A stretch of DNA of 64,000 nucleotides, from NCBI RefSeq assembly GCF_900113445.1, contig NZ_FOPJ01000001.1:248001-312000 (forward strand). The letters are read 5' to 3'. Below the pieces are notes generated by a model. The model made no database searches. It worked only from the letters and a program-made list of their open reading frames with translations, and was not told the DNA's origin. Both the position numbers and the translations under genes were made by a program. This DNA comes from Corynebacterium spheniscorum. Its GTDB lineage: Bacteria > Actinomycetota > Actinomycetes > Mycobacteriales > Mycobacteriaceae. Positions 1-64,000 of this stretch are shown piece by piece; the stretch's first letter is position 1, and every line of letters starts with the position of its first letter.

Positions 1-1
1 A

Positions 2-757
2 GGCACCCGCTACTTCGCCGGCCGCTTCGACACCATGATGTTCGGCCTACCCGGTGCCGCGCTGGCTATGTACCATTGCGTGCCTAAGGAACGTCGCCGC
101 CGCTACGCCGGCCTTTTCCTCGGTGTCGCCCTGACCTCCTTTATCACCGGTATCACCGAACCTCTGGAATTCATGTTCCTCTTTGTTGCCCCGGTGCTCT
201 ACGTGGTCCACGCTTTCTTCGATGGCCTCAGCTTTGCCATCGCTGATCTGCTGCAAATCCGCATCGGTAATACCTTCTCCGGCGGTTTGATCGACTACCT
301 GCTCTTCGGTGTTTTCCAAGGCCAAGACAAGACCCACTGGATGTATGTCATCCCGGTCGGCATCTTCTGGTTCGCGCTCTACTACGTGGTCTTCCGTTGG
401 TATGTCCGCCGCTTCCAGGTTGCTACCCCCGGCCACCTCAGCGACACCGAAGCAGATTCCGGGGCTGCCGCCACCGCTGCTTCTTCCGCCAGCACCCCCA
501 AGAAGGATGCTCTGCGCGCTGAATCCGAGCAGATCCTCGCCGCCTTGGGTGGCCCGGAAAACATTGAGGATATTGATGCCTGCATCACCCGCCTGCGCGT
601 CTCCGTCCGTGACTCCGCACAGGTCGATCGCGATCGCCTCAAGGGGCTCGGTGCCGCGGATGTTTTCGATGTCTCCGGCGGCGTGCAGGCCGTCTATGGC
701 GCTAAGGCCGTCCTGTACAAGAACACCATTGCGGATATCCTCGGAATAGACGACTAA
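2..757 (+). CDS. PTS system EIIBC component, C-terminal part (glucose/N-acetylglucosamine type)
   Basis: The gene is cut by the left edge; the reading frame is open from base 2 to a stop at 757. The visible part starts inside the EIIC membrane domain (MMFGLPGAALAMY, then the conserved GITEPLEF motif followed by three or four hydrophobic helices). After an Ala/Ser-rich linker comes a complete EIIB domain whose phospho-cysteine lies in IDACITRLRV. EIIC carries the sugar across the membrane and EIIB phosphorylates it. The glucose superfamily is clear, but glucose and N-acetylglucosamine transporters cannot be told apart from this fragment. The matching EIIA is a separate gene 32 bp downstream, so the two are probably co-transcribed. 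Confidence 0.9.
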   Translation, partial: GTRYFAGRFDTMMFGLPGAALAMYHCVPKERRRRYAGLFLGVALTSFITGITEPLEFMFLFVAPVLYVVHAFFDGLSFAIADLLQIRIGNTFSGGLIDYLLFGVFQGQDKTHWMYVIPVGIFWFALYYVVFRWYVRRFQVATPGHLSDTEADSGAAATAASSASTPKKDALRAESEQILAALGGPENIEDIDACITRLRVSVRDSAQVDRDRLKGLGAADVFDVSGGVQAVYGAKAVLYKNTIADILGIDD

Positions 758-789
758 TCCGCGCACAACCATCTCGATTTGGAGGAATA

Positions 790-1275
790 ATGTTCGGCTT
801 CGGCAAGAAGAAGAAAACTGCAGGTACGGCGATCGTTTCGCCCACTGCAGGTAAAATCCTGCCGCTCAGCGAGGTCCCAGACCCCGCATTCTCTGGTGGC
901 GCCCTCGGCGAAGGTTTCGCTGTGGACACCGCCGGTGATGAAATCTGCTCGCCCGTTTCCGGCGACATCATCGTTCTTTTCCCCACCGGCCACGCCTTCG
1001 CGGTGCGCGCCGATTCCGGGGTAGAGGTCCTCGTTCACATCGGTGTCGATACCGTCAGCCTCAAGGGCGATGGCTTCACCAAGATCAAGGCCCAGGGCGA
1101 TCGCGTCGAAGCTGGCGAACCGGTCGTCCGCCTCGATAATCGCGAAGAAACCGCCACCAAGGTTCCTTCCCTGGCCACCATCGTGGTGGTCTCCAATGGC
1201 CAGAAATTCGCCACCAGCGAGCTCTCCATGGACGCTGCCGCCGGCGAAACCGTCATGACCGCCACCGAGAAATAA
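790..1275 (+). CDS. PTS glucose-type EIIA component
   Basis: A 161-residue free-standing EIIA (Crr-like) protein. It passes the phosphoryl group from HPr to the EIIB domain encoded just upstream. Visible marks are the SPTAGKILPLSEVPD start of the domain, the first active-site histidine in PTGHAFAV and the phosphorylated histidine in VLVHIGVDTV. The N-terminus has a short basic stretch (GFGKKKKT). A GGAGGA ribosome site lies 5 to 10 bases before ATG 790. C. glutamicum PtsG has EIIA fused to EIIBC, so the split arrangement differs. A strong terminator follows at 1293. Confidence 0.92.
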   Translation: MFGFGKKKKTAGTAIVSPTAGKILPLSEVPDPAFSGGALGEGFAVDTAGDEICSPVSGDIIVLFPTGHAFAVRADSGVEVLVHIGVDTVSLKGDGFTKIKAQGDRVEAGEPVVRLDNREETATKVPSLATIVVVSNGQKFATSELSMDAAAGETVMTATEK

Positions 1276-1292
1276 TTCTCCGCACACAGCAC

Positions 1293-1323
1293 ACTCCCAG
1301 GGCATTCGTCCTGGGAGTTTTGC
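1293..1323 (+). terminator. Rho-independent terminator of the PTS genes
   Basis: Perfect 9-bp stem ACTCCCAGG / CCTGGGAGT (1293-1301 and 1310-1318) with an 8-base loop, followed by TTTTGCTTT, 17 bases after the EIIA stop codon. Confidence 0.85.
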
Positions 1324-1350
1324 TTTACTCGAGACCCGGTGGCTGGGCGG

Positions 1351-1581
1351 TTATTTTTTGCTGCGGGTATATCTCCACAGGGAAGTTTGACACACCACCA
1401 TCACTAAAGCGAGAACAGCGGGCCATAACGCCGGTTCTGGCTGCAGCAAATTCAGCACTGCTTGGATTACCGCTACCACCGTGAAAAACCCCGAGAACCC
1501 CAATGCCGCATCCCATTGCAATTCACGGCGCCGCGAAGCGCTGTGGTCCACATCCTGAGGTTCTTTTCGCGACATAGACAC
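1351..1581 (-). CDS. Small two-helix membrane protein of the trehalose transporter locus
   Basis: A 76-residue protein with a charged N-terminus (MSMSRKEPQDVDH), two hydrophobic segments at about residues 24-44 and 51-68, and a basic end (RYTRSKK). It lies 19 bp after the tusG stop on the same strand and is the last gene of the transporter cluster. C. glutamicum has a comparable small membrane protein gene (cg0830) in the same place. No function is assigned; being next to the permeases suggests an accessory role, but this is inference. Confidence 0.7.
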   Translation of the reverse strand: MSMSRKEPQDVDHSASRRRELQWDAALGFSGFFTVVAVIQAVLNLLQPEPALWPAVLALVMVVCQTSLWRYTRSKK

Positions 1582-1600
1582 CTAGGGTAGCAGCGCAACC

Positions 1601-2437
1601 TTAGGCCTTAACACCGCCAGCCGTCAGGCCCGAAACGATCCGCTTCTGGAAGAGCAACACCATAATGATCAGCGGAATAGTCACCAAAGATCCCGCCGCC
1701 ATAATCGAGGCATAAGGGAACTCAAAGGAACTCGGCCCCGAGAAGCGCGCAATCGCCACCGTCACCGGTTCAGTATCCGTAGTCGATAGCTGCTTGGCCA
1801 ACATGAACTCATTCCAGGTAGCAATGAAAGCCAAAATCGCGGTGGTAAATAATGCCGGCGCCGCCAGCGGTAAGAGTACTTTCCTAAACGCCTGCCCACG
1901 GCTAGCACCATCAACCCGGGCTGCTTCCTCCAACTCCCAAGGCAGCTGGCGGAAGAAACTCACCAAGGTATAAATCGTCAGCGGCAACGCAAAAGAAATA
2001 TTCGGAATAATCAGCGCCTTGTAGGAACCAATCCACCCCAGGTCACCAAAGAGCTGGAAAAGCGGGGTCACCAACGCAATACCCGGAAACATTGAGGCCG
2101 CCAACACAATGCCGGTCACAATGCCCTTACCGCGGAAATCCAGGCGGGCTAGGGCATAGGCGGTAAATACCCCAACCATGACTGCCAAGAAAGTCGTCAC
2201 CAACCCAATCAGCAGCGAGTTAGCAATAGCTGCCAAAAAGTCATTGCCCTTATCAGTTGCCAGCGCATCCTGGAAATTTTCTAAGGTCACATGCACCGGG
2301 TAGGGGCGAGTATCAAAGGTGTAGTCCTTATGGCGCAGGGCGGTAATAACCATCCAATAAAAGGGCGCCAAACCCCACACCAAAATCAGGATGAGCCCAA
2401 GATAGTTGGCAATAAAGCTCCGGACCTTATGGCTCAT
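1601..2437 (-). CDS. tusG: Trehalose-type ABC transporter permease TusG (MalG family)
   Basis: A 278-residue MalG/SugB-type inner-membrane permease with about six transmembrane helices. It has the EAA loop that docks the ATPase, seen as EEAARVDGASRGQAFRKVLLP at about residues 170-190. It forms the channel with TusF; TusE delivers sugar and TusK hydrolyses ATP. The start codon overlaps the tusF stop by 4 bp (ATGA), which shows translational coupling. The naming follows the matching order in C. glutamicum (tusG, tusF, tusE, tusK) and mycobacterial SugB. Trehalose as substrate is inferred from the orthologous locus, where it recycles trehalose released during mycolic-acid transfer. Confidence 0.88.
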   Translation of the reverse strand: MSHKVRSFIANYLGLILILVWGLAPFYWMVITALRHKDYTFDTRPYPVHVTLENFQDALATDKGNDFLAAIANSLLIGLVTTFLAVMVGVFTAYALARLDFRGKGIVTGIVLAASMFPGIALVTPLFQLFGDLGWIGSYKALIIPNISFALPLTIYTLVSFFRQLPWELEEAARVDGASRGQAFRKVLLPLAAPALFTTAILAFIATWNEFMLAKQLSTTDTEPVTVAIARFSGPSSFEFPYASIMAAGSLVTIPLIIMVLLFQKRIVSGLTAGGVKA

Positions 2438-3480
2438 CGCGACTGCCCCTCCTGAGAATCCTGCGCCAGAATCAACTCCGGCTCCGGGGTTTTACCGGGC
2501 GCCATGATCTTCTTCTTAGCCTCGCGGTCATTGCGCTTAGCTTGCTTCTTCTTCGCGCGATCCCCAGCCACATCAGCACCTAAGAAGCGGATCATCACAA
2601 AGGCCACGAAGAAGATGAGCAGGAAGATCAAGGTTGATAGCGCGGAAGCCGAGTTGAAGTGATTCTGGCGCATATCCTCCACCACCAACTGCGAAATCGT
2701 GGCAGTGGGGGAGTTGGAGGAAGCCGAAATCATAATCACCGGCAGGTCATACATACGCAGCGCATCCAAGGTGCGGAAAAGCACCGCCACCATCAGCGCT
2801 GGCTTCACCAGCGGCAACGTAATTTTGGTGAATTGTTGCACAACAGAGGCCCCATCCACCCGCGCTGCTTCATACACATCCTTAGGGATCATCTGCAATC
2901 CCGCCAGAATCAGCAGCGCCATAAAGGGCGTGGTTTTCCACACGTCCGCCACAATCACCGCGGCACGCGCATACACCGGATCAGTGGTCCAAGAAATCTG
3001 GGTGCCTAATAAAGAGTTCACTATGCCGCGGTCCGCGAAGATGAACTGCCAGAGCTTCGCGGTCACCGCGGTAGGAATCGCCCAGGGCACCAGCACCGCG
3101 GCACGCACCAGCGCGCGGCCCCGGAACTCACGGTTCATCACCAGGGCCATCGCCATCCCCAAAATGGTTTCTAGGGTAACGGTCACCACGGTGAAGAAAA
3201 GCGTGATTCTTAGTGCCGGCCAGAAGTCAGTTGATAACACCCCGGGCGGGCAGGTGCTGACTTTCCCAGATGGGCTCATGCACCTTTGGGTTAACCAATA
3301 GAGGTAGTGGTCGAAACCGGCGAAGCCACCTTCGGCGAACATGCCGGTGGTCGGGTCAAGGCCCTTATCTGCCTGAAAAGAAAGCCAGATCGCGCGGACG
3401 ATGGGATAACCGATCACCACCGCCAACACGAGCAAGGCGGGGGCAATCAGGAGTCCAGCGGATCTGGCTTGCTTAGGCAT
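2434..3480 (-). CDS. tusF: Trehalose-type ABC transporter permease TusF (MalF family)
   Basis: A 348-residue MalF/SugA-type permease. An N-terminal helix (LLIAPALLVLAVVIGYPIV) is followed by a periplasmic stretch and five more helices. The EAA loop appears as YEAARVDGASVVQQF at about residues 210-225. The last 40 or so residues are a charged, Lys-rich tail (KKKQAKRNDREAKKK) predicted to be cytoplasmic, an extension beyond the core permease. It lies 33 bp downstream of tusE and overlaps tusG by 4 bp. Confidence 0.88.
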   Translation of the reverse strand: MPKQARSAGLLIAPALLVLAVVIGYPIVRAIWLSFQADKGLDPTTGMFAEGGFAGFDHYLYWLTQRCMSPSGKVSTCPPGVLSTDFWPALRITLFFTVVTVTLETILGMAMALVMNREFRGRALVRAAVLVPWAIPTAVTAKLWQFIFADRGIVNSLLGTQISWTTDPVYARAAVIVADVWKTTPFMALLILAGLQMIPKDVYEAARVDGASVVQQFTKITLPLVKPALMVAVLFRTLDALRMYDLPVIMISASSNSPTATISQLVVEDMRQNHFNSASALSTLIFLLIFFVAFVMIRFLGADVAGDRAKKKQAKRNDREAKKKIMAPGKTPEPELILAQDSQEGQSR

Positions 3481-3513
3481 CAGGGTGTAAGAGCCTTTTC
3501 TCTAGGGGCGAAT

Positions 3514-4836
3514 CTAGGAGGCGTTTTCGATAGCTGCCTTCATATCGGCAGTGGCATCATCGACGCTCTTACCGGAGGTCAGGGCAGCATAGGCGTTGTC
3601 CTGGATGGCCTTAGAGATGGACTGGTAGAAGGGGCTCACCGGACGCGGTGCCGCGTTTTCCAGAGATTCCTTCAGAGCCGGGAGGTAGGGGTACTTCTCG
3701 ACCAGGGAGGCATCATCGTAGATGGAAGCCAACACCGGCGGGAAGGAGTTATCCGCGAACCAGGTCTGGTTTTCCTCATTGATGATGAACTCGATGAAGT
3801 CACGGGCAGTGGCCTTGTGCTTGGAGTTCACGTTGATGCCGTTGTTATAACCACCCAAGGTGGAAACACCCACGCCATCCTTACCGACCAGCGGCTGGAC
3901 TTCGAACTTGCCCTTGACTGCGGAGGTGTCCTCCCCAGCATTGGTGAACATGTAGGGCCAGTTGATGGCATAAGCGGTGTCACCAGCAACGAAGGCGAGG
4001 TTGGTCTCTTCCTCAGTGGTGGACACCGAGTTCTTGGAGATCACACCGTCGTTGTAGCCATCAACCATGGCCTGCAGACCAGCCTTGGCTTCGGCAGAGT
4101 CAACAGCAGGCTTGCCATCGGCATCCAGGACGTGGCCGCCCCAGCCTTCAATGAAGCCAGCGGTGTTCACGGTCAGGCCTTCGTACTGTTTGAGCTGAAC
4201 AGTCAAGCAATCCTTGCCGGCATCCTTAACGGAAGCGCAGGAGTCAGCCAATTCCTTCCAATTACCGGGGGCCTCCGGGGCCAATTCGGTGTTACGGAAG
4301 AGCAGCTGACCATTGGTGTTCTGCGGCAGGGCGTAGAGGGTGCCGTTGTAGGTGGCAGATTCCACGGTGGCCGGCAGCAGACCAGAGGTATCAACCTTCA
4401 GGTCATCGGTCAGCGGAGCCAACCATTGGTGGGCAGCGAAGTCCGCGGTCCACACAACATCCAGGGCCATGACGTCATAGTCATCATTGCCGGCCTGCAG
4501 GGACTGCACCAGGGTTTCACGCTGGGCATCGGCTTCACCGGCAAGCTCATTGAGAGTTACCTGCTCATCCGGGTGGGCCTTATTCCACTTCTCGATCACC
4601 GGGATGATCTTGTCGGTGTCATTCTTGCCCATGGCGAAGGTGATGGGGCCACGGTCGCCCGCAGCATCATCCTTCTTATCGGACTTGGCAGCAGTGCTCT
4701 TATCAGCAGACTTATCGCCGGAAGCGGAGTCATCGGAGGAGCAACCAGCCAGACCCACGGTGGCAACCAGAGCAGTGGCGGCCAGGGCGGCGCCGGTGCG
4801 GCGCATACGGCTGGAGCGGGTGAGAGAGTACGTCAT
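3514..4836 (-). CDS. tusE: Trehalose-type ABC transporter substrate-binding lipoprotein TusE
   Basis: A 440-residue extracellular solute-binding protein (family 1, LpqY/MalE type). The N-terminus is a lipoprotein signal: basic residues, a hydrophobic run and the lipobox LAGC with the lipidated Cys near residue 31, then a Ser/Asp/Lys-rich linker. The body has binding-protein features such as NELAGEADAQRETLVQ and YALPQNTNGQLLFRN. It captures the sugar outside the membrane for TusFG. It is transcribed after tusK with a 141-bp gap that holds tandem repeats and an inverted repeat, so it may also have its own promoter. Confidence 0.88.
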   Translation of the reverse strand: MTYSLTRSSRMRRTGAALAATALVATVGLAGCSSDDSASGDKSADKSTAAKSDKKDDAAGDRGPITFAMGKNDTDKIIPVIEKWNKAHPDEQVTLNELAGEADAQRETLVQSLQAGNDDYDVMALDVVWTADFAAHQWLAPLTDDLKVDTSGLLPATVESATYNGTLYALPQNTNGQLLFRNTELAPEAPGNWKELADSCASVKDAGKDCLTVQLKQYEGLTVNTAGFIEGWGGHVLDADGKPAVDSAEAKAGLQAMVDGYNDGVISKNSVSTTEEETNLAFVAGDTAYAINWPYMFTNAGEDTSAVKGKFEVQPLVGKDGVGVSTLGGYNNGINVNSKHKATARDFIEFIINEENQTWFADNSFPPVLASIYDDASLVEKYPYLPALKESLENAAPRPVSPFYQSISKAIQDNAYAALTSGKSVDDATADMKAAIENAS

Positions 4837-4875
4837 AGGAGTTAAACACCTTTCAATATGGACGCGGTGACTTCA

Positions 4876-4895
4876 ATCTAGTGACATCTAGTGAC
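4876..4895 (-). repeat. Tandem 10-bp repeat upstream of tusE
   Basis: Two perfect head-to-tail copies of ATCTAGTGAC (4876-4885 and 4886-4895), 40 to 59 bases upstream of the tusE start codon. One-helical-turn spacing fits a regulator binding site, but no known operator is recognised. Confidence 0.5.
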
Positions 4896-4911
4896 GATGC
4901 CAGCCATTCTG

Positions 4912-4971
4912 GGAAAGATGTTGCCCACATCACCCTCTTGTTGGGGATTGAATAGGCTGCCCTATCTTTCC
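4912..4971 (-). repeat. Inverted repeat between tusK and tusE
   Basis: GGAAAGAT at 4912-4919 and ATCTTTCC at 4964-4971 form a perfect 8-bp inverted repeat with 44 bases between. It starts just past the tusK stop codon. It could be a transcript-processing or stability hairpin that lowers or separates tusK and tusE expression; there is no T-tract, so it is not a classical terminator. Confidence 0.4.
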
Positions 4972-4977
4972 TAAATC

Positions 4978-6000
4978 CTAAATTCTTTCCCCACTTGTGG
5001 GGTCAAAACGGTGCGCCACCGCCGGATCATAAGCAAAACGCACCTGATCCCCGCGCGCCGGGCTGTCCGCATCCTTGAGCCGAGCAACCAGCCGCGCACT
5101 ACCGCCATTTTCTAGCTCACAGGTGGCATAGACATAGCTTTCGGAACCTAATTCCTCCACGATATCCACGGTCCCCTGCAGATCCCGCCACCCAGCTGGG
5201 GCATCGGAGCCATGCTGCAGGATCTCCATGTGTTCCGGTCGCACCCCCAAGGTGAGGTTCTCAGCGGGGAAGAGATTCATGGCCGGGGAACCAATAAACC
5301 CAGCCACGAACTCATTACGCGGCTTCAAATACAGTTCCTTCGGTGGGGCCACTTGTTGCAGGATTCCATCTTTAAGCACCGCCACCCGATCACCCATGGT
5401 CATAGCTTCCACCTGGTCGTGGGTCACATACACGGTGGTGGTTCCTAAACGGCGTTGCAAAGCAGCCACTTCAGCGCGGGTCTGGACGCGCAGCTTCGCA
5501 TCCAAGTTAGATAGCGGCTCATCCATTAAGAAGACCTTGGGGTTACGCACAATCGCACGGCCCATCGCTACACGCTGGCGTTGCCCACCAGAAAGGTCCT
5601 TCGGCAAACGATCCAAAAACTCGGTCAACCCCAAAAGCTCAGCGGCTTCTTCCACTTTCGCTTTGATTTCCGCCTGCGGCAGTTTCGCCAGCTTCAATGC
5701 AAAACCCATATTCTTGGCCACCGTCATGTGTGGATAGAGGGCGTAGTTTTGGAAGACCATCGCAATATCTCGTTGCGCTGGTTCCATCCGGGTGACATCT
5801 TGATCATCAATCAGGATGCGCCCGGACTCCACAGCCTCCAACCCAGCTAAAGCACGCAAGGTCGTGGACTTGCCGCAACCTGAAGGCCCCACTAGAACCA
5901 GGAACTCGCCATCAGCGATCTCCAGATTCAGCTCACTTACGCTGGGGTTTTCCGCGCCGGGGTAGCGGATGCTGACATTCTCATAGGTGACCGTTGCCAT
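4978..6000 (-). CDS. tusK: Trehalose-type ABC transporter ATPase TusK (MsiK/UgpC family)
   Basis: A 340-residue ATPase. Walker A is VGPSGCGKSTT (about residues 37-47), the ABC signature is LSGGQRQRVAMGRA, Walker B is VFLMDEPLSNLDAKLR and the switch histidine is in VYVTHDQVEA. The C-terminal 100 residues are the TOBE-type regulatory domain (LGVRPEHMEIL). It energises TusFG. It is the first gene of the transporter group, 67 bp after the TIGR03089 gene. SugC and MsiK proteins are somewhat longer, so the C-terminal domain is slightly short. Confidence 0.9.
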   Translation of the reverse strand: MATVTYENVSIRYPGAENPSVSELNLEIADGEFLVLVGPSGCGKSTTLRALAGLEAVESGRILIDDQDVTRMEPAQRDIAMVFQNYALYPHMTVAKNMGFALKLAKLPQAEIKAKVEEAAELLGLTEFLDRLPKDLSGGQRQRVAMGRAIVRNPKVFLMDEPLSNLDAKLRVQTRAEVAALQRRLGTTTVYVTHDQVEAMTMGDRVAVLKDGILQQVAPPKELYLKPRNEFVAGFIGSPAMNLFPAENLTLGVRPEHMEILQHGSDAPAGWRDLQGTVDIVEELGSESYVYATCELENGGSARLVARLKDADSPARGDQVRFAYDPAVAHRFDPTSGERI

Positions 6001-6067
6001 GCTTTCGAAGACTACCAGTGCACCTCACAGCAAGGCGGCGCCAATAACCCCCACAACACACCCCTTG

Positions 6068-6739
6068 CTACAGCCTGATATCGATCTTCTCCGCCTCGGC
6101 AATTTCGCTAAGCCGCTCGGTGCCCACCATGCCAGCCACAATCACCGTGGACCCACCAACCGCAAGCGGCTCTAATACCTGCCGCCTAAACCCGGCCCAT
6201 TCTGACCAGCCAGTTCCCAGCACCCGAGCACCTTCGGTTGCTTCGATGGGTCCATTGAGGATCTCTGGGAGCTTCGCAGTGGGGTAGGGGTATTGGTCTC
6301 CGAAGAAGCGCACCCCAGGGCCAAAATCCACCGCACCTTCGGGCAAGGTACCCCCGGTTTCTACCACGCCGCGGCCGAAGGGATCCTCGGTGACAATCAC
6401 CAGCTCCGCATCCTGATAAATATCTGCGCGATCCAAACTCGTGAACACCACTTCAGCATCACTTTCGGTATGTGATGCTGGGGAGGTTAAATCCACGTCC
6501 ACGCCGGCAGCAAGCGCCCCCAAAACAATCACCACGGTGTGCCAATTCACCGGCAGATCAATGAGGATCCGGTTTCCTTCTTCCAGGTCGAATTCCTCAT
6601 TGAGCATATTGCCGACCTTCGCCGCCCAGTTATCCAGCGTCAATGCGGAAAAATCCAGGCGCGCCCCCACCTTCTCGTCATAAATGGTCAGACGGGGACT
6701 AGAAGGATCGGCCTTAAGTAGATGGGAAAGCAAGTCCAT
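6068..6739 (-). CDS. TIGR03089 family protein (truncated AMP-binding-like)
   Basis: A 223-residue protein that looks like the N-terminal part of an acyl-CoA-synthetase/AMP-binding fold (NWAAKVGNMLNEEF, then LIDLPVNWHTVVIVLGALAAGVDVDL) without the catalytic C-terminal domain. Actinobacteria keep such a gene beside the LCP gene: Rv3268 next to Rv3267 in Mycobacterium. It lies 19 bp after lcpA on the same strand, so the two are likely co-transcribed. Function is unknown; the adenylation motif YTSGTTG is not seen, so enzymatic activity is doubtful. Confidence 0.82.
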   Translation of the reverse strand: MDLLSHLLKADPSSPRLTIYDEKVGARLDFSALTLDNWAAKVGNMLNEEFDLEEGNRILIDLPVNWHTVVIVLGALAAGVDVDLTSPASHTESDAEVVFTSLDRADIYQDAELVIVTEDPFGRGVVETGGTLPEGAVDFGPGVRFFGDQYPYPTAKLPEILNGPIEATEGARVLGTGWSEWAGFRRQVLEPLAVGGSTVIVAGMVGTERLSEIAEAEKIDIRL

Positions 6740-6758
6740 GCCCTCCCATCGTAGGCAG

Positions 6759-8354
6759 TTAATTCACGCAGCGGGGCCCGTCGCCGCCAGCATCAATCTT
6801 CGGGCCAGGCTCCACCGCACCGGCAGTACCAGGCTGCCCAACTTCATCGCGTTCCGCTTGCAGGTCAGTCTCATCGATGGCCTGATCCCCCAATGGGCCC
6901 TGGTAATCATCATGAGCCACCACAATCAAGGTCTGTGAATCCAAACCAGCATTCGTGGTCACCGAAACACCCAAATAATCCGCCAAAGCTTTCGCCGCCG
7001 GATCGCTGGCGCTAGCCGCTACCACCTGGCTCTTGGTATAAACACCAGGTTCAGCGTTGGCGATGGCGCTTATCGAGAGCTCCTTGTCATGAAGGTGCGC
7101 AGCGATTCGGCCTGCGGTACCTGGGGTAGTCCCGGCATTAAGCACATGCAGCGACTTGTCCGCCAAGGCACTGCGTAGTGCTTCATCCTTGGCATCTTCG
7201 GCAGCCTTCTTCTTATCAGCAGCGCTTTGGGCTTGATCATCCTCACCCAGCAGCGTCTTCATAAAGCGATGCACCTCGTGTTTATCCACAGTCACGATGG
7301 ATTCGCCATAGTCGCCGACACCATCAATCGAAGTCACCGGGATAGTTGTGAAGGTGACATTGCCGCCAGCAAGGTTTTGCAATTGCGTGGCAAAGGACAG
7401 CACATCCCAGCCTTCATCAATGACCACCGAGCGCTCCACCGCGGCACCCATATCCGACAGTTTCGAAGGATTGGTCAACGTACCGGCGGCCAGCACCTTG
7501 TTTACCAGCGAAGCCATATACGCCTGCTGGCGCACAATACGATCCAAATCCCCGCGGGGTAGACCATGGCGTTGGCGCACGAAGGACAAAGCATCAGCAC
7601 CATTGAGGGTTTGGCGGCCCGCCGGGAAATTAGCGCCGGAGAACTCATCTTCTACCGGCTCGTTCAAGCACACCTCGACACCACCCACAGCGTCGGTAAG
7701 AAGCACGAAGCCCAAAAGTCCAACCTCGGCATAGTGGTCGATGGAAACGCCGGTGAGCTTATCAATAGCCCGAATCAAGCCCTGGCGGCCAGCGCGTTTG
7801 GCTTCTAATTGGATCTGGCGATCCGTGAGCTTCCCCTCGGCGACTAATTCTTCTTCGCGAGCATGCTTATGCACCCCATAGACGCCATTGATCTTCATAT
7901 TCCCATAGCCCTCTTCGTGCACATAGGTGTCACGGGGAATGGAAATGGCGGTGGCGGAGCTCCCGTCATTGGGGATACGAATAACCATCAAGGTGTCGGT
8001 GTTGTCGATACCTTCTTCATCACCGGCACGTAGTTGCTCAATCTCTTCCGGGGTCAGCGGGTTGCCCTGCGCATCAGAACGCGAATCGCTACCCACCAAC
8101 AAAATATCCACGGCACCATCAAGGGTTTGTCCCTTCGTGCCTTTGCCGGAAGCACCCAACTCCAGCTTTCCGGAGCTGGTGACCTCATTACCGATCCGCC
8201 CAACCGAGAAATAGCCCAGGCCACTGACACCCATGACGAGTACAGCTAAGAGCGCCATGAGGGTTTTAAGGAACGCAGGGCCGGCCTGTGCAGTCTCCGC
8301 GCGGGGGACTGGCGGGGCCTGAATCTCGCGGGCGTTACGGTATCGGTTCGTCAC
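6759..8354 (-). CDS. lcpA: LytR-CpsA-Psr (LCP) family phosphotransferase
   Basis: A 531-residue protein that ligates arabinogalactan to peptidoglycan in orthologues (C. glutamicum LcpA, M. tuberculosis Lcp1). One transmembrane helix at about residues 29-50 anchors it with the catalytic part outside. The LCP domain begins at VDILLVGSDSR and includes TDTLMVIRI, AISIPRDTYV, NGADALSFVRQRHG and the Arg-rich GDLDRIVRQQAYM. After a charged Ala/Lys linker comes a LytR_C domain (LHVLNAGTTPGTAGRIAAHL). It ends in DAGGDGPRCVN. It is divergent from rmlD across 199 bp, consistent with its role next to the genes that make the rhamnose linker. Confidence 0.92.
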   Translation of the reverse strand: MTNRYRNAREIQAPPVPRAETAQAGPAFLKTLMALLAVLVMGVSGLGYFSVGRIGNEVTSSGKLELGASGKGTKGQTLDGAVDILLVGSDSRSDAQGNPLTPEEIEQLRAGDEEGIDNTDTLMVIRIPNDGSSATAISIPRDTYVHEEGYGNMKINGVYGVHKHAREEELVAEGKLTDRQIQLEAKRAGRQGLIRAIDKLTGVSIDHYAEVGLLGFVLLTDAVGGVEVCLNEPVEDEFSGANFPAGRQTLNGADALSFVRQRHGLPRGDLDRIVRQQAYMASLVNKVLAAGTLTNPSKLSDMGAAVERSVVIDEGWDVLSFATQLQNLAGGNVTFTTIPVTSIDGVGDYGESIVTVDKHEVHRFMKTLLGEDDQAQSAADKKKAAEDAKDEALRSALADKSLHVLNAGTTPGTAGRIAAHLHDKELSISAIANAEPGVYTKSQVVAASASDPAAKALADYLGVSVTTNAGLDSQTLIVVAHDDYQGPLGDQAIDETDLQAERDEVGQPGTAGAVEPGPKIDAGGDGPRCVN

Positions 8355-8553
8355 AGATGTCTTCCCTAGGGAGAATATGAGCTAGGTGTGGGTACTAGAG
8401 CGCAGCTAAAAAACGATAGTGAAGTGAGCTCATCACGGGGAAGTTTAGTCCTAGCGTGGCACCCGGAGCGAAAATCCTTGACACTATCCTTAAGTCACAG
8501 ATCCACCGGCGAAGCTTTTGCCACCATTTTCTGAGGAGCCGCGAACACACATT

Positions 8554-9390
8554 ATGAAGGTCAGCATTCTCGGTGCCTCCGGCCAACTCGGCACAGCCCT
8601 ACAGCTTTGCGCGCCGCCACACACTCATATCCGCGCCTACACGCACCAACAATTAGATATCAGCGACCGCGAGCAACTTACAGCCATCACCCCGTGCGAT
8701 GTTGTTATTAATGCCTCCGCCTATACCGCGGTGGACCAAGCCGAAAGCAATATCCCGGCTGCCGTAGCGGTCAACACCATCGGCCCAGCACTGCTTGCCG
8801 AACACTGCGAAACCATCGGCGCCCGGCTCCTGCATATTTCCACCGACTATGTTTTCGGCCCCGAGCAACCTCAACGCCCCCTAAAACCAGAAGACCCCAC
8901 TGGGTTACCAGCCACCGTTTATGGGCGCAGCAAACTAGCCGGAGAACTGACCTTACGCGGCCGCCCCGAGGTCACAACCATTCGGACCGCCTGGGTATAT
9001 TCCGGGAATCTGCTGCCAGATCACCGTGACTTCCTCAGCACCATGATCCGCCTAGCCACCGGCGACCCAGCCCAAGAAATCACCGTCGTGGATGACCAAT
9101 ACGGCAACCCCACCTACGTGGTTGACTTAGCCCGCGCCCTCTGGGATCTAGTAGCTGAGGAAAATAGCGCTGAGCTGCTGCATCTCGTCGGTAGCGGCCA
9201 AGCTACCTGGTGCGAGTTAGCCCGTGAAATCTTCCAAGCCATCGGCGCGGATCCACAGCGCGTTCGCCCCATCTCCACCGCCGAATATCCCACCGCGGCG
9301 CCCCGGCCTGCCTGGTCAGTTCTAGCCTCCTCACGGGCTCTGCCAGAGTGGCGTAATGGGGTTTTCCGGGCTGTGACCGGTACCCTCTGA
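8554..9390 (+). CDS. rmlD: dTDP-4-dehydrorhamnose reductase RmlD
   Basis: A 278-residue short-chain reductase that makes dTDP-L-rhamnose, the sugar of the galactan-peptidoglycan linker. The NADPH-binding motif VSILGASGQLGTAL lies at the N-terminus. The catalytic set is seen as the Ser/Thr in ISTDYVFG and YGRSK (Tyr-x3-Lys). The start is placed at ATG 8554, where homology begins; a GAGGAG site lies 15 bases upstream, slightly far. The open frame extends 12 codons further upstream. The wbbL gene follows after 5 bp. Confidence 0.9.
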   Translation: MKVSILGASGQLGTALQLCAPPHTHIRAYTHQQLDISDREQLTAITPCDVVINASAYTAVDQAESNIPAAVAVNTIGPALLAEHCETIGARLLHISTDYVFGPEQPQRPLKPEDPTGLPATVYGRSKLAGELTLRGRPEVTTIRTAWVYSGNLLPDHRDFLSTMIRLATGDPAQEITVVDDQYGNPTYVVDLARALWDLVAEENSAELLHLVGSGQATWCELAREIFQAIGADPQRVRPISTAEYPTAAPRPAWSVLASSRALPEWRNGVFRAVTGTL

Positions 9391-9395
9391 AGGTT

Positions 9396-10307
9396 GTGAC
9401 TACCCCTCAGCCAGAACCCGTATCGAGTACCCAGCAACCCCTGGGTGTCATTACGGTGACCTACTCGCCCGGCCGGCACCTGCGTGCCTTCCTGGACTCC
9501 CTACCCACCGATGTGGAGATCATCCTCGCTGACAATGGCTCCACCGACGGGGTTCCAGAAAAAGAAGCAGCCGACCGCCCGAATATCACCTTCCTGCCCA
9601 CCGGCGGAAATATCGGTTATGGCTCCGCAATTAACATGGCCGCCACATTCCTCAAAGAACAGCGGCAGGTCGATCCCGAGTTCTTCTTAGTCAGCAACCC
9701 CGACGTCGTCTTCACCCCAGGCGCCGTCGAGGAACTAATTGCCTGTGCCCGCCGCCACCCACAAGCTGGCGCCGTCGGGCCGCTGATCCGGGAAGCTGAT
9801 GGCAGCATCTATCCCTCAGCACGCAACCTTCCCAACCTCAAAAACGGCATCGGGCATGCCCTTTTAGGTGCCGTGTGGAAGAGCAACCCCTTCTCGCAGG
9901 CGTATCTCGCCGAACACGATATGGATAGCGAGCACACCTGTGGCTGGCTCTCCGGATCCTGTTTATTGCTTCGCTGGGATGCCTTCGAGGAAATCGGCGG
10001 ATTCGATGAGCGCTACTTCATGTACATGGAGGACGTGGACCTCGGAGATCGTTTAGGGCGCGCAGGCTATAGCAATGTGTATTGCCCACGCGCTGAAATT
10101 AGTCACGACAAGGGACATTCTGCAGGCAAACACCCGGAAGTAGTATTGCCCGCCCACCACGCCAGCGCCTATCGCTACCAAGCTGACCGACTCAGCGCCT
10201 GGTATCTAGCCCCAGTGCGCGCCGCTTTATGGGTGGGCCTGAAAGTTCGTGGCCTGATTGCGGTGAGCTGCGCCAAGCAGCGCCGCGCCAAGAAGGAAGA
10301 GGATTAA
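9396..10307 (+). CDS. wbbL: Rhamnosyltransferase WbbL (GT2)
   Basis: A 303-residue family 2 glycosyltransferase. Orthologues add rhamnose to decaprenyl-diphospho-GlcNAc, starting the linker between peptidoglycan and arabinogalactan. Seen: the nucleotide-binding motif ILADNGSTDG (about residues 44-53), the SNPDVVF metal-site region and the acceptor-site EDVDLGDRLGRAGY. GTG start 9396 is 5 bp after the rmlD stop. The next gene, the mannose-1-phosphate guanylyltransferase, starts 6 bp downstream, matching Rv3266c-Rv3265c-Rv3264c. Confidence 0.92.
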   Translation: MTTPQPEPVSSTQQPLGVITVTYSPGRHLRAFLDSLPTDVEIILADNGSTDGVPEKEAADRPNITFLPTGGNIGYGSAINMAATFLKEQRQVDPEFFLVSNPDVVFTPGAVEELIACARRHPQAGAVGPLIREADGSIYPSARNLPNLKNGIGHALLGAVWKSNPFSQAYLAEHDMDSEHTCGWLSGSCLLLRWDAFEEIGGFDERYFMYMEDVDLGDRLGRAGYSNVYCPRAEISHDKGHSAGKHPEVVLPAHHASAYRYQADRLSAWYLAPVRAALWVGLKVRGLIAVSCAKQRRAKKEED

Positions 10308-10313
10308 TCCGAG

Positions 10314-11393
10314 ATGAGTTCTGCACACACCACTGACGCCGTCATCCTGGTCGGCGGCAAGGGCACGCGACTGCGTCCCCTGACGGTCAACACCCCAAAG
10401 CCGATGTTGCCCACCGCCGGCTACCCCTTCCTCAAGCACCTGCTGGCCCGCATCGCCGAAGCTGGAATCACCCACGTCATCCTCGGCACCAGTTACCGGG
10501 CTGAAGTCTTCGAAGAATACTTCGGAGATGGCTCCGATATGGGTCTTGAGATTGAATACGTCGTAGAAAAAGAAGCCCTCGGCACCGGCGGAGCCATCCG
10601 CAATGTCTATGACAAACTGCGCTATGACAACGCCATGATCTTCAATGGTGACGTGTTGGCGGGAACAGATCTCAGCGGCATTCTCGCCACCCATGAGGCC
10701 CACCAAGCCGATGTCACCATGCACCTTGTGCGCGTAGCGGACCCCAGCGCCTTCGGTTGCGTACCCACCGATAGCGAAGGCCGCGTCACCGACTTCCTGG
10801 AAAAAACCGAAGATCCGCCGACCGATCAAATCAACGCCGGCTGCTATGTCTTCCGCAAAGAAATGATCGCCAAGATCCCCACCGGCCGCGTCGTGTCGGT
10901 GGAGCGCGAAACCTTCCCGCAATTCCTCGTCGAAGGTGCCCGAGTCTTCGGGCATGTCGATGCCGCCTACTGGCGGGATATGGGACGCCCGGAAGACTTC
11001 GTGCGCGGAAGCTCCGACTTGGTGCGCGGCATTGCACGTTCCCCGCTGCTGAGTGGACGCACTGGTGAAGCCCTTGTTGATGAAACCGCCGGCATTCGTG
11101 ATGGCGTGATTCTCGTGGGCGGTACCGCCGTTGGCCGCGGAACTGAGATCGGTGCTGGCTGCCGTCTCGATGACACGGTGGTTTTCGATGGAGTCACCAT
11201 CGAACCCGGCGCCATCATCAAAAATTCGATCATTGCCTCCGGGGTCACCATCGGCGCGAATTGTCGTATTAGTGACTGCGTGATCGGCGAAGGCGCCCAG
11301 ATTGGGGCACGCTGCGAACTGCGCGCCGGGATGCGCATTTGGCCGGGTGTGGTCATCCCGGATACCGGCATTCGCTTTAGTTCAGATGCCTAG
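10314..11393 (+). CDS. Mannose-1-phosphate guanylyltransferase (GDP-mannose pyrophosphorylase)
   Basis: A 359-residue nucleotidyltransferase with the signature GGKGTRLRPLT at the N-terminus followed by TPKPMLPTAG, the EALGTGGAI and FNGDVL motifs, and a C-terminal left-handed beta-helix of hexapeptide repeats (GTEIGAGCRLDDTVV and ASGVTIGANCRISD). It makes GDP-mannose from mannose-1-phosphate for lipomannan, PIMs and glycoproteins. It works after PmmA and ManA, encoded 2 to 5 kb downstream. Orthologues carry the confusing names manB (Rv3264c) and rmlA2, so no symbol is given. Confidence 0.9.
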   Translation: MSSAHTTDAVILVGGKGTRLRPLTVNTPKPMLPTAGYPFLKHLLARIAEAGITHVILGTSYRAEVFEEYFGDGSDMGLEIEYVVEKEALGTGGAIRNVYDKLRYDNAMIFNGDVLAGTDLSGILATHEAHQADVTMHLVRVADPSAFGCVPTDSEGRVTDFLEKTEDPPTDQINAGCYVFRKEMIAKIPTGRVVSVERETFPQFLVEGARVFGHVDAAYWRDMGRPEDFVRGSSDLVRGIARSPLLSGRTGEALVDETAGIRDGVILVGGTAVGRGTEIGAGCRLDDTVVFDGVTIEPGAIIKNSIIASGVTIGANCRISDCVIGEGAQIGARCELRAGMRIWPGVVIPDTGIRFSSDA

Positions 11394-11493
11394 CTTTTAG
11401 GTGGAGCGACACGCCGACCTTGTTATGAAAACATAGGCACACCACTACATGTAGTACCCCCTTTGTTTACCCCCGAAGAGTGGTTGATGTAAG

Positions 11494-11596
11494 TGGTGTG
11501 ACTGGTGTGAATATTGACGTGCTCTTTCTGATTTTCTCACCCCAAGATCACCCAATTGGGTTGACGATATCTAGTGGATCGGTGTGTAATCACACC
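11494..11596 (+). promoter_or_regulatory. GGTGTG-type repeats in the whcD upstream region
   Basis: Tandem TGGTGTGAC and TGGTGTGAA (11494-11502 and 11503-11511) are followed about 70 bases later by the perfect inverted repeat GGTGTG-TAAT-CACACC (11581-11596), 38 bases before the whcD start. The same GGTGTG core occurs in all three. A TTGACG hexamer lies between them at 11561-11566. The set is a plausible operator, but no known factor is assigned; the 4-base spacing does not fit the GlxR site. Confidence 0.45.
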
Positions 11597-11633
11597 AGTG
11601 TTACTTGCAGGCCCCCAAGGAAAGGATGATGGC

Positions 11634-11933
11634 GTGGAAGATATGGCTGACAACGCCGTTATCCGTAGTGGCTCTGCCATGGAATTAAGCCTCGACGATC
11701 TCTTCGGGGCAGTGGAACAAGAATGGCAAGACCAAGCCCTCTGTGCACAAACCGACCCAGAGGCATTCTTCCCAGAAAAGGGAGGATCCACCCGTGAAGC
11801 AAAGCGCATCTGCCAAGCATGCTCAGTCCGCGATGAATGCTTGGAATACGCCCTAGAGCATGATGAGCGCTTCGGTATCTGGGGTGGGCTTTCTGATCGT
11901 GAACGCCGCCGCCTCAAGCGTCGCCTAGGCTAA
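11634..11933 (+). CDS. whcD: WhiB-family iron-sulfur regulator WhcD (WhiB2 type)
   Basis: About 99 residues. The WhiB domain has the four cluster Cys: one in QALCAQTD, then ICQACSVRDEC (Cys-x2-Cys-x5-Cys). It is followed by the GIWGG turn and a basic tail (RERRRLKRRLG) for DNA binding. WhiB2/WhcD proteins control septation and division genes. The start is set at GTG 11634 because AAGGAAAGGA sits 6 bases upstream; the frame is open 20 codons further but those codons look non-coding. ATG 11643 is an alternative. Position between the mannose genes and the Rv3259-like gene matches C. glutamicum and Mycobacterium. Confidence 0.88.
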   Translation: MEDMADNAVIRSGSAMELSLDDLFGAVEQEWQDQALCAQTDPEAFFPEKGGSTREAKRICQACSVRDECLEYALEHDERFGIWGGLSDRERRRLKRRLG

Positions 11934-11943
11934 AAACTATCCC

Positions 11944-12399
11944 CTACCACTGGAAATCCGGGTCAATATCCCGCGGATCCAGGTTCAAATGGGTCGCCAC
12001 TAAAGAGGTCATCACCACATGCAAAAGCTCAGCGCGCTGCGCTGAGTTAGCGGCGCGTTCTTCCACAGGCATCCGGAAAACCACCAAACGCGCCCGCGTT
12101 GGACGGTTATGGCGATCAATCCCCGCCGGAATAATCCGGCCCAAAGGCACCGGACCATCCGCAAAAATCTCATCCGGCAGCACCGTCATATCAGCGCGCA
12201 AACGCATCCGCGGGACGGTATCCACCGCAATATCCAAAGCGGCTAATTGCTCCGGGAACATGTGATAGATCGGGGCATAGGCCTCCAACACCGCACGGTC
12301 AAAAGCCTGTGCCCTGGTGCGCCGCCGCGGCACTCCTTCCGGAAGCAACGGACCCCGAAGACCGCGCCCGCGTTTATCCCGAAAAGCCCTGGTGTGCAT
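11944..12399 (-). CDS. Zincin-like metallopeptidase family protein (Rv3259-like), degenerate active site
   Basis: A 151-residue protein of the actinobacterial family usually called metallopeptidase family protein (PF06262-like). Recognisable parts are RGPLLPEGVPRRRTRAQAFD, the VLEAYAPI segment, DGPVPLGRIIPAGIDR and RARLVVFRMPVEERA. In the place of the HExxH helix it reads LLHVVMTSLVATHLNLDP, so the catalytic Glu and the second zinc His are missing. It is convergent with whcD (10 bp between stops) and divergent from the DUF3499 gene. It is conserved in position, but enzymatic activity is unlikely. Confidence 0.78.
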   Translation of the reverse strand: MHTRAFRDKRGRGLRGPLLPEGVPRRRTRAQAFDRAVLEAYAPIYHMFPEQLAALDIAVDTVPRMRLRADMTVLPDEIFADGPVPLGRIIPAGIDRHNRPTRARLVVFRMPVEERAANSAQRAELLHVVMTSLVATHLNLDPRDIDPDFQW

Positions 12400-12493
12400 G
12401 CGGCCTAGATTAGGCGCTCGATGCCAGGCACTTAAGGTGCCGCGCCGGGGGTGGGCTACAAAAACCTCAAGTTAACATCTAGACTTCTGATTC

Positions 12494-12904
12494 GTGAGTC
12501 AATTTCGTCGCTGTTCTCGTCCCGCATGCGGTAAACCCGCCGTCGCAACACTGACCTACGCCTACGCTGAATCCACCGCCGTCGTAGGCCCTTTGGCACC
12601 CCAATCTGATCCGCACTCTTGGGACCTATGCGAAGAACACGCACAGCGCATCACCGCACCGCTGGGGTGGGAAATGCTGCGGGTAGACACCATCCAACAA
12701 GACGATGATGATGACCTCACCGCCTTAGCCGAAGCCGTCCGTGAAGCCGGCCTTGGCCCCCAACGCCACGGTTCAGGGCTCATGGAACCCCATGATTTCC
12801 AAGCCACCCCAGATCCCGGCCGCCACCCGGTGTATCGCGAGCGCAAGAAAGAAGCCCGCCGCGCACACCTCAGGCTCATCCGCACCGAAGATCTCGAAGA
12901 TTAA
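12494..12904 (+). CDS. DUF3499 family protein (Rv3258c-like)
   Basis: A 136-residue protein starting at GTG 12494 with the family signature RRCSRPACGKPAVATLTYAY, a Cys-x4-Cys pair that may bind metal, followed by a second site DLCEEHAQRITAPLGWEML. The C-terminus is basic and polar. Orthologues lie between whiB2 and the phosphomannomutase gene in mycobacteria and corynebacteria. Function is unknown. A large hairpin follows the stop codon. Confidence 0.85.
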   Translation: MSQFRRCSRPACGKPAVATLTYAYAESTAVVGPLAPQSDPHSWDLCEEHAQRITAPLGWEMLRVDTIQQDDDDDLTALAEAVREAGLGPQRHGSGLMEPHDFQATPDPGRHPVYRERKKEARRAHLRLIRTEDLED

Positions 12905-12919
12905 AACTCACACCTATTT

Positions 12920-12986
12920 AAGCGCTGGCACTGGGAGTTCACTGTGAGATTATTGAATCCACAGTACGCAGTACCAGCGCTTTGCT
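12920..12986 (+). terminator. Large hairpin between the DUF3499 gene and pmmA
   Basis: AAGCGCTGG (12920-12928) pairs with CCAGCGCTT (12974-12982). The stem continues through ACTG/CAGT and has an inner ACTGTG/CACAGT arm. A short T-rich stretch (TTTGCTCT) follows. It probably ends the DUF3499 transcript; an attenuator role cannot be excluded. Confidence 0.6.
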
Positions 12987-13059
12987 CTGCCAAGGATAGA
13001 ATCACGCCTGATCTCACCCACACTATTCTCGGCCCAAATTTAAGGACAGCACACGCTCC

Positions 13060-14445
13060 ATGAGTATCTCAGCCGGCACCTATACCCGCGATGAACTGCA
13101 GCGCATCATCAAAGCCTATGATGTTCGCGGCGTAGTAGGAGAAGACATCACCGTCCCCTTCGTCCGAGACCTCGGCGAAGCCTATGGTGAGCTCCTCCGC
13201 CACGAAGGAGAAACCAACCTCAGCATCGGCTATGACATGCGCCCCAGCTCCCCGGAACTCGCGCAAGCCTTCGCCGAAGGAGCCGCAGCACGTGGACTCA
13301 ACGTCGATATCATCGGCCTAGCCAGCACAGATGAGCTCTACTATGCCGCCGGTAGCCGCAATAGCGCCGGCGCCATGTTCACCGCCAGCCACAACCCAGC
13401 CAAATACAATGGCATCAAACTCTGCCGCGCTGGAGCCACCCCAGTCGGTCAAGAATCCGGCCTCCGAGAAATCATCAACTATCTGGTCGAAGGCCTTGAT
13501 GACCTTGATGTGGAGCCGGGCAATATCACCAGCTCCGATATCCTCAGCGACTACGCCCAGCACCTCCGCGAACTGGTGGACCTGCAGAATATCCGCCCGC
13601 TGGTTGTTGCCGTGGATGCCGCCAATGGCATGGCCGGGCTCACCGTCCCGGAAGTATTCCGTGGCCTACCCATCGAACTAAAGCCCTTGTACTTCGAACT
13701 CGATGGCACCTTCCCCAACCACGAGGCCAACCCGCTAGATCCCAAGAACCTCGTGGATCTTCAAAAATTCACCCCAGAGGTTGGTGCCGATATTGGTCTT
13801 GCCTTTGATGGTGACGCGGACCGCTGCTTCGTGGTGGATGAAAAAGGCCAACCCGTTAGCCCCTCCGCCATCACCGGTCTGGTGGCCAAACGCTACCTAG
13901 CTACTAACCCCGGCGCGAAGATCATCCACAACCTCATTACCTCCCGAGCGGTCCCAGAAATCATTAGCGAAAATGGCGGCACCGCCATTCGCACCCGCGT
14001 GGGCCATAGCTTCATCAAAGCCACCATGGCCGAAACCGGCGCGACCTTCGGTGGCGAGCACTCCGCGCACTACTACTTCGCTGATTTCTATAACGCCGAC
14101 TCCGGCATCATCGCCGCCTTGCATGTTCTCGCCGCCCTAGGTGAAGGCACCCAGCAGCTTTCCCAACTCATGGCCGAATACACCCGGTATGCAGCCAGCG
14201 GCGAGATCAACTCCACCGTGGCGGACCAATGTGCCGCCACCCAAGCAGTCCTGGATGCTTTTGCTGATCGCATCGCCGAGGTCGATGAACTCGACGGTGT
14301 CACCGTCAGCCTTAAAGGCACCCCAGCCTGGTTCAATCTCCGCGCCTCCAATACGGAGCCGCTGCTTCGCCTGAACGTGGAAGCACCCACAAAAACCGAG
14401 GTCGATCACCTAGTTGAAGAAATTCTCGGGATCATCCGCAACTAA
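13060..14445 (+). CDS. pmmA: Phosphomannomutase
   Basis: A 461-residue alpha-D-phosphohexomutase converting mannose-6-phosphate to mannose-1-phosphate. Visible sites are the phosphoserine loop TASHNPAKYNGIK, the magnesium loop DGDADRCF, the sugar-binding GGEHSAHYYF and the phosphate-binding RASNTEPLLRLN near the C-terminus. It works between ManA and the guanylyltransferase. The order pmmA, Rv3256c-like, manA is the conserved Rv3257c-Rv3256c-Rv3255c arrangement. Confidence 0.93.
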   Translation: MSISAGTYTRDELQRIIKAYDVRGVVGEDITVPFVRDLGEAYGELLRHEGETNLSIGYDMRPSSPELAQAFAEGAAARGLNVDIIGLASTDELYYAAGSRNSAGAMFTASHNPAKYNGIKLCRAGATPVGQESGLREIINYLVEGLDDLDVEPGNITSSDILSDYAQHLRELVDLQNIRPLVVAVDAANGMAGLTVPEVFRGLPIELKPLYFELDGTFPNHEANPLDPKNLVDLQKFTPEVGADIGLAFDGDADRCFVVDEKGQPVSPSAITGLVAKRYLATNPGAKIIHNLITSRAVPEIISENGGTAIRTRVGHSFIKATMAETGATFGGEHSAHYYFADFYNADSGIIAALHVLAALGEGTQQLSQLMAEYTRYAASGEINSTVADQCAATQAVLDAFADRIAEVDELDGVTVSLKGTPAWFNLRASNTEPLLRLNVEAPTKTEVDHLVEEILGIIRN

Positions 14446-14558
14446 CCAACCCCCAGCCACCCAATCGGATGAGGGAACCTTCCAGGGCTTGCGCACGTTA
14501 AGAAAACAGAAAAGCGATATTCGCGCAGCAAGTTATAGAAGGGACCTCTCCGATCACC

Positions 14559-15587
14559 GTGGACCATTCTCACAAGGCTGCCGAAGAAGCCCAATTTTTC
14601 GACCTCGCCCACGAAGGCGCCCACATCCGCGCCATCAGCAACAGCCTGTCAGGTGACCCCCTCGGCCTCAAGGAACTCCACCCGCGCAGCATCGTGGTCC
14701 TAGTTAGCTCCGAACGCGCCCGCCGCGCCGCCGAGCTCGCCATCAGTCTTAACGAGCCTCTCCCGCTCCCGGTACTCATCACGCACACGCTCCCGGACTA
14801 TATCGGGCCCCTAGATGTGCTCTGTGCTGCCGGCCCACAGCTGCAAGAAGAACACCTCCAAGCCATCAGCATCGCTGCGCAGCGCGGTTGCCCCACCGTG
14901 GTAGTGGGCTGTGGCCAGGGCTTGGCAGAAGATGATCTCCCCAGTGCAGTGCTGCGCGCCGAACTTCCCGCCGGAGGCGCTCACCCCGAAAAGATCTCCC
15001 TAAGCCGGGTAGTCATCGCGGTGCACCAACTGATTCACCAGGCCAGCGGTAAGTCAGAAGAAAACTACGGTGAGCTCGCGGATGCTGTGGACCAGGAATT
15101 AGAAAGCTGCGCCCCCAACCGTGATGAGGTTCTTAACCCAGCACGCCAATTAGCTTTGGCGGCAAGCGGACACCGCGTACTGCACACCTTCGAGCCCCGC
15201 TGCCCGCAGATCCCGCGGGCGGTGGCACGCTGCGTGGCCGCCGAATGGGCGGCTAAGGCGATGAGCTGTGGTTTGGTGGAACCCGTCGAATTATCCGAGG
15301 TGTTAGTGGCGGAAGCCGAAGCCTCCCGTAGTGGTGAAGTCGATGACATCTTTTATGATCCGCTGATTGATGGCCCCGCGGCGGTGCTACCGTTGAGGGT
15401 TGTTGTTTGGTCATCGACGTTGGCTGATGCTGGTGCGGAAGCATTACATGTTCCCGCAGGAGCCCGCATTGAAATACCTTCTGAGGTACATGAACAAGCT
15501 TTAAGTCCGCTGGCAATAGCGCTGACCTTGATGGTCAGGGGAGTCGCCGCGGCAATTTATGATGGTGAAGAAGCGGAGGAAAAGTAG
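14559..15587 (+). CDS. Rv3256c-like protein of the mannose operon (SIS-like)
   Basis: A 342-residue protein starting at GTG 14559 with an AAGGGA site upstream. It resembles the actinobacterial Rv3256c/TobH-like family, related to the C-terminal half of phosphoglucose/phosphomannose isomerases. Two Rossmann-like segments are visible (SIVVLVSSERARRAAELA and GCPTVVVGCGQGLAEDD). Its stop is immediately followed by the manA start (TAGATG), so they are translationally coupled. The role is not established; the context suggests a part in mannose-phosphate metabolism. Confidence 0.75.
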   Translation: MDHSHKAAEEAQFFDLAHEGAHIRAISNSLSGDPLGLKELHPRSIVVLVSSERARRAAELAISLNEPLPLPVLITHTLPDYIGPLDVLCAAGPQLQEEHLQAISIAAQRGCPTVVVGCGQGLAEDDLPSAVLRAELPAGGAHPEKISLSRVVIAVHQLIHQASGKSEENYGELADAVDQELESCAPNRDEVLNPARQLALAASGHRVLHTFEPRCPQIPRAVARCVAAEWAAKAMSCGLVEPVELSEVLVAEAEASRSGEVDDIFYDPLIDGPAAVLPLRVVVWSSTLADAGAEALHVPAGARIEIPSEVHEQALSPLAIALTLMVRGVAAAIYDGEEAEEK

Positions 15588-16784
15588 ATGCAGCAGCTGC
15601 ACGGAAGTACCCGGGCCTACCCCTGGGGCTCACGCAGCCTCATCTCTGGACTGCGTGGCGAACCCGCCACTGAAAAACCCGAAGCTGAGATTTGGTACGG
15701 CGCGCACCCAGCAGCCCCAGCAACCCTCGGGGTAGGGGAAAAGGCCCGCGGCCTTGATGATGTGATCGCCACCGACCCGGTGCACTACTTAGGGCGCGAT
15801 GTTGCCGGCGCTTTCCACGGCGAACTGCCTTTCTTATTGAAAATTCTGGCCGCCGATGAGCCACTGTCCCTGCAGGCGCACCCCTCCAGTGCCATTGCGC
15901 GCGAGGGATTTGAGCGAGAAAACGCGGCCGGTATTGCACTAAGTGCCCCGAATCGCAATTACAAGGACCCAAACCATAAACCTGAGTTAATTGTGGCGTT
16001 AACCGAATTCGACGCCATGGCTGGTTTCCGTCCCTTGGAGAAAACCCGGGAACTATTTGAGCTGCTCAATTGCCCCGAATTGGACCGCTATCTCACCATG
16101 CTGGAAGAAAACCCAGCCTGCGAGAGCGCGAATTTACGGGCCCTATTTACCACCTGGATCACCATTCCCGGCACCGTCCGCCACGGGCTTATCGAGGCAC
16201 TCATTAACGCCGCCCAACCGCACCGCGATCGCCAAGACTGGATGGGCTTTTGCCTAAACAACATCATCCAGCTCAATGAGCGTTACCCCGGGGACGTCGG
16301 CGTATTAGGGGCGCTGCTGCTCAACCATGTGCGTCTCCAACCCGGCGAGGCCGTCTACCTCGCCGCCTGCCACCTGCACGCCTATATTCGCGGCATGGGT
16401 GTAGAAATCATGGCGAATTCCGACAATGTTTTACGCGGCGGCCTTACCTCCAAATACGTGGACGTCCCGGAATTAGTCAAAGTCCTGGATTTCCACTCCA
16501 TGGCGGAGCCAATTGTTGCCCGCGATGGCGAAAACCCACATCAGGAATACCCGGTCCCCGCTAAGGAATATCGCCTCTTCCGCCACCTCTTAAAGCCCGG
16601 CGAAGAATTAACTATCGACTTCCCCGGCCCCGTTATTGCGCTGTGCATTCGCGGGCAGATCAGTGTGGGCGATAAAGAAATTCAGCCCACCGAATCACTA
16701 TGGATTTCCGCCAGCGACCCCGCAACGCAGGCGAAAAACATTGCTGCGGACACCACCGCGGAACTCTTTATCGCCACCACCTAG
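15588..16784 (+). CDS. manA: Mannose-6-phosphate isomerase, type I
   Basis: A 398-residue zinc-dependent isomerase linking fructose-6-phosphate and mannose-6-phosphate. The N-terminal YPWGSRSLI motif, zinc ligands in LQAHPSS and NHKPELIVALT, and the C-terminal signature GVEIMANSDNVLRGGLTSKYVD are all present. It is the last gene of the mannose group on this strand and its stop overlaps the stop of the oppositely oriented Pro/Thr-rich gene by 4 bp. Confidence 0.93.
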   Translation: MQQLHGSTRAYPWGSRSLISGLRGEPATEKPEAEIWYGAHPAAPATLGVGEKARGLDDVIATDPVHYLGRDVAGAFHGELPFLLKILAADEPLSLQAHPSSAIAREGFERENAAGIALSAPNRNYKDPNHKPELIVALTEFDAMAGFRPLEKTRELFELLNCPELDRYLTMLEENPACESANLRALFTTWITIPGTVRHGLIEALINAAQPHRDRQDWMGFCLNNIIQLNERYPGDVGVLGALLLNHVRLQPGEAVYLAACHLHAYIRGMGVEIMANSDNVLRGGLTSKYVDVPELVKVLDFHSMAEPIVARDGENPHQEYPVPAKEYRLFRHLLKPGEELTIDFPGPVIALCIRGQISVGDKEIQPTESLWISASDPATQAKNIAADTTAELFIATT

Positions 16785-17551
16785 CTCGTCTGAGGTGTCA
16801 CGCTCGGGCTTGCACTCGCAGTCGGTGTCACAGTCGGCGTTGGGGAAGTCGTCATTGTCGGTGTGAAACTCGGTGTCGGACTCGGACTGAAGCTTGGGCT
16901 TGGTGTGGCACTTGGGCTCACACTCGGCGTCGGACTCGGGGTGCTAGTCGTCGTCGAGCTGCTTTCCGTGGTCTCGGTAGTTTCCGGGGGCTCCGTCGGC
17001 GCAGGTTCCGTAGGAGTTGGCTCGGTCGGTGAAGGTTCCACAGGAGAAGGCTCCGTCGGCGTGGGCTCCATCGGGGAAGACTGCGTGGGCGCGGGCGGAA
17101 GCGGCACCTTAGAAGAAGAACTCGCACTCGTCGAAGCCACCGGCGGCGGCGCCACGGAGGTACTCTGCTCACGCGCGGAGCTCGCTGGCGCAGGCGCAGC
17201 AATCACCCCATCTTCACCCTGGCTCGGCGGGCGAAAAAACCGCGTCGGAACCGCGGGCACCGCGCGCGGCGCAATATAGGCATGAGGGGCTAGAAAAGGA
17301 TCATCACGCTGCACCTCAACCAAACGATCCGGGGTGGGCATATCAACATGGGAGGTGCTGAAAATTTTGCTTCCCGAGCTCGGGGAGGCAGGGTGGGTGC
17401 TTAAGCTTCGGCTGCTTTCGGCGAGGGTATGCCGCGCCTGGTGGATTATGGGCGGGGAACTGAGACGCCACACAAACCAGCCGATTGTTAAGGCAAGCAA
17501 GCAGCCGACCACAATGAAGATCACTGCATGTCTTTGCTTAACTTCCATCAC
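16781..17551 (-). CDS. Membrane-anchored Pro/Thr/Ser-rich protein of unknown function
   Basis: A 256-residue protein. Residues 9-29 form one transmembrane helix (VIFIVVGCLLALTIGWFVW) after a short basic N-terminus, so the rest is predicted outside. Residues 30-110 are an ordinary polar region; from about residue 150 the chain is almost only Pro, Thr, Ser and Glu in TEP/SPTP repeats, like a cell-wall-spanning stalk and a likely O-mannosylation target. It is convergent with manA. The opposite strand shows an open frame that is only a mirror of the repeat. No family was recognised. Confidence 0.6.
   Translation of the reverse strand: MMEVKQRHAVIFIVVGCLLALTIGWFVWRLSSPPIIHQARHTLAESSRSLSTHPASPSSGSKIFSTSHVDMPTPDRLVEVQRDDPFLAPHAYIAPRAVPAVPTRFFRPPSQGEDGVIAAPAPASSAREQSTSVAPPPVASTSASSSSKVPLPPAPTQSSPMEPTPTEPSPVEPSPTEPTPTEPAPTEPPETTETTESSSTTTSTPSPTPSVSPSATPSPSFSPSPTPSFTPTMTTSPTPTVTPTASASPSVTPQTS
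16784..17104 (-). repeat. Low-complexity repeat coding for the Pro/Thr stalk
   Basis: About 320 bases of short degenerate tandem units. They encode TEP and SPTP repeats at the C-terminal end of the membrane-anchored protein. Such tracts vary in length between strains. Confidence 0.7.
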
Positions 17552-17864
17552 TGCTCTGCACTAACCCCGCTACTGCGGTTCCTCCCCAAAAGAGGGCGAC
17601 TATGTTGCGGGTGGTCCTGACTCTTGTGGCAAGAAATGTACGGTCTTCTTGCTATGAAAACAATAGATTAAGGAAAAATTAACCCGATCTAGGGGGCCTC
17701 CAGGCGTGTTATGCCATTTACGCAGTTCATGCTTCGCTGAATCGAGGAGAGTGAAACCCGCAGGGGACACCACACAACGCGCGGGTGCATGATGACACCT
17801 TGTTTAATCTGAGGTATGAAAGACACAGACACGGCACAGCTAGTGAAGGAGAAGTGCAGCCACT
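17552..17864. other. Intergenic region before the DUF4259 gene
   Basis: 313 bases between divergent genes. An AT-rich stretch (17640-17690) probably holds promoters. The inverted repeat ACCCGC (17756-17761) / GCGGGT (17781-17786) is the only clear structure. No RNA gene or riboswitch was recognised. Confidence 0.4.
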
Positions 17865-18218
17865 ATGGGCGCCTGGGACATTGAGGTGTTCGAGAATGAC
17901 GACAACGTCGACTTCCTCGATGAACTCACCACTTATGAAGAAGAAGATATTTTAGCCACCGTCACCGATGCGTGCGTGCTGCTGGCTGAAGGTGAAACCA
18001 GCACCAGCGTGGAAGAAAATAATGGGCTAGCTGCCGCCACGCTGGCCGCCATCTGGGCTGGGGCCCCCTTCTCAGCAGCAGAGGTTGCCGATAACTACCC
18101 CTTTATCCGCGAACTCATTGGGCAGGGGAGTGAAAAGCTCCACCAAGCCGCCGTGGAAATCTTAGAGGCGGTGGAAACCGAGCACGATATCGACCTCTAT
18201 ATTGAGGCATTGTCCTAA
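17865..18218 (+). CDS. DUF4259 family protein
   Basis: A 117-residue acidic protein beginning MGAWDIEVFENDD, the hallmark of DUF4259 (MGAWG-type start, then DFLDEL). It is all-alpha by appearance, with no signal peptide or helix long enough for a membrane. An AAGGAG site lies 12 bases before ATG. Its function is unknown. It sits 33 bp before tmk and occupies the place that sahH has in C. glutamicum between manA and tmk, so it may be a later insertion. Confidence 0.8.
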   Translation: MGAWDIEVFENDDNVDFLDELTTYEEEDILATVTDACVLLAEGETSTSVEENNGLAAATLAAIWAGAPFSAAEVADNYPFIRELIGQGSEKLHQAAVEILEAVETEHDIDLYIEALS

Positions 18219-18251
18219 AACCAACGCCCGCGACTAAGAGAGCAGGACGCG

Positions 18252-18848
18252 ATGATTATCGCCATCGAAGGAATTGATGGGGCCGGGAAAAACACCCTGG
18301 TGAAAAACCTCAGTGCGCATATTGACATTAAGGTGCTGAGCTTCCCACGCTATGGCGAATCCATCCACGCTGATCTTGCCTCGCGCGCACTACATGGCGG
18401 CTGCGGGGACCTGGTGGACTCCATTTATGGGATGGCCACCATGTTCGCCTTGGATCGCCACGGGGCCTTAGATACCTTGCAGAAATACGCCGAGAGCGAG
18501 GAGCTTTTATTATGCGATCGCTATATCGCCTCTAATGCTGCGTACTCTATGGCTCGAAGTGGGGATCGGGCGATCGCCAACTGGGTAAAAGAGCTGGAAT
18601 GCGAGGAGCTTTCTTTGCCGACTCCTCGCCTCCAAGTGCTGCTAAGCACTGATCCACAGACGGCCGCGCAGCGCGCACGAAACCGGGAAACCGCGGATTC
18701 CACACGATCTCGGGATGCCTATGAGCGCGACAACACCCTGCAAACCCGCACCTTTGAGGCCTACCTCCAGCTCGCCGAAGAAAATTGGTTAAGCCCCTGG
18801 CTGGTTACCGATTCTGCGGAAGAAATTTTGAAGCACCTGCGCGGATAA
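18252..18848 (+). CDS. tmk: Thymidylate kinase
   Basis: A 198-residue dTMP kinase. The P-loop reads EGIDGAGKNTLV, with Asn in the usual Ser/Thr position as in actinobacterial enzymes. The DRY-type motif is CDRYIASNAAY, and the LID region has RARNRETADSTRSRDAYER. It supplies dTDP for DNA and for dTDP-rhamnose. The tmk-mtrA-mtrB-lpqB order is conserved in corynebacteria. Confidence 0.9.
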   Translation: MIIAIEGIDGAGKNTLVKNLSAHIDIKVLSFPRYGESIHADLASRALHGGCGDLVDSIYGMATMFALDRHGALDTLQKYAESEELLLCDRYIASNAAYSMARSGDRAIANWVKELECEELSLPTPRLQVLLSTDPQTAAQRARNRETADSTRSRDAYERDNTLQTRTFEAYLQLAEENWLSPWLVTDSAEEILKHLRG

Positions 18849-18917
18849 CACGTACTGTATAAAGCAGATGACAACTTCGTCGCTCACGTCCCACGCACTC
18901 AGGAGAAGATGCACCCC

Positions 18918-19598
18918 ATGGCACCGAAAATTCTCGTCGTTGATGACGACCCCGCCATCGCGGAAATGCTCACCATCGTCTTAGAAGCCGAAGGTTTCGA
19001 CCCGGTCGCTGTGATGGATGGCAATGATGCCGTCCCCACCTTCGAGCGCGAACAACCCGACCTCATTCTGCTCGACCTCATGCTGCCCGGCATGAATGGG
19101 GTGGATATTTGCCGAACCATCCGCCAAAACTCCACCGTGCCGATTGTGATGCTCACCGCCAAAACCGACACCGTGGATGTGGTGCTGGGGCTGGAATCCG
19201 GAGCCGATGATTACATCACCAAACCCTTCAAACCGAAGGAACTCATCGCGCGGATCCGTGCCCGCCTGCGCCGCAGCGACTCTGACCCCTCCGAAGTTAT
19301 TGAGGTGGGGGACCTCACCATCGATATCCCCGGGCACACCGTTAAGCGCGGGGAGCAAGAGATCTCGCTAACCCCGTTGGAGTTTTCCCTGCTGGCCACC
19401 TTGGCGCGGCGCCCGCAGGAAGTATTTACCCGCGAAGAATTACTGCGCGAGGTGTGGGGATATCGCAATGCGGCTGATACCCGCCTGGTCAATGTGCATG
19501 TGCAGCGCCTGCGCGCAAAGATTGAAAAGGACCCGGAAAACCCCCATATTGTGCTCACCGTGCGAGGTGTGGGCTATAAGACCGGGCAGGGAGAGTAA
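18918..19598 (+). CDS. mtrA: Response regulator MtrA
   Basis: A 226-residue OmpR-type regulator. The receiver domain has KILVVDDDPAIAEM, the phospho-acceptor Asp in LILLDLMLPGMNG and Lys in MLTAKTD. The C-terminal winged helix ends in VQRLRAKIEKDPENPHIVLTVRGVGYK. With MtrB it controls cell-wall hydrolases, resuscitation factors and osmotic genes. ATG 18918 fits the usual M-x-x-K start of MtrA; ATG 18909 is also possible and lies only 4 bases after AGGAG. Confidence 0.93.
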   Translation: MAPKILVVDDDPAIAEMLTIVLEAEGFDPVAVMDGNDAVPTFEREQPDLILLDLMLPGMNGVDICRTIRQNSTVPIVMLTAKTDTVDVVLGLESGADDYITKPFKPKELIARIRARLRRSDSDPSEVIEVGDLTIDIPGHTVKRGEQEISLTPLEFSLLATLARRPQEVFTREELLREVWGYRNAADTRLVNVHVQRLRAKIEKDPENPHIVLTVRGVGYKTGQGE

Positions 19599-19603
19599 CC
19601 ACC

Positions 19604-21310
19604 ATTTCCTCCTATACGCACCGCATCCGCACCCGGATCTGGGAACTATGGCGAACCTCCTTGCAGATCCGCGTGATCGGGTCCATCCTCTTGGCTGCTG
19701 CTGTGGTCATGACGATCCTGGGGATCGTCATGATCTCGGTGGTGACCCGCCGCCTGGTGGACACCAAATTGGATATCGCCAGCTCGGAGATCGACCGTGC
19801 CCGCGTCACCGTGGAACAACAAATCGACGCCACCGGATCATCAAACTCCCTGCAGGTGCGTTTAAATTCAGCGCGCGCAGCGCTATCTAATCGCTCCACC
19901 CAATCAAGCGAAGCTTCCGCCGCAGCCGCGGTATATGAACCAGTACTGCTGGTACCCGGCCATGACGATATTGAAACGGTGACCTCCCCGGAGGGCTACC
20001 GCATCCCCCAACGCCTCCAAAGCTTCGTCTCTAAAGGGCTGGTGTCCTATCAATTCACCACCGTCGACCGCGTCGATGGATCCAGCTACCATGCGCTCGT
20101 CATCGGCAGCCCCAGTGACTCAGATATCCCTGACCTGCAGGTGTACCTGGTGCTATCCATGGAACAAGACGAAGCCACCCTGGCACTGATGCGCGGCTTA
20201 CTCTCCGCAGCCGGGGTGACCGTGGTGGTGCTTTTGGTGGGGATCGCTTGGCTAGCTACCCAGCAGGTCATCGCGCCGGTACGTTCTGCCTCCCGCATTG
20301 CCCAACGCTTAGCCGCCGGGCATCTACGCGAACGCATGCTGGTTGATGGTGAAGATGAAATGGCGCGCCTTGCCACCAGCTTTAATGCCATGGCGGAATC
20401 ACTTTCTACCAAGATCTCCCAGCTGGAAGAATATGGCGACCTACAACGCCAATTCACCTCCGATGTTTCCCATGAGTTGCGCACCCCCTTAACCACGGTG
20501 CGCATGGCCGCAGACCTTATTGCTGCGGACCCCGATGCCCTGGAAACCAGCGCCCGGCGGGCATCGGAATTAATGATCCGCGAACTCGACCGCTTCGAAG
20601 CATTATTGGCTGACCTGCTAGAAATCTCCCGGCATGATGCGGGTGTCGCGGACCTCGCCGAAACCCGCTTCGACGTGCGAACCGCCATTAATGCCGCCTG
20701 GCAACAAGTAGAACACCTCGCAGTGGAACTGCATGTTCCAGTGTTCTTCGATATTGCCGAAACCCCGGTGTATATCAGCGGTGATGCCCGCCGTGTGGAA
20801 AGAATCCTGCGCAACCTCTTGGCCAATGCCATTGACCACTCCGAAGGTAACCCAGTAGAGGTACGGCTGGCGGAAAACTCCTGGGCGGTGGGCATTAGCG
20901 TCACTGACCATGGGGTGGGGCTAAAACCCGGGGAAGAAGAATTAGCCTTCAACCGCTTCTGGCGGGCAGATGCCTCCCGTGTGCGGCATTCTGGGGGAAC
21001 CGGCCTGGGCCTAGCTATCGCCAGAGAAGATGCGCTGCTGCATGGCGGCATACTTGATGCGATTGGCAACCCTGGGGTGGGATCCCAATTCCGGCTGATC
21101 CTGCCGAAGGAACCAGGGGAAACCATTACAGAAGAACCCATGATGTTGGCAGCCCCTGGCCCGCTGGAAATCAGCGAAGAAGTTGATGAGGAAGGATTCC
21201 CCATCCACGACATCTTCCAACCACCACCGGGGATGAGTTTGGCGCCGCCGCGGATCGCTAACCCGGAAACCGAAGAAAAACTACTTGAGGTAGAGAAAGG
21301 ACGCGAGTAG
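19604..21310 (+). CDS. mtrB: Sensor histidine kinase MtrB, probable ATT start
   Basis: A kinase of about 568 residues with a first transmembrane helix at about 27-47, an extracellular sensor, a second helix (TVVVLLVGIAWLA), HAMP, the phospho-His in VSHELRTPLTTVRMAADL, and an ATPase domain with N-box LANAIDHSEG and GTGLGLAIA. The coding frame continues upstream of TTG 19661, and those residues (HRIRTRIWELWRTSLQIRV) look like the conserved MtrB start. The only initiator-like codon there is ATT 19604, 8 bases after GGGAGAG. No ATG, GTG or TTG lies in frame between 19580 and 19661. TTG 19661 is the fallback start. lpqB follows after 3 bp. Confidence 0.88.
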   Translation: MSSYTHRIRTRIWELWRTSLQIRVIGSILLAAAVVMTILGIVMISVVTRRLVDTKLDIASSEIDRARVTVEQQIDATGSSNSLQVRLNSARAALSNRSTQSSEASAAAAVYEPVLLVPGHDDIETVTSPEGYRIPQRLQSFVSKGLVSYQFTTVDRVDGSSYHALVIGSPSDSDIPDLQVYLVLSMEQDEATLALMRGLLSAAGVTVVVLLVGIAWLATQQVIAPVRSASRIAQRLAAGHLRERMLVDGEDEMARLATSFNAMAESLSTKISQLEEYGDLQRQFTSDVSHELRTPLTTVRMAADLIAADPDALETSARRASELMIRELDRFEALLADLLEISRHDAGVADLAETRFDVRTAINAAWQQVEHLAVELHVPVFFDIAETPVYISGDARRVERILRNLLANAIDHSEGNPVEVRLAENSWAVGISVTDHGVGLKPGEEELAFNRFWRADASRVRHSGGTGLGLAIAREDALLHGGILDAIGNPGVGSQFRLILPKEPGETITEEPMMLAAPGPLEISEEVDEEGFPIHDIFQPPPGMSLAPPRIANPETEEKLLEVEKGRE

Positions 21311-21313
21311 AAG

Positions 21314-23017
21314 ATGAAGAACTATCGCCTCCTGGCTCTGCCGATCGCCCTGAGCCTAGGGGCTGGTGGGCTTAGCGCATGTACGAGTTTGCCGCGGAAT
21401 ACCGATGCCCAGGTACTGCGCACCTTTGTGGCGCCCTCCCCGGAAGAAACCGCCATTGGACCAGAACCCGGGCGCGAAGCTGACCTACTACTGCGCGATT
21501 TTTATACGGTCGCAGCGATACCAACCCAAAATTTTCAGGCAGCCCGCGCCTTTTTAACACCGGAAACCTCTAAAGGGTGGGATCCACGTGAATCCACCCT
21601 GGTGGTCGATCGCATTGACTTAAACACCCAGCCCGGTTCCACCGCCGAGAAACGCACCTTCGCGGTACGCGGCACAGTAATTGGGCGACTAGCAAGCGGA
21701 GGGGCCTATCACCCAGAAAATGGGGTGTATGAGGCAACCGTAGAAATGCGGATGGTGGATGGGCAGTGGCGGATCTCCTCGCTACCTGCCGGGGTGGTGC
21801 TAGAGCGCACCGAATTGCGCAACCAATACCAACCACATGAGGTGTATTTCTTCGACTCCTCCGATGAGGTATTAGTAAGTGATCGCCGCTGGGTATTCGC
21901 CGGGCGTTCCACCTTAGATACGGTATTGATCTCACTGATGATGGAAGGCCCCTCCACGGTGCTAGCCCCGGCAGTGGATAATGAGCTCCCACCGGAAGCA
22001 CGCTTTGTGGGCTTAGAAGATGGGGTTTACCAATTCACTGGGCTTGGGGGCCTAAGCGAAGCAGAACGCACTCGCTTTGCCGCACGATTGGTGTGGACCC
22101 TCGCCATGGCGAATGTGCCCGGGCCCTACCAAGTATTAGGTGATGGGGCACCACTGCTAGAAAACACCCCGAAACTCACCACCGATGATGTGGCGGAATT
22201 TAACCCCAAAGCCTCATCTGTATCCACGCTTTACGCGCTAACGGATGGGTCGGTGCAACAAATCAGTGGTGGTGGGGCAGAACCAGTAACCGGGGATGCT
22301 GGACACGTCGGCAATATCACCTCCGTGGATATTGCCTCGCCGGATAAAATCGCCGCGGTACAGCGCCGCGCTGATGGCAGCTCAGCTTTAATGGGCGGCA
22401 CCCTTGATGGGGAATTAACCGAGATTCTCAGCGGCAAATCCATCACCCGCCCCAGCTTCGAGCACGAACCCAGCGCAGTGTGGGCCGTAGTGGATGCCAA
22501 GAAGATTGTACGGGTAGTGCGCTCGGCAACCGGTGGCTATGCCATTACCGAAGTAGATAGCTCCGGGCTAGAAGACATTGATGGGGATATCTCAGTATTC
22601 CGGCTATCTCGCACCGGTGTGCGGGCAGCAATGATTATTGATGGGCGAGTATTTACCGCAGTGATCTCGCGGCCAGAAGCCGGGGAAAGAAAGATCACCA
22701 ACGTTCAGGAAGTCGCCCCGCATATTAGCGGGCAGGCACTAAGCCTGGATTGGCAACCGGATGGTTCCATCCTGGTAGGAACCTCAGCAGCAGAAACCCC
22801 CATCTGGCGGGTGGAACAAGATGGTTCCGCATTAAGCTCACTGCCCAGCGGCAATATCAGTGCCCCGGTGGTAGCAGTGGCTGCAAGTAGCCAAACCATT
22901 TACCTCACCGATGGCCGAGCGGTGCTGCAACTATCTGCCGCCGGTGGAGATAGCTCCTTCTGGCGCGAAGTACCGGGCCTACAAGGTGTGCGCTCAGCCC
23001 CGGTGGTATCGCATTGA
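21314..23017 (+). CDS. lpqB: Lipoprotein LpqB, partner of MtrAB
   Basis: A 567-residue lipoprotein with lipobox LSAC (Cys 23) after a hydrophobic signal. A GerMN-like domain follows around residues 190-300 (STLDTVLISLMMEGPS), then a beta-propeller-like region to the end. In mycobacteria LpqB binds the outside part of MtrB and affects MtrA output. It is tightly packed: 3 bp after mtrB and overlapping the next gene by 4 bp. Confidence 0.9.
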   Translation: MKNYRLLALPIALSLGAGGLSACTSLPRNTDAQVLRTFVAPSPEETAIGPEPGREADLLLRDFYTVAAIPTQNFQAARAFLTPETSKGWDPRESTLVVDRIDLNTQPGSTAEKRTFAVRGTVIGRLASGGAYHPENGVYEATVEMRMVDGQWRISSLPAGVVLERTELRNQYQPHEVYFFDSSDEVLVSDRRWVFAGRSTLDTVLISLMMEGPSTVLAPAVDNELPPEARFVGLEDGVYQFTGLGGLSEAERTRFAARLVWTLAMANVPGPYQVLGDGAPLLENTPKLTTDDVAEFNPKASSVSTLYALTDGSVQQISGGGAEPVTGDAGHVGNITSVDIASPDKIAAVQRRADGSSALMGGTLDGELTEILSGKSITRPSFEHEPSAVWAVVDAKKIVRVVRSATGGYAITEVDSSGLEDIDGDISVFRLSRTGVRAAMIIDGRVFTAVISRPEAGERKITNVQEVAPHISGQALSLDWQPDGSILVGTSAAETPIWRVEQDGSALSSLPSGNISAPVVAVAASSQTIYLTDGRAVLQLSAAGGDSSFWREVPGLQGVRSAPVVSH

Positions 23018-23646
23018 TCGATGAGCTGGCTGAGCTGATAATTCCGCGACAATGCGCAGGCTGCGGGACAGCGGGGGTGTGGCTATGCCAGCGCTGCCAA
23101 CACGTATTGGCGCGACCTCCACAGCGCATCACCCCAAGGGTGGACCCGCAGATCCCCATCTACGCCTTTGGGCCCTATAACGATGCGCACCGGGAAGTGG
23201 TGTTGGCGATGAAAGAGAACGCGCATCGAAGAATCCGGCAGCATGTCGGCGCATTACTTAAGGCGGGAGTGCTTCGTCTACAGTCCCGCGGTGAGCTCCC
23301 GCACAGTATTTGCCTAGTTCCAGCCCCGAGCTCGAAAAGCAGCATGAAGGCAAGGGGAGGGGACCATGTGACAGATTGCTGTCGTGCCAGCGGCATAAAA
23401 ACCCAGGTATTAGTGCGGCATAGCCGAAAAGTGAAGGACTCGGTGGGGTTGGATGTCATGGCGCGCCGGGAGAACCTTAGTGGGCAGCTGCGGTGGTTGG
23501 GGGCCGGGGTGGATCCACGGGAGTTGGGGAACGTGGTGATTGTGGATGATGTGGTGACTACCGGGGCGACGATGGAGGCGACGGCGAATATGTTGAGGTT
23601 TCATGGGGTGGATGTGGTGGCGGGGTTGAGCCTATGTGAGGCATAA
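23014..23646 (+). CDS. ComFC/GntX-like phosphoribosyltransferase family protein
   Basis: A 210-residue protein starting at TTG 23014, overlapping the lpqB stop. The N-terminus has a four-cysteine ribbon (PRQCAGCGTAGVWLCQRC). The C-terminal half is a PRTase fold with the PRPP-binding motif VVIVDDVVTTGATMEA. Relatives act in DNA uptake (ComFC) or carbohydrate use (GntX). Its place at the end of the mtr operon is conserved in corynebacteria. Confidence 0.85.
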   Translation: MIDELAELIIPRQCAGCGTAGVWLCQRCQHVLARPPQRITPRVDPQIPIYAFGPYNDAHREVVLAMKENAHRRIRQHVGALLKAGVLRLQSRGELPHSICLVPAPSSKSSMKARGGDHVTDCCRASGIKTQVLVRHSRKVKDSVGLDVMARRENLSGQLRWLGAGVDPRELGNVVIVDDVVTTGATMEATANMLRFHGVDVVAGLSLCEA

Positions 23647-23890
23647 AAGTGGGGGTGCTGAGGTCAAGGGAGACGAAACTCGGCGTGAAAGAGTATGGGA
23701 AAACCCTAGAAGTTCAACACCTAGATAAGGGGGCGGGGGTAGTTGAAACCTGCAGGTGGTCTCGGTGAAATGCCAGCTCAGGTGCCTATTAGGAGGGTGC
23801 AGGGGGGAGTGGGGCTCCGTGGCGAGAATGTTTCATACCCAGGTACCATAGGGAGTGCACAGTCCCGCCGAATATGGGAGGAAGAAGCAA

Positions 23891-24562
23891 GTGACTACAC
23901 CTGCTGAGAAGAATGAAGGCCTGCGCCCGGAGACCCAAGTCTCCATTACTGGCCGCAATGTTGAGGTTCCGGAACACTTCGCCGAGCGAGTAAATAATAA
24001 GCTCGCGAAGATCGCCCGACTCGACCCCACGCTGACCTTCTTCCATGTTGAGCTCCAGCATGAGCCCAACCCGCGCCGTGAGGCGCAATCCGATCGCATT
24101 CAGATCACCGCCACCGGTAAGGGCCACATTGCTCGCGCCGAGGCCAAGGAAGACAGCTTCTATGCGGCCCTGGAAACCGCTCTGGCGAAGATGGAGCGTT
24201 CCCTACGTAAGGTGAAGGCCCGCCGCAGCATCTCCCGCTCTGGCCACCGCGCCCCCAAGTCCACTGGCGAGATTGCCGCTGACCTGGTCGCTGAGGCGCA
24301 GGAAGCGAAGAACGCGCAAAGCCCCTACGACGTTGATCCTTATGCTGACAAGGTCGATGATGTGGTGCCGGGCCGCGTGGTTCGCTCGAAGGAACACCCC
24401 GCCACTCCGATGAGTGTTGATGATGCCCTCTCCGAGATGGAGCTGGTGGGCCACGACTTCTACCTCTTCGTTGATGAAGAGACTGGTCGTCCTTCTGTGG
24501 TGTACCGTCGCCACGCCTTCGACTATGGCCTGATCGCGCTGACCAATGACGCTGAGAAGTAA
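23891..24562 (+). CDS. hpf: Ribosome hibernation promoting factor, long form
   Basis: A protein of about 223 residues. The N-terminal beta-alpha domain binds the 30S subunit (VSITGRNVEVPEHFAERV, then VELQHEPNP). The C-terminal dimerisation domain has FYLFVDEETGRPSVVYRRHAFDYGLI, which pairs ribosomes into 100S particles in stationary phase. The start is set at GTG 23891 because GGAGGAAG is 6 bases upstream; the frame is open for 12 more codons. Confidence 0.92.
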   Translation: MTTPAEKNEGLRPETQVSITGRNVEVPEHFAERVNNKLAKIARLDPTLTFFHVELQHEPNPRREAQSDRIQITATGKGHIARAEAKEDSFYAALETALAKMERSLRKVKARRSISRSGHRAPKSTGEIAADLVAEAQEAKNAQSPYDVDPYADKVDDVVPGRVVRSKEHPATPMSVDDALSEMELVGHDFYLFVDEETGRPSVVYRRHAFDYGLIALTNDAEK

Positions 24563-24576
24563 TTCTTAGACCTAGT

Positions 24577-24614
24577 GGCGCTGATGAGGCGCTGATTAGG
24601 CGTTCATCAGGCGC
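24577..24614 (+). repeat. Repeat and inverted repeat after hpf
   Basis: Two copies of GGCGCTGATKA (24577-24587 and 24588-24598) are followed by a near-inverted copy TCATCAGGCGC (24604-24614). The outer copies can pair to form a hairpin just after the hpf stop. Confidence 0.5.
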
Positions 24615-24623
24615 GGAAGCCTT

Positions 24624-24685
24624 TCTCCCCCGCGGAGGTTCTCTACCAAGGACCATCCCCACTGCGGGGGAGATTCTCGTTTTTA
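24624..24685 (+). terminator. Rho-independent terminator after hpf
   Basis: TCTCCCCCGC (24624-24633) pairs perfectly with GCGGGGGAGA (24664-24673) across a 30-base loop; TTTTT follows at 24680-24684. Confidence 0.7.
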
Positions 24686-24848
24686 AAGGAGAGGTGCGGG
24701 TGCCTTGGCGTGGGGTGCTTGGGGAAGCTGTTGCGGAGGTGATGGGGGAAGCCATGGGGGACCGCGAGGGCAGTGCTACTTCTTCGTTTTTAGCTGCGCC
24801 TTAGTGACCCTAGCTAGGATCAGCACATCATCTCGGTGGTGGTGTGCG

Positions 24849-24905
24849 TAGAATAGCGGGATGATTGCTTTGCGTGCCCTCAGACTCTTGAGTTTGAGGT
24901 GCGCC
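24849..24905 (+). promoter_or_regulatory. Candidate secA promoter and leader hairpin
   Basis: A -10-like TAGAAT (24849-24854) lies 122 bases before the secA start. The resulting leader would carry a hairpin: CCTCAGACTC / GAGTTTGAGG (24878-24899, one mismatch) flanked by GCG/CGC. No clear -35 is seen. The hairpin could tune SecA synthesis, but no arrest peptide was found. Confidence 0.4.
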
Positions 24906-24975
24906 AAGCGCTAGGAGCAGCACAACCCTGCGCTGCATTTAGAACAACACCGCTACATTTTAAGGACGACAACTC

Positions 24976-27570
24976 GTGTTTGGACTCTCCACACTCCTCC
25001 GGGTCGGTGAGGGACGTACTGTCAAGCGACTAAAGAAGATCGCCGACGACGTCATCGCACTGGAGGACCGGTACGCCGCCCTAAGCGACGAAGAGCTTAA
25101 GGCAAAGACCCAGGAGTTCAAGGACGAACTGGCTAATGGCAAAGACGTCGATGATCTTTTGCTTGATGCCTTCGCTGTCGCCCGCGAAGCCTCCTGGCGC
25201 GTGCTGGACCAAAAGCACTACCCCGTGCAGATCATGGGTGGTGCCGCACTACACTTCGGCAACGTCGCCGAAATGCGCACCGGTGAAGGTAAAACCCTGA
25301 CCTGTGTGCTGCCGGCTTATCTCAATGCCCTCACCGGCAAGGGCGTGCACGTGGTCACCGTCAATGACTACCTGGCAAAACGTGACGCTGAGTGGATGGG
25401 CCGTGTGCACCGCTTCCTCGGCCTGGATGTGGGCGTGATCCTTTCTTCCATGCGCCCGGATGAGCGCCGCGCCGCCTATAACGCTGATATCACTTACGGC
25501 ACCAATAATGAGCTGGGCTTTGATTATTTGCGCGATAATATGGCTCGCTCCCTCAATGAATTAGTGCAGCGTGGCCACAACTACGCCATTGTGGATGAGG
25601 TTGACTCCATCCTCATTGACGAAGCCCGTACCCCGCTGATTATTTCTGGTCCGGTGGATGGCTCCTCGCAGTTCTACAATGTCTTCGCGCAGCTCGCCCC
25701 GCGCATGAAAGAAGGCATCCACTACGAGGTGGACCACCGCAAGCGCACCGTTGGTGTGCTTGAAGATGGTGTCGCCTATGTCGAAGACCAACTAGGTATC
25801 GATAACCTCTACGCCCCAGAGCATTCGCAGCTGGTGAGCTACCTCAACAACGCGCTGAAGGCGAAGGAACTCTTTGCCCGCGATAAGGACTACATCGTCC
25901 GCAATGGGGAAGTGCTCATCGTGGATGCCTTTACCGGCCGTGTGCTGGGTGGCCGCCGCTACAACGAAGGCATGCACCAGGCCATTGAGGCTAAAGAAAA
26001 CGTAGAGATCAAAAACGAGAACCAGACTCTCGCCACGATTACGCTGCAGAACTACTTCCGCCTTTATGACAAGCTCGCCGGGATGACCGGTACGGCGGAA
26101 ACTGAAGCTTCGGAATTGCACCAGATCTACAAGCTCAATGTGGTGCCGATCCCGACTAACCGCCCGAACCAGCGTGAAGACCTCACCGACCGCGTCTATA
26201 AGACCCAGGAAGCAAAGTTCGCTGCGGTAGTAGAAGATATCGCTGAGCGTGCAGCCAATGGCCAGCCGGTGCTGGTTGGTACCACCTCGGTGGAGCGTTC
26301 GGAATATCTTTCTGGGTTGCTGCAATCCCGCGGTATTAAGCACTCCGTGTTGAATGCTAAGCACCACGAAAAGGAAGCTGAGATTGTTGCGCAGGCCGGT
26401 TTGCCGGGTGCGGTGACGGTGGCCACCAATATGGCTGGCCGCGGTACCGACATTGTGTTGGGTGGCAACCCGGACATCATTGCTGACATTAACTTGCGTC
26501 ATCGCGGCCTGGATCCTGTGGCTAACCCGGAGGAATACCAGGAAGCCTGGGATGTGGAACTGCCGCGTGTGAAGGAACGCGCCGCTGCTTTAGCTGATGA
26601 GGTTCGCGACGCCGGTGGTCTCTATGTGTTGGGTACTGAGCGCCATGAGTCCCGCCGTATTGATAACCAGCTGCGTGGTCGTTCTGGACGTCAGGGTGAC
26701 CCCGGTGCCACCCGTTTCTACCTCTCCATGCGTGATGAGCTGATGGTTCGCTTCGTCGGCCAAGCGATGGAAAATATGATGAACCGCCTCAATGTGCCTG
26801 ATGATGTGCCGATTGAGGCGAAGATGGTCACCAACTCCATTAAGGGCGCACAGACCCAAGTGGAGAACCAGAACTTTGAGATGCGTAAGAACGTGCTCAA
26901 ATACGATGAGGTGCTCAATGAGCAGCGCAAGGTGATCTACTCGGAGCGCCGCGAAATTCTGGAAGCCAAGGATATTTCCGGGCATATCCAGAACATGATC
27001 GATGAGACCATTAGCGCATATGTTGATGGCGCTACCGCCGTGGGCTATGTCGAAGACTGGGATCTGGATGAACTCTGGAATGCCCTGGAGTCGCTCTATG
27101 GCCCCAGCTTCAGCTGGGAAACTCTGCGTGCCGAAGACAAGTATGGTGCCGCTGGTGAACTGAGCGCCGATGACCTGCGCCAGGCCTTGCTTGATGATGC
27201 GCACGAGCAGTATGCGCAGCTAGAAAGCAATGTCAGTGCCATTGGTGGGGAAGCCCAGATGCGTAACTTGGAGCGCATGGTGATCTTGCCGGTGATTGAC
27301 CAGAAGTGGCGCGAGCACCTTTATGAAATGGACTACCTCAAGGAAGGCATTGGCCTGCGCGCAATGGCGCAGCGTGACCCCTTGGTGGAGTACCAAAAAG
27401 AAGGTGGCGATATGTTCAATGCCATGAAGGACGCCATTAAGGAAGAAACTGTTCGCCAGCTCTTCCTATTGCGCCGCCAATTCGATAACCCGGAGACCTC
27501 CGGCCCGACGATCACCACCAGCACCGATGTGCGCCCGGACGATAGTAGCGAGCAGGTGATGGGCGCCTAA
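24976..27570 (+). CDS. secA: Preprotein translocase ATPase SecA (SecA1)
   Basis: An 864-residue motor that drives unfolded preproteins through SecYEG. Walker [11 protein letters not shown] lies at about residues 99-108, followed by the DEAD-type [17 protein letters not shown], the second nucleotide fold with [16 protein letters not shown], and the helical scaffold to the C-terminus. There is no Cys-rich zinc tail, as is usual in actinobacterial SecA1. It starts at GTG 24976 with an AAGGA site. It follows hpf as in C. glutamicum. Confidence 0.96.
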
Positions 27571-27677
27571 GGCGCCTAGGAGCTTTGGGGCCCGTCGTGT
27601 CTCGAGGCCGTGGCCGCACCCCGCGCACCCCTCCTAGTCCGCCCTGCAGTTAAGGCAGCACAAGAGGCTACGTATTA

Positions 27678-27717
27678 GGGGGCTGTGACGCTAACAGTAG
27701 CGCCGCGGCCCCTTTTT
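27678..27717 (+). terminator. Rho-independent terminator of secA
   Basis: A 14-bp GC-rich stem with two G-U pairs and one mismatch (27679-27692 with 27699-27712), a 6-base loop and TTTTT. It lies 108 bp after the secA stop. Confidence 0.8.
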
Positions 27718-27774
27718 CCGCATAAGTAGCCATGAACAGGCTCTGCGGACCGGAGGAGTAGGGGCACCAGCGCC

Positions 27775-28320
27775 TTAAAACACCCGGAAACTTAATAGCG
27801 CCCAGCCAACAATGCTGTGTGGCCGCGGGGATAAGGTCGCAGTAAAGGCATGCACGGAACGCCCCAGCGCAGCTGACTGGGTTTTTAGGCCAGTTGCCGC
27901 GCCGCGGGTAATTGCCATGGTGCAGGTACCAAAGACCTCCAGGAGCTCTTGACTATGGTGCGGGCGAAGATGCAAACTATCTAAATGCACCATGGTGACC
28001 TGCTCTGATGCGTGCTTCGGGTGGCGCTTCCGCAGCTGAGACATAATATGCACCCGCGCACTGCGACCAAGTTCCAAGCTGGCTAATTTCGTTTCCGGTT
28101 TTAAGCCCACGCAAATTTCCAAGGCCAGGTGGATGAGGCGGTGAAGCTGCCTTTTGGATGCCCCTGAGGGGGTAACTATGGTCAAGTTCTGCGCTTGACC
28201 ATCAAGGTGACATACACCGCCGCTAACGCTCGGTGTTGGGGTGCTCGAAGCACCTGGTGCGGGCATGGGGGCTTCATCAATGACCATCAGGAAGCGGAAA
28301 CCCGGGATTTGTTGCAGCAT
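27775..28320 (-). CDS. Rv3235 family protein (DUF6459-like)
   Basis: A 181-residue protein. The C-terminal 110 residues match the Rv3235 type: LELGRSARVHIMSQLRKR, then VHLDSLHLRPHHSQELLEVFGTCTMAITRGA, with a final FTATLSPRPHSIVGWALLSF. The first 60 residues are Pro/Ser-rich and likely disordered. The Rv3235 gene lies near secA1 in mycobacteria as well. Function is unknown; such proteins often end in a beta-rich domain of uncertain partner. Confidence 0.7.
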   Translation of the reverse strand: MLQQIPGFRFLMVIDEAPMPAPGASSTPTPSVSGGVCHLDGQAQNLTIVTPSGASKRQLHRLIHLALEICVGLKPETKLASLELGRSARVHIMSQLRKRHPKHASEQVTMVHLDSLHLRPHHSQELLEVFGTCTMAITRGAATGLKTQSAALGRSVHAFTATLSPRPHSIVGWALLSFRVF

Positions 28321-28497
28321 GCAGGACTCTTTCTAAGAGGGTGCACACTGGGCAAACGCATAAAGACAGTTAGTATTGTGGCATGGACGTGGCTATAGGC
28401 GCCAGCAGTAGAAGGAAAATTTTTATTTCACTCTTGCGGTGCGCAGCCTAAAGATTAAGCGTCATAACAGAATTTTCAATTAGAGGAGACTACGTAC

Positions 28498-28908
28498 GTG
28501 CGTGGACTTATCGTCGACTATGTCGGTGTATTAGACGGCAATGAAGAAGACCAGCGTCGCTGGCGCGAACTTTTTGCTGCCGCCAAGAAGAACGGAGTCG
28601 GCACCGCGATTTTATCCAATGATGCGGGCGGTCCCAGCGCGGAACCCATCCGCGAATGGGAATATCGCGGCATTGTCGATGCGGTTTTGCTCAGCGGCGA
28701 AATCGGTGCCGAGAAGCCCGAAACCGCAGCTTTCCAAGCAGCAGCTGATTCCATGGGCCTGCCGATGAACGATTGCGTGCTGGTGGATGACTCCATCTTG
28801 AATGTGCGCGCCGCAGTCGAAGCCGGCCTTGTGGGTGTGTACTACCAGCAATTCGATCGCGCGGTTGTAGAAATCACCGGGCTTTTTGATATTGAAGGGG
28901 AGTTCTAG
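28498..28908 (+). CDS. HAD-superfamily protein, short, with altered motif I
   Basis: A 136-residue protein starting at GTG 28498 with AGAGGAG 9 bases upstream. It has HAD motif II (ILSNDAGG), motif III Lys (EKPETAAFQAA) and motif IV (VLVDDSILNVRAAVEAGL). Motif I reads VDYVGVLDG: the nucleophile Asp is present but the second Asp, the general acid, is replaced by Val. There is no cap domain. Phosphatase activity is therefore doubtful. The DUF6912 gene follows 7 bp downstream. Confidence 0.8.
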   Translation: MRGLIVDYVGVLDGNEEDQRRWRELFAAAKKNGVGTAILSNDAGGPSAEPIREWEYRGIVDAVLLSGEIGAEKPETAAFQAAADSMGLPMNDCVLVDDSILNVRAAVEAGLVGVYYQQFDRAVVEITGLFDIEGEF

Positions 28909-28915
28909 CCGCACT

Positions 28916-29446
28916 ATGCGCATCTATATTCCTGCTACCTTCACCATGCTCCGCGAGTTTGCTCAGACGCAGCAATTAGAGCTCATTCCGCCGGGCTATG
29001 CCTTCTCCGCTGCGGAGGCCTGCAAGGGCGACTACAGCGCCGATGAGATCGAACTGATTGAACATGGTGCCTTCGTGGATGCCTCCGAGGCCTCCATCCG
29101 CTTGCTTCAGCGCGATATAGAAGAAAACAAGGAAGCGGAATACCCCTACCGTCGCGTGGTGATCTCAGCAGACATCCCAAATAAGCAAGCCACTATTCGG
29201 GAAGACCTCGGTATTTCCGTGGTCAGCCTAGATCCGGCGAAGGTAGAGCTTAAAGACTGCGTATGCGTGCACATAGATATTGCCGAAAGCGAAGCCGAAA
29301 CCGCCAAAGCAATGGAAGCAATCCAAGCAGCGGACCTAGGCGATGAAGACGCCGAGTTCATTGTTGGAGATGCCCTGGATAACTTTATGGCCTGGTATGA
29401 CATCAGCGAATTAGCCGCGATTATGGATCTCGGGCTAGCAGGCTAG
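28916..29446 (+). CDS. DUF6912 family protein
   Basis: A 176-residue acidic protein beginning MRIYIPATFTMLREF, the typical start of this actinobacterial family. The start is placed at ATG 28916, with AAGGGGAG 13 bases upstream inside the end of the HAD-like gene. It has no signal or membrane segment. Function is unknown; it is kept next to the HAD-like gene in corynebacteria, so the two may act together. Confidence 0.78.
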   Translation: MRIYIPATFTMLREFAQTQQLELIPPGYAFSAAEACKGDYSADEIELIEHGAFVDASEASIRLLQRDIEENKEAEYPYRRVVISADIPNKQATIREDLGISVVSLDPAKVELKDCVCVHIDIAESEAETAKAMEAIQAADLGDEDAEFIVGDALDNFMAWYDISELAAIMDLGLAG

Positions 29447-29528
29447 GGGAGAAGCCCCCTACCAGCTGCCCCTACCAGCAGACTCCCGCCAGCCCCAAGC
29501 AGCACCTGCGAGCCCCGCACCACCACCA

Positions 29529-29580
29529 ACCCCCAGTCCCCGCACAGCCTTCGCGCCGGGGCTCTGGGGGTAATCTTTTT
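29529..29580 (+). terminator. Rho-independent terminator after the DUF6912 gene
   Basis: ACCCCCAG (29529-29536) pairs with CTGGGGGT (29564-29571); an inner CCCCG/CGGGG extends the stem. TTTTT follows at 29576-29580. Confidence 0.75.
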
Positions 29581-29662
29581 GCGCACTCTGGGACGGAAGC
29601 ACTAGACATGCAAGCTACGCTAGCGTAGGCTACGCCGGAGTAAGCTTTGTTCGACTAACTAA

Positions 29663-30856
29663 ATGCAGGTGCACCGCATGACTTCACCCCAGCCCAAGAA
29701 GACATCGCCGCAGTCCACGCTCAGTATGCGCCACGCCGCCGAAAAGGCAGCCTCTGGCCGCACACCTCGCACTAGGACCAAGCAGTCTAAAGACGCGCTC
29801 AAGCGCACTCGCGGATTCCTGCGACGCTTCACCACCCCGCTTCTCCCGGATGACTACACGGTTTTGATCAACCCACTGTGGTCCTCCCGAGAACTAAGAG
29901 GCCGGATCGAAGCCGTTAGCTATCCCACCGATGAGACCGTTACCCTGCGCATTCGCCCTGGGTGGGGAGTCCCCGTCGATTTCCACGCCGGCCAATATAT
30001 CGGCATCGGTGTCCTCATCGGCGGCCGCTACACTTGGCGCAGCTACTCGCTCACCGACGCCCCCGAAACCCACGATGGCATCTTCACCATCACCGTGCGC
30101 GCCATCGACGAAGGTCGCATGTCCCGCCACCTGGTGAACCTCGCCGAACCGGGGATGCACATTCGCCTCGCTGCTCCAGCCGGCGATTTCCACCTCACCG
30201 AGCCCGTACCGGAAAAGATTCTCTTCATTTCCGCGGGCACCGGAATCACCCCCATCGTGGCCATGCTGCGCAGCCTCATGTCCCGTGAGGATATGAATGA
30301 TGTAACCGTCATCCATTCAGTGCGTCACCGCTCCGACCTGCTCTATGCCGAAGTGTTAGAGCAAGTCGCCGCTTACCCAGAAACCAAGGTCATCCTGCGC
30401 GTCACCGGCGAGGATACGGATGAAGCTTATGGCCCCCGCATCAGCCCAGATGATCTAGAAACCTTGGTTCCTGATGTTCGGGAACGCGTGGTGTATGCCT
30501 GCGGTCCGCAGCCATTGCTCGATGGCCTAGAAACCTGGGCTGAAGAACGCGAGATTGAGCTCCGCACTGAACGTTTCACCCTGGATCGCGCCAGCGATGC
30601 CACCGGTGGGGCGATCACCTTCGCTCAAAAAAGCACCACTGTTGAAGCTGATGGTGCCACCACCATCCTTGAGGCCGCGGAATCAGCGGGAATCATGTTG
30701 CCTTTTGGCTGCCGAATGGGCATCTGCCAAACCTGCGTGCAACAGCTTTCTGCCGGATTCGTTCACGACCTACGCACCAACGAAACACACGAACCCGGTT
30801 CCCGCATCCGCACCTGCGTGTGCGTTGCCGCTGGCGACGTCACCGTCGACTGCTAA
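29663..30856 (+). CDS. Ferredoxin-NAD(P)H reductase with C-terminal 2Fe-2S domain (desaturase partner, Rv3230c-like)
   Basis: A 397-residue oxidoreductase. In order: an FAD-binding barrel with RSYSLTDAP, an NAD(P)-binding fold (FISAGTGITPIVAMLRSL, then VVYACGPQPLLDGL), and a plant-type ferredoxin domain with cluster Cys in FGCRMGICQTCVQQL and a later TCVC. It passes electrons from NAD(P)H to the desaturase encoded 39 bp downstream. Rv3230c serves DesA3 in the same way. ATG 29678 (MTSPQP) is an alternative start. Confidence 0.92.
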   Translation: MQVHRMTSPQPKKTSPQSTLSMRHAAEKAASGRTPRTRTKQSKDALKRTRGFLRRFTTPLLPDDYTVLINPLWSSRELRGRIEAVSYPTDETVTLRIRPGWGVPVDFHAGQYIGIGVLIGGRYTWRSYSLTDAPETHDGIFTITVRAIDEGRMSRHLVNLAEPGMHIRLAAPAGDFHLTEPVPEKILFISAGTGITPIVAMLRSLMSREDMNDVTVIHSVRHRSDLLYAEVLEQVAAYPETKVILRVTGEDTDEAYGPRISPDDLETLVPDVRERVVYACGPQPLLDGLETWAEEREIELRTERFTLDRASDATGGAITFAQKSTTVEADGATTILEAAESAGIMLPFGCRMGICQTCVQQLSAGFVHDLRTNETHEPGSRIRTCVCVAAGDVTVDC

Positions 30857-30895
30857 ACCGCTAAAAAATACCCCCTTTGAGGAGAAACACACACC

Positions 30896-32197
30896 ATGGC
30901 TATTGACAACATTCGCGCATATTCACACCTCAGTGATGATGATATTGAAGAAATCGGGCGCCGCTTAGACGCCATCAAAGCCGAGGTCGAAGCCGACCTT
31001 GGCGAAAAGGATGTGCGCTATATCCGCGGACTTATCCGCACCCAACGCATGTTTGAGACCGGCGGCCGCATCGCCTTACTCTTCTCCCACAAAAAACCAT
31101 TGTGGTGGGCCGGCGTCAGCCTCCTGAGTATCTCCAAGATCCTGGAGAACCTCGAAATTGGCCACAATGTTATGCACGGCCAGTGGGATTGGATGAATGA
31201 CCCCGAAATTCACTCCACCACCTGGGAATGGGATAACGTCTGCCCCTCCAGTCAGTGGATGCACACCCACAACTATGTGCACCACAAGTACACCAATATC
31301 ATCGGCATGGACTCCGATGTCGGCTACGGCATCCTGCGCGTTACCCGCGACCGCAAATGGAGCCCCCTGCACGCCTTCCAGCCGGTTGTAAACGCCACCT
31401 TGGCCTCCATGTTCCAGTGGGCGGTTGGTTTTTATGACGTGGAGCTCGGCCGCCTCGCTACCGGCCGCGCCACCTGGGAAGAAACTGCCCCGAAGTTCTG
31501 GGAAACAATGCGTAAATCCGGCCGCCAAATGAGCCGCGATTATATTCTCTACCCGGCGCTTAGTGGCCCCAATTTCAAGCACACCATTGCCGCCAATGCC
31601 ACCGCGAACTTCATTCGTTCGGTATGGGCTTATGCCGTCATTTTCTGCGGCCACTTCCCGGATGAAGCAGAAACCTTCACCAAGGAACAGTACAAGAATG
31701 AAACCCACGCAGAATGGTATCTGCGCCAAATGCTGGGTTCCGCAAACTTCCGTGGCGGCAAATTGCTCACCATTATGTCCGGCAACCTGAATTACCAAAT
31801 CGAGCACCATATCTTCCCCGATATGCCCTCGAATCGCCTGGCTGAAATTGGTCGCCAGGTGGAGGCTTTGTGCAAGGAATACGATATTCCTTATAACGTC
31901 GATTCCTTCCCCAAGCAGCTCGCCAAGGTGCAGCGTACCCTCCTCAAGCTGACCCTGCCCAATAAATATCTGGCAGCCAGCCCCGATAATGCCCCGGAGG
32001 TGCGCTCCAACCGTGCCTTCACCGACAACCCCGAGGTTGAGGCGCAGCTCCACATCGGCGAGGACGAGCACGGCGAACGCCGCGGTCTCGCTACCGGGTT
32101 GGTGCTGCTCAAGCGTCTGCGCCCCACCGTTATGGAGGCCATCGCTAACTTCACCGGCCGTACCCCGGAACGCCGCCACCACCGCCTCGACGCTTAA
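30896..32197 (+). CDS. desA3: Fatty acid (acyl-CoA) desaturase, DesA3-like
   Basis: A 433-residue membrane di-iron enzyme that introduces a double bond into acyl-CoA. The three histidine boxes are visible: GHNVMHGQWDW, HTHNYVHHKYTN and YQIEHHIFPDMP. Hydrophobic helices lie between the boxes. The preceding reductase supplies electrons. In corynebacteria it makes oleate for membrane lipids and for mycolic acids. The C-terminal 70 residues are charged and cytoplasmic. AGGAG is 11 bases before ATG 30896. Confidence 0.92.
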   Translation: MAIDNIRAYSHLSDDDIEEIGRRLDAIKAEVEADLGEKDVRYIRGLIRTQRMFETGGRIALLFSHKKPLWWAGVSLLSISKILENLEIGHNVMHGQWDWMNDPEIHSTTWEWDNVCPSSQWMHTHNYVHHKYTNIIGMDSDVGYGILRVTRDRKWSPLHAFQPVVNATLASMFQWAVGFYDVELGRLATGRATWEETAPKFWETMRKSGRQMSRDYILYPALSGPNFKHTIAANATANFIRSVWAYAVIFCGHFPDEAETFTKEQYKNETHAEWYLRQMLGSANFRGGKLLTIMSGNLNYQIEHHIFPDMPSNRLAEIGRQVEALCKEYDIPYNVDSFPKQLAKVQRTLLKLTLPNKYLAASPDNAPEVRSNRAFTDNPEVEAQLHIGEDEHGERRGLATGLVLLKRLRPTVMEAIANFTGRTPERRHHRLDA

Positions 32198-32229
32198 TTC
32201 TTTCACCAGGATTTAAGCTTTATCCGAGA

Positions 32230-32281
32230 CCGAAAGCCCCACGCTGAGCAGAAATTATTCCGCTTAAGCGTGGGGCTTCGG
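32230..32281. terminator. Bidirectional terminator between desA3 and the ClC gene
   Basis: CCGAAAGCCCCACGCT (32230-32245) pairs with AGCGTGGGGCTTCGG (32267-32281). The stem is long and GC-rich, and separates two convergent genes. Confidence 0.8.
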
Positions 32282-32296
32282 CATGCCGCACCTCTT

Positions 32297-33868
32297 TTAT
32301 TCTTCTTGGGAATTCTCGGGAGGTTTCCGGGTCGCGATCTTCCCGGATTTCCTGGGCGTGGCCCGCGAACTTGGGGCGGCTTCCTTATCGCGTTCTGATT
32401 TACGTTTCTTAGCGCGGGAATCTTCGCTGATTTTATGCTCCGCTTCACTCATCGAACGCGATTCTTCCGGATCCATACCCTGGACATAAGGCGCACGGCG
32501 TGCCGCCGCAATACCCAGCATCCGCACCGCCACCGCGGCAGCCACCACCGCGGTAAATACCGGCAAATATCCTTGGGGCACCATATCCGTAAATTCCACT
32601 GCCGCAATCATCCCAAACATGGGGGCCACCATTGCGGTGGAAAGAAAAGCCGCGGCACCTAAAAGCGCAAAAGCTTCAACCGGAACGTGCGGCAAAAGGG
32701 GGTGCAATAAGGTACCAATAATTGCCCCAATTAAAGCGCCATTGGCAAAAGCGGGGGTCAACATACCGCCAATGGTGCCTACCCGCAGCGCCACCAAATA
32801 GGTGAACATCCGCAGCAGCACCAACACCACCAGCAGTTTGATGGGCAGCCCCTCAGCTAATACCGCGCCTGCTGCCCAACGATTATTGGCACCATATTCC
32901 GGTACCGAATACGCCGCTAAGGCGATCAGCACATAGCCCAACGGCATTTGCCATAAGATTTTCTTCCCCGGTCCCGGAGAATACTCTGTTGCCACACGCG
33001 CAGCCTGACCAAAAAGATGCCCGATCAGTCCCGCAACCACCCCAATGATGCCGGCCGCAAAGAGTGTTTGGGCGGTTTCATCCAAGGGCACAGTGCGGAA
33101 AATGGGGTGGCTTTCTACAAATAATCCGGTGGTAGCTACCGCCACAGCGGAAGTCATCATCGACACCACAATGGAGCGCGCCGTTAATTCCCGCAAGAGC
33201 AATTCCAGGGAAAAAACTGCTCCGGCCAACGGCAGGTGGAAGCTCGCGCCCAAGGCCGCGCCGGCCGCGGAAGCAACAATTAAGCGCCGTGCTTCGCGGT
33301 CTAATTTCAACCAATCCGCTGCCCGCGAAGCACTCAATGCACCTGCTAACCGCGGTGCATTTTCACGCCCCACGGGTGCACCTACCGCCACCGAGGTTAC
33401 TTGGATAAAGCAACTCGAGAGGGTCTTAATCACCGGCATGCGTCGGGCTTTCATCGCCCCACCAACGGCCACAGCTTTGGGGCCGAAGCGGTGATAAGCC
33501 CACATCACCCAACTCAGCACAAAACCTAGCACCAGCATTGAGGCACCGGTGCGTTCAGGGGAAACGTTCAAGGCTGGGGCGCTGGCGTTAATATGATCCA
33601 CCCCGTAGATGGCGCGCTCAGTCCAAATAACCGTCCAGTTCAATAACGCAACTAAAAGTCCCGTCACCACACCCACCCCGGCGGCAATCAAGGCCATCCG
33701 GTTAATCGAAACGCGCGCTAATTCAGCATCAGCGCCAATAAAATCCTCATTGAGGATCTCCGGCTTCTTCGGCAGCCGAGGGGTAGGTAATTTTGGGCGC
33801 GGCAACCTGGAGAAGGCGCCACGACGCTCGCCTTCACGATTGCGCGTGGGCTTACTCCCAGTCGACAT
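32297..33868 (-). CDS. ClC-type chloride channel or antiporter family protein
   Basis: A 523-residue membrane protein with about ten helices. ClC-like anion-pathway motifs are seen as GAPVGRENAPR (in place of GKEGP) and GASFHLPLAGAVFSLELLL. The selectivity Ser motif GSGIP is not clear, and the gating Glu appears as the Glu in GREN. Both termini are Arg/Lys-rich cytoplasmic tails; the last 50 residues are very basic. The start overlaps the rsgA end by 17 bp on the same strand. Confidence 0.85.
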   Translation of the reverse strand: MSTGSKPTRNREGERRGAFSRLPRPKLPTPRLPKKPEILNEDFIGADAELARVSINRMALIAAGVGVVTGLLVALLNWTVIWTERAIYGVDHINASAPALNVSPERTGASMLVLGFVLSWVMWAYHRFGPKAVAVGGAMKARRMPVIKTLSSCFIQVTSVAVGAPVGRENAPRLAGALSASRAADWLKLDREARRLIVASAAGAALGASFHLPLAGAVFSLELLLRELTARSIVVSMMTSAVAVATTGLFVESHPIFRTVPLDETAQTLFAAGIIGVVAGLIGHLFGQAARVATEYSPGPGKKILWQMPLGYVLIALAAYSVPEYGANNRWAAGAVLAEGLPIKLLVVLVLLRMFTYLVALRVGTIGGMLTPAFANGALIGAIIGTLLHPLLPHVPVEAFALLGAAAFLSTAMVAPMFGMIAAVEFTDMVPQGYLPVFTAVVAAAVAVRMLGIAAARRAPYVQGMDPEESRSMSEAEHKISEDSRAKKRKSERDKEAAPSSRATPRKSGKIATRKPPENSQEE

Positions 33869-34883
33869 TACTTCTTAGAGCCTCCAATAATCGGCGCACC
33901 GCTTCAACCCGGCGCTGCGAGGTGGGCTCGCTTAATAAATCCAGGGCACATTCCGGGTCCGCTGGGGGCCCCATATGAGTACAACCACGCGGACAATCCT
34001 CAATAGCGGCTGCCAGGTCATCAAATACCTGCAGCACCATCTCCGCGTCAATATGGGCTAAGCCCAAGGAACGAATACCCGGGGTATCAATAATCCAGCC
34101 ACCAATCTCCTCCGGTAAGCGCAAGGCCACCGAAGTAGTAGAGGTATGCCGGCCTTTACCCACCCCAGATACCTCACCAGTAGCGCGATCAGCATCTGGG
34201 ACTAAGCGATTCACCAACGTAGATTTACCCACCCCAGAATGACCAACTAGGGCAGTGATCTTATTGGAACATAAATCAGCCACCGGTGTGAGCGAATCAT
34301 CAATTCCGCACACCACTACTTGAATATCTAGACCATCAAACTCTGCAGCGAACTCCGCCGGATCCGCCAAATCAGATTTGGTTAAACACAAAATAGGTGT
34401 GAGATTCCCGGCGAAAGCCGCAATTAAAGAACGTTCCACAAACCCTGTTCGAGGTGGTGGGTCAGCTACCGCGGTAACAATCAATAACTGATCCGCATTC
34501 GCCACCACAATGCGCTCATAGCGGTCATTATCATCGGCTGTGCGCCGCAGTACCGAGTGGCGTTCCTCCAGCTTCACAATTCGAGCTAGGGTGCCTTCCT
34601 TGCCGGAGGTATCACCCACCACGCCCACGCGGTCGCCCACCACAATGGCGGTGCGTCCTAATTCCCGGGCCCGCATGCAGGTGACTTCCGGGCCCTCGGG
34701 GCGATCATCCAAGATCACTCCCCATCGGCCACGGTCTTTAGTAATCACCATCCCAAACAGGGCGTCATCGTGGCTGGGGCGATCCTTGGTGCGCGGGCGG
34801 GTGCGTTTCGGGGCGCGGACACGGACGTCAGACTCGTCCCACTGCCTGCCGCCCCGGCGAAGATGAGTGGGACGAGCAGCCAT
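33852..34883 (-). CDS. rsgA: Ribosome small-subunit-dependent GTPase RsgA
   Basis: A 343-residue circularly permuted GTPase that assists late 30S maturation. The order is G4 (LTKSDL), then G1 (GHSGVGKSTLVN), then G3 (DTPGIRSLG). The C-terminal zinc site is seen as CPRGCTHMGPPADPECAL. The N-terminal 50 residues are Arg-rich. The start is set at ATG 34883, overlapping the aroA stop by one base (TAATG); the frame is open 21 codons upstream, inside aroA. aroA-rsgA is the conserved Rv3227-Rv3228c-type pair. Confidence 0.92.
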   Translation of the reverse strand: MAARPTHLRRGGRQWDESDVRVRAPKRTRPRTKDRPSHDDALFGMVITKDRGRWGVILDDRPEGPEVTCMRARELGRTAIVVGDRVGVVGDTSGKEGTLARIVKLEERHSVLRRTADDNDRYERIVVANADQLLIVTAVADPPPRTGFVERSLIAAFAGNLTPILCLTKSDLADPAEFAAEFDGLDIQVVVCGIDDSLTPVADLCSNKITALVGHSGVGKSTLVNRLVPDADRATGEVSGVGKGRHTSTTSVALRLPEEIGGWIIDTPGIRSLGLAHIDAEMVLQVFDDLAAAIEDCPRGCTHMGPPADPECALDLLSEPTSQRRVEAVRRLLEALRSNVDWE

Positions 34884-36283
34884 TAGCGGTGATCCTCCGG
34901 ATCCGCTGCCTCTGGATGTGAACCTTCTGAGACCATCGTGGCCCACATCAATTCGAAGCCCGGCAAGGTCTTTGCAGTTGTGCCAATATCAGCCACTTCC
35001 ACCCCCTCAACCACCAGGCCAATAATCGCCCCGGCGGTGGCCATGCGGTGATCAGCATAGGAATGCCACACCCCACCATGCATGGCCTCTACTTTCGGGC
35101 GGATAATCAGGCCATCGGCGAGCTCTTCACAATGCCCACCCAACTTGGTGATCTCGGTGCTCAGCGCAGCCAAGCGATCTGTTTCATGCCCACGCAGATG
35201 CGCAATGCCACGCAAGCGTGAAGGCTCGGTACCCAAGGCTGCCAGTGCAGCCACAGTGGGTGTGAGCTCACCGATGGCAGACATATCCAGGTCCACAGGC
35301 TTTAATGCCCGATGCCCACCACGTGGGCCCACCACAATCAGGTCACGTCGACCATCAGCATGCGTTTCGGTGGTGATGGTGCACCCCATGTCCTTCAAAA
35401 TATCGCGAATCGCATCACCAGCTTGGGTGGTATGAGCCGGCCAATGCGGAATACGCATACTGCCACCAGTTACCGCGGCCGCAGCTAAGAAAGGCGTGGC
35501 ATTAGAAAGATCCGGTTCAATATGCCAGGTGCGCCCCGCTAATTGACCTGGTTGTACCGACCAGGTGTGCTCGAAAAGATTCGCATCTACCTGCGCCCCA
35601 GCTTCCCGGAGCATTGCCACACTCATATCAATATGCGGCAAGGACGGCAGGGTAGCACCCACATGTTTAATGGTGATGCCTTCTTCATATAAAGGCGCAC
35701 TGAGCAGGAGCCCCGAAATGAATTGAGAGGACCCAGAAGCATCCACTTCCACTTCGCCGCCACGTGGGGTGTGATCAGTCCGCGCATGCACGCTAAAAGG
35801 CAACGAGTCTCCTTCAATCTCCACACCGAGTTTGCGCAAAGCATCCAAAATTGCACCCATCGGGCGGGTTCGAGCCTGCGGATCACCATCAAACAACACA
35901 GTGCCAGTCGAATGTGCAGCCAAAGGCGGCAAGAACCGCATTACCGTGCCAGCAAGACCGCAGTCAACAGTTCCCCCGGAATATTCCCCTTCACTCGGCG
36001 GATCAATAATTAAGCAGTCACTTTCACTGCCATGGGTGGGGGATACCGCCCGGATCCGTACCCCTAGGGAACGCAGAGCCTCAATCATGAGGTCGGTATC
36101 GCGGCTACGTAAAGCACCAAAAATTTCCGAACGTCCCGCCGCACCGGCAGCAAGGATGAGGGCGCGGTTGGTCATGGATTTCGACCCTGGGATGGACTGA
36201 ACCCACCGCAGCGGTCCCCGCGCCTGGGGAGCCGCAAAGGGGGCAGCACTGGTCTTCTTTTGGGCACTCACGGCTCCCATCAT
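34883..36283 (-). CDS. aroA: 3-phosphoshikimate 1-carboxyvinyltransferase (EPSP synthase)
   Basis: A protein of about 466 residues catalysing the sixth step of the shikimate pathway. Visible motifs are [18 protein letters not shown], the [11 protein letters not shown] site, [18 protein letters not shown] and the C-terminal [13 protein letters not shown]. The start is uncertain: ATG 36283 or 36280 and GTG 36271 are all close to where homology begins, and the frame stays open to 36352. It is coupled to rsgA. Confidence 0.93.
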
Positions 36284-36367
36284 AGGAAACCCCGGCGAGC
36301 TACGTGCCTGAAGACCAAAAACTCCAACCCCCGCCCAAGCCCCAGAGGCCAACCCGAGGATCGGGTT

Positions 36368-36874
36368 TTATTGAGCCTGGAGGTCTGCGTAAGCCCCTTG
36401 AGAAAGCTTGACCAGGTCATCAGCGGCTAAGGCGATATCAAGGCCGCGGCGCCCACCGGAAACAAAAATCATCGGAAAGTCCCGTGCCGAAGCATCCACA
36501 AAAGTTGGCAAGGGATTCTTCTGCCCCAACGGGGAAATCCCGCCAGGAATATAACCAGAAGAACGTTGGGCATCAGCCGGATCCGCCATGGCAACCTTCG
36601 GCACACCCCATGCCTGAGCTGCTTTCTTCAAGGACAACCGCGCACTGACCGGCACACAACACACAGCAAGCTTCTTCTTCCCCGCATCTATTACCAGGGT
36701 CTTGAAGATCTGCTCGGGAACAACGCCTTCCTCCGCTAGAGCTTCTGCCGCGTGTTGTCCGAAATGATCAGAGCCAGCATCAAAGTGCCGCAGCTTATGC
36801 GGCACATTAGCTTCAACGAGGACTCTTACCGCTTGTGTGGGTGCGGCCGCGCGGCCGGACTTCTTCTTCGCCAT
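36368..36874 (-). CDS. ybaK: Cys-tRNA(Pro) deacylase, YbaK/EbsC family
   Basis: A 168-residue editing enzyme that removes Cys from mischarged tRNA-Pro. The catalytic Lys lies in QIFKTLVIDAG and the GXXXP loop in SGYIPGGISPLGQKN. The N-terminus has an extra basic stretch (KKKSGRAA). It is divergent from the LGFP/phospholipase genes across a 607-bp gap. Confidence 0.92.
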   Translation of the reverse strand: MAKKKSGRAAAPTQAVRVLVEANVPHKLRHFDAGSDHFGQHAAEALAEEGVVPEQIFKTLVIDAGKKKLAVCCVPVSARLSLKKAAQAWGVPKVAMADPADAQRSSGYIPGGISPLGQKNPLPTFVDASARDFPMIFVSGGRRGLDIALAADDLVKLSQGAYADLQAQ

Positions 36875-37481
36875 AAGTAGCTATTCTGCCTGATTTGTAT
36901 CGCTTCACTCGTCACCGAGGACTATTGGTTGTGGAGCGTCCTGACGAGCATCGCGCAAAATCCTGGTGCCATAACTAAGCGGGTAATGGTCGCTGAGGGG
37001 AGTGTATAGAAAAGACATAGTGGGGGTCGGAGCTTAAATAATCATTTTTGAACGGGAGATTGGCGGAACCCCTTGGGTGAAGAAAACTCTCAGGTACGAG
37101 AAACGAAACAATGTATTCGCTAGGTAGTACCATTGTCCGATTTTTTCAGTCAATCGAAATCATAGAGTATCTGCCAATTGCTTAGAGATGAATATCTTGC
37201 TGAGCTGCATAAACAAGCTCAAAGTAGGGGATTGATTCATCTTTATTCCTCATCATGTCTCATGTTGTGGGGGTAGGAGTGTCCTCGAAGAGGATCAGTT
37301 TTCTTAGGTTTCTGGCCGGGATTTTACCTATTTGGGGGTAGGTAGTTTTGCAAAGCTATAGACGATACTCCTTTACTCAGATACTCTTCAGTGGCCAGCC
37401 CACTAAAGCATCGAGCTTTTGGATGCTCATTGAACTACCCCCTGCCCGTATCCAAAATCGTTCATTTTAGGAACAACCCCT
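36875..37481. other. AT-richer intergenic leader before the LGFP gene
   Basis: 607 bases with no supported gene and visibly lower GC than its surroundings, suggesting acquired DNA. It holds a riboswitch-like motif near 37050-37112 and a small hairpin TACCTA / TAGGTA (37325-37330 and 37339-37344) followed by GTTTTG. AGGA at 37471-37474 is the ribosome site of the next gene. Confidence 0.5.
37040..37112 (+). promoter_or_regulatory. Riboswitch-like motif (partial c-di-AMP ydaO/yuaA or glycine type)
   Basis: The stretch has GGAACCCCTTGGGTGAA (37065-37081), like the GGGAACC...TTGGGGTGAA core of ydaO/yuaA c-di-AMP riboswitches. It then has AAACTCTCAGGTA (37084-37096), which equals the 3' core of glycine aptamers and loosely the AACCCGTCAGCTA of ydaO. 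Neither family is complete by eye, and the aptamer would be shorter than usual. It could be a decayed or diverged element. Confidence 0.3.
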
Positions 37482-38591
37482 ATGGGAAAACCGAAGCTTC
37501 TAGTGTGGGCTTCCGCATCAGTGTTGATGCTGTCGTTGGCGCCCCCTAGTTTTGCCCAGACCGGTGAAAGTCTCGCTGATCAAATGGCGTATGCGGAGCA
37601 AGTCTCACTTGCAGATCGCTATTCGTTGCAGGTTCAACCTGATGAAACTTTGAATTCACAGGAGCCAGGCTTCGATAAAAACAATGTTGATAATCAGGCC
37701 GGTGTGAACTGGAACCCGACTTTAAAGCCGCAGGCCGAAATTATTCCGGGGAAGATGCGCTCTGACCGGGAAGAGATCCCCGGCGGATTCACCAAGGAAG
37801 AAGCAGATCTAGCGGAGCTCCAGGAAGCGCAAGAGCAAGCTGCTGCACTTGGTGAAGGACCTTCACTTCGTTCGGCTGCCTCGCATTGCAGTACCTACTG
37901 GCCGAGTCCCTATCAGGTATGCGGTGCGATCAGAGAGAAATATGACTCTATGGGCGGCCCACGTAGCTTCCTGACGTGGCCGAAGTCAAACGAACTTGGT
38001 GTTCCGGATGGGGTTGGCCGACGCAACGAGTTTCTAAACGGCCACATCTACTGGCAACCGGATACTGGGGCCCATTCCGTGTCAACGCACTTTGCCACTG
38101 TGTGGGCACGTAACGGTTGGGAAGCCGGGCGTATGGGGTACCCCACCAGTGATGAATACGTTGCGGCCGATGGTGTTGGACGTCGTCAGGACTTCCAAGA
38201 TTGGCACATTATGGGTTCTTTAGCCGGCATGGCAGCAATCGGCGGCGCGATTTTCGATAAGTGGGTGGAGCTCGGTGCAGAGTTGGGACCACTTAGTTAT
38301 CCGCTCAATGACGAGACCGCCACAGCTGACGGAACCGGGCGGTACAACAACTTCCTCGGTGGCGTGATTTTCTGGCACCCTCAGTACGGCGCACATGACG
38401 TCAGCGGTGTCCCCCTACTCATCTGGTCTAAGAGTGGCTATGAACAGGGCCAATGGGGATATCCGACTTCCTCTGCAGCTCACCGTGATGACTATCCCAT
38501 TGCTACGTACCAAGAATTCTCAAAAAGCCGATGGACGTCACCGCAGAAATTGCTGATACCGGTGACACTCTTGTCGACGGCAAGCCCATAA
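37482..38591 (+). CDS. Secreted LGFP-repeat protein, N-terminal part of a split LGFP-phospholipase gene
   Basis: 369 residues as read. A signal peptide ends near residue 25 (PSFA-QTGE). A spacer rich in Glu/Gln follows, then about four LGFP-type repeats, for example SFLTWPKSNELGVPDGVGRR, GRMGYPTSDEYVAADGVGRR and GPLSYPLNDETATADGTGRY. LGFP repeats tie corynebacterial proteins to the mycolyl-arabinogalactan wall. The last 20 or so residues (after EFSK) look out of frame, because a run of five A at 38521-38525 shifts the reading. With one more A the protein would continue into the phospholipase A2 domain of the next entry. Confidence 0.8.
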   Translation: MGKPKLLVWASASVLMLSLAPPSFAQTGESLADQMAYAEQVSLADRYSLQVQPDETLNSQEPGFDKNNVDNQAGVNWNPTLKPQAEIIPGKMRSDREEIPGGFTKEEADLAELQEAQEQAAALGEGPSLRSAASHCSTYWPSPYQVCGAIREKYDSMGGPRSFLTWPKSNELGVPDGVGRRNEFLNGHIYWQPDTGAHSVSTHFATVWARNGWEAGRMGYPTSDEYVAADGVGRRQDFQDWHIMGSLAGMAAIGGAIFDKWVELGAELGPLSYPLNDETATADGTGRYNNFLGGVIFWHPQYGAHDVSGVPLLIWSKSGYEQGQWGYPTSSAAHRDDYPIATYQEFSKSRWTSPQKLLIPVTLLSTASP

Positions 38592-39085
38592 GCAACTTCC
38601 TGCTCGATGTAATAGAAACGCATGGTATTTCCATTGCAGATGATGACGCTGGCCAAGCTTCCTTGAGGGATGGGCTTCAACGATTGAAGCACACTCAGCT
38701 AGCAGCTTCTGAATGCCCACTTCCAGATTCCACCACCCCAGACTATGGCGGCATCTCTATTCCTGCGCATTACGACTACTGGGCTTGCCAGTCCGGTTAT
38801 AAGCATCGCGAACACTACGCTCGCCATGATTTCTGCACTAAGTCTCCGGATGCAGTGTTTCTGGGTGGAACTAAGGCGAACTTCAGGGGTGCATGTGCAA
38901 GGCATGACCTATGCATGGATGCCAGCCCGGGGAAATACGGTGGTTGTAACCGCAAATTGCACGAAGACATGGAAACCATCTGTACAGACCGCTATGCAGC
39001 GTATGACGTCGCGCGCTATAAGTGCCGGGACCTCAGGGATACGTACTGGGTGGTTGTGACTGGGACGCACCTGGGACAACTCTAG
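38531..39085 (+). CDS. Phospholipase A2-like domain, C-terminal part of the split LGFP gene
   Basis: 184 residues as read in the frame -1 to the LGFP part. Residues 60-180 hold a prokaryotic phospholipase A2 fold (PF09056-like): YDYWACQSGYKHREHYARHDF, the catalytic His-Asp pair in ACARHDLCMDASP, and paired Cys for disulfides (CNRKLHEDMETIC). It hydrolyses the sn-2 ester of phospholipids in known relatives. There is no ribosome site before ATG 38531, and the first 50 residues read naturally on from the LGFP repeats. It is most likely the second half of one secreted protein of about 530 residues. Confidence 0.7.
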   Translation: MDVTAEIADTGDTLVDGKPISNFLLDVIETHGISIADDDAGQASLRDGLQRLKHTQLAASECPLPDSTTPDYGGISIPAHYDYWACQSGYKHREHYARHDFCTKSPDAVFLGGTKANFRGACARHDLCMDASPGKYGGCNRKLHEDMETICTDRYAAYDVARYKCRDLRDTYWVVVTGTHLGQL

Positions 39086-39126
39086 TTCTCCTACGACTCC
39101 GCCCTTCTACAGTTAGGACTTTGAAC

Positions 39127-39678
39127 ATGCTCTCCACCTTCCGCTGGCAGGATTTCTTAAGCGGCACAGTTTTACTGACCTTTTTGCCCGTCGCGGTGGC
39201 CTTATTCATCTTCTTGAAATCCACGAAGCGGATGGATAAGAAAGCCAATGGCACTGAAACCATCGACAATCCCCTTAAATTAGGTGCCTTGGCTTTCCTT
39301 TGGGGATTCATCTGTGCGGCAGTTTGGTTTACTTGGAGTCCCAACTCTGGTTTCGATCTTCGGGACTTCCTAACGTATGGGGCATATGTTGACTATGCCT
39401 ACTGGCAGGGTGCCGGCTGCGCTGTCATGGTGATCCTCGGCGATCTTTTCCTCATCTGGAAACAGCAAGCGAAATATTCTGCCGCAGTACTCGCTGCGCT
39501 GCTCATTGCCTGTGGCTTTGCAACCGCCTTTTCCTTCGCATCCTCCTTTGGGGTGGCATCCCAAGACGGTATCGGAGCCGGGCTTTCGCTTATCGGTATC
39601 AGCATTGTCCTACTGGTCATTAACATGGTGCTGGCTTCCATCCGCAGTATCGGGGGGAATAAAGCATCGCATAGCTAA
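39127..39678 (+). CDS. Multi-pass membrane protein next to the phospholipase gene
   Basis: A 183-residue protein with about five hydrophobic helices: near residues 10-28, 50-68, 88-106, 112-135 and 150-172. It has no charged catalytic motif. ATG 39127 has AGGA 9 bases upstream, 41 bp after the phospholipase stop, so both may be co-transcribed. No family was recognised. A membrane partner or immunity role towards the phospholipase is speculation from position. Confidence 0.6.
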   Translation: MLSTFRWQDFLSGTVLLTFLPVAVALFIFLKSTKRMDKKANGTETIDNPLKLGALAFLWGFICAAVWFTWSPNSGFDLRDFLTYGAYVDYAYWQGAGCAVMVILGDLFLIWKQQAKYSAAVLAALLIACGFATAFSFASSFGVASQDGIGAGLSLIGISIVLLVINMVLASIRSIGGNKASHS

Positions 39679-39705
39679 ACCGCCTCGCCGCGACTCCAGC
39701 TTCCA

Positions 39706-39733
39706 CCCAAAGCCCACACCCCAAAGCCCACAC
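39706..39733 (+). repeat. Tandem 14-bp repeat before sigH
   Basis: Two perfect copies of CCCAAAGCCCACAC (39706-39719 and 39720-39733), about 30 bases upstream of the -10-like TAGAAT. Confidence 0.55.
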
Positions 39734-39764
39734 CCCACCTGATCATCCCCGCACCCCACTTCAG

Positions 39765-39770
39765 TAGAAT
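39765..39770 (+). promoter_or_regulatory. Candidate -10 element of sigH
   Basis: TAGAAT 54 bases before the sigH start matches the corynebacterial SigA -10. No convincing -35 lies 17 bases upstream, and no GGAA-N18-20-GTT SigH site was found. Confidence 0.4.
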
Positions 39771-39823
39771 AAGCTCACATTCTTTCTCCATCTCAACACC
39801 ATAAAAGGGGGTTGTGAGCACCT

Positions 39824-40447
39824 ATGGCGGATGTTGATCTCGCCCAACGCTTCGAAGCTGAAGCGTTGCCCCTGCTCGACCAGCTCTATGGTGGTGCGCT
39901 GCGGATGACCCGCAACCCCACCGATGCGGAAGACTTGGTGCAAGAAACCTACATCAAGGCCTTTCAAGCCTTCGATAGTTTCAAGCCCGGCACCAACCTC
40001 AAAGCCTGGCTCTACCGCATCATGACCAACACCTACATCAACCACTACCGGAAGAAGCAGCGCCGCCCAGCCCAAACTTCTGCTGAGGACATCACCGACC
40101 ACCAGCTGTACACCACCAGCTCCCATGACTCCACGGGCCTGCAATCCGCAGAAGTTGAGGCCCTCAAACGCCTGCCAGATCAGCAAATCGCCGATGCCAT
40201 GAACCAGCTCAGCGAAGACTATCGCATGGTGGTGTACTACGCCGATGTCGAAGGCCTCGCCTATAAAGAGATCGCCGAAATCATGGACACCCCCTTAGGC
40301 ACGGTCATGAGTCGCCTGCACCGGGGAAGAAAACAGCTCCGCGAGTTGTTGAAGGAGGTAGCCCGCGAGCACGGTATTGGCCGCGAGCCTTCCGAGGAAG
40401 AACCAGAAAAACCCGATTTAGCTGGGAAGAAGGTGGAGAAGAAGTGA
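39824..40447 (+). CDS. sigH: ECF sigma factor SigH
   Basis: A 207-residue ECF sigma factor for oxidative and heat stress. Region 2 has [25 protein letters not shown] and [19 protein letters not shown]; region 4 has [32 protein letters not shown]. The C-terminal 25 residues are a charged tail. It drives thioredoxin, mycothiol and protease genes in C. glutamicum. Its stop overlaps the rshA start (GTGA), so it is coupled to its anti-sigma factor. Confidence 0.94.
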
Positions 40448-40695
40448 GCACCCCCCAACACCCGGATGAGCTTGCCGAAATCTACGCACTACTCCTGGAA
40501 TTACTCGACGAGCGCCAACCCGAGCCCCGCTGCGCCGAACTTCGCGCCCGCATCGAGCAATACCCCGAGCTCTACCACCAACTCTGCTGCGAAGAACAGA
40601 TCCGCGAGCTCCTGCATCGCTGCTGCTGCCAGCCCGCCCCGGTAACGCTGCGCCAAAAAATCACCATGTCTATCCGCGTCACTCGCGAATACTAA
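40444..40695 (+). CDS. rshA: Anti-sigma factor RshA, zinc motif altered
   Basis: An 83-residue protein in the position of RshA, which holds SigH inactive until thiols oxidise. The end [18 protein letters not shown] matches the family. The usual His-x3-Cys-x2-Cys zinc motif is not found; instead there is HQLCCEEQ and HRCCCQ, with Cys at about residues 30, 48, 49, 60, 61 and 62. Cys-rich redox sensing may still be possible, but the coordination must differ. A terminator follows 6 bp after the stop. Confidence 0.82.
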
Positions 40696-40700
40696 AAACT

Positions 40701-40731
40701 AGGCCACCTTCCGAGGTGGCCTTTGTGCTTT
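40701..40731 (+). terminator. Rho-independent terminator of sigH-rshA
   Basis: Perfect 9-bp stem AGGCCACCT (40701-40709) / AGGTGGCCT (40714-40722), 4-base loop TCCG, followed by TTGTGCTTT. Confidence 0.9.
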
Positions 40732-41027
40732 CCTCGAGATCCGCCTCCTGCCGCGTTTCACAACAGAAACGCATATGCGCGGGCTCAGCTTTGCCACGCC
40801 TGCCTCCCCTTGAAGGTGAGTAGAGAAATAGTGTCCGCGTTGTTTTCGGGGCTAATCGCTGTTGAGCACTAGCTATAGTCGCGATAAATGATCCCCACAG
40901 CACCCCTTCCTTTTACCCTCACCCCACACCGTTATTTGGTACCCCTACGGTCGGCAGGAGCTGAGAGGGCGCGCACGGATCCGGGGGCAGCCACGCCTGA
41001 CTCTATGAGCGTCTCATGGCAGATGGG
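40732..41027. other. Intergenic region after rshA with no supported gene
   Basis: About 300 bases with no convincing gene on either strand. GCTGAGAGGG near 40961 recalls part of a TPP riboswitch but the rest of that aptamer is missing. Confidence 0.4.
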
Positions 41028-41207
41028 TTAATCCTGGTTTCTGTATTTCATTTCCATTAGTGTCAGTGCGTTTATCGCCGATAGGGCGAGGCGCTTCACG
41101 GTCAAGGACTCAGCTAGGTCCATAAAGGCGCGTGTTTCGACTAGGAGACAATCCACCCAATCGCGAGTCACCGGGGCCTGTCCCGAGGCGAGCGCGTCAC
41201 CTTTCAC
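41028..41207 (-). CDS. Possible 59-residue protein or gene remnant
   Basis: A 59-codon frame from GTG 41207 to TAA 41028. It reads RDWVDCLLVETRAFMDLAES and KRLALSAINALTLMEMKYRN, which would form two amphipathic helices. GGAAGG lies 12 bases upstream. Just upstream (41216-41350), another frame without a normal start reads similarly protein-like (LVGRHADSTVPEARASGAQA) and stops 9 bases before the GTG. The two may be one decayed gene of about 105 codons with a frameshift. No family was recognised. Confidence 0.3.
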   Translation of the reverse strand: MKGDALASGQAPVTRDWVDCLLVETRAFMDLAESLTVKRLALSAINALTLMEMKYRNQD

Positions 41208-41370
41208 ATCGGGCTTAAACCTTCCGGATGCCTAGAAAGATACTCCCCGCCGCGATCGCCTTCTTAGTCTCAGGCGCTTGAGCTCCGCTGGCCCGGGCTT
41301 CCGGGACCGTGGAGTCGGCGTGACGACCTACGAGTCTGTCCTGGTCAGCAACGGGTTAAAGATGGAAAAT

Positions 41371-41399
41371 CCCCCATCGACAGTGTTTGTCGAAGGGGG
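41371..41399 (-). terminator. Rho-independent terminator of the bL37 gene
   Basis: CCCCCATCGACA (41371-41382) pairs with TGTCGAAGGGGG (41388-41399), one mismatch, 5-base loop. On the minus strand the stem is followed by ATTTTCC. It lies 22 bp after the bL37 stop. Confidence 0.8.
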
Positions 41400-41421
41400 A
41401 AAGAAGTTGCCTCAATAAGGT

Positions 41422-41496
41422 TTAGGAATTGGGGCGCTTACCGTGGTTAGCAGACTTCTTGCGACGATCCTTGCGCTTGCGGCCACGCTTGCTCAT
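41422..41496 (-). CDS. Ribosomal protein bL37 (24 residues)
   Basis: A 24-codon gene. The peptide starts MSKRGRKRKDRRKKSANHGK and ends in RPNS, nearly all basic. This matches the actinobacterial 50S protein bL37 seen in mycobacterial ribosome structures. AAGGAG (on the minus strand) lies 9 bases before ATG 41496, and a terminator follows, so it is a complete single-gene transcript or follows whcE. It is easily missed because of its length. Confidence 0.88.
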   Translation of the reverse strand: MSKRGRKRKDRRKKSANHGKRPNS

Positions 41497-41528
41497 ATCG
41501 GAGTTCTCCTTGATGCATAGAAAAGGGG

Positions 41529-41589
41529 GTTGATCAACGGGAACCACTCTATCTGGTTGCCTTCAGGTCCAGGAAATTACCCCGGACCT
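41529..41589 (-). promoter_or_regulatory. Palindrome and hairpin upstream of bL37
   Basis: GTTGATCAAC (41529-41538) is a perfect 10-bp palindrome 33 bases before the bL37 start. AGGTCC (41565-41570) / GGACCT (41584-41589) forms a hairpin. These may be an operator and a leader hairpin, or the end of the whcE transcript. Confidence 0.4.
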
Positions 41590-41699
41590 TCCGATGAACA
41601 ACCCCGCCTAAATAAGGAGGCACAAGGCCTACTATATGGGGGGGTGTGTGAGAGTTGCGTCGAAAGACTAGAAGCTGGTGGAAAAGAAAGCAGCAGTTA

Positions 41700-41960
41700 C
41701 TAGACGGTCACGCGGGCACGACCACGGCTGCGGTTCTTGCGACGCTTCAGAGCACGACGCTCATCTTCGCTCATGCCGCCCCACACACCAGCATCCTGGC
41801 CGGTTTCTAGGGCCCAGCGTAGGCACTGGGAAGTAACGGGGCAGCGGTTACATACAACTTTGGCCTTAGCAATCTGGGCTAGGGCAGGGCCGGAGTTACC
41901 GACGGGGAAGAACAGCTCGGGGTCTTCATCGCGGCAAACAGCTTCATGACGCCAATCCAT
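41700..41960 (-). CDS. whcE: WhiB-family iron-sulfur regulator WhcE (WhiB1 type)
   Basis: An 86-residue WhiB protein. Cluster Cys: AVCRDED, then VVCNRCPVTSQC (Cys-x2-Cys-x5-Cys). GVWGGMSEDERRALKRRKNRSRGRARV is the turn and basic DNA-binding tail. In C. glutamicum whcE lies beside sigH-rshA and activates oxidative-stress genes. Here it has the same neighbours but is on the opposite strand. GGAGA lies 8 bases upstream of ATG 41960. Confidence 0.92.
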   Translation of the reverse strand: MDWRHEAVCRDEDPELFFPVGNSGPALAQIAKAKVVCNRCPVTSQCLRWALETGQDAGVWGGMSEDERRALKRRKNRSRGRARVTV

Positions 41961-42563
41961 AATGGGGTATCTCCTTCACGCATCTCACTGCGGTATAAAA
42001 ATTTTGAACTTAGATAAGTGCTCGGGGTTTCGGTGTGTTTTCCTTCAGCGCACGCTGCTCACGCGTCGACGTGGGCTAAGCACGTAGGACGCGCGGGGGT
42101 AGTGCATAGTTCAGGGGCAAAGCAGTTGTCGGCGGGGTGGCAACACAATCTGAGAAAAATCCTCAATGTTGCATAAGGGAGCAGAACTCCCTTAGATCCC
42201 GAGCACCTGCCTCAACTCATTGCTGCGCTAAGGGCTCCGGAAGGAAAGCACACACGGGGAATGAGGGCATGGTTTTCACCGCGGCGCTCATCCCGGGGTA
42301 CTTGGGCATCATGACACGTTAGAGAAGCAATATCTAGGGTTTAACCCCTAAGTGTGTGAGAACTCACATATTCTAGACTGAATCTCTCATACTTTCGGAT
42401 GATTTATTGCCCTAAGGGCTGTGACTCTTTGTGGCTCGCGTGGCATGTGAACAGCGCAAACGATCCAAAGGAAGTGAGTGTGACCTAAGTAGTTAGGTCA
42501 AATTAACAATCGAACCTTGCCCCTAACAGGGGAGCCAACCAAGAAAGGTTAGACTTAGTCAGC
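41961..42563. promoter_or_regulatory. Palindrome-rich divergent control region between whcE and the membrane protein
   Basis: About 600 bases with no supported gene. Perfect inverted repeats are TAAGGGAG/CTCCCTTA (42175-42195), TGTGAG/CTCACA (42355-42368), TGACCTAA/TTAGGTCA (42481-42500) and CCCCT/AGGGG (42520-42532). AT-rich promoter-like DNA lies around 42320-42400. It probably holds divergent promoters with several operators, or a structured leader or small RNA. Confidence 0.5.
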
Positions 42564-43019
42564 GTGAGCCAAGAACACCAACCCAGAACTAGCGCCCCCG
42601 ATGTCGATAACCTCATGCCCGCCTCCATCCGCTGGGCCGGAATCATTGCCATCATCCAATCCGTCATCGGACTCGGCTACGCCGTGTTGTTGATTATCCG
42701 CCAACTCCAAGGCAAACATGACCCCTCCTTGGTAGCCGATGCGGAAAACTCCAATATCGGTTGGGTAGGTTATGGCACCGCCCTTTTCTTCATCATTATT
42801 TTCGGTGCCGTCATCCTCGCCGCCATTAATATGATGCGCGGCCGCAAGTGGGGCAGAGGCCCAGTAGCGATGCTCCAAATGATTCTGCTGCTGATCTCCT
42901 GGTTCATGTTCCAGGGCGGGGCCATCCCACTAGCGGTAGCCACCGGACTTAGCTCACTTTTGGGCTTAATCTTCCTCTTCAACCCCCGCGCTATCGCATG
43001 GGTCGCCGACCACTACTAG
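42564..43019 (+). CDS. Four-helix membrane protein of unknown function
   Basis: A 151-residue protein starting at GTG 42564 with AAAGG upstream. Hydrophobic helices are near residues 24-45, 72-92, 103-120 and 122-143 (for example ALFFIIIFGAVILAAINMM). C. glutamicum and mycobacteria keep a similar integral membrane protein at this position. It is convergent with the PQQ-like gene; the stops overlap by 4 bp. No function is known. Confidence 0.75.
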   Translation: MSQEHQPRTSAPDVDNLMPASIRWAGIIAIIQSVIGLGYAVLLIIRQLQGKHDPSLVADAENSNIGWVGYGTALFFIIIFGAVILAAINMMRGRKWGRGPVAMLQMILLLISWFMFQGGAIPLAVATGLSSLLGLIFLFNPRAIAWVADHY

Positions 43020-44458
43020 GCCGCACCCAAAGCCACCACGGTGGTGCCGCGTTGCTCAATAAGGCGGCCATTCGCCCAACTCAGATGAACATCGCCGGTC
43101 CACCCACCGCGATCTAGCGCGATGGTGCTTATAACTTTCCCGTCTTTTTCATCCAGGATGGCTAACCCCTCAGCAGTCGGCATAATCATCCGAGACAACC
43201 CTGGGTTATTTTCTTCGCGAGACAGGCTCACCCCGGTGCCGATCACATTGTCAAGCACATAATCGGCTTCCAGTTTCCCGGGTTTAAAGAAGTGCAGGGC
43301 GTGCCCATCCCACCACGTCATATGGTGCGCCAGGTCCGCGGTCACGGGATGAACAAAGCTGGCCTGCCCAAAGGGCAGATGCTGATCCCCATGGCCCCTA
43401 AATGCCTTAGGATGAGCAACCTCAGCGCGGATCTCTGGTGGTGCTGGCACAGCATCTTTAAGCACCTTGTGGGACAGTTCCTGGCCCTTGTCGTTATAGC
43501 TAATCGTTAGCGGCTGCGGGCTTTTCGCATGACGCCCCTTCGGGAACATCACAGCTACCCCTTCAGCATTAATGGCCACCAAATAAGGATCATCGCTACG
43601 ACGCGCAGCGGTTTCCTGGCCCTGCGGTGCTGGCTCCTCGTTAGCCTTCTTTAATTCCACCTGGCCAATAAGCTCTGGCTTACGGGAATCCTCAGGGGTG
43701 GTTTTATTCAGCCGCAACCACACCGACCCATCTGCACAGGTCTCCGTTAAAGCCAGCAGATCCTTGCGGGTGAGCGCAGAATTCGGAATGCAGGTGGGGG
43801 CGGGCTGCATCGAAGATTCCTGAGGTGCCTCCACCCGGCCGTATTCCACGGTGCGTACCAAATCTGAACGCCATAGGGCCACTCGTCCAGGGCTGCCAAT
43901 TCCCGCTCGATCATTCGAGGACAGTGGTGCCACAATCTCCGGGGCAATCGCGGAACGCGAATAGGCATATTTGCCTTCAGGAGTGAAGCTTAAGACATCC
44001 CCACACCCATGCGGGCCACGATAGGTCACCACAAACTTGTCCCAGGCTTTAGTCAAGGAACACACCGGGCGCGAACGCTCATAGCTCCAGAGTTGCTTAC
44101 CATTGCTATCTACCCCGCGGATAATGGATGAACCATCTTCGGAGTTATTCACAATCAACGTCTGGTCCCGCAAGGTCACTGGTGCGACAACCCCGGGAAG
44201 GGCAGCGGTTTCGGCTTCCCAGATTTCGCGGAGCTTTTGGGGGATGCTCACCGGTGGGCCGTATTGCTTGGGCAGCTCACCAACCTCGGAGTTATCCAAG
44301 TGAGCTTGGTGCGTATCGGAGGTTGCCCACACTGTCCCGACCCCGAAGAGGGCGACTGCGGAGATCAGGGCGGTCGCCACTAGGTCACCGCGGGTCCGGC
44401 GCAAAATAGGGGCCGGAATATGCCTCATGGGTGCTTTCCGAGATGCGGAGGAACTCAC
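43016..44458 (-). CDS. Membrane-anchored PQQ-like beta-propeller protein (Rv3212-like)
   Basis: A 480-residue protein with one helix near residues 28-46 (ATALISAVALFGVGTVWA) and an extracellular part with propeller-type repeats (SIIRGVDSNGKQLWSYE, LAILDEKDGKVISTIALD). It matches Rv3212 by position beside the DEAD-box helicase gene. The role is unknown. GTG 44458 and ATG 44428 are both possible starts; GGAAAG lies 5 bases before 44428. Confidence 0.78.
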   Translation of the reverse strand: MSSSASRKAPMRHIPAPILRRTRGDLVATALISAVALFGVGTVWATSDTHQAHLDNSEVGELPKQYGPPVSIPQKLREIWEAETAALPGVVAPVTLRDQTLIVNNSEDGSSIIRGVDSNGKQLWSYERSRPVCSLTKAWDKFVVTYRGPHGCGDVLSFTPEGKYAYSRSAIAPEIVAPLSSNDRAGIGSPGRVALWRSDLVRTVEYGRVEAPQESSMQPAPTCIPNSALTRKDLLALTETCADGSVWLRLNKTTPEDSRKPELIGQVELKKANEEPAPQGQETAARRSDDPYLVAINAEGVAVMFPKGRHAKSPQPLTISYNDKGQELSHKVLKDAVPAPPEIRAEVAHPKAFRGHGDQHLPFGQASFVHPVTADLAHHMTWWDGHALHFFKPGKLEADYVLDNVIGTGVSLSREENNPGLSRMIMPTAEGLAILDEKDGKVISTIALDRGGWTGDVHLSWANGRLIEQRGTTVVALGAA

Positions 44459-44579
44459 CGAGCTTGCCCTTTCTGGGAGGAACTATCAGGATGCGGTGGG
44501 TGAAAATACAACTCTAAGTGCGTCAAGCTTCTGCGCACAAAAGTCTAACCTAAGCGCAGTTACTGCTTGGGTAGTGCAC

Positions 44580-45935
44580 CTAGCGGCGCCGATGAGCGCT
44601 TCCGCCGCGCTTCGCAGCACCACGAGAGGCACCGCGAGACGCACCCCGCGCTGCACCACGTCCGCCGCTGCGCGGACGTTGCTTCAGGATGGATGGGCCA
44701 CCAAAAACTTTCCGTGGTGGGCCAACATAGTCATCTGCGCCTTCGGGGATATCAAGGGCATCAAAAAGCTCTGGGGAGGTAGAGAACCATTGCTCCGGAT
44801 CCGGCTGCTTAAGATCTAGCTCCGAATCGATGAGCTTCCATTTTGCTAACTCGTCATAGCCAACCAGGGTGACGGCGATACCGGAATGCCCAGCACGACC
44901 AGTACGACCAATGCGGTGCACATAGGTCATGGGATCATCCGGGGTTTGGTAGTTGATGACGTGGGTGACTTCATCAACATCAATGCCGCGGGCAGCCACA
45001 TCGGTAGCAACCAGAATTTCGATGGTGCCATCGCGGAACGCATTCAAAGAGCGCTCGCGGGCCGGCTGCCCCATATCGCCATGTACCGAACCCACGGTGA
45101 AACCGCGGCCAGCGAGATCCTCGGCCACTTCAGCAGCGGTGCGCTTCGTGCGCACGAAAATGAGGGTGCGACCACGGCCACGGGATTGCAGGATGCGGGC
45201 GGTAATAGCGGCCTTGTCCATGCGGTGTGCCTGGAATACCACCTGCTTGGTGGATGCATGGGTTTGTTGGGCATCTTCTGCTTCGGCACGGATATGCACC
45301 GGGCGATCCATGAAGGTGCGGGCTAAGGCAATAATCGGCCCCGGCATGGTGGCGGAGAAGAGCATGGTTTGGTGCTTATGCGTCAAGGCCGTGAGGATCT
45401 TCTCAATATCCGGGAGGAAACCAAGGTCGAGCATTTCATCGGCTTCATCAAGCACGAGGACTGCCACCTGGCCCAGCTGCAAAGCGCCACGCTGATGCAG
45501 GTCGATGAGACGCCCAGGGGTGCCCACAATGACATCCACGCCGGCTTCGAGGGCATCAGTTTGCTCCTCATAGGGGCGGCCACCATAGATGGTGAGGATG
45601 CGGACCGGCAGGTTCTTGGCCGCTACTTTGAGGTCTTCGCCCACCTGCACCGCGAGTTCGCGGGTGGGCACAACCACCAGGGCCCGCGGGGTGCCGTCGA
45701 GTTCGGCAACATCTGCGGAGTCAAAGACTCGATCTAAAAGCGGCACCCCGAAACCAAGGGTTTTGCCCATGCCGGTTCGGGCCTGGCCAATGAGGTCGGT
45801 GCCATCTAATGCGAGCGGCAAAGTGAGCTCTTGGATGGCGAAGGTGCGCGTGATGCCGACTTGGCTAAGGGCGTCGGTAATCTCTACCGCAACCCCTAAC
45901 TCGGCGAAGGAGGGATTCGGGCTCTTTGCAGACAC
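44580..45935 (-). CDS. rhlE: DEAD-box RNA helicase RhlE
   Basis: A 451-residue ATP-dependent RNA helicase. Motif Q lies at the N-terminus, motif I is ARTGMGKTLGF (GxGKT), motif II is VLDEADEM, motif III is SATMPG, and motif VI is HRIGRTGRAG. The C-terminal 30 residues are Arg/Gly-rich (GGRGAARGASRGASRG), an RNA-binding tail. It is Rv3211-like by position. It likely serves ribosome assembly or RNA turnover. Confidence 0.93.
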   Translation of the reverse strand: MSAKSPNPSFAELGVAVEITDALSQVGITRTFAIQELTLPLALDGTDLIGQARTGMGKTLGFGVPLLDRVFDSADVAELDGTPRALVVVPTRELAVQVGEDLKVAAKNLPVRILTIYGGRPYEEQTDALEAGVDVIVGTPGRLIDLHQRGALQLGQVAVLVLDEADEMLDLGFLPDIEKILTALTHKHQTMLFSATMPGPIIALARTFMDRPVHIRAEAEDAQQTHASTKQVVFQAHRMDKAAITARILQSRGRGRTLIFVRTKRTAAEVAEDLAGRGFTVGSVHGDMGQPARERSLNAFRDGTIEILVATDVAARGIDVDEVTHVINYQTPDDPMTYVHRIGRTGRAGHSGIAVTLVGYDELAKWKLIDSELDLKQPDPEQWFSTSPELFDALDIPEGADDYVGPPRKVFGGPSILKQRPRSGGRGAARGASRGASRGAAKRGGSAHRRR

Positions 45936-46052
45936 ACCTTAGATACTACGGACAGCGGTCTATGATGGGGGCCGTACCCCCGCGCGGCCAGATACCCCGG
46001 GGGTAATGTGTAGACCTCATAAAGAAGTCAAAGACAGAAAGCAGGCAACTTC

Positions 46053-46280
46053 GTGGAGATCAAAATCGGATTCGTCGATTCACCCCGGGAATTGAGCATC
46101 ACCATGGAAGGCAGCCAAGAAGATCTGGCTGGCCGTATCCACGATGCGCTCAGCCAAACCCAGGGCACCTTGGACCTTCAGGACACCAAAGGCCACCGTT
46201 TCATTATCCGCAATGAACGCATCGCCTATGTAGAGCTAGGTAAAGGCCAAGCCCGCCCCGTGGGCTTCGCCGGCATCTAA
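46053..46280 (+). CDS. DUF3107 family protein
   Basis: A 75-residue protein starting at GTG 46053: EIKIGFVDSPRELSI, then GHRFIIRNERIAYVELG. The family is small and actinobacterial (Rv3208A-like). Function is unknown. It is divergent from rhlE and 13 bp before the DUF3152 gene. Confidence 0.87.
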   Translation: MEIKIGFVDSPRELSITMEGSQEDLAGRIHDALSQTQGTLDLQDTKGHRFIIRNERIAYVELGKGQARPVGFAGI

Positions 46281-46293
46281 ACTCATTAGCAAT

Positions 46294-47295
46294 ATGTCCG
46301 AGGACCACCAGCGCGGCCGACACCCTCATCGCCACCAGCAGCCCCCAAAGCAAGAACCACACCAACGCAAACACGAACCTGCGTTGGTGCGCTTCGCCCG
46401 CGATTATGGCTGGCGCGCCTATGCCATTCCGGTACTCATCGTGATTACCGGGTGGGTCATTATGGACTTGGTGGTCCCCAGCGTGGGGGAGAGCTCCACC
46501 TCAGCCACGAGCTCTAGCAGCACCGTAGTTATCAGCAGCAACCCCACGATCTCGGGCAAAGCCCAAAGCGACACCACCGAAACCGCCGGACCGGACCCAG
46601 CAACCTTTGCCCCGCTGGACATCCCCCTAAATGAATTGCCACCAGGCGGTGACTATGCCCAACACGGCGATGGCACCTACCGTGAAGTGGGACGGCCTGG
46701 GGTGGCTGCCGGGGAAGGTAAGGAACGGGTGGTGCGCTACGCCGTGGAGATCGAAAATGGAGTGGATACGGCCAGTATTGGTGGCGATGATGCCTTTGCC
46801 GCGATGATTGATGCGACGCTGACGGACCCGAAGGGGTGGACCGCGGATCCGCGTTTCCGATTTGAGCATGTGGCGGCGAATGATAATCCGAATATGCGGA
46901 TTCAGCTGAGCTCTTTGGATACCACTCATAAGCTGTGCGGCAATGAACTGGGAATGGAAACCAGCTGTCACCACATCGAAGGAACCCGCGTGGTGTTGAA
47001 TCATTCGCGCTGGGTACGAGGGGCGGTGACCTTCCAGGGGGATCTGGGGTCGTATCGCCAATACCTGGTGAATCATGAGGTGGGCCATGGCATTGGGTAT
47101 GCCCTGCATGAGGCCTGTGGTGGGGATGGGCAATTAGCGCCGGTGATGATGCAGCAATCCCTGAGTTTGAATAATTCGGAGTTGCATCGTATTGATCCGC
47201 GCGAGGTGTATCCGGATGATAATGCCACCTGTAAGGCGAACCCGTGGCCCTATCCGAACCCCGCGGCGGCGAAGCCGGGGGAGAAAAAGCGCTAG
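46294..47295 (+). CDS. DUF3152 metalloprotease-like membrane-anchored protein
   Basis: A 333-residue protein (Rv3207c-like). A basic His/Gln-rich N-terminus is followed by one helix at about residues 48-66 and a Ser/Thr-rich linker, then the DUF3152 domain. It keeps a zincin motif NHEVGHGIGYALHEAC (HExxH plus a following His) and paired Cys outside the cell. It may be a secreted-side peptidase; substrate is unknown. Confidence 0.86.
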   Translation: MSEDHQRGRHPHRHQQPPKQEPHQRKHEPALVRFARDYGWRAYAIPVLIVITGWVIMDLVVPSVGESSTSATSSSSTVVISSNPTISGKAQSDTTETAGPDPATFAPLDIPLNELPPGGDYAQHGDGTYREVGRPGVAAGEGKERVVRYAVEIENGVDTASIGGDDAFAAMIDATLTDPKGWTADPRFRFEHVAANDNPNMRIQLSSLDTTHKLCGNELGMETSCHHIEGTRVVLNHSRWVRGAVTFQGDLGSYRQYLVNHEVGHGIGYALHEACGGDGQLAPVMMQQSLSLNNSELHRIDPREVYPDDNATCKANPWPYPNPAAAKPGEKKR

Positions 47296-47350
47296 GTGTG
47301 TCCGTGTGCTGCGCGCCGGGAAGGGGGAGGACACGGTAGCGTTCAGAGGT

Positions 47351-48331
47351 ATGGAAGAGTGCAGCACGCCAGCTGAGCGCGCCGAGACGGCTGAGAAGCA
47401 CCATGAGGCCGCTTCGCCCGCATTGGCTTTTGACACCGAGGTGCCGGAGCAGATCTATCAAGCACTATGGCTAGAAGATGGTCATGGTGCTAGCAGTGCT
47501 GCGCCGGTGACCGATGCCCTGGATGCCGCGTGGGCCAATGGCTGGCGGATTGGGGCAGTCGCCTACTCCCGAGTGTTATCGCCGGTTGCCGCAGCGTGGT
47601 CGGCACGGATCCGCACCCGATTGAAGGTGCCGGGGCTGCGGGTAGCGCGCCCGATATATTCCACGGATGGCCGTTTCGTGGTGGCTGGGTGGCGTGCTGA
47701 TTCTTGGGTGCAGGGGGTGGTAAGCCGCCGGGTTGATGAAACCGTGGCTGCGGCTTTGCGCCTGGATTCTGTGCTTGCGGGGCATTCCATTCCAGAACAT
47801 GCACTATTAGCGCCGGAGGAATGCACTGACCCTTATAGTCGTGCGGACCGCCTGGCTGCTCAAACGACGTTGCATCCCCAAGATGATGTGGCAGTGCACC
47901 GTGCGCTGACTGCGATTCCGGCGGCAGCGCAGCTATGTCACGCTGACATGTTGGGGACCACGATTTATTCTGGCGCCAATCCTCCGGTGCTTACCGATGT
48001 GGTGGCCACGGCCCGCCCACGTGGGTATACCGCGGCTTTGGCGATGGTGGATGGGTTGCTTGGGGGCTTTGTTGATGAGGACATTATTGACCGCTATGTG
48101 GATGAGATTCCGCACCTGCGGACCCTGATGCTTTTGGGGTTGCGGTACCGCATTATTTTGGATGCGGAGCTTCGGGTGATCAGCGCCGGTGATAGTAGCG
48201 TGTTCGAACGATATGAAAAGGCTGAGGAATTAATTAACGCAGCTAGAGTAGCTACCCCGATAGTAGGGAAAAAGGAGTTCCGTTCGAATATTGAGCGGGT
48301 TAGAGAGGCGATTGTGACCCGTACTGTCTGA
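47351..48331 (+). CDS. TIGR02569 family protein
   Basis: A 326-residue protein of an actinobacterial family (Rv3205c-like) with parts such as RVARPIYSTDGRFVVAGWRADSW and CHADMLGTTIYSGANPPVLTDV, resembling an aminoglycoside-phosphotransferase-like fold with HAD at the catalytic-loop place. The start is set at ATG 47351; the frame is open to 47192 but overlaps the previous gene. A GGGGGAGG site lies 20 bases upstream, rather far. Function is unknown; adnA starts 13 bp after. Confidence 0.78.
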   Translation: MEECSTPAERAETAEKHHEAASPALAFDTEVPEQIYQALWLEDGHGASSAAPVTDALDAAWANGWRIGAVAYSRVLSPVAAAWSARIRTRLKVPGLRVARPIYSTDGRFVVAGWRADSWVQGVVSRRVDETVAAALRLDSVLAGHSIPEHALLAPEECTDPYSRADRLAAQTTLHPQDDVAVHRALTAIPAAAQLCHADMLGTTIYSGANPPVLTDVVATARPRGYTAALAMVDGLLGGFVDEDIIDRYVDEIPHLRTLMLLGLRYRIILDAELRVISAGDSSVFERYEKAEELINAARVATPIVGKKEFRSNIERVREAIVTRTV

Positions 48332-48344
48332 CATACTGTTAGGC

Positions 48345-51300
48345 ATGGATAAGCAGAAGACCTCTCGATTCGCACAACCAGAAACCCCGCAGGTGGTTCT
48401 CACCGAAGCGGACATCACGCAACCAGAGCGCCAGTGGGGCGAAGACGCCCAGGCGTTAATGGCCGAAGGTGCCAGCGGCACCTATCGCGTACGAGGGGTT
48501 GCCGGTAGCGGCAAAACCTCTTTGTTGGTGGAAACCGCGATTGCTCGCCTCAAGCAAGGACTCCCGGGTTCCGGACTGCTCATTATCTCCCCCTCCAAGG
48601 ACACCGCTATTCGGGTTCGCCGACAATTAGTCGAAGAGTTAAGGGCGGAAGATCCTGAGGGCACCTCTTTTGTCAGCGATGGTGCGATGGTGCGCTCGGT
48701 GCACTCCCTGGCGTTTGGTCTTTTGCATAAGGCCGCAGCGCGGCTGCGCCATGAGCAAAGCAAAAATGGTGAGGAAGCCACCCTTGGGGAAGTGCGCTTA
48801 ATTACCGGTGCGGAACAAGATCAAGTTATTCGCGAACTTCTCGAAGGCGATGCGGATCGCGGCGGGGAATATTGGCCAGAAGAGTATCGCCCGGCGCTGA
48901 AGATGTTGGGGTTTGCTCGCCAATTGCGTGACTTCCTATTACGCGCCATTGAGCGCGGGCTGACGCCGCAGCGCCTGCAGGAATTAGGGAAGACTTATCA
49001 GCGCCCCATTTGGACGGCTGCTGGGTATTTCTTGGATGAGTATGAAAAAACCCAGGCGCTTGCGGGGCCGCGTAACCTTTCCGCCCCGGAGCTGCTTAAT
49101 GCTGCCTTGGCGATTTTCGACCAGGCCGAGGATGATCCGAAACTTCATACCCTGCTCATTGATGATGCGCAGAACCTGGATCCGACCTCTGCGGAACTTT
49201 TGCAGCTGTTGATGCCGGCTACCCAGCTGGTGGTTATTGCTGGGGATGAAGAGCAAAGCGTGTTCCGCTTCCGTGGCGCGAACCCGGACTTCTTGCTTAA
49301 GACCGCGGTGGATAAGGACATTGATCTTGGGACTAGCCACCGTAACCCCAGCGTGCGAGTAGCAACTGTGGATGGTGCTAACTCGGAGATGGTGTTTGTT
49401 GCGGATGCGATCCGGCGCGCACACCTGCTTCAAGATGTGCCGTGGAAGGATATTGCGGTGATCACCCGCAATGATTCCCAACTACGTGGGCTCAAGCGGG
49501 TCCTAGCAGCAGCGGATATCCCCATGCACCTAGGTGGCAGCGCCATTGTGCTTTCTGAATACACCATTGTTACCGGCATTCTCTTTGGTTTGCAGGCACT
49601 CTATCGCGAGCTCAGCGACCATGAGTTTGAGCGGCTGATGGTTGGCCCAATTGGCGGCAGTGACCCGGTGATGCTGAAGCGTTTGCTGCGCCGCCTACGT
49701 CTATGTGAGATCCATTTGGGTGGCCAGCGTCCGGCCATTAAGTTCCTCCAGGACCTGGTGGATCCGCGGCGTGCTGAGGTGGCTGAAGAAGAAGCTGAAA
49801 TCGAGCGCACCCTCAATTCGCGAGAGAAGCAGATCCTTGAGCGCATGCGCCGGGTAATGGCTGCTGCCTATAAGGCTCATAGCAATAACGGCAGCCTAGA
49901 AGATGTGCTCTGGGCGCTATGGGATGCCACTGGTCTGAGCCACCGGCTCTTAGCTGAATCCTTACGCGGCGGGGCAGCAGGTGCCCAAGCCGATATGGAT
50001 CTTGATGCCATGATGGCGCTGTTCGATGCCGCCGGTGAATTCGTGGAACGCCGTCCCAACGCCACCATCGAGGCTTTTGTTCGTCACATTATGGAGCAAG
50101 AACTCGCCACCGGTGTGCGTGAGCGCCGCGCCGTGGAGCGCGATGCGGTGACCTTGGTGAAGGCGCATAGCGCGGTTGGGCGTCAATGGCACAGCGTGAT
50201 TGTGTGCGGTGTGCAAGAAGGAATCTGGCCGCAGATGGGTGCTACCGGTTCGCTGTTTGAACAAGATAAATTCATCGACCTGCTCGATGAAGGCATTGAT
50301 CCTTCTATCCCCATTTCTCAAGCCAGCGAACAGCTTGCGGAAGAACGCCGCCTGTTTAAGTTGGCGTGCCACCGCGCCACCGACCAGTTGCTGGTCACCG
50401 CGGTAACCGAAGGTGCGGATGAGGATCTTCAAGAGCCCTCACGCTTCTTGGATGAACTGTGTAAGGAGTATTCGATCGAGGAGCCCGCGCAGGTATCTAC
50501 CCAGGTACTAGGCGCCACTGAAACTCCTTTGGATAACGCTAGCCCCACTGGTGGACAAGCCTGGTTAAGGCATATGTCGGTGCCTTCGCTTATCGGTGAG
50601 CTGCGCAGCGTGCTGTGCTCTGAGAACAGCATGATCTCCGAAGCGACGCGTCAGCAAGCTGCCCGTCAGCTTGCACGTCTTGCCGAGGCCGGCATCTATG
50701 GTGCACACCCGGATGATTGGTGGGCAACGACCGAGCCCTCCACTAATGAACCGCTGGAACACGGTGACGTAGTGTGGCTCTCGCCTTCGCAGGTGGAGAA
50801 CCTCGATGGATGCCCGATGTGCGCGGTACTTGGCCGACTCATCGAAGATGAGGAAACTCCGCTCCAATTGACGCGGGGCATTTTGGTTCACGCTTATGCT
50901 GAAGCAGTTTCTCAAGGCGCGCCACGCGAGGAAGCCGCGAAGCTGACGGTGGATGCTTATGCCGACAGCCTTCGAGAGCCAGAAAGTATGCACGCCTCGA
51001 TGATCGCCACCTTCGAGAAGGTTCTCAATGCCGTGAACAACTGGTTGGATAATGAAAAACCAAAAGCTGCTTCCGAACTGGTTGCTGCCGAGAAAAGCTT
51101 TGAGGTGTTGTTGCCCAAGCCGGAAGATAGTGACGTGCAGGTTGGTCTACGCGGACGGATCGACCGAGTAGACCGTTTACTCGAAAATCAAAAGCTGCGC
51201 ATTATCGACTTCAAGAGCAGCAAAACGGCTGTTACCGTTGCCGAAGCGCAAGATAATAAGCAGCTCGAATGCTACCAATTCGCGCTCTTCCAAGAATTGC

Positions 51301-51662
51301 AAGCAGAGGGAACAGATCCGGGTACCCAGAACCTCTGGGAAGAGACTCTGGATAGTGCGCGCTTGGTGTACCCGGCGGATGCGACTAACGCCAATCTGCC
51401 AAAAGAGAGGAAGCAATTCGCAATGGCGGAAGCTGCTCTGGAAGAGTTTGCGCTCAAACTCCAACGTCTTGGCGAGGAAAGCCTAGGCCCAGTACTGCGG
51501 GCGAGCCATGGTGATCACTGTAAATTCTCGAAGATCCGGGATATCAGCCCGGTCGGCTCAGGCGGTAGCTATGCCTGCGACCAGAAGATCCAAAACCAAG
51601 ATCTTTCCTTCCTCGACCGTCTTCTTATCCAGGAAGAGTCGAATGCAGGCACGACCGACTAA
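48345..51662 (+). CDS. adnA: AdnA subunit of the AdnAB helicase-nuclease
   Basis: A 1105-residue UvrD-like helicase with a C-terminal RecB-type nuclease. Walker A GVAGSGKTS is at residues 51-59. Walker B reads LLIDDAQNLDP, with Asp-Asp instead of Asp-Glu, a mark of the weaker AdnA motor. The nuclease motif is RIIDFKSSK followed by QLECYQFALF. CPMC before the nuclease and Cys in HCKF and YACD can hold the 4Fe-4S cluster. AdnAB resects double-strand breaks. adnB follows after 175 bp. Confidence 0.93.
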   Translation: MDKQKTSRFAQPETPQVVLTEADITQPERQWGEDAQALMAEGASGTYRVRGVAGSGKTSLLVETAIARLKQGLPGSGLLIISPSKDTAIRVRRQLVEELRAEDPEGTSFVSDGAMVRSVHSLAFGLLHKAAARLRHEQSKNGEEATLGEVRLITGAEQDQVIRELLEGDADRGGEYWPEEYRPALKMLGFARQLRDFLLRAIERGLTPQRLQELGKTYQRPIWTAAGYFLDEYEKTQALAGPRNLSAPELLNAALAIFDQAEDDPKLHTLLIDDAQNLDPTSAELLQLLMPATQLVVIAGDEEQSVFRFRGANPDFLLKTAVDKDIDLGTSHRNPSVRVATVDGANSEMVFVADAIRRAHLLQDVPWKDIAVITRNDSQLRGLKRVLAAADIPMHLGGSAIVLSEYTIVTGILFGLQALYRELSDHEFERLMVGPIGGSDPVMLKRLLRRLRLCEIHLGGQRPAIKFLQDLVDPRRAEVAEEEAEIERTLNSREKQILERMRRVMAAAYKAHSNNGSLEDVLWALWDATGLSHRLLAESLRGGAAGAQADMDLDAMMALFDAAGEFVERRPNATIEAFVRHIMEQELATGVRERRAVERDAVTLVKAHSAVGRQWHSVIVCGVQEGIWPQMGATGSLFEQDKFIDLLDEGIDPSIPISQASEQLAEERRLFKLACHRATDQLLVTAVTEGADEDLQEPSRFLDELCKEYSIEEPAQVSTQVLGATETPLDNASPTGGQAWLRHMSVPSLIGELRSVLCSENSMISEATRQQAARQLARLAEAGIYGAHPDDWWATTEPSTNEPLEHGDVVWLSPSQVENLDGCPMCAVLGRLIEDEETPLQLTRGILVHAYAEAVSQGAPREEAAKLTVDAYADSLREPESMHASMIATFEKVLNAVNNWLDNEKPKAASELVAAEKSFEVLLPKPEDSDVQVGLRGRIDRVDRLLENQKLRIIDFKSSKTAVTVAEAQDNKQLECYQFALFQELQAEGTDPGTQNLWEETLDSARLVYPADATNANLPKERKQFAMAEAALEEFALKLQRLGEESLGPVLRASHGDHCKFSKIRDISPVGSGGSYACDQKIQNQDLSFLDRLLIQEESNAGTTD

Positions 51663-51837
51663 CCAAGCACAGCAGCCGCAGGATTCCTTCAAGAACAACT
51701 GATTGGCGAGGATACAGCCGAGCCAGGGGCGAATACACACCCCGGGCTCCACGGGTATCACCCACAACTCTCGAATTGGGATCCCAAGCACATGACCGGC
51801 TTTGACACACATAGGAACCAAGAGAATAGGCAAGACA

Positions 51838-54800
51838 ATGAGCACCACAGACGACGTTCAACAGCCCACCGCGAAATATAGTGCGCGGGAGCTAGCTGAA
51901 GCACTTCAGCAATTTGCTCCCACGGAGGAACAAGCTGCGATCATCGAATCCCCCCAGGGGCCGCTGCTAGTGGTTGCTGGCGCGGGTGCCGGCAAAACAG
52001 AAACCATGGCGGCTCGTGTGGTGTGGCTGGTCGCTAATGGTTTCTGCAGGCCTAGTGAGGTGTTGGGCTTAACCTTCACCCGCAAAGCAGCGCAACAACT
52101 CGCAAGCCGTATCCGTGCGCGCCTGCGTACGCTAGCCGGGACACCACTGATTAGGGATTTAGATCCTTCTGGTGAACTACAGACTCTGGTGGAGTCCGAG
52201 AGCCCGACGGTCCTCACTTATGATGCCTACGCAGGACATTTGGTGCGTGAGTATGGTCTATTGCTTCCAGTGGAACCCTCCGCCCGGATGATTCAGAAGA
52301 CCGAGTATTACCAACTCATTGACCGTGTCCTCAGCGACTACCCGCATACGTTGACCGACGATAATTCACGGAAAACCTGGTTGGAGCGGGTCTATGACCT
52401 ATCCGTTGAGATGGATAGTCATCTGGTTTCCATAGAAGACTTACGCGGCGCTAACGCGGATTTCCAAAAGTTCCTCGACGGTGTGATTGCAGCACATAAT
52501 GGCGAGTTAACTAATCCTGCAATCCGAGGTGCGGTTAAAGCGACCACGCAGCGCGAAGAACTAATCAACTTGGTGGAACGCTTGTGGGCCGAGATGGATG
52601 CCCGCCACCTGACTACCTTTGGGCGGCAAATGTCTGCAGCGGCCCGCCTTGCACAGCAATACCCAGTGGTACGTAAAGGCGAGCGCAATCGCTTCAAAGT
52701 CGTCATGCTAGACGAATATCAAGACACCAGCCATAGTCAGCGCATTCTCCTATCTAAGCTTTTTGCTGGTAAAGACTCCGATGCCGACACCCCTACCACG
52801 ATCACCGCGGTCGGCGACCCGATGCAAGCCATCTACGGCTGGCGTGGAGCCACCGCCAACAACTTGCTGTGCTTCTTAAATGACTTCGCCGTTGATGGGA
52901 AACCTGCGGAGAAGAAAGAACTCATTCGCAGTTGGCGTAACCCCAAGCTCGTCCTTCAGTTGGCCAATATGGTCTCTGATGACCTACTTAATGTCGAAGG
53001 ATCAGAGCGACCGGTGCAGCCGCTGGAACCTCGGCCCGATGCAGCTCCAGGGGACGTGAACTTGGCATGGTTCCCCACGCCTCAGCAGGAAATAGCGTAT
53101 GTGGCGGATTATATGGCTGACCTTTATCGAGAGAAGAAATCTCAAGGTAAAAAATTCACCGGGGCCATCTTGGTTCGCAATAACAGTCATTCACGTCCGA
53201 TCGAAGTGGCTTTGGCACAAAGGGGAATTCCCTTTGAAACCGGATCCCTTAATGGCTTGCTCAATATTCCGGAGGTGGCCGATGTCGTCGCCGTGGCGAC
53301 GATGCTGGTCAATCCCGCAGCCGATCCGTCGGCACTAAGGATCCTGGCCGGCCCCCATGTGGGACTCGGTGTGGCAGATATTAAGGCCCTGGCTAAGCGG
53401 GCTAAGAGCCTTAACCGCCAAAGCCAGCCCAAGTCGGAAGACGCCACAATCGAAACGGATGCGGTCGAAGCAAGTGTCGGTTCAGGTCCAGCCATGGACA
53501 AGCTTCGTGAAATTATTGCGGAAACAACCGCAATCGATGCTGTTGACTCCGCACGTCTAGTAGATGCGATTGCGGACCTGGGGCCGGCCAGCAATTACAG
53601 CGAGGAAGGATACGAGCGCCTCAAGCGACTTTCCGCTGAGCTGCGATACCTGCGTACCCATTGCCTCAATAGCCCACTTCCTGAACTTTTCATGGAGATT
53701 CAGCGGGTGATTGGGCTACGTGCTGAAGTTGAGGCACGACTGCAGGACCGTAGTGGGACCGCGCATCTGGATCGTCTTCAGGAAGAAGTCGAAAACTATG
53801 TCAATGGTGCCGATGCACTAGGGGAGCAAGCCAGTTTAGGAGGACTGCTCAGGTTCTTTGGGGCCGCCGAAACCTTCGATAAAGGGCTCGAGCCCGGCGA
53901 AGTCTCCGTGCAATCCAACCGTGTGCAGATTCTCACTGCGCATAAGGCCAAGGGCTTGGAGTGGGATGCAGTGGCAGTGATGCACTGTTCCGACAATGTC
54001 TGGGCAAAGGACAAAGCTTCTCAATGGCTCACCAACGCATCGTTGCTTCCCGCGCATTTGCGGGGCGATGCGGAAAAGACAACAGGGGTAGGAATTGCTA
54101 TCCCGAATTACCCGACGCCAGATCTAACCGGGGTTGTAAAAGCAGCTGATCTTAATAAGGCGAAGGAGGCGTATTCTGCAGCGCTCCGCGCTCACAAGAA
54201 TCGGGAAGAAGAACGACTCTTTTATGTCGCGATGACCCGAACGGAACGAGCTTTAGTTCTCACCGGTTCCTCTCTACGGGAAGGCGCGATTTATGGAACC
54301 GATAGCCAAGGCCTTCTTCCGGTTTATTCCCCGTTTGAAGAGTTGAAGAACTATGTGGAATCAACTCACCCGGAGTGCATCGCAACCTGGACAGAGCTGG
54401 AAAAATTCTCGGACCTGCAATTGCCGGAAGGCTATGCCATCGATGGAACCTTCCCCAGCCTGAACCCCACCGATGGTGTACTCGCTGGCGCCGCAGCTGT
54501 GCGCAGCATGTTGGATGAATCCGCCAACACCAAGGACCTTCCGGAAGCAGACAACAGCAGTGAGCTAGCTGGCCTGTGGGAACAAGAAGTCAACGCCCTG
54601 ATTGAGGAACACCTCAATAATCAGCGCGATACCTTGGAAGTTCCGCTCATCGACGAACTGACCGCCAGCGACATGGTGGCACTTAAGGCCAACCCGGATG
54701 ACTTCACCCGTAGGCTGATCCGTCCGGTGCCCTTCAAGCCCAACCGCTACGCCAAGCGGGGTACCGCCTTCCACCTCTGGCTAGAACAACGCTTCGCCGG

Positions 54801-55293
54801 TGACATCCCGCTTTTCGATGAGGATGAAATCCTCGGCATGGGTGAAGGCGATATGGAACCCGAGAAGCTCGAACAGCTCAAGGAAAACTACTTGGCCAGC
54901 CCCTGGGCGCAGCGCACCCCGGAGTATGTGGAGCACCCCTTCGAAGTCCGCATTGGTCGCAATGTGATGCGTGGCCGTATCGACGCCATCTTCCGCGATG
55001 AAGAAACCGGCGGCTGGCTCGTCCTCGACTGGAAGACCGGCCGGGTGCCCGAAGGCGCCCAAATGGCTGCCGCGGAATACCAGCTGGCAGTCTATGCCGC
55101 CGCGTGGAAGGAATGGATCAACGATGGTGCCCCCATCCGCGCAGCCTTCCACTATGTGGCCAAGGACTACACGCACTATGTGAATGACGTCCCCACCAAG
55201 GAAGACCTCGTGGACTTCCTCCACAACACGGTTCTCGGCAAACCCCGCACCCTGGTAGAGGAGGAAACCCCAGAACCGGAAGACAACAAATAG
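51838..55293 (+). CDS. adnB: AdnB subunit of the AdnAB helicase-nuclease
   Basis: An 1151-residue UvrD-like motor with nuclease. Walker A AGAGAGKTETM is near residue 50, Walker B is MLDEYQDTSHSQ, later helicase motifs include GDPMQAIYGWRGA and TAHKAKGLEWDAV, and the nuclease site is LVLDWKTGRVP then YQLAVYAAAW. It is the lead motor of the pair in mycobacteria. The start is set at ATG 51838 with an AGG site; the frame is open to TTG 51802 upstream. Confidence 0.94.
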   Translation: MSTTDDVQQPTAKYSARELAEALQQFAPTEEQAAIIESPQGPLLVVAGAGAGKTETMAARVVWLVANGFCRPSEVLGLTFTRKAAQQLASRIRARLRTLAGTPLIRDLDPSGELQTLVESESPTVLTYDAYAGHLVREYGLLLPVEPSARMIQKTEYYQLIDRVLSDYPHTLTDDNSRKTWLERVYDLSVEMDSHLVSIEDLRGANADFQKFLDGVIAAHNGELTNPAIRGAVKATTQREELINLVERLWAEMDARHLTTFGRQMSAAARLAQQYPVVRKGERNRFKVVMLDEYQDTSHSQRILLSKLFAGKDSDADTPTTITAVGDPMQAIYGWRGATANNLLCFLNDFAVDGKPAEKKELIRSWRNPKLVLQLANMVSDDLLNVEGSERPVQPLEPRPDAAPGDVNLAWFPTPQQEIAYVADYMADLYREKKSQGKKFTGAILVRNNSHSRPIEVALAQRGIPFETGSLNGLLNIPEVADVVAVATMLVNPAADPSALRILAGPHVGLGVADIKALAKRAKSLNRQSQPKSEDATIETDAVEASVGSGPAMDKLREIIAETTAIDAVDSARLVDAIADLGPASNYSEEGYERLKRLSAELRYLRTHCLNSPLPELFMEIQRVIGLRAEVEARLQDRSGTAHLDRLQEEVENYVNGADALGEQASLGGLLRFFGAAETFDKGLEPGEVSVQSNRVQILTAHKAKGLEWDAVAVMHCSDNVWAKDKASQWLTNASLLPAHLRGDAEKTTGVGIAIPNYPTPDLTGVVKAADLNKAKEAYSAALRAHKNREEERLFYVAMTRTERALVLTGSSLREGAIYGTDSQGLLPVYSPFEELKNYVESTHPECIATWTELEKFSDLQLPEGYAIDGTFPSLNPTDGVLAGAAAVRSMLDESANTKDLPEADNSSELAGLWEQEVNALIEEHLNNQRDTLEVPLIDELTASDMVALKANPDDFTRRLIRPVPFKPNRYAKRGTAFHLWLEQRFAGDIPLFDEDEILGMGEGDMEPEKLEQLKENYLASPWAQRTPEYVEHPFEVRIGRNVMRGRIDAIFRDEETGGWLVLDWKTGRVPEGAQMAAAEYQLAVYAAAWKEWINDGAPIRAAFHYVAKDYTHYVNDVPTKEDLVDFLHNTVLGKPRTLVEEETPEPEDNK

Positions 55294-55310
55294 TTCGCGT
55301 TGAGCGAGAA

Positions 55311-55361
55311 GCTGTGCACCCCGCCACCATGGCAGACAAAACCCGGGGCGGGGTGCACAGC
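55311..55361 (+). terminator. Perfect 15-bp inverted repeat after adnB
   Basis: GCTGTGCACCCCGCC (55311-55325) and its exact inverse GGCGGGGTGCACAGC (55347-55361), with a 21-base loop. It lies 18 bp after the adnB stop. There is no T-tract, so it may be a terminator of unusual form, a stability hairpin or a protein-binding site. Confidence 0.55.
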
Positions 55362-55584
55362 CGTGCCTGCCTTATCCCCACCCCAGAACCATGGGGTAGG
55401 GAAGCGCGGGCACTACACTCATCGCCATGGTGTCCATGTGTTTAAACCACACCTGTTTTTAGCACCGAGCGATACCACGTTCGCGCTAAGGTCAACAGGT
55501 GTGGGGCAACTGCATAAGACACACCGCACCCCCGCGGGATAACACCGAGACATCCACGTACACCTCGCATGTGAAGGGCAAAAG

Positions 55585-56664
55585 ATGGCGAAGAGGCTGC
55601 GCGATAAACTCCCCGGTACTACCGGCGAACTCAATAAAATGCCGGACCATGCTCTCACCGGCATTATCCGCATCCCCGTTGGCCCGGTGCTCAGCCCCTG
55701 GTGGCTGATCGCCAAACGCTGCGTCTACGCCGTTGTTTTGCTCTTCATTGTGGCCTGCATTGTCTACTCAGATAAAGACGGCTACACCGAAGAGCTCACC
55801 TTCATTGATGCCTTCTACTACTCAACGGTGTCACTATCGACCACCGGTTACGGTGATATCACCCCGGTTACCCAATCAGCTCGACTGATTAATATCATCG
55901 TCATCACCCCGATGCGCGTCGCCTTCGTTATCCTCCTAGTCGGCACCACCTTATCGGTGCTCACCGAGGAATCCCGGCGATCGCTACAAATCCAAAGTTG
56001 GAGGAAACGAGTGCGCAACCACACCATCGTCGTGGGCTATGGAACCAAAGGCCGTTCCGCAGTCTCCGCACTACTTGCGGACGGTGTTTCCCCCAACCAA
56101 ATCGTGGTCATCGACACCGACCGCGCCGCCCTATCGCGCGCCGAAAACCAAGGCCTCGTCACCGTCTACGGCTCCGCCACCAAAGCCGACGTCCTCAAAC
56201 TCGCCGGCGTGAACCGCGCCCGCGCCGTGGTGGTCGCCCCCAACCTCGACGACACCGCCGTGCTGGTCACACTCTCCGTACGTGAAATTGCACCCAGCGC
56301 AATGATTGTCGCCAGCGTGCGTGAGCAAGAAAACCAACACCTGCTGGAACAATCCGGGGCGGACTCAGTAGTCATCTCCTCCGAAACCGCCGGACGCATG
56401 CTTGGGCTGGCAACCGTCACCCCCTCCGTGGTGGAGATGATGGAAGACTTGCTCTCTCCAGATGAAGGCTTCTCCGTGGCCGAGCGCGCCATCACTGAAG
56501 ATGAAGTGGGTGCTAACCCCCGCCACCTCGCCGATATTGTGCTTGGTGTGGTGCGCTCCGGTGAGCTTTATCGCATCGACTCCCCAGAAGCAGAAACCGT
56601 TGAACCCGGTGATCGCCTGCTCTACATCCGCCGCGTGTTCCGCGAAGATGTGAAGCGTCCGTGA
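55585..56664 (+). CDS. cglK: Potassium channel with RCK domain (CglK/Kch type)
   Basis: A 359-residue two-helix channel. The first helix is near residues 46-62, the pore filter TTGYGD is near residues 86-91, the second helix near 106-127. The RCK domain starts around residue 144 (HTIVVGYGTKGRSAVSALL), followed by VVIDTDRA. C. glutamicum CglK is the likely orthologue. A GTG at 56011 with GGAGG 6 bases before it gives a second product, see the separate entry. nudC overlaps the stop by 4 bp. Confidence 0.9.
   Translation: MAKRLRDKLPGTTGELNKMPDHALTGIIRIPVGPVLSPWWLIAKRCVYAVVLLFIVACIVYSDKDGYTEELTFIDAFYYSTVSLSTTGYGDITPVTQSARLINIIVITPMRVAFVILLVGTTLSVLTEESRRSLQIQSWRKRVRNHTIVVGYGTKGRSAVSALLADGVSPNQIVVIDTDRAALSRAENQGLVTVYGSATKADVLKLAGVNRARAVVVAPNLDDTAVLVTLSVREIAPSAMIVASVREQENQHLLEQSGADSVVISSETAGRMLGLATVTPSVVEMMEDLLSPDEGFSVAERAITEDEVGANPRHLADIVLGVVRSGELYRIDSPEAETVEPGDRLLYIRRVFREDVKRP
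56000..56013 (+). promoter_or_regulatory. Internal ribosome site and start codon for a free RCK domain
   Basis: GGAGG (56000-56004) lies 6 bases before GTG 56011, in frame with cglK at residue 143, exactly before the RCK domain. Translation from here would give a soluble RCK protein of about 217 residues, as in MthK and reported for C. glutamicum CglK. Confidence 0.7.
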
Positions 56665-57611
56665 CCCACGGCAACACCCCCTTCTCTGCCGACAAGGAGC
56701 ACCCACACAACCCCCCACGCTTCTTCCTGCTCGATAGCGAAGACCGCTTCGCCTACCATCTAGCGGACCTCCAACCACTCCTGCTGAGCCACGTGCCGGC
56801 CAAAGCAGCCACCACCGGCCCAAAGGTAAAGCTCGCGCCAGGCCTCTACGCTCAGCGCAGCACCCCAGGAACCCTAGAGCACCTAGTAAGCACCAACCCC
56901 TTGCTGGCTACCGGCACGCTAAGAGAATGGGCCAGCCACCCCTTGGTCTCCAAAGCAGCGGTGCTACTCAAACACCGCGAAACAACTCTTTTCGATCCCC
57001 GCGATGGCTCATCTTTAAGCTTCGATGACTCCGGCATTATTGCCCGCGGCCAAGAAGGCACCGGGCAGCCGATCTTCCCGCGCATTGATCCAGCCGTCAT
57101 CGGGCTAGTGGAATGCCCCAGCGAAAAGCGCATCCTGTTAGCCCGCAACCGGCACCGTGGCCGCAACCACTACTTTTCGCTTATCGCAGGATACGTGGAT
57201 CCCGGAGAAAACCTCGAAGACGCCATGACCCGCGAAATCGCGGAAGAAACCGCCTACCACGCCAGCATTGTGCGCTACCTAGGCTCCCAATCCTGGGCAC
57301 CTGGTGGTTCCATCATGATGGGGTTTTATTGCCATGTCACCGATACCCAACCACGTGGTGAAGGCGATGGGGAGCTGGCAGAAATCCGCTGGCTCAGCAG
57401 GCAAGAATTATCCTCGGTAGCCTTACCAGGCAAGGGCTCCATTGCCCGACGCATTATTGATAGTTGGTGGTTCGGTGGCCTAGCCGAGGGCCGCGAGATT
57501 TTCGCGCCGCACATCGCAGCTGATCCTGCACCACATACCGCGCAGCACCACAGCACCGCAGCACCACCACCAACAACAACACCCACCGGGGGGAAGGGGA
57601 CAACAGGATAA
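56661..57611 (+). CDS. nudC: NAD(+) diphosphatase NudC (Nudix hydrolase)
   Basis: A 316-residue enzyme that hydrolyses NADH and removes NAD caps from RNA. The Nudix box is GYVDPGENLEDAMTREIAEE (about residues 177-196), followed by the SQPWPFP-like SQSWAPGGS. The four zinc Cys of E. coli NudC are absent. The last 35 residues are a Thr/Pro/His-rich tail (PAPHTAQHHSTAAPP). It overlaps cglK by 4 bp and touches uvrD2 (TAAATG). Confidence 0.88.
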   Translation: MTHGNTPFSADKEHPHNPPRFFLLDSEDRFAYHLADLQPLLLSHVPAKAATTGPKVKLAPGLYAQRSTPGTLEHLVSTNPLLATGTLREWASHPLVSKAAVLLKHRETTLFDPRDGSSLSFDDSGIIARGQEGTGQPIFPRIDPAVIGLVECPSEKRILLARNRHRGRNHYFSLIAGYVDPGENLEDAMTREIAEETAYHASIVRYLGSQSWAPGGSIMMGFYCHVTDTQPRGEGDGELAEIRWLSRQELSSVALPGKGSIARRIIDSWWFGGLAEGREIFAPHIAADPAPHTAQHHSTAAPPPTTTPTGGKGTTG

Positions 57612-59663
57612 ATGATTAACCTCAACGAGCTTGATGATGACCAACGCGTAGCAGCCACCGCACCGCGCGGCCCGGTCTGTATTCTTGCTGGCGCGGGCAC
57701 CGGCAAAACTCGCACGATTACCTACCGCATTGCACACCTTATTGACCAAGGCCAAGCCAACCCCAACCGCGTCCTAGCAGTCACCTTCACTGCCCGCGCC
57801 GCCGGGGAGATGCGCCACCGCCTGCACACCATGGGCATCGGTGGGGTCCAAGCCCGCACCTTCCACGCCGCCGCCCGCCGCCAACTCAGCTACTTCTGGC
57901 CCCAAATCGCCGGCGACCTGCCTTGGAAACTGCTTGATAATAAATTCCCGCTGGTAGGCCGCGCGGTACGTTCACTGCGCCTGGATTCCTCCACCGAATC
58001 GGTGCGCGATATCTTAGCCGAAATTGAGTGGGCCAAAGCCTCTCTAGTCACCCCTGAAAAATACCCGGAAGCCATTAAAAACACTGATCGCACCCCGCCG
58101 ATTAATGCCGAGAAAATCGCGGAATGCTATCGCCGCTATGAGCAAGCCAAAATCTCGCCCGAAGGTGTCCTCCTCGACTTCGATGACCTACTGGTCCACA
58201 CCGCCGGGGCACTAGAAAACTCCCCAGCAGTAGCCGAAGAATTCCGCGAGCAATACCGCACCTTCGTGGTGGATGAATACCAGGACGTCACCCCCTTACA
58301 ACAACGCGTCCTGGAAGCCTGGCTAGGGGAGCGCGATGACCTTACGGTGGTCGGCGACGCCAACCAAACCATTTACTCCTTTACCGGCGCCACCCCGGAC
58401 TATTTGCTGAACTTCTCACGCACCTATCCACATGCCACGGTGGTGAAACTCCAGCGCGACTATCGCTCCACCCCACAAGTCACAGAGCTGGCCAATAAGG
58501 TCATTGCCAAAGCCACCGGAAGGGTAGCGGGCACCCGCCTCAAACTTGAAGGCATGCGCCCCGATGGCCCTGAGCCCACCTTCACCGGCTACGCCGATGA
58601 ACCCAGCGAAGCCCGCGAGGTCGCCGGAAAAATCCTTAGCCTGCTCAACGAGGGTGTTCCCGCCAGCGAAATCGCGGTGCTCTACCGCATTAATGCACAA
58701 TCCGCGGTATTTGAACAAGCACTCTCCGATGCCGGCATTGTCTACCAGGTTCGCGGTGGCGAAGGCTTCTTCAAACGCCCCGAGGTCCGCCAAGCCATGA
58801 CCCAACTCATGCGCGCGAGCCAACGCTCGGACCTTATCAATGACCCCATTAAAGTCACCCGCGCTGTCCTCGCGGAACAAGGGCTTACCCCCAGCGAACC
58901 AGAAGGCGCCCAAGCCCGCGAACGCTGGCAGCTGCTTAATGCACTCGCCGAGCTGGTAGAAGAAATCGTGCACGCCATCCCGGATCTTGATCTGGAAGGC
59001 GTCATGCGCGAGCTCCACCGCCGCATGGAAGCTAAACACCCACCCACCGTCGAAGGGGTGACCCTGGCTTCCCTGCATGCCGCCAAGGGCTTGGAATGGG
59101 ATGCGGTTTTCTTAGTTGGCTTGGTCGAAAACACCTTGCCCATTAGCCACGCCATTAAAGCCGGGGACTACCAGATCGAAGAGGAACGCCGGCTTTTCTA
59201 CGTGGGCCTTACCCGCGCCCGCGAACACCTGCACTGCTCCTGGGCTTCCGCCCGCCAAGAAGGCGGCCGCGCGTCTCGCAAACCCTCCCGCTTCCTCGAT
59301 GGCTTCATCCCCGAAAAAGACATCCCCGCCACTGTCCCACCACGCTCGGTACGCCCCAAACGCTGCCGGGTATGCGGCGCACCCCTAGAAACCCCCACCG
59401 CGAAGGTGCTCCGCCGCTGCGAGAGTTGTCCCTCTGATGCCGATGAGGCAGTCTTCGAGGGCCTACGTGCCTGGCGTTCTGAAACCGCAAAAGAACTCAG
59501 CGTGCCGGCCTACATTGTCTTCACCGACGCCACCTTAATGGCCCTGGCAGAAGCCATGCCCGAAACCCCAGAAGAACTCCTCGACATTAGCGGCATTGGT
59601 CCGGCCAAAGCCCAACAATTCGGCGAAGATATTCTCGCCACCATCGCCGGATTCTCCCGCTAA
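57612..59663 (+). CDS. uvrD2: DNA helicase UvrD2
   Basis: A 683-residue UvrD-like 3'-5' helicase. Walker A AGAGTGKTRT is at residues 26-35, Walker B is VVDEYQDVTPLQQ, and LHAAKGLEWDAVFLVGL is motif V. A Cys-x2-Cys ... Cys-x2-Cys cluster (CRVCGAP, RRCESCP) is near residue 580, followed by an HRDC domain (LRAWRSETAKELSVPAYIVF). It is Rv3198c-like, with the tetracysteine and HRDC typical of UvrD2. It probably works in DNA repair. Confidence 0.93.
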   Translation: MINLNELDDDQRVAATAPRGPVCILAGAGTGKTRTITYRIAHLIDQGQANPNRVLAVTFTARAAGEMRHRLHTMGIGGVQARTFHAAARRQLSYFWPQIAGDLPWKLLDNKFPLVGRAVRSLRLDSSTESVRDILAEIEWAKASLVTPEKYPEAIKNTDRTPPINAEKIAECYRRYEQAKISPEGVLLDFDDLLVHTAGALENSPAVAEEFREQYRTFVVDEYQDVTPLQQRVLEAWLGERDDLTVVGDANQTIYSFTGATPDYLLNFSRTYPHATVVKLQRDYRSTPQVTELANKVIAKATGRVAGTRLKLEGMRPDGPEPTFTGYADEPSEAREVAGKILSLLNEGVPASEIAVLYRINAQSAVFEQALSDAGIVYQVRGGEGFFKRPEVRQAMTQLMRASQRSDLINDPIKVTRAVLAEQGLTPSEPEGAQARERWQLLNALAELVEEIVHAIPDLDLEGVMRELHRRMEAKHPPTVEGVTLASLHAAKGLEWDAVFLVGLVENTLPISHAIKAGDYQIEEERRLFYVGLTRAREHLHCSWASARQEGGRASRKPSRFLDGFIPEKDIPATVPPRSVRPKRCRVCGAPLETPTAKVLRRCESCPSDADEAVFEGLRAWRSETAKELSVPAYIVFTDATLMALAEAMPETPEELLDISGIGPAKAQQFGEDILATIAGFSR

Positions 59664-59676
59664 CTCAGCGGTGCTT

Positions 59677-60642
59677 CTAGATCCGCCGCGCATCATGGCA
59701 TACCGGGCAACGCGGATGCGGCCTAAACTCCCGCCGCGTTTCCGGCTGCTCCCCAAACACATCAACGCTCAACATGGTGCCTGCCTGCGGCCGCCACACT
59801 GGTTGCACCCCCGGTGGGGGATCGCGGTGCGGCCGCAATAAATCCAAGACCACCCCCACACAGCGTGCCGCCGTGGCACTTACCGCCACCGGGTTGCGGC
59901 TGGTCGATTGCGTGCCCGTGAGCTGCGTTAACACCCGATAATGGCAAGGATCCGCCGCCGCAGCATAAAGATCCATACATAGCGGGCACGGCCCCGCACC
60001 CCGAATATGCAGCGGACCGATCTGCCCACGCCCATCACTAATACTCACCGGAATCCACGTCGAGGTCCGCGCCGAAAGCGCTGGGGCAAAAAGCCGGGTA
60101 TGCGACCCACGATCCACCACCACAATTGGTCGCGGATCCACCCCCATGGTGCGGGCATAAAGAAATTGCAATTCCGAACCATCATCCCCTACCCGTTGAA
60201 CTCCCACATTATGGGCAAGAAATAGCCTGGTGAGTTCTTCCGCTAATTCCCCATGCCCCAAAAGCGTTAAGTCCGCCCGCTCATCTGGTGCCACATAAGC
60301 CCGCGCATTCTGGTACTCGCTGCGTTTATGCAGCACTCGATAAAGCAATAATTCCTCAATCACCCCCAGCGCGCGTTCCTCAGATAACTCCACATGTTCT
60401 ACTAAGTGCGTCACTAAGTGCTGTACTGGAACTCCCGCAGCGGTTTTCTGCGACAGTATCTGCACCAATTGTGAAGCCCGCGGACTATATATAATCCCAG
60501 CTTGGCGGGCATTTAAACCAAATTGCACATGCTCTTCATCACGCAACAACACGGCCGCGGCGGGCGCTAAACACACCCAATCCTGTGCCTGCAGTGCACC
60601 CAGCGCGCGCGTATCCACGGGCGCGGAAAATGAGACCCCCAA
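59677..60642 (-). CDS. ThiF-like / TOMM leader-peptide-binding-like protein (Rv3196-like), orphan
   Basis: A 321-residue protein resembling the ocin_ThiF_like/cyclodehydratase partner family. The N-terminal winged-helix-like part (LNARQAGIIYSPRASQLVQIL) could bind a leader peptide. A weakened Rossmann segment has LLGHGELAEELTRLFLA, and zinc-type pairs CPLCMDLY and CPVCHD follow. Without the GxGxxG and catalytic Cys of true E1 enzymes it is unlikely to adenylate. No YcaO gene or precursor peptide is nearby. It is convergent with uvrD2 (13 bp between stops). Confidence 0.65.
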   Translation of the reverse strand: MGVSFSAPVDTRALGALQAQDWVCLAPAAAVLLRDEEHVQFGLNARQAGIIYSPRASQLVQILSQKTAAGVPVQHLVTHLVEHVELSEERALGVIEELLLYRVLHKRSEYQNARAYVAPDERADLTLLGHGELAEELTRLFLAHNVGVQRVGDDGSELQFLYARTMGVDPRPIVVVDRGSHTRLFAPALSARTSTWIPVSISDGRGQIGPLHIRGAGPCPLCMDLYAAAADPCHYRVLTQLTGTQSTSRNPVAVSATAARCVGVVLDLLRPHRDPPPGVQPVWRPQAGTMLSVDVFGEQPETRREFRPHPRCPVCHDARRI

Positions 60643-60797
60643 AAAATTTTCCTTCCCCCCAAAAAATTCTTAAGCCATATTGCACCACATTTCTCCCGCA
60701 TGCGCTAGAGGCGCCCCGTGCTAGACCAGCATAGGAAGCTTTCTCGAGATCGGGGTCCCCGCAGGCAGGCACAGATAGGACTAGGCTCCAGGGATTA

Positions 60798-61376
60798 ATG
60801 AATGCCACGCCTGATCCCCAGAAGAACGCGAGTATGCCGAACACTCACCCCATCGTTGGCCCGGCCGGCCCAGAAGATTTCCCCATCAAGGTGATTCGTT
60901 CCCCCAAACGCACTCGCACCATGGCCGCACGCTGGGTGGATGGTGTTTTAGAGATCCGTATCCCCGCTACCTTAAGCGTCCAAGCAGAAGCCGAAGCGAT
61001 TAAAGATTTACGCCGCCGGGCCCTTAAACGCTCTCCCTATGCCCGCGCGCACCGCAGCGATGCTGAGCTCGTGGCCCGCGCACATGAGTTGAACGCGAAA
61101 TATTTAGAAAACCGCGCCACCATTGGGGTGATCCGCTGGGTGACTAATCAAAATAAACGCTGGGCTTCTTGTACTACCGCAACCGCAGAAATCCGGGTCA
61201 GCCACCGCCTGCAGCTGGTCCCGGATTATGTGCTGGATGCCGTTTTAGTGCATGAGCTGGTGCACACCTTCATCCCCAATCATTCCCAGGAGTTTTATTC
61301 CTGGGCTGATCGGGTGGCTTTCGCGGAGCGTGCCCGCGGCTACCTAGAGGCCTACCAACGCTTCGGGCAGTCCTAG
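60798..61376 (+). CDS. YgjP-like (DUF45) metallopeptidase
   Basis: A 192-residue protein with the M48-like zincin motif LVHELVHTFIPNHSQEFY (HExxH plus the third His). The middle is the DUF45-typical IGVIRWVTNQNKRWASC then EIRVSHRLQLVPDYVLDAVL. ATG 60798 is used; ATG 60837 (MPNTHP) is an alternative. It is convergent with the DUF2342 gene, the stops overlapping by 4 bp. The role is unproven. Confidence 0.87.
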   Translation: MNATPDPQKNASMPNTHPIVGPAGPEDFPIKVIRSPKRTRTMAARWVDGVLEIRIPATLSVQAEAEAIKDLRRRALKRSPYARAHRSDAELVARAHELNAKYLENRATIGVIRWVTNQNKRWASCTTATAEIRVSHRLQLVPDYVLDAVLVHELVHTFIPNHSQEFYSWADRVAFAERARGYLEAYQRFGQS

Positions 61377-62833
61377 TCCTCAGGGCCCTTGGGGTCCTCG
61401 GAGTCGTCTTCGCCCTTATCCTTATCTTCTTGTTCCTGCTTATGCAGCATCTCTTCGAGCTTATTGATCTCCGCAATGGGGTCGAAGTCCGGCAGATCAT
61501 CTTCACCTAAGAGGCGATCAATAAAGGCCGCGGAGTTCTCCAAATCAGCAGCAACTGGCAGGAAGTCCGGGTGATCCCACACCCCATCGCGGCGCTGCAT
61601 CCCCACGGCCACATCCACGCGCCGCCAGAGTTCAGCCGCATCAGAAACCTTCGGGGCGGTAATCTCAATGCCTACAATCGCCGATAGCGCCTTATCCGCA
61701 GAACCGCCACTAGCGCGGCGGCGACGCCACGCCTCAGAAAGCGCTGGGGTAGCCGGAATGCGATCACCTAGGGCTTTATCCACCACATGATCCACCCACC
61801 CTTCAATCAAGGCGAGCAGCGTTTCTAGGCGGGAGGAGGCCTGCTCATTACGAGAGACCAGGCGCGGGGCAATCTCATCGGATTGCAGGCGCTGCAGGGC
61901 CTCTTGGATGCGTTCGGGATCCCCACCTTGGAAATCAACATCGCGCATGGCTTCATCTAAAGCAGAGGTATCTATCTCCATGCCGGCGGAGTATTCCTCC
62001 ACCGCAGAAACCACAGATTCCCGCAACCAGGGCACGTGCTGGAAGAGGCGCTGGCGGGCCACCTCGCGGGCACAGATATAGACCAATAGCTCCTGTGGGG
62101 CTAGATCTAATGCCTTAGACATGGCCTTTAAATTCCGCGGCAAAATAGCGGTCACCCCGGCGGGACTGAGCGGTAACCCAAAATCGGAGCCGGTTAATAC
62201 TTCCTGCGCTAATTCACCCAACGCATGGCCACTACGCACCGCGGTGGTCATGGCATTCATGCGATTAAACATTCCCGCCATCGGCCCCATCATCTCGCGG
62301 GCTTGTTCGGGCATGGCATCTAATTGCGCTTGGGCGGTGTGTTCCGCCACGGGGCTCAACAGGCGCTGCCACATCGGCATGGTTTCTTTTAACCAGGTTG
62401 CCGCATTCCAAGAAACGGTCGTCCCGCCGGTTGCCGGCAAGATCGTGGCATCGTCTAACCAAAGCTCCGCCAGGCGGATGGATTCGCGTACCGCATTCTG
62501 ATCCTCGGCGGGGCGCTCCCCGCGCACATGCTGCAAGGCGGTGCGTTCTACTAGGTCGATGTCCAGCACTTCACCCTCAGACTGAGCGGAGGCGAAACCG
62601 GACATCATTTGCCCGAATTGGTCGAGCATATCGCTAAGGTTCCCGAACCCAGGGCCACCAGCTGGGCCACCGGGTTGGTTCGGGTCGCCACCACCGGGCA
62701 TCCCGAAAATGGGGATCCCGAAGATGCCGAAGTTTCCGAAGCCGCTATTGCGCTGTTCTTCTTCGCGTTTGCGGCGCTCTTCATCGTCCTCGTCGTCGTT
62801 ACCAAAAGAAAAACCAAAGCCACCTGTGTTCAT
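61373..62833 (-). CDS. DUF2342 zinc-metalloprotease-like protein (Rv3195-like)
   Basis: A protein of about 486 residues. A Gly/Phe-rich, charged N-terminus (DDEDDEERRKREEEQRNSG) is followed by an alpha-helical zincin-like fold (AREVARQRLFQHVPWLRESV and VEEYSAGMEID). The family is called zinc-dependent metalloprotease or F420-associated. No clear HExxH is seen. The start is set at ATG 62833; GTG and TTG codons lie just upstream. Confidence 0.85.
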   Translation of the reverse strand: MNTGGFGFSFGNDDEDDEERRKREEEQRNSGFGNFGIFGIPIFGMPGGGDPNQPGGPAGGPGFGNLSDMLDQFGQMMSGFASAQSEGEVLDIDLVERTALQHVRGERPAEDQNAVRESIRLAELWLDDATILPATGGTTVSWNAATWLKETMPMWQRLLSPVAEHTAQAQLDAMPEQAREMMGPMAGMFNRMNAMTTAVRSGHALGELAQEVLTGSDFGLPLSPAGVTAILPRNLKAMSKALDLAPQELLVYICAREVARQRLFQHVPWLRESVVSAVEEYSAGMEIDTSALDEAMRDVDFQGGDPERIQEALQRLQSDEIAPRLVSRNEQASSRLETLLALIEGWVDHVVDKALGDRIPATPALSEAWRRRRASGGSADKALSAIVGIEITAPKVSDAAELWRRVDVAVGMQRRDGVWDHPDFLPVAADLENSAAFIDRLLGEDDLPDFDPIAEINKLEEMLHKQEQEDKDKGEDDSEDPKGPED

Positions 62834-62949
62834 GCGCACCAATCTACCGCCCTAACCTGGTGGGTGCGTGGAAAATGAGACATGCTCTCAGCGAACAAGC
62901 AGGAGACTAGCGGCCCCGTGTCAGCGGAGGCCAGGTAGTCTATGTCTTC

Positions 62950-64000
62950 GTGAACCGTCGACTCCGCACTTTCGTTTGGGGCGTATTGCCCATCGCCGCT
63001 TTGGGCACGCTGGCTAGCTTGGACCATGTACCGGGCACCGATATTGATTTAACTGTGCCTTATGCAGCCGAAGGTCCGGGGCCTACCTTTAATACCTTGG
63101 ATGATTATGAGGGCAAACCCGTCATCGATATCCAAGGCGCAGAATTAGATCCCACCAGCGGAAACCTCAATATGACCACGGTGGCGGTACGCACGCATAT
63201 GTCTTTGGCCCAAACCCTTTATCGCTGGGTGGCCACCAAGGACACCATTGTGCCGATCGAGCAGATCTTCCCCCCTGGTTTTAGTGAAGAGCAGGTGCAG
63301 GAAAATAATAAGATCGCCTTTTCCACCTCAGAAAACGCGGCGACCGCAGCAGCCCTGCGCTATTTGAATCGCCCCTTTGATGTGCGGGTGGAAGAGATTC
63401 TGCCGGATTCTTCGGCGAAGGATGTCTTAGCGCCTGGCGATATTATTGTGGCTGTTGATGGCCGCAAAGTCGCTGATCCGATGACGGTGCGCACCGCTGT
63501 GCGCGCGCATGCCCCGGGCGAGGATGTGAGCATTATGGTGCGTAAGGATTCCGGGGAAGAAGCGGTGCATAAACTAAAACTTGGCCAGTCCAAGCAAGAA
63601 GCCGGGAAAGCCCAGCTGGGTATTTTGATGAGCGCCCAATCAGCTGAGGGCATTCAGGTGGAATATAACTTGGATGACATTGGTGGGCCTTCCGCCGGCC
63701 TTATTTTCTCCTTGGCGGTGGTGGATAAACTCAGCCCCGGGGAAATTAATGGCGGGAAATTCGTTGCCGGCACCGGCACCATTAAAGAGGATGGCACCGT
63801 TGGCCCCATCGGCGGCATTGTGCATAAAATCCAGGCCGCCAGCGATGCTGGTGCGGAAGTATTCTTAAGCCCACGGCTAAATTGTGGTGAGGCCTTAAGC
63901 CGCAAACACGATAATCTCACGATCGTCGCCGTAGATAGCTTAGAAGATGCAATCTCCCAGCTTGAGGCCTATAACCGTGGCGATAAAGAGCAGCTGCGCA
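62950..64000 (+). CDS. PDZ-Lon (S16) family protease, 5' part
   Basis: Starts at GTG 62950 and runs off the right edge (350 codons visible). One helix near residues 7-24 anchors it. A PDZ domain spans about residues 135-190 (VLAPGDIIVAVDGRKVADP). The S16 catalytic Ser is in GGPSAGLIFSL and the Lys in GGIVHKIQAA. It is Rv3194c-like. It likely cleaves membrane or envelope proteins. Confidence 0.88.
   Translation, partial: MNRRLRTFVWGVLPIAALGTLASLDHVPGTDIDLTVPYAAEGPGPTFNTLDDYEGKPVIDIQGAELDPTSGNLNMTTVAVRTHMSLAQTLYRWVATKDTIVPIEQIFPPGFSEEQVQENNKIAFSTSENAATAAALRYLNRPFDVRVEEILPDSSAKDVLAPGDIIVAVDGRKVADPMTVRTAVRAHAPGEDVSIMVRKDSGEEAVHKLKLGQSKQEAGKAQLGILMSAQSAEGIQVEYNLDDIGGPSAGLIFSLAVVDKLSPGEINGGKFVAGTGTIKEDGTVGPIGGIVHKIQAASDAGAEVFLSPRLNCGEALSRKHDNLTIVAVDSLEDAISQLEAYNRGDKEQLR

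Follow-up and report, generated by a model that had tools for sequence, protein, structure and literature searches.

The window gene, whose product is designated E1L, belongs to a family of proteins that combine an RRE-like winged helix, an E1-like domain and four cysteines in the architecture of MccB and PaaA, and it is located in a fixed gene block that is not linked to YcaO. The class orthologues apparently stand in an operon with a gene for an ABC1 ATPase and often with a gene for the small peptide DUF5679; DUF5679 has nearly always been lost in the family of the window, and ABC1 has mostly been lost in its genus. The window is the whole stretch of 64,000 nucleotides analysed, positions 248001-312000 of contig C7 in a 2.46-Mb assembly, and in all counts the terms family, genus and class refer to those of its organism. 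The features are listed in Table 1.

Table 1. E1L, its parts and the adjoining genes in the window.
Feature	Positions	Strand	Basis or occurrence
E1L, RRE-like winged helix, E1/ThiF-like domain and two Cys pairs; 321 aa	59677..60642	-	ORF, TIGR03882, profile, model
E1L RRE-like N-terminal domain, residues 22-106	60325..60579	-	DSSP of model; limits approximate
E1L shortened Rossmann part of E1-like domain, residues 124-200	60043..60273	-	Alignment and model
E1L first Cys pair, C219 and C222	59977..59988	-	Invariant, 30/30
E1L second Cys pair, C312 and C315	59698..59709	-	Invariant, 30/30
UvrD2-type helicase with HRDC domain, convergent neighbour	57612..59663	+	20/20 family loci
YgjP-like metallopeptidase, divergent neighbour	60798..61376	+	PF01863, 2.7e-15; 10/20 family loci
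Zincin_2 metallopeptidase (TIGR03624), same strand as E1L	61373..62842	-	20/20 family loci
PDZ-Lon(S16) protein, continues past window end	62950..64000	+	20/20 family loci

The E1L reading frame starts with a TTG codon preceded by the purine-rich sequence GGAAGG. No Pfam family scored above its own cut-off for the window protein, and the NCBIfam model TIGR03882 (TOMM precursor leader peptide-binding) matched residues 195-319 with an E-value of 3.5e-8 and 33.8 bits, below its cut-off of 36.9. TIGR03693 (Ocin-ThiF-like) was absent from the NCBIfam matches, and no match to the window protein was found in the defence library, in which one class-form E1L gave weak E1-E2 matches. In a profile of 30 E1L homologues (A1), residues G42, L98, G129, G209, P210, C219, C222, C312 and C315 were invariant, and the two pairs of cysteines, present in the window protein and in all 30 homologues, probably hold a structural zinc.

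The first-pass annotation had likened the protein to the leader-binding RRE/ThiF partners of YcaO and had proposed a structure prediction as a check. The likeness is borne out by both profile and predicted fold, and the model matched TruD, LynD and MccB rather than a fold unrelated to ThiF/RRE. Against PDB sequences the A1 profile retrieved TruD (4bs9, E 1.4e-13), LynD (4v1t, 1.6e-8), MusD (2e-4) and MccB (0.003-0.009). A model predicted from A1 (mean pLDDT 86.2) places strands at residues 22-52, three helices at 56-100 and another strand at 104-106 in the RRE-like domain, as assigned by DSSP. In Foldseek searches TruD (5.6e-13) and LynD (2.8e-12) ranked on top and MccB was among the first matches. 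VIA-align superimposed the model on MccB (Z 16.1, 266 residues aligned, 5.1 A) and TruD (Z 15.6, 260 residues, 4.9 A) over residues 20-316, with the predicted winged helix on the RRE part of both proteins, and UBA5 aligned with the C-terminal part alone (Z up to 16.0). An E1-like Rossmann domain was found by both the profile and the predicted fold, although the Pfam ThiF model matched only one of the 30 family-form sequences at E <= 1 and the comparison of the family-form profile with the genome's own ThiF-type protein yielded nothing (0.2% probability).

Class orthologues that share the neighbour genes of the window have a longer E1 domain, in the PaaA/MccB architecture. By alignment column, the two invariant glycines are separated by 107-123 residues in all but one of the 15 class sequences and by 90 in that one (L131); the corresponding distance, G129-G209, is 80 residues in the window E1L and 71-80 across the 30 rows of A1, the family form being about 30-50 residues shorter. 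The ThiF model PF00899 matched 14 of the 15 class sequences at E <= 0.1, and a profile built from them (A2) retrieved MccB (1.3e-15) from the PDB, together with PaaA, MoeB, ThiF and Uba5. The predicted class-form model (pLDDT 86.3) aligned by VIA-align nearly full-length with PaaA (Z 25.4, 299 residues, 3.1 A) and MccB (Z 24.9), and profile comparison with the genome's own ThiF-type protein gave a probability of 70% and an E-value of 3.9e-5.

Alignments of the class form with MccB and with the ThiF-type protein of the genome show that its glycine loop is retained, as is the first Asp. In the columns which we take to be those of the E1 catalytic residues, the canonical Arg was found in none of the 15 class sequences (P in 13, G in 2), the canonical Lys in none (R in 11) and the catalytic Asp in 4. 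Much of the Arg/Lys segment is missing from the family form in the alignment, and D177, nearly invariant in that form, follows the same strand as the E1 catalytic Asp. Judged from sequence, the E1L family would be a pseudo-E1 that is further reduced in the family of the window, a reading that draws on an alignment with 22% identity (class form against the genome's own ThiF-type protein) and on the residue roles generally assigned to E1 enzymes.

E1L homologues were found in all 151 family genomes, 125 by single sequence and the other 26 with the A1 profile. In the class, 176 of 197 genomes matched A1 at E <= 1e-3, a count that takes in weak ThiF-type matches, orthology being assigned by neighbourhood in 20 class loci; it is within the class that the E1L family has been followed in full. 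A search of the phylum with A2 matched 119 of 149 genomes, 107 of them outside the class, where all the matches listed were confined to the ThiF region of the model, reaching at most position 322 of 349, with a best E-value of 3.3e-13; distant short forms may nevertheless exist there, since the window E1L itself scores just 1.8e-8 against A2. One candidate (L002), the single match of a contig search, shared one octapeptide, and it was dropped because its frame had no Cys pairs.

E1L is flanked on one side by genes for an ion channel, a NUDIX protein and the helicase, presumably UvrD2, and on the other by the YgjP-like, Zincin_2 and PDZ-Lon genes. Twenty family loci were chosen by us among the matches, 7 from the genus of the window and 13 from other genera; UvrD2, Zincin_2 and PDZ-Lon were present in all of them, in agreement with the conserved place next to uvrD2 noted in the first-pass annotation. 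A WhiB-type gene was also found in the 13 loci outside the genus and in none of the 7 within it. In 20 class loci, likewise chosen by us and including some short stretches, UvrD2 was seen in 17 and Zincin_2 in 18. The conserved gene order may reflect the inertia of a stable chromosomal block. Two class loci from another family (L133 and L135) were without ABC1, WhiB, YgjP and DUF5679 and carried E1L beside Zincin_2 and UvrD2, an arrangement that parallels the window locus.

The ABC1 gene followed E1L on the same strand in all 13 family loci outside the genus, with its alignment starting between -22 and +99 bp from the E1L end, and in none of the 7 loci within it; one of the 13 (L044) was the source of the ABC1 and WhiB queries. 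The same arrangement was found in 17 of the 20 class loci (start -37 to +102 bp); of the remaining three, ABC1 was on the opposite strand in L130 and was not found in L133 and L135. The encoded protein is MABP-1 (PDB 5yjz, E 2.8e-242; NF050082, 875.8 bits). MABP-1 (Rv3197) is reported to be an ATPase with a solved structure, and BCG deleted for it grows less under erythromycin (PMC6208485). Within the genus, one species (G370) retains an ABC1 gene directly downstream of E1L (L196 8177-10398), 42% identical to MABP-1, which makes a loss of ABC1 in the genus likely. Strong ABC1 matches (E below 1e-50) occurred in 7 of 41 genus genomes, and those other than G370 were 24-29% identical to MABP-1 and did not adjoin E1L where seen. 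The other 34 genomes, that of the window among them, had weak partial matches alone, and E1L persists in them without a strong ABC1; at the window locus ABC1 was not found, the best of the weak partial matches elsewhere in the genome having an E-value of 1.1e-8. From its number, adjoining Rv3197, Rv3196 would be the counterpart of E1L in the tuberculosis group. For the small protein Rv3196A, presence in culture filtrate has been reported (PMC10159623). No study on the E1L protein was found among the open-licence papers listed.

A clustering of small ORFs revealed a conserved four-cysteine ORF of about 50 amino acids upstream of E1L, which corresponds to the Pfam family DUF5679 (6.9e-17). This clustering gave many ORFs that were shadows of the adjoining genes, among which DUF5679 and a glutaredoxin-like family were judged real by eye. 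The glutaredoxin-like family (CGYC), also named by eye, occurred in 20 of 40 loci (L042 14191-14553, L120 3306-3548 and 18 others), beside uvrD2 and not beside E1L where examined. DUF5679 was present in 115 of 197 class genomes and in 15 of the 20 chosen class loci, in 1 of 151 family genomes and in none of 14 control genomes. In 73 of the 88 genomes with both places listed, it was at most 3.5 kb upstream of E1L and in the same orientation; in the other 15 it was near but arranged otherwise (6), far away (2) or on another contig (7). A further 27 class genomes had DUF5679 with no E1L place among the matches listed; E1L was not matched in 8 of these, nor, by elimination, in one more, and the others scored below the point at which the list was cut. 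The 20 distinct DUF5679 peptides (49-58 aa) share the pattern G..YCVKC..KR...G.......G...A...C..C.T...RILGK. The pattern used to select them covered the Cys part and not the tail, and RILGK was present in all 20, with the exact end RILGKA in 18. Neither DUF5679 nor PF18930 was found in any paper of the open-licence literature searched.

The first-pass annotation had taken the gene for an orphan; in the class this description does not apply, as the orthologues adjoin the ABC1 ATPase gene and often the small conserved peptide DUF5679. The gene set DUF5679-E1L-ABC1 is not found at the window locus, where E1L adjoins neither partner, and a search of the window genome did not find DUF5679. DUF5679 is not an obligate partner of E1L, since it is missing from 150 of the 151 family genomes, in which E1L persists. 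A relation between loop length and the presence of DUF5679 was also considered and was rejected as inconsistent, with long-form E1L in genomes without DUF5679 (L126, L127, L139) and short-form E1L together with DUF5679 (L132, L042).

Our preferred reading, held tentatively, is that E1L may be a non-catalytic adaptor that binds peptides or protein tails, left over from a DUF5679-E1-ABC1 operon. The E1-like domain would have lost the adenylation of any substrate. Like other RREs, the winged helix would grip a strand-like peptide or a protein tail; a structural zinc would be kept by the cysteine pairs, and the protein would present the bound client to a partner that either uses ATP or is proteolytic. 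In the ancestral state this partner would have been the ABC1 ATPase, and DUF5679 would have served either as the client or as a co-factor. The adaptor would have been retained in the genus for a different client; the first candidate for its partner there is the Zincin_2 metallopeptidase encoded on the same strand. We infer binding from the fold and partnership from the gene order.

In much of the class, E1L could instead be an active enzyme that activates the carboxyl end of DUF5679 (...RILGK) or modifies this peptide, with ABC1 as a second enzyme and the window copy as a decayed descendant. MccB, which activates a heptapeptide, is the model for such an activity. The frequent position of the small-peptide gene upstream of the RRE-E1 gene, the constant RILGK tail and the rank of PaaA and MccB as best matches of the long form are all favourable to it, but the canonical Arg and Lys are missing from every class sequence aligned, the motif of DUF5679 resembles a zinc ribbon, with nucleic acid as a possible ligand, and several long-form E1Ls come from genomes without DUF5679. 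An active enzyme is considered unlikely.

A role as adaptor solely for the neighbouring peptidases (Zincin_2, YgjP-like and PDZ-Lon), to which unfolded tails would be delivered for cleavage, is rather unlikely. It would agree with the presence of Zincin_2 and PDZ-Lon in every family locus and with L133 and L135, which in the absence of ABC1 retain E1L beside Zincin_2, as in the genus of the window. However, YgjP is found in just half of the family loci (10 of 20), and both PDZ-Lon and YgjP are on the opposite strand, so that E1L shares no operon with them.

The winged helix with its zinc might also indicate a DNA- or RNA-binding regulator, for instance of the neighbouring stress genes whiB7 and uvrD2, a proposal that we regard as improbable. 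Weak HTH matches at E <= 1 (IclR in 4 of 30 sequences, MarR in 1 of 30) and the WhiB-type gene near 13 of the 20 family loci speak for it. Nevertheless, RREs are themselves winged helices and yield such HTH matches, according to an excerpt of PMC7470986. Moreover, the invariant residues of E1L are concentrated in the E1/Cys part, and the top-ranked folds are those of peptide-modifying enzymes.

The sequences in which selection was analysed numbered 36 and came mostly from the genus (33), with 3 from another genus. The window copy was excluded from this set because it had no close relative among the sequences compared. The two Cys pairs were present in 35 of the 36, the remaining sequence being shortened by the domain match. 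The dN/dS ratio was 0.04-0.15 in 16 non-independent pairs with at least 88% identity (15 of them from the genus) and 0.13-0.62 in 21 pairs with 50-75% identity, several of them near saturation. The relatives of E1L in the genus are under purifying selection. A single-sequence search with the window E1L matched 85 of 101 genus genomes, with 25-42% identity among the matches listed; UvrD2 is 60-74% identical across the 7 genus loci, E1L being far more variable. E1L in the genus thus combines short-term constraint with fast long-term divergence, and this divergence, with dN/dS values up to 0.62, is equally compatible with relaxed constraint and with a change of client. That E1L is a functionless relic, as the loss of partner genes and the fast divergence within the genus could suggest, is very improbable in view of the low dN/dS among close relatives and the conserved Cys pairs. 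Of the old housekeeping role that the first-pass annotation had proposed, the age holds, E1L being present in all family genomes; the housekeeping part is unproven, as the identity of E1L within the genus is far below that of UvrD2.

The least credible alternative, that E1L works in trans as the TOMM partner of a YcaO encoded at another locus, is rejected, as it is largely refuted by the distribution of E1L and YcaO. Of the 151 family genomes, 18 have a YcaO above the Pfam cut-off and 133 have none. In 12 of the 18 the YcaO was on a different contig from the best E1L match, and in the other 6 the two were at least 176 kb apart, a count in which contig breaks could mask some proximity; the best E1L match did not share a cluster with YcaO in any of these genomes, nor does E1L in that of the window. 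Only in G059 did a YcaO lie close to an A1 match, at about 2 kb; this match is the second one in that genome and weak (E 7.1e-4), and a separate TOMM partner would be expected to give such a match. As the first-pass annotation had noted, there is no intact YcaO partner near E1L; the possibility it had raised of one elsewhere in the genome was examined, and the sole YcaO of the window genome lies outside the window on contig C26 and is a truncated ORF of 226 aa that covers profile positions 2-123 of 325. This ORF (L033 8095-10411) is downstream of genes for an ABC transporter ATPase and an ABC-2 permease, and ORFs near it look transposase-like by eye; the locus is at best a possible remnant of a broken TOMM locus. 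In favour of the TOMM reading there are this YcaO fragment and the TIGR03882 scores of four homologues that were scanned one by one, three of which exceeded the cut-off (37.5, 39.2 and 44.3 bits). By this model the three (L011, L012 and L013) would count as TOMM leader-binding proteins. Proteins outside TOMM clusters can thus score above the cut-off and receive the NCBIfam name 'TOMM precursor leader peptide-binding protein', which can inflate RiPP genome mining.

To our knowledge, all known RRE-E1 proteins belong to antibiotic-type peptide pathways. E1L has the same order of RRE, E1-like Rossmann domain and Cys pairs as MccB and PaaA, and its class form, with a small-peptide gene upstream in most of the genomes with both places listed, resembles them further; it differs in the changed canonical Arg and Lys, in the shortened family form and, at the window locus, in having no known peptide partner gene. 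The N-terminal half of TruD and LynD (TIGR03882, TOMM C domain) shares the RRE, the E1-like domain and the Cys pairs, TruD being the best PDB profile match of the family form, but E1L has no YcaO half and is found at a fixed chromosomal locus. The Ocin-ThiF-like F proteins of TIGR03693, a model not matched by E1L, have an RRE fused to a ThiF-like fold, are involved in peptide delivery and come from heterocycloanthracin and thiopeptide clusters, as described in an excerpt of PMC7470986. The ABC1 ATPase MABP-1, missing at the window locus, is a candidate partner of E1L and not a relative.

More broadly, and with considerable doubt, DUF5679, E1L and a MABP-1-type ATPase might constitute a core system of the class for handling peptides outside antibiotic pathways, in which ABC1 would replace YcaO and which would perhaps underlie the macrolide tolerance linked to MABP-1, with the window as a reduced end state. 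If so, a RiPP-like logic (a small peptide, an RRE/E1-like clamp and an ATP-using enzyme) would have been put to housekeeping, and the class-wide chromosomal E1L, with its strongly conserved 50-residue peptide and MABP-1, would represent RRE-E1 machinery in non-antibiotic use. The E1L neighbourhood would then give a testable context to DUF5679 and to MABP-1, a protein with a solved structure and an unexplained function.
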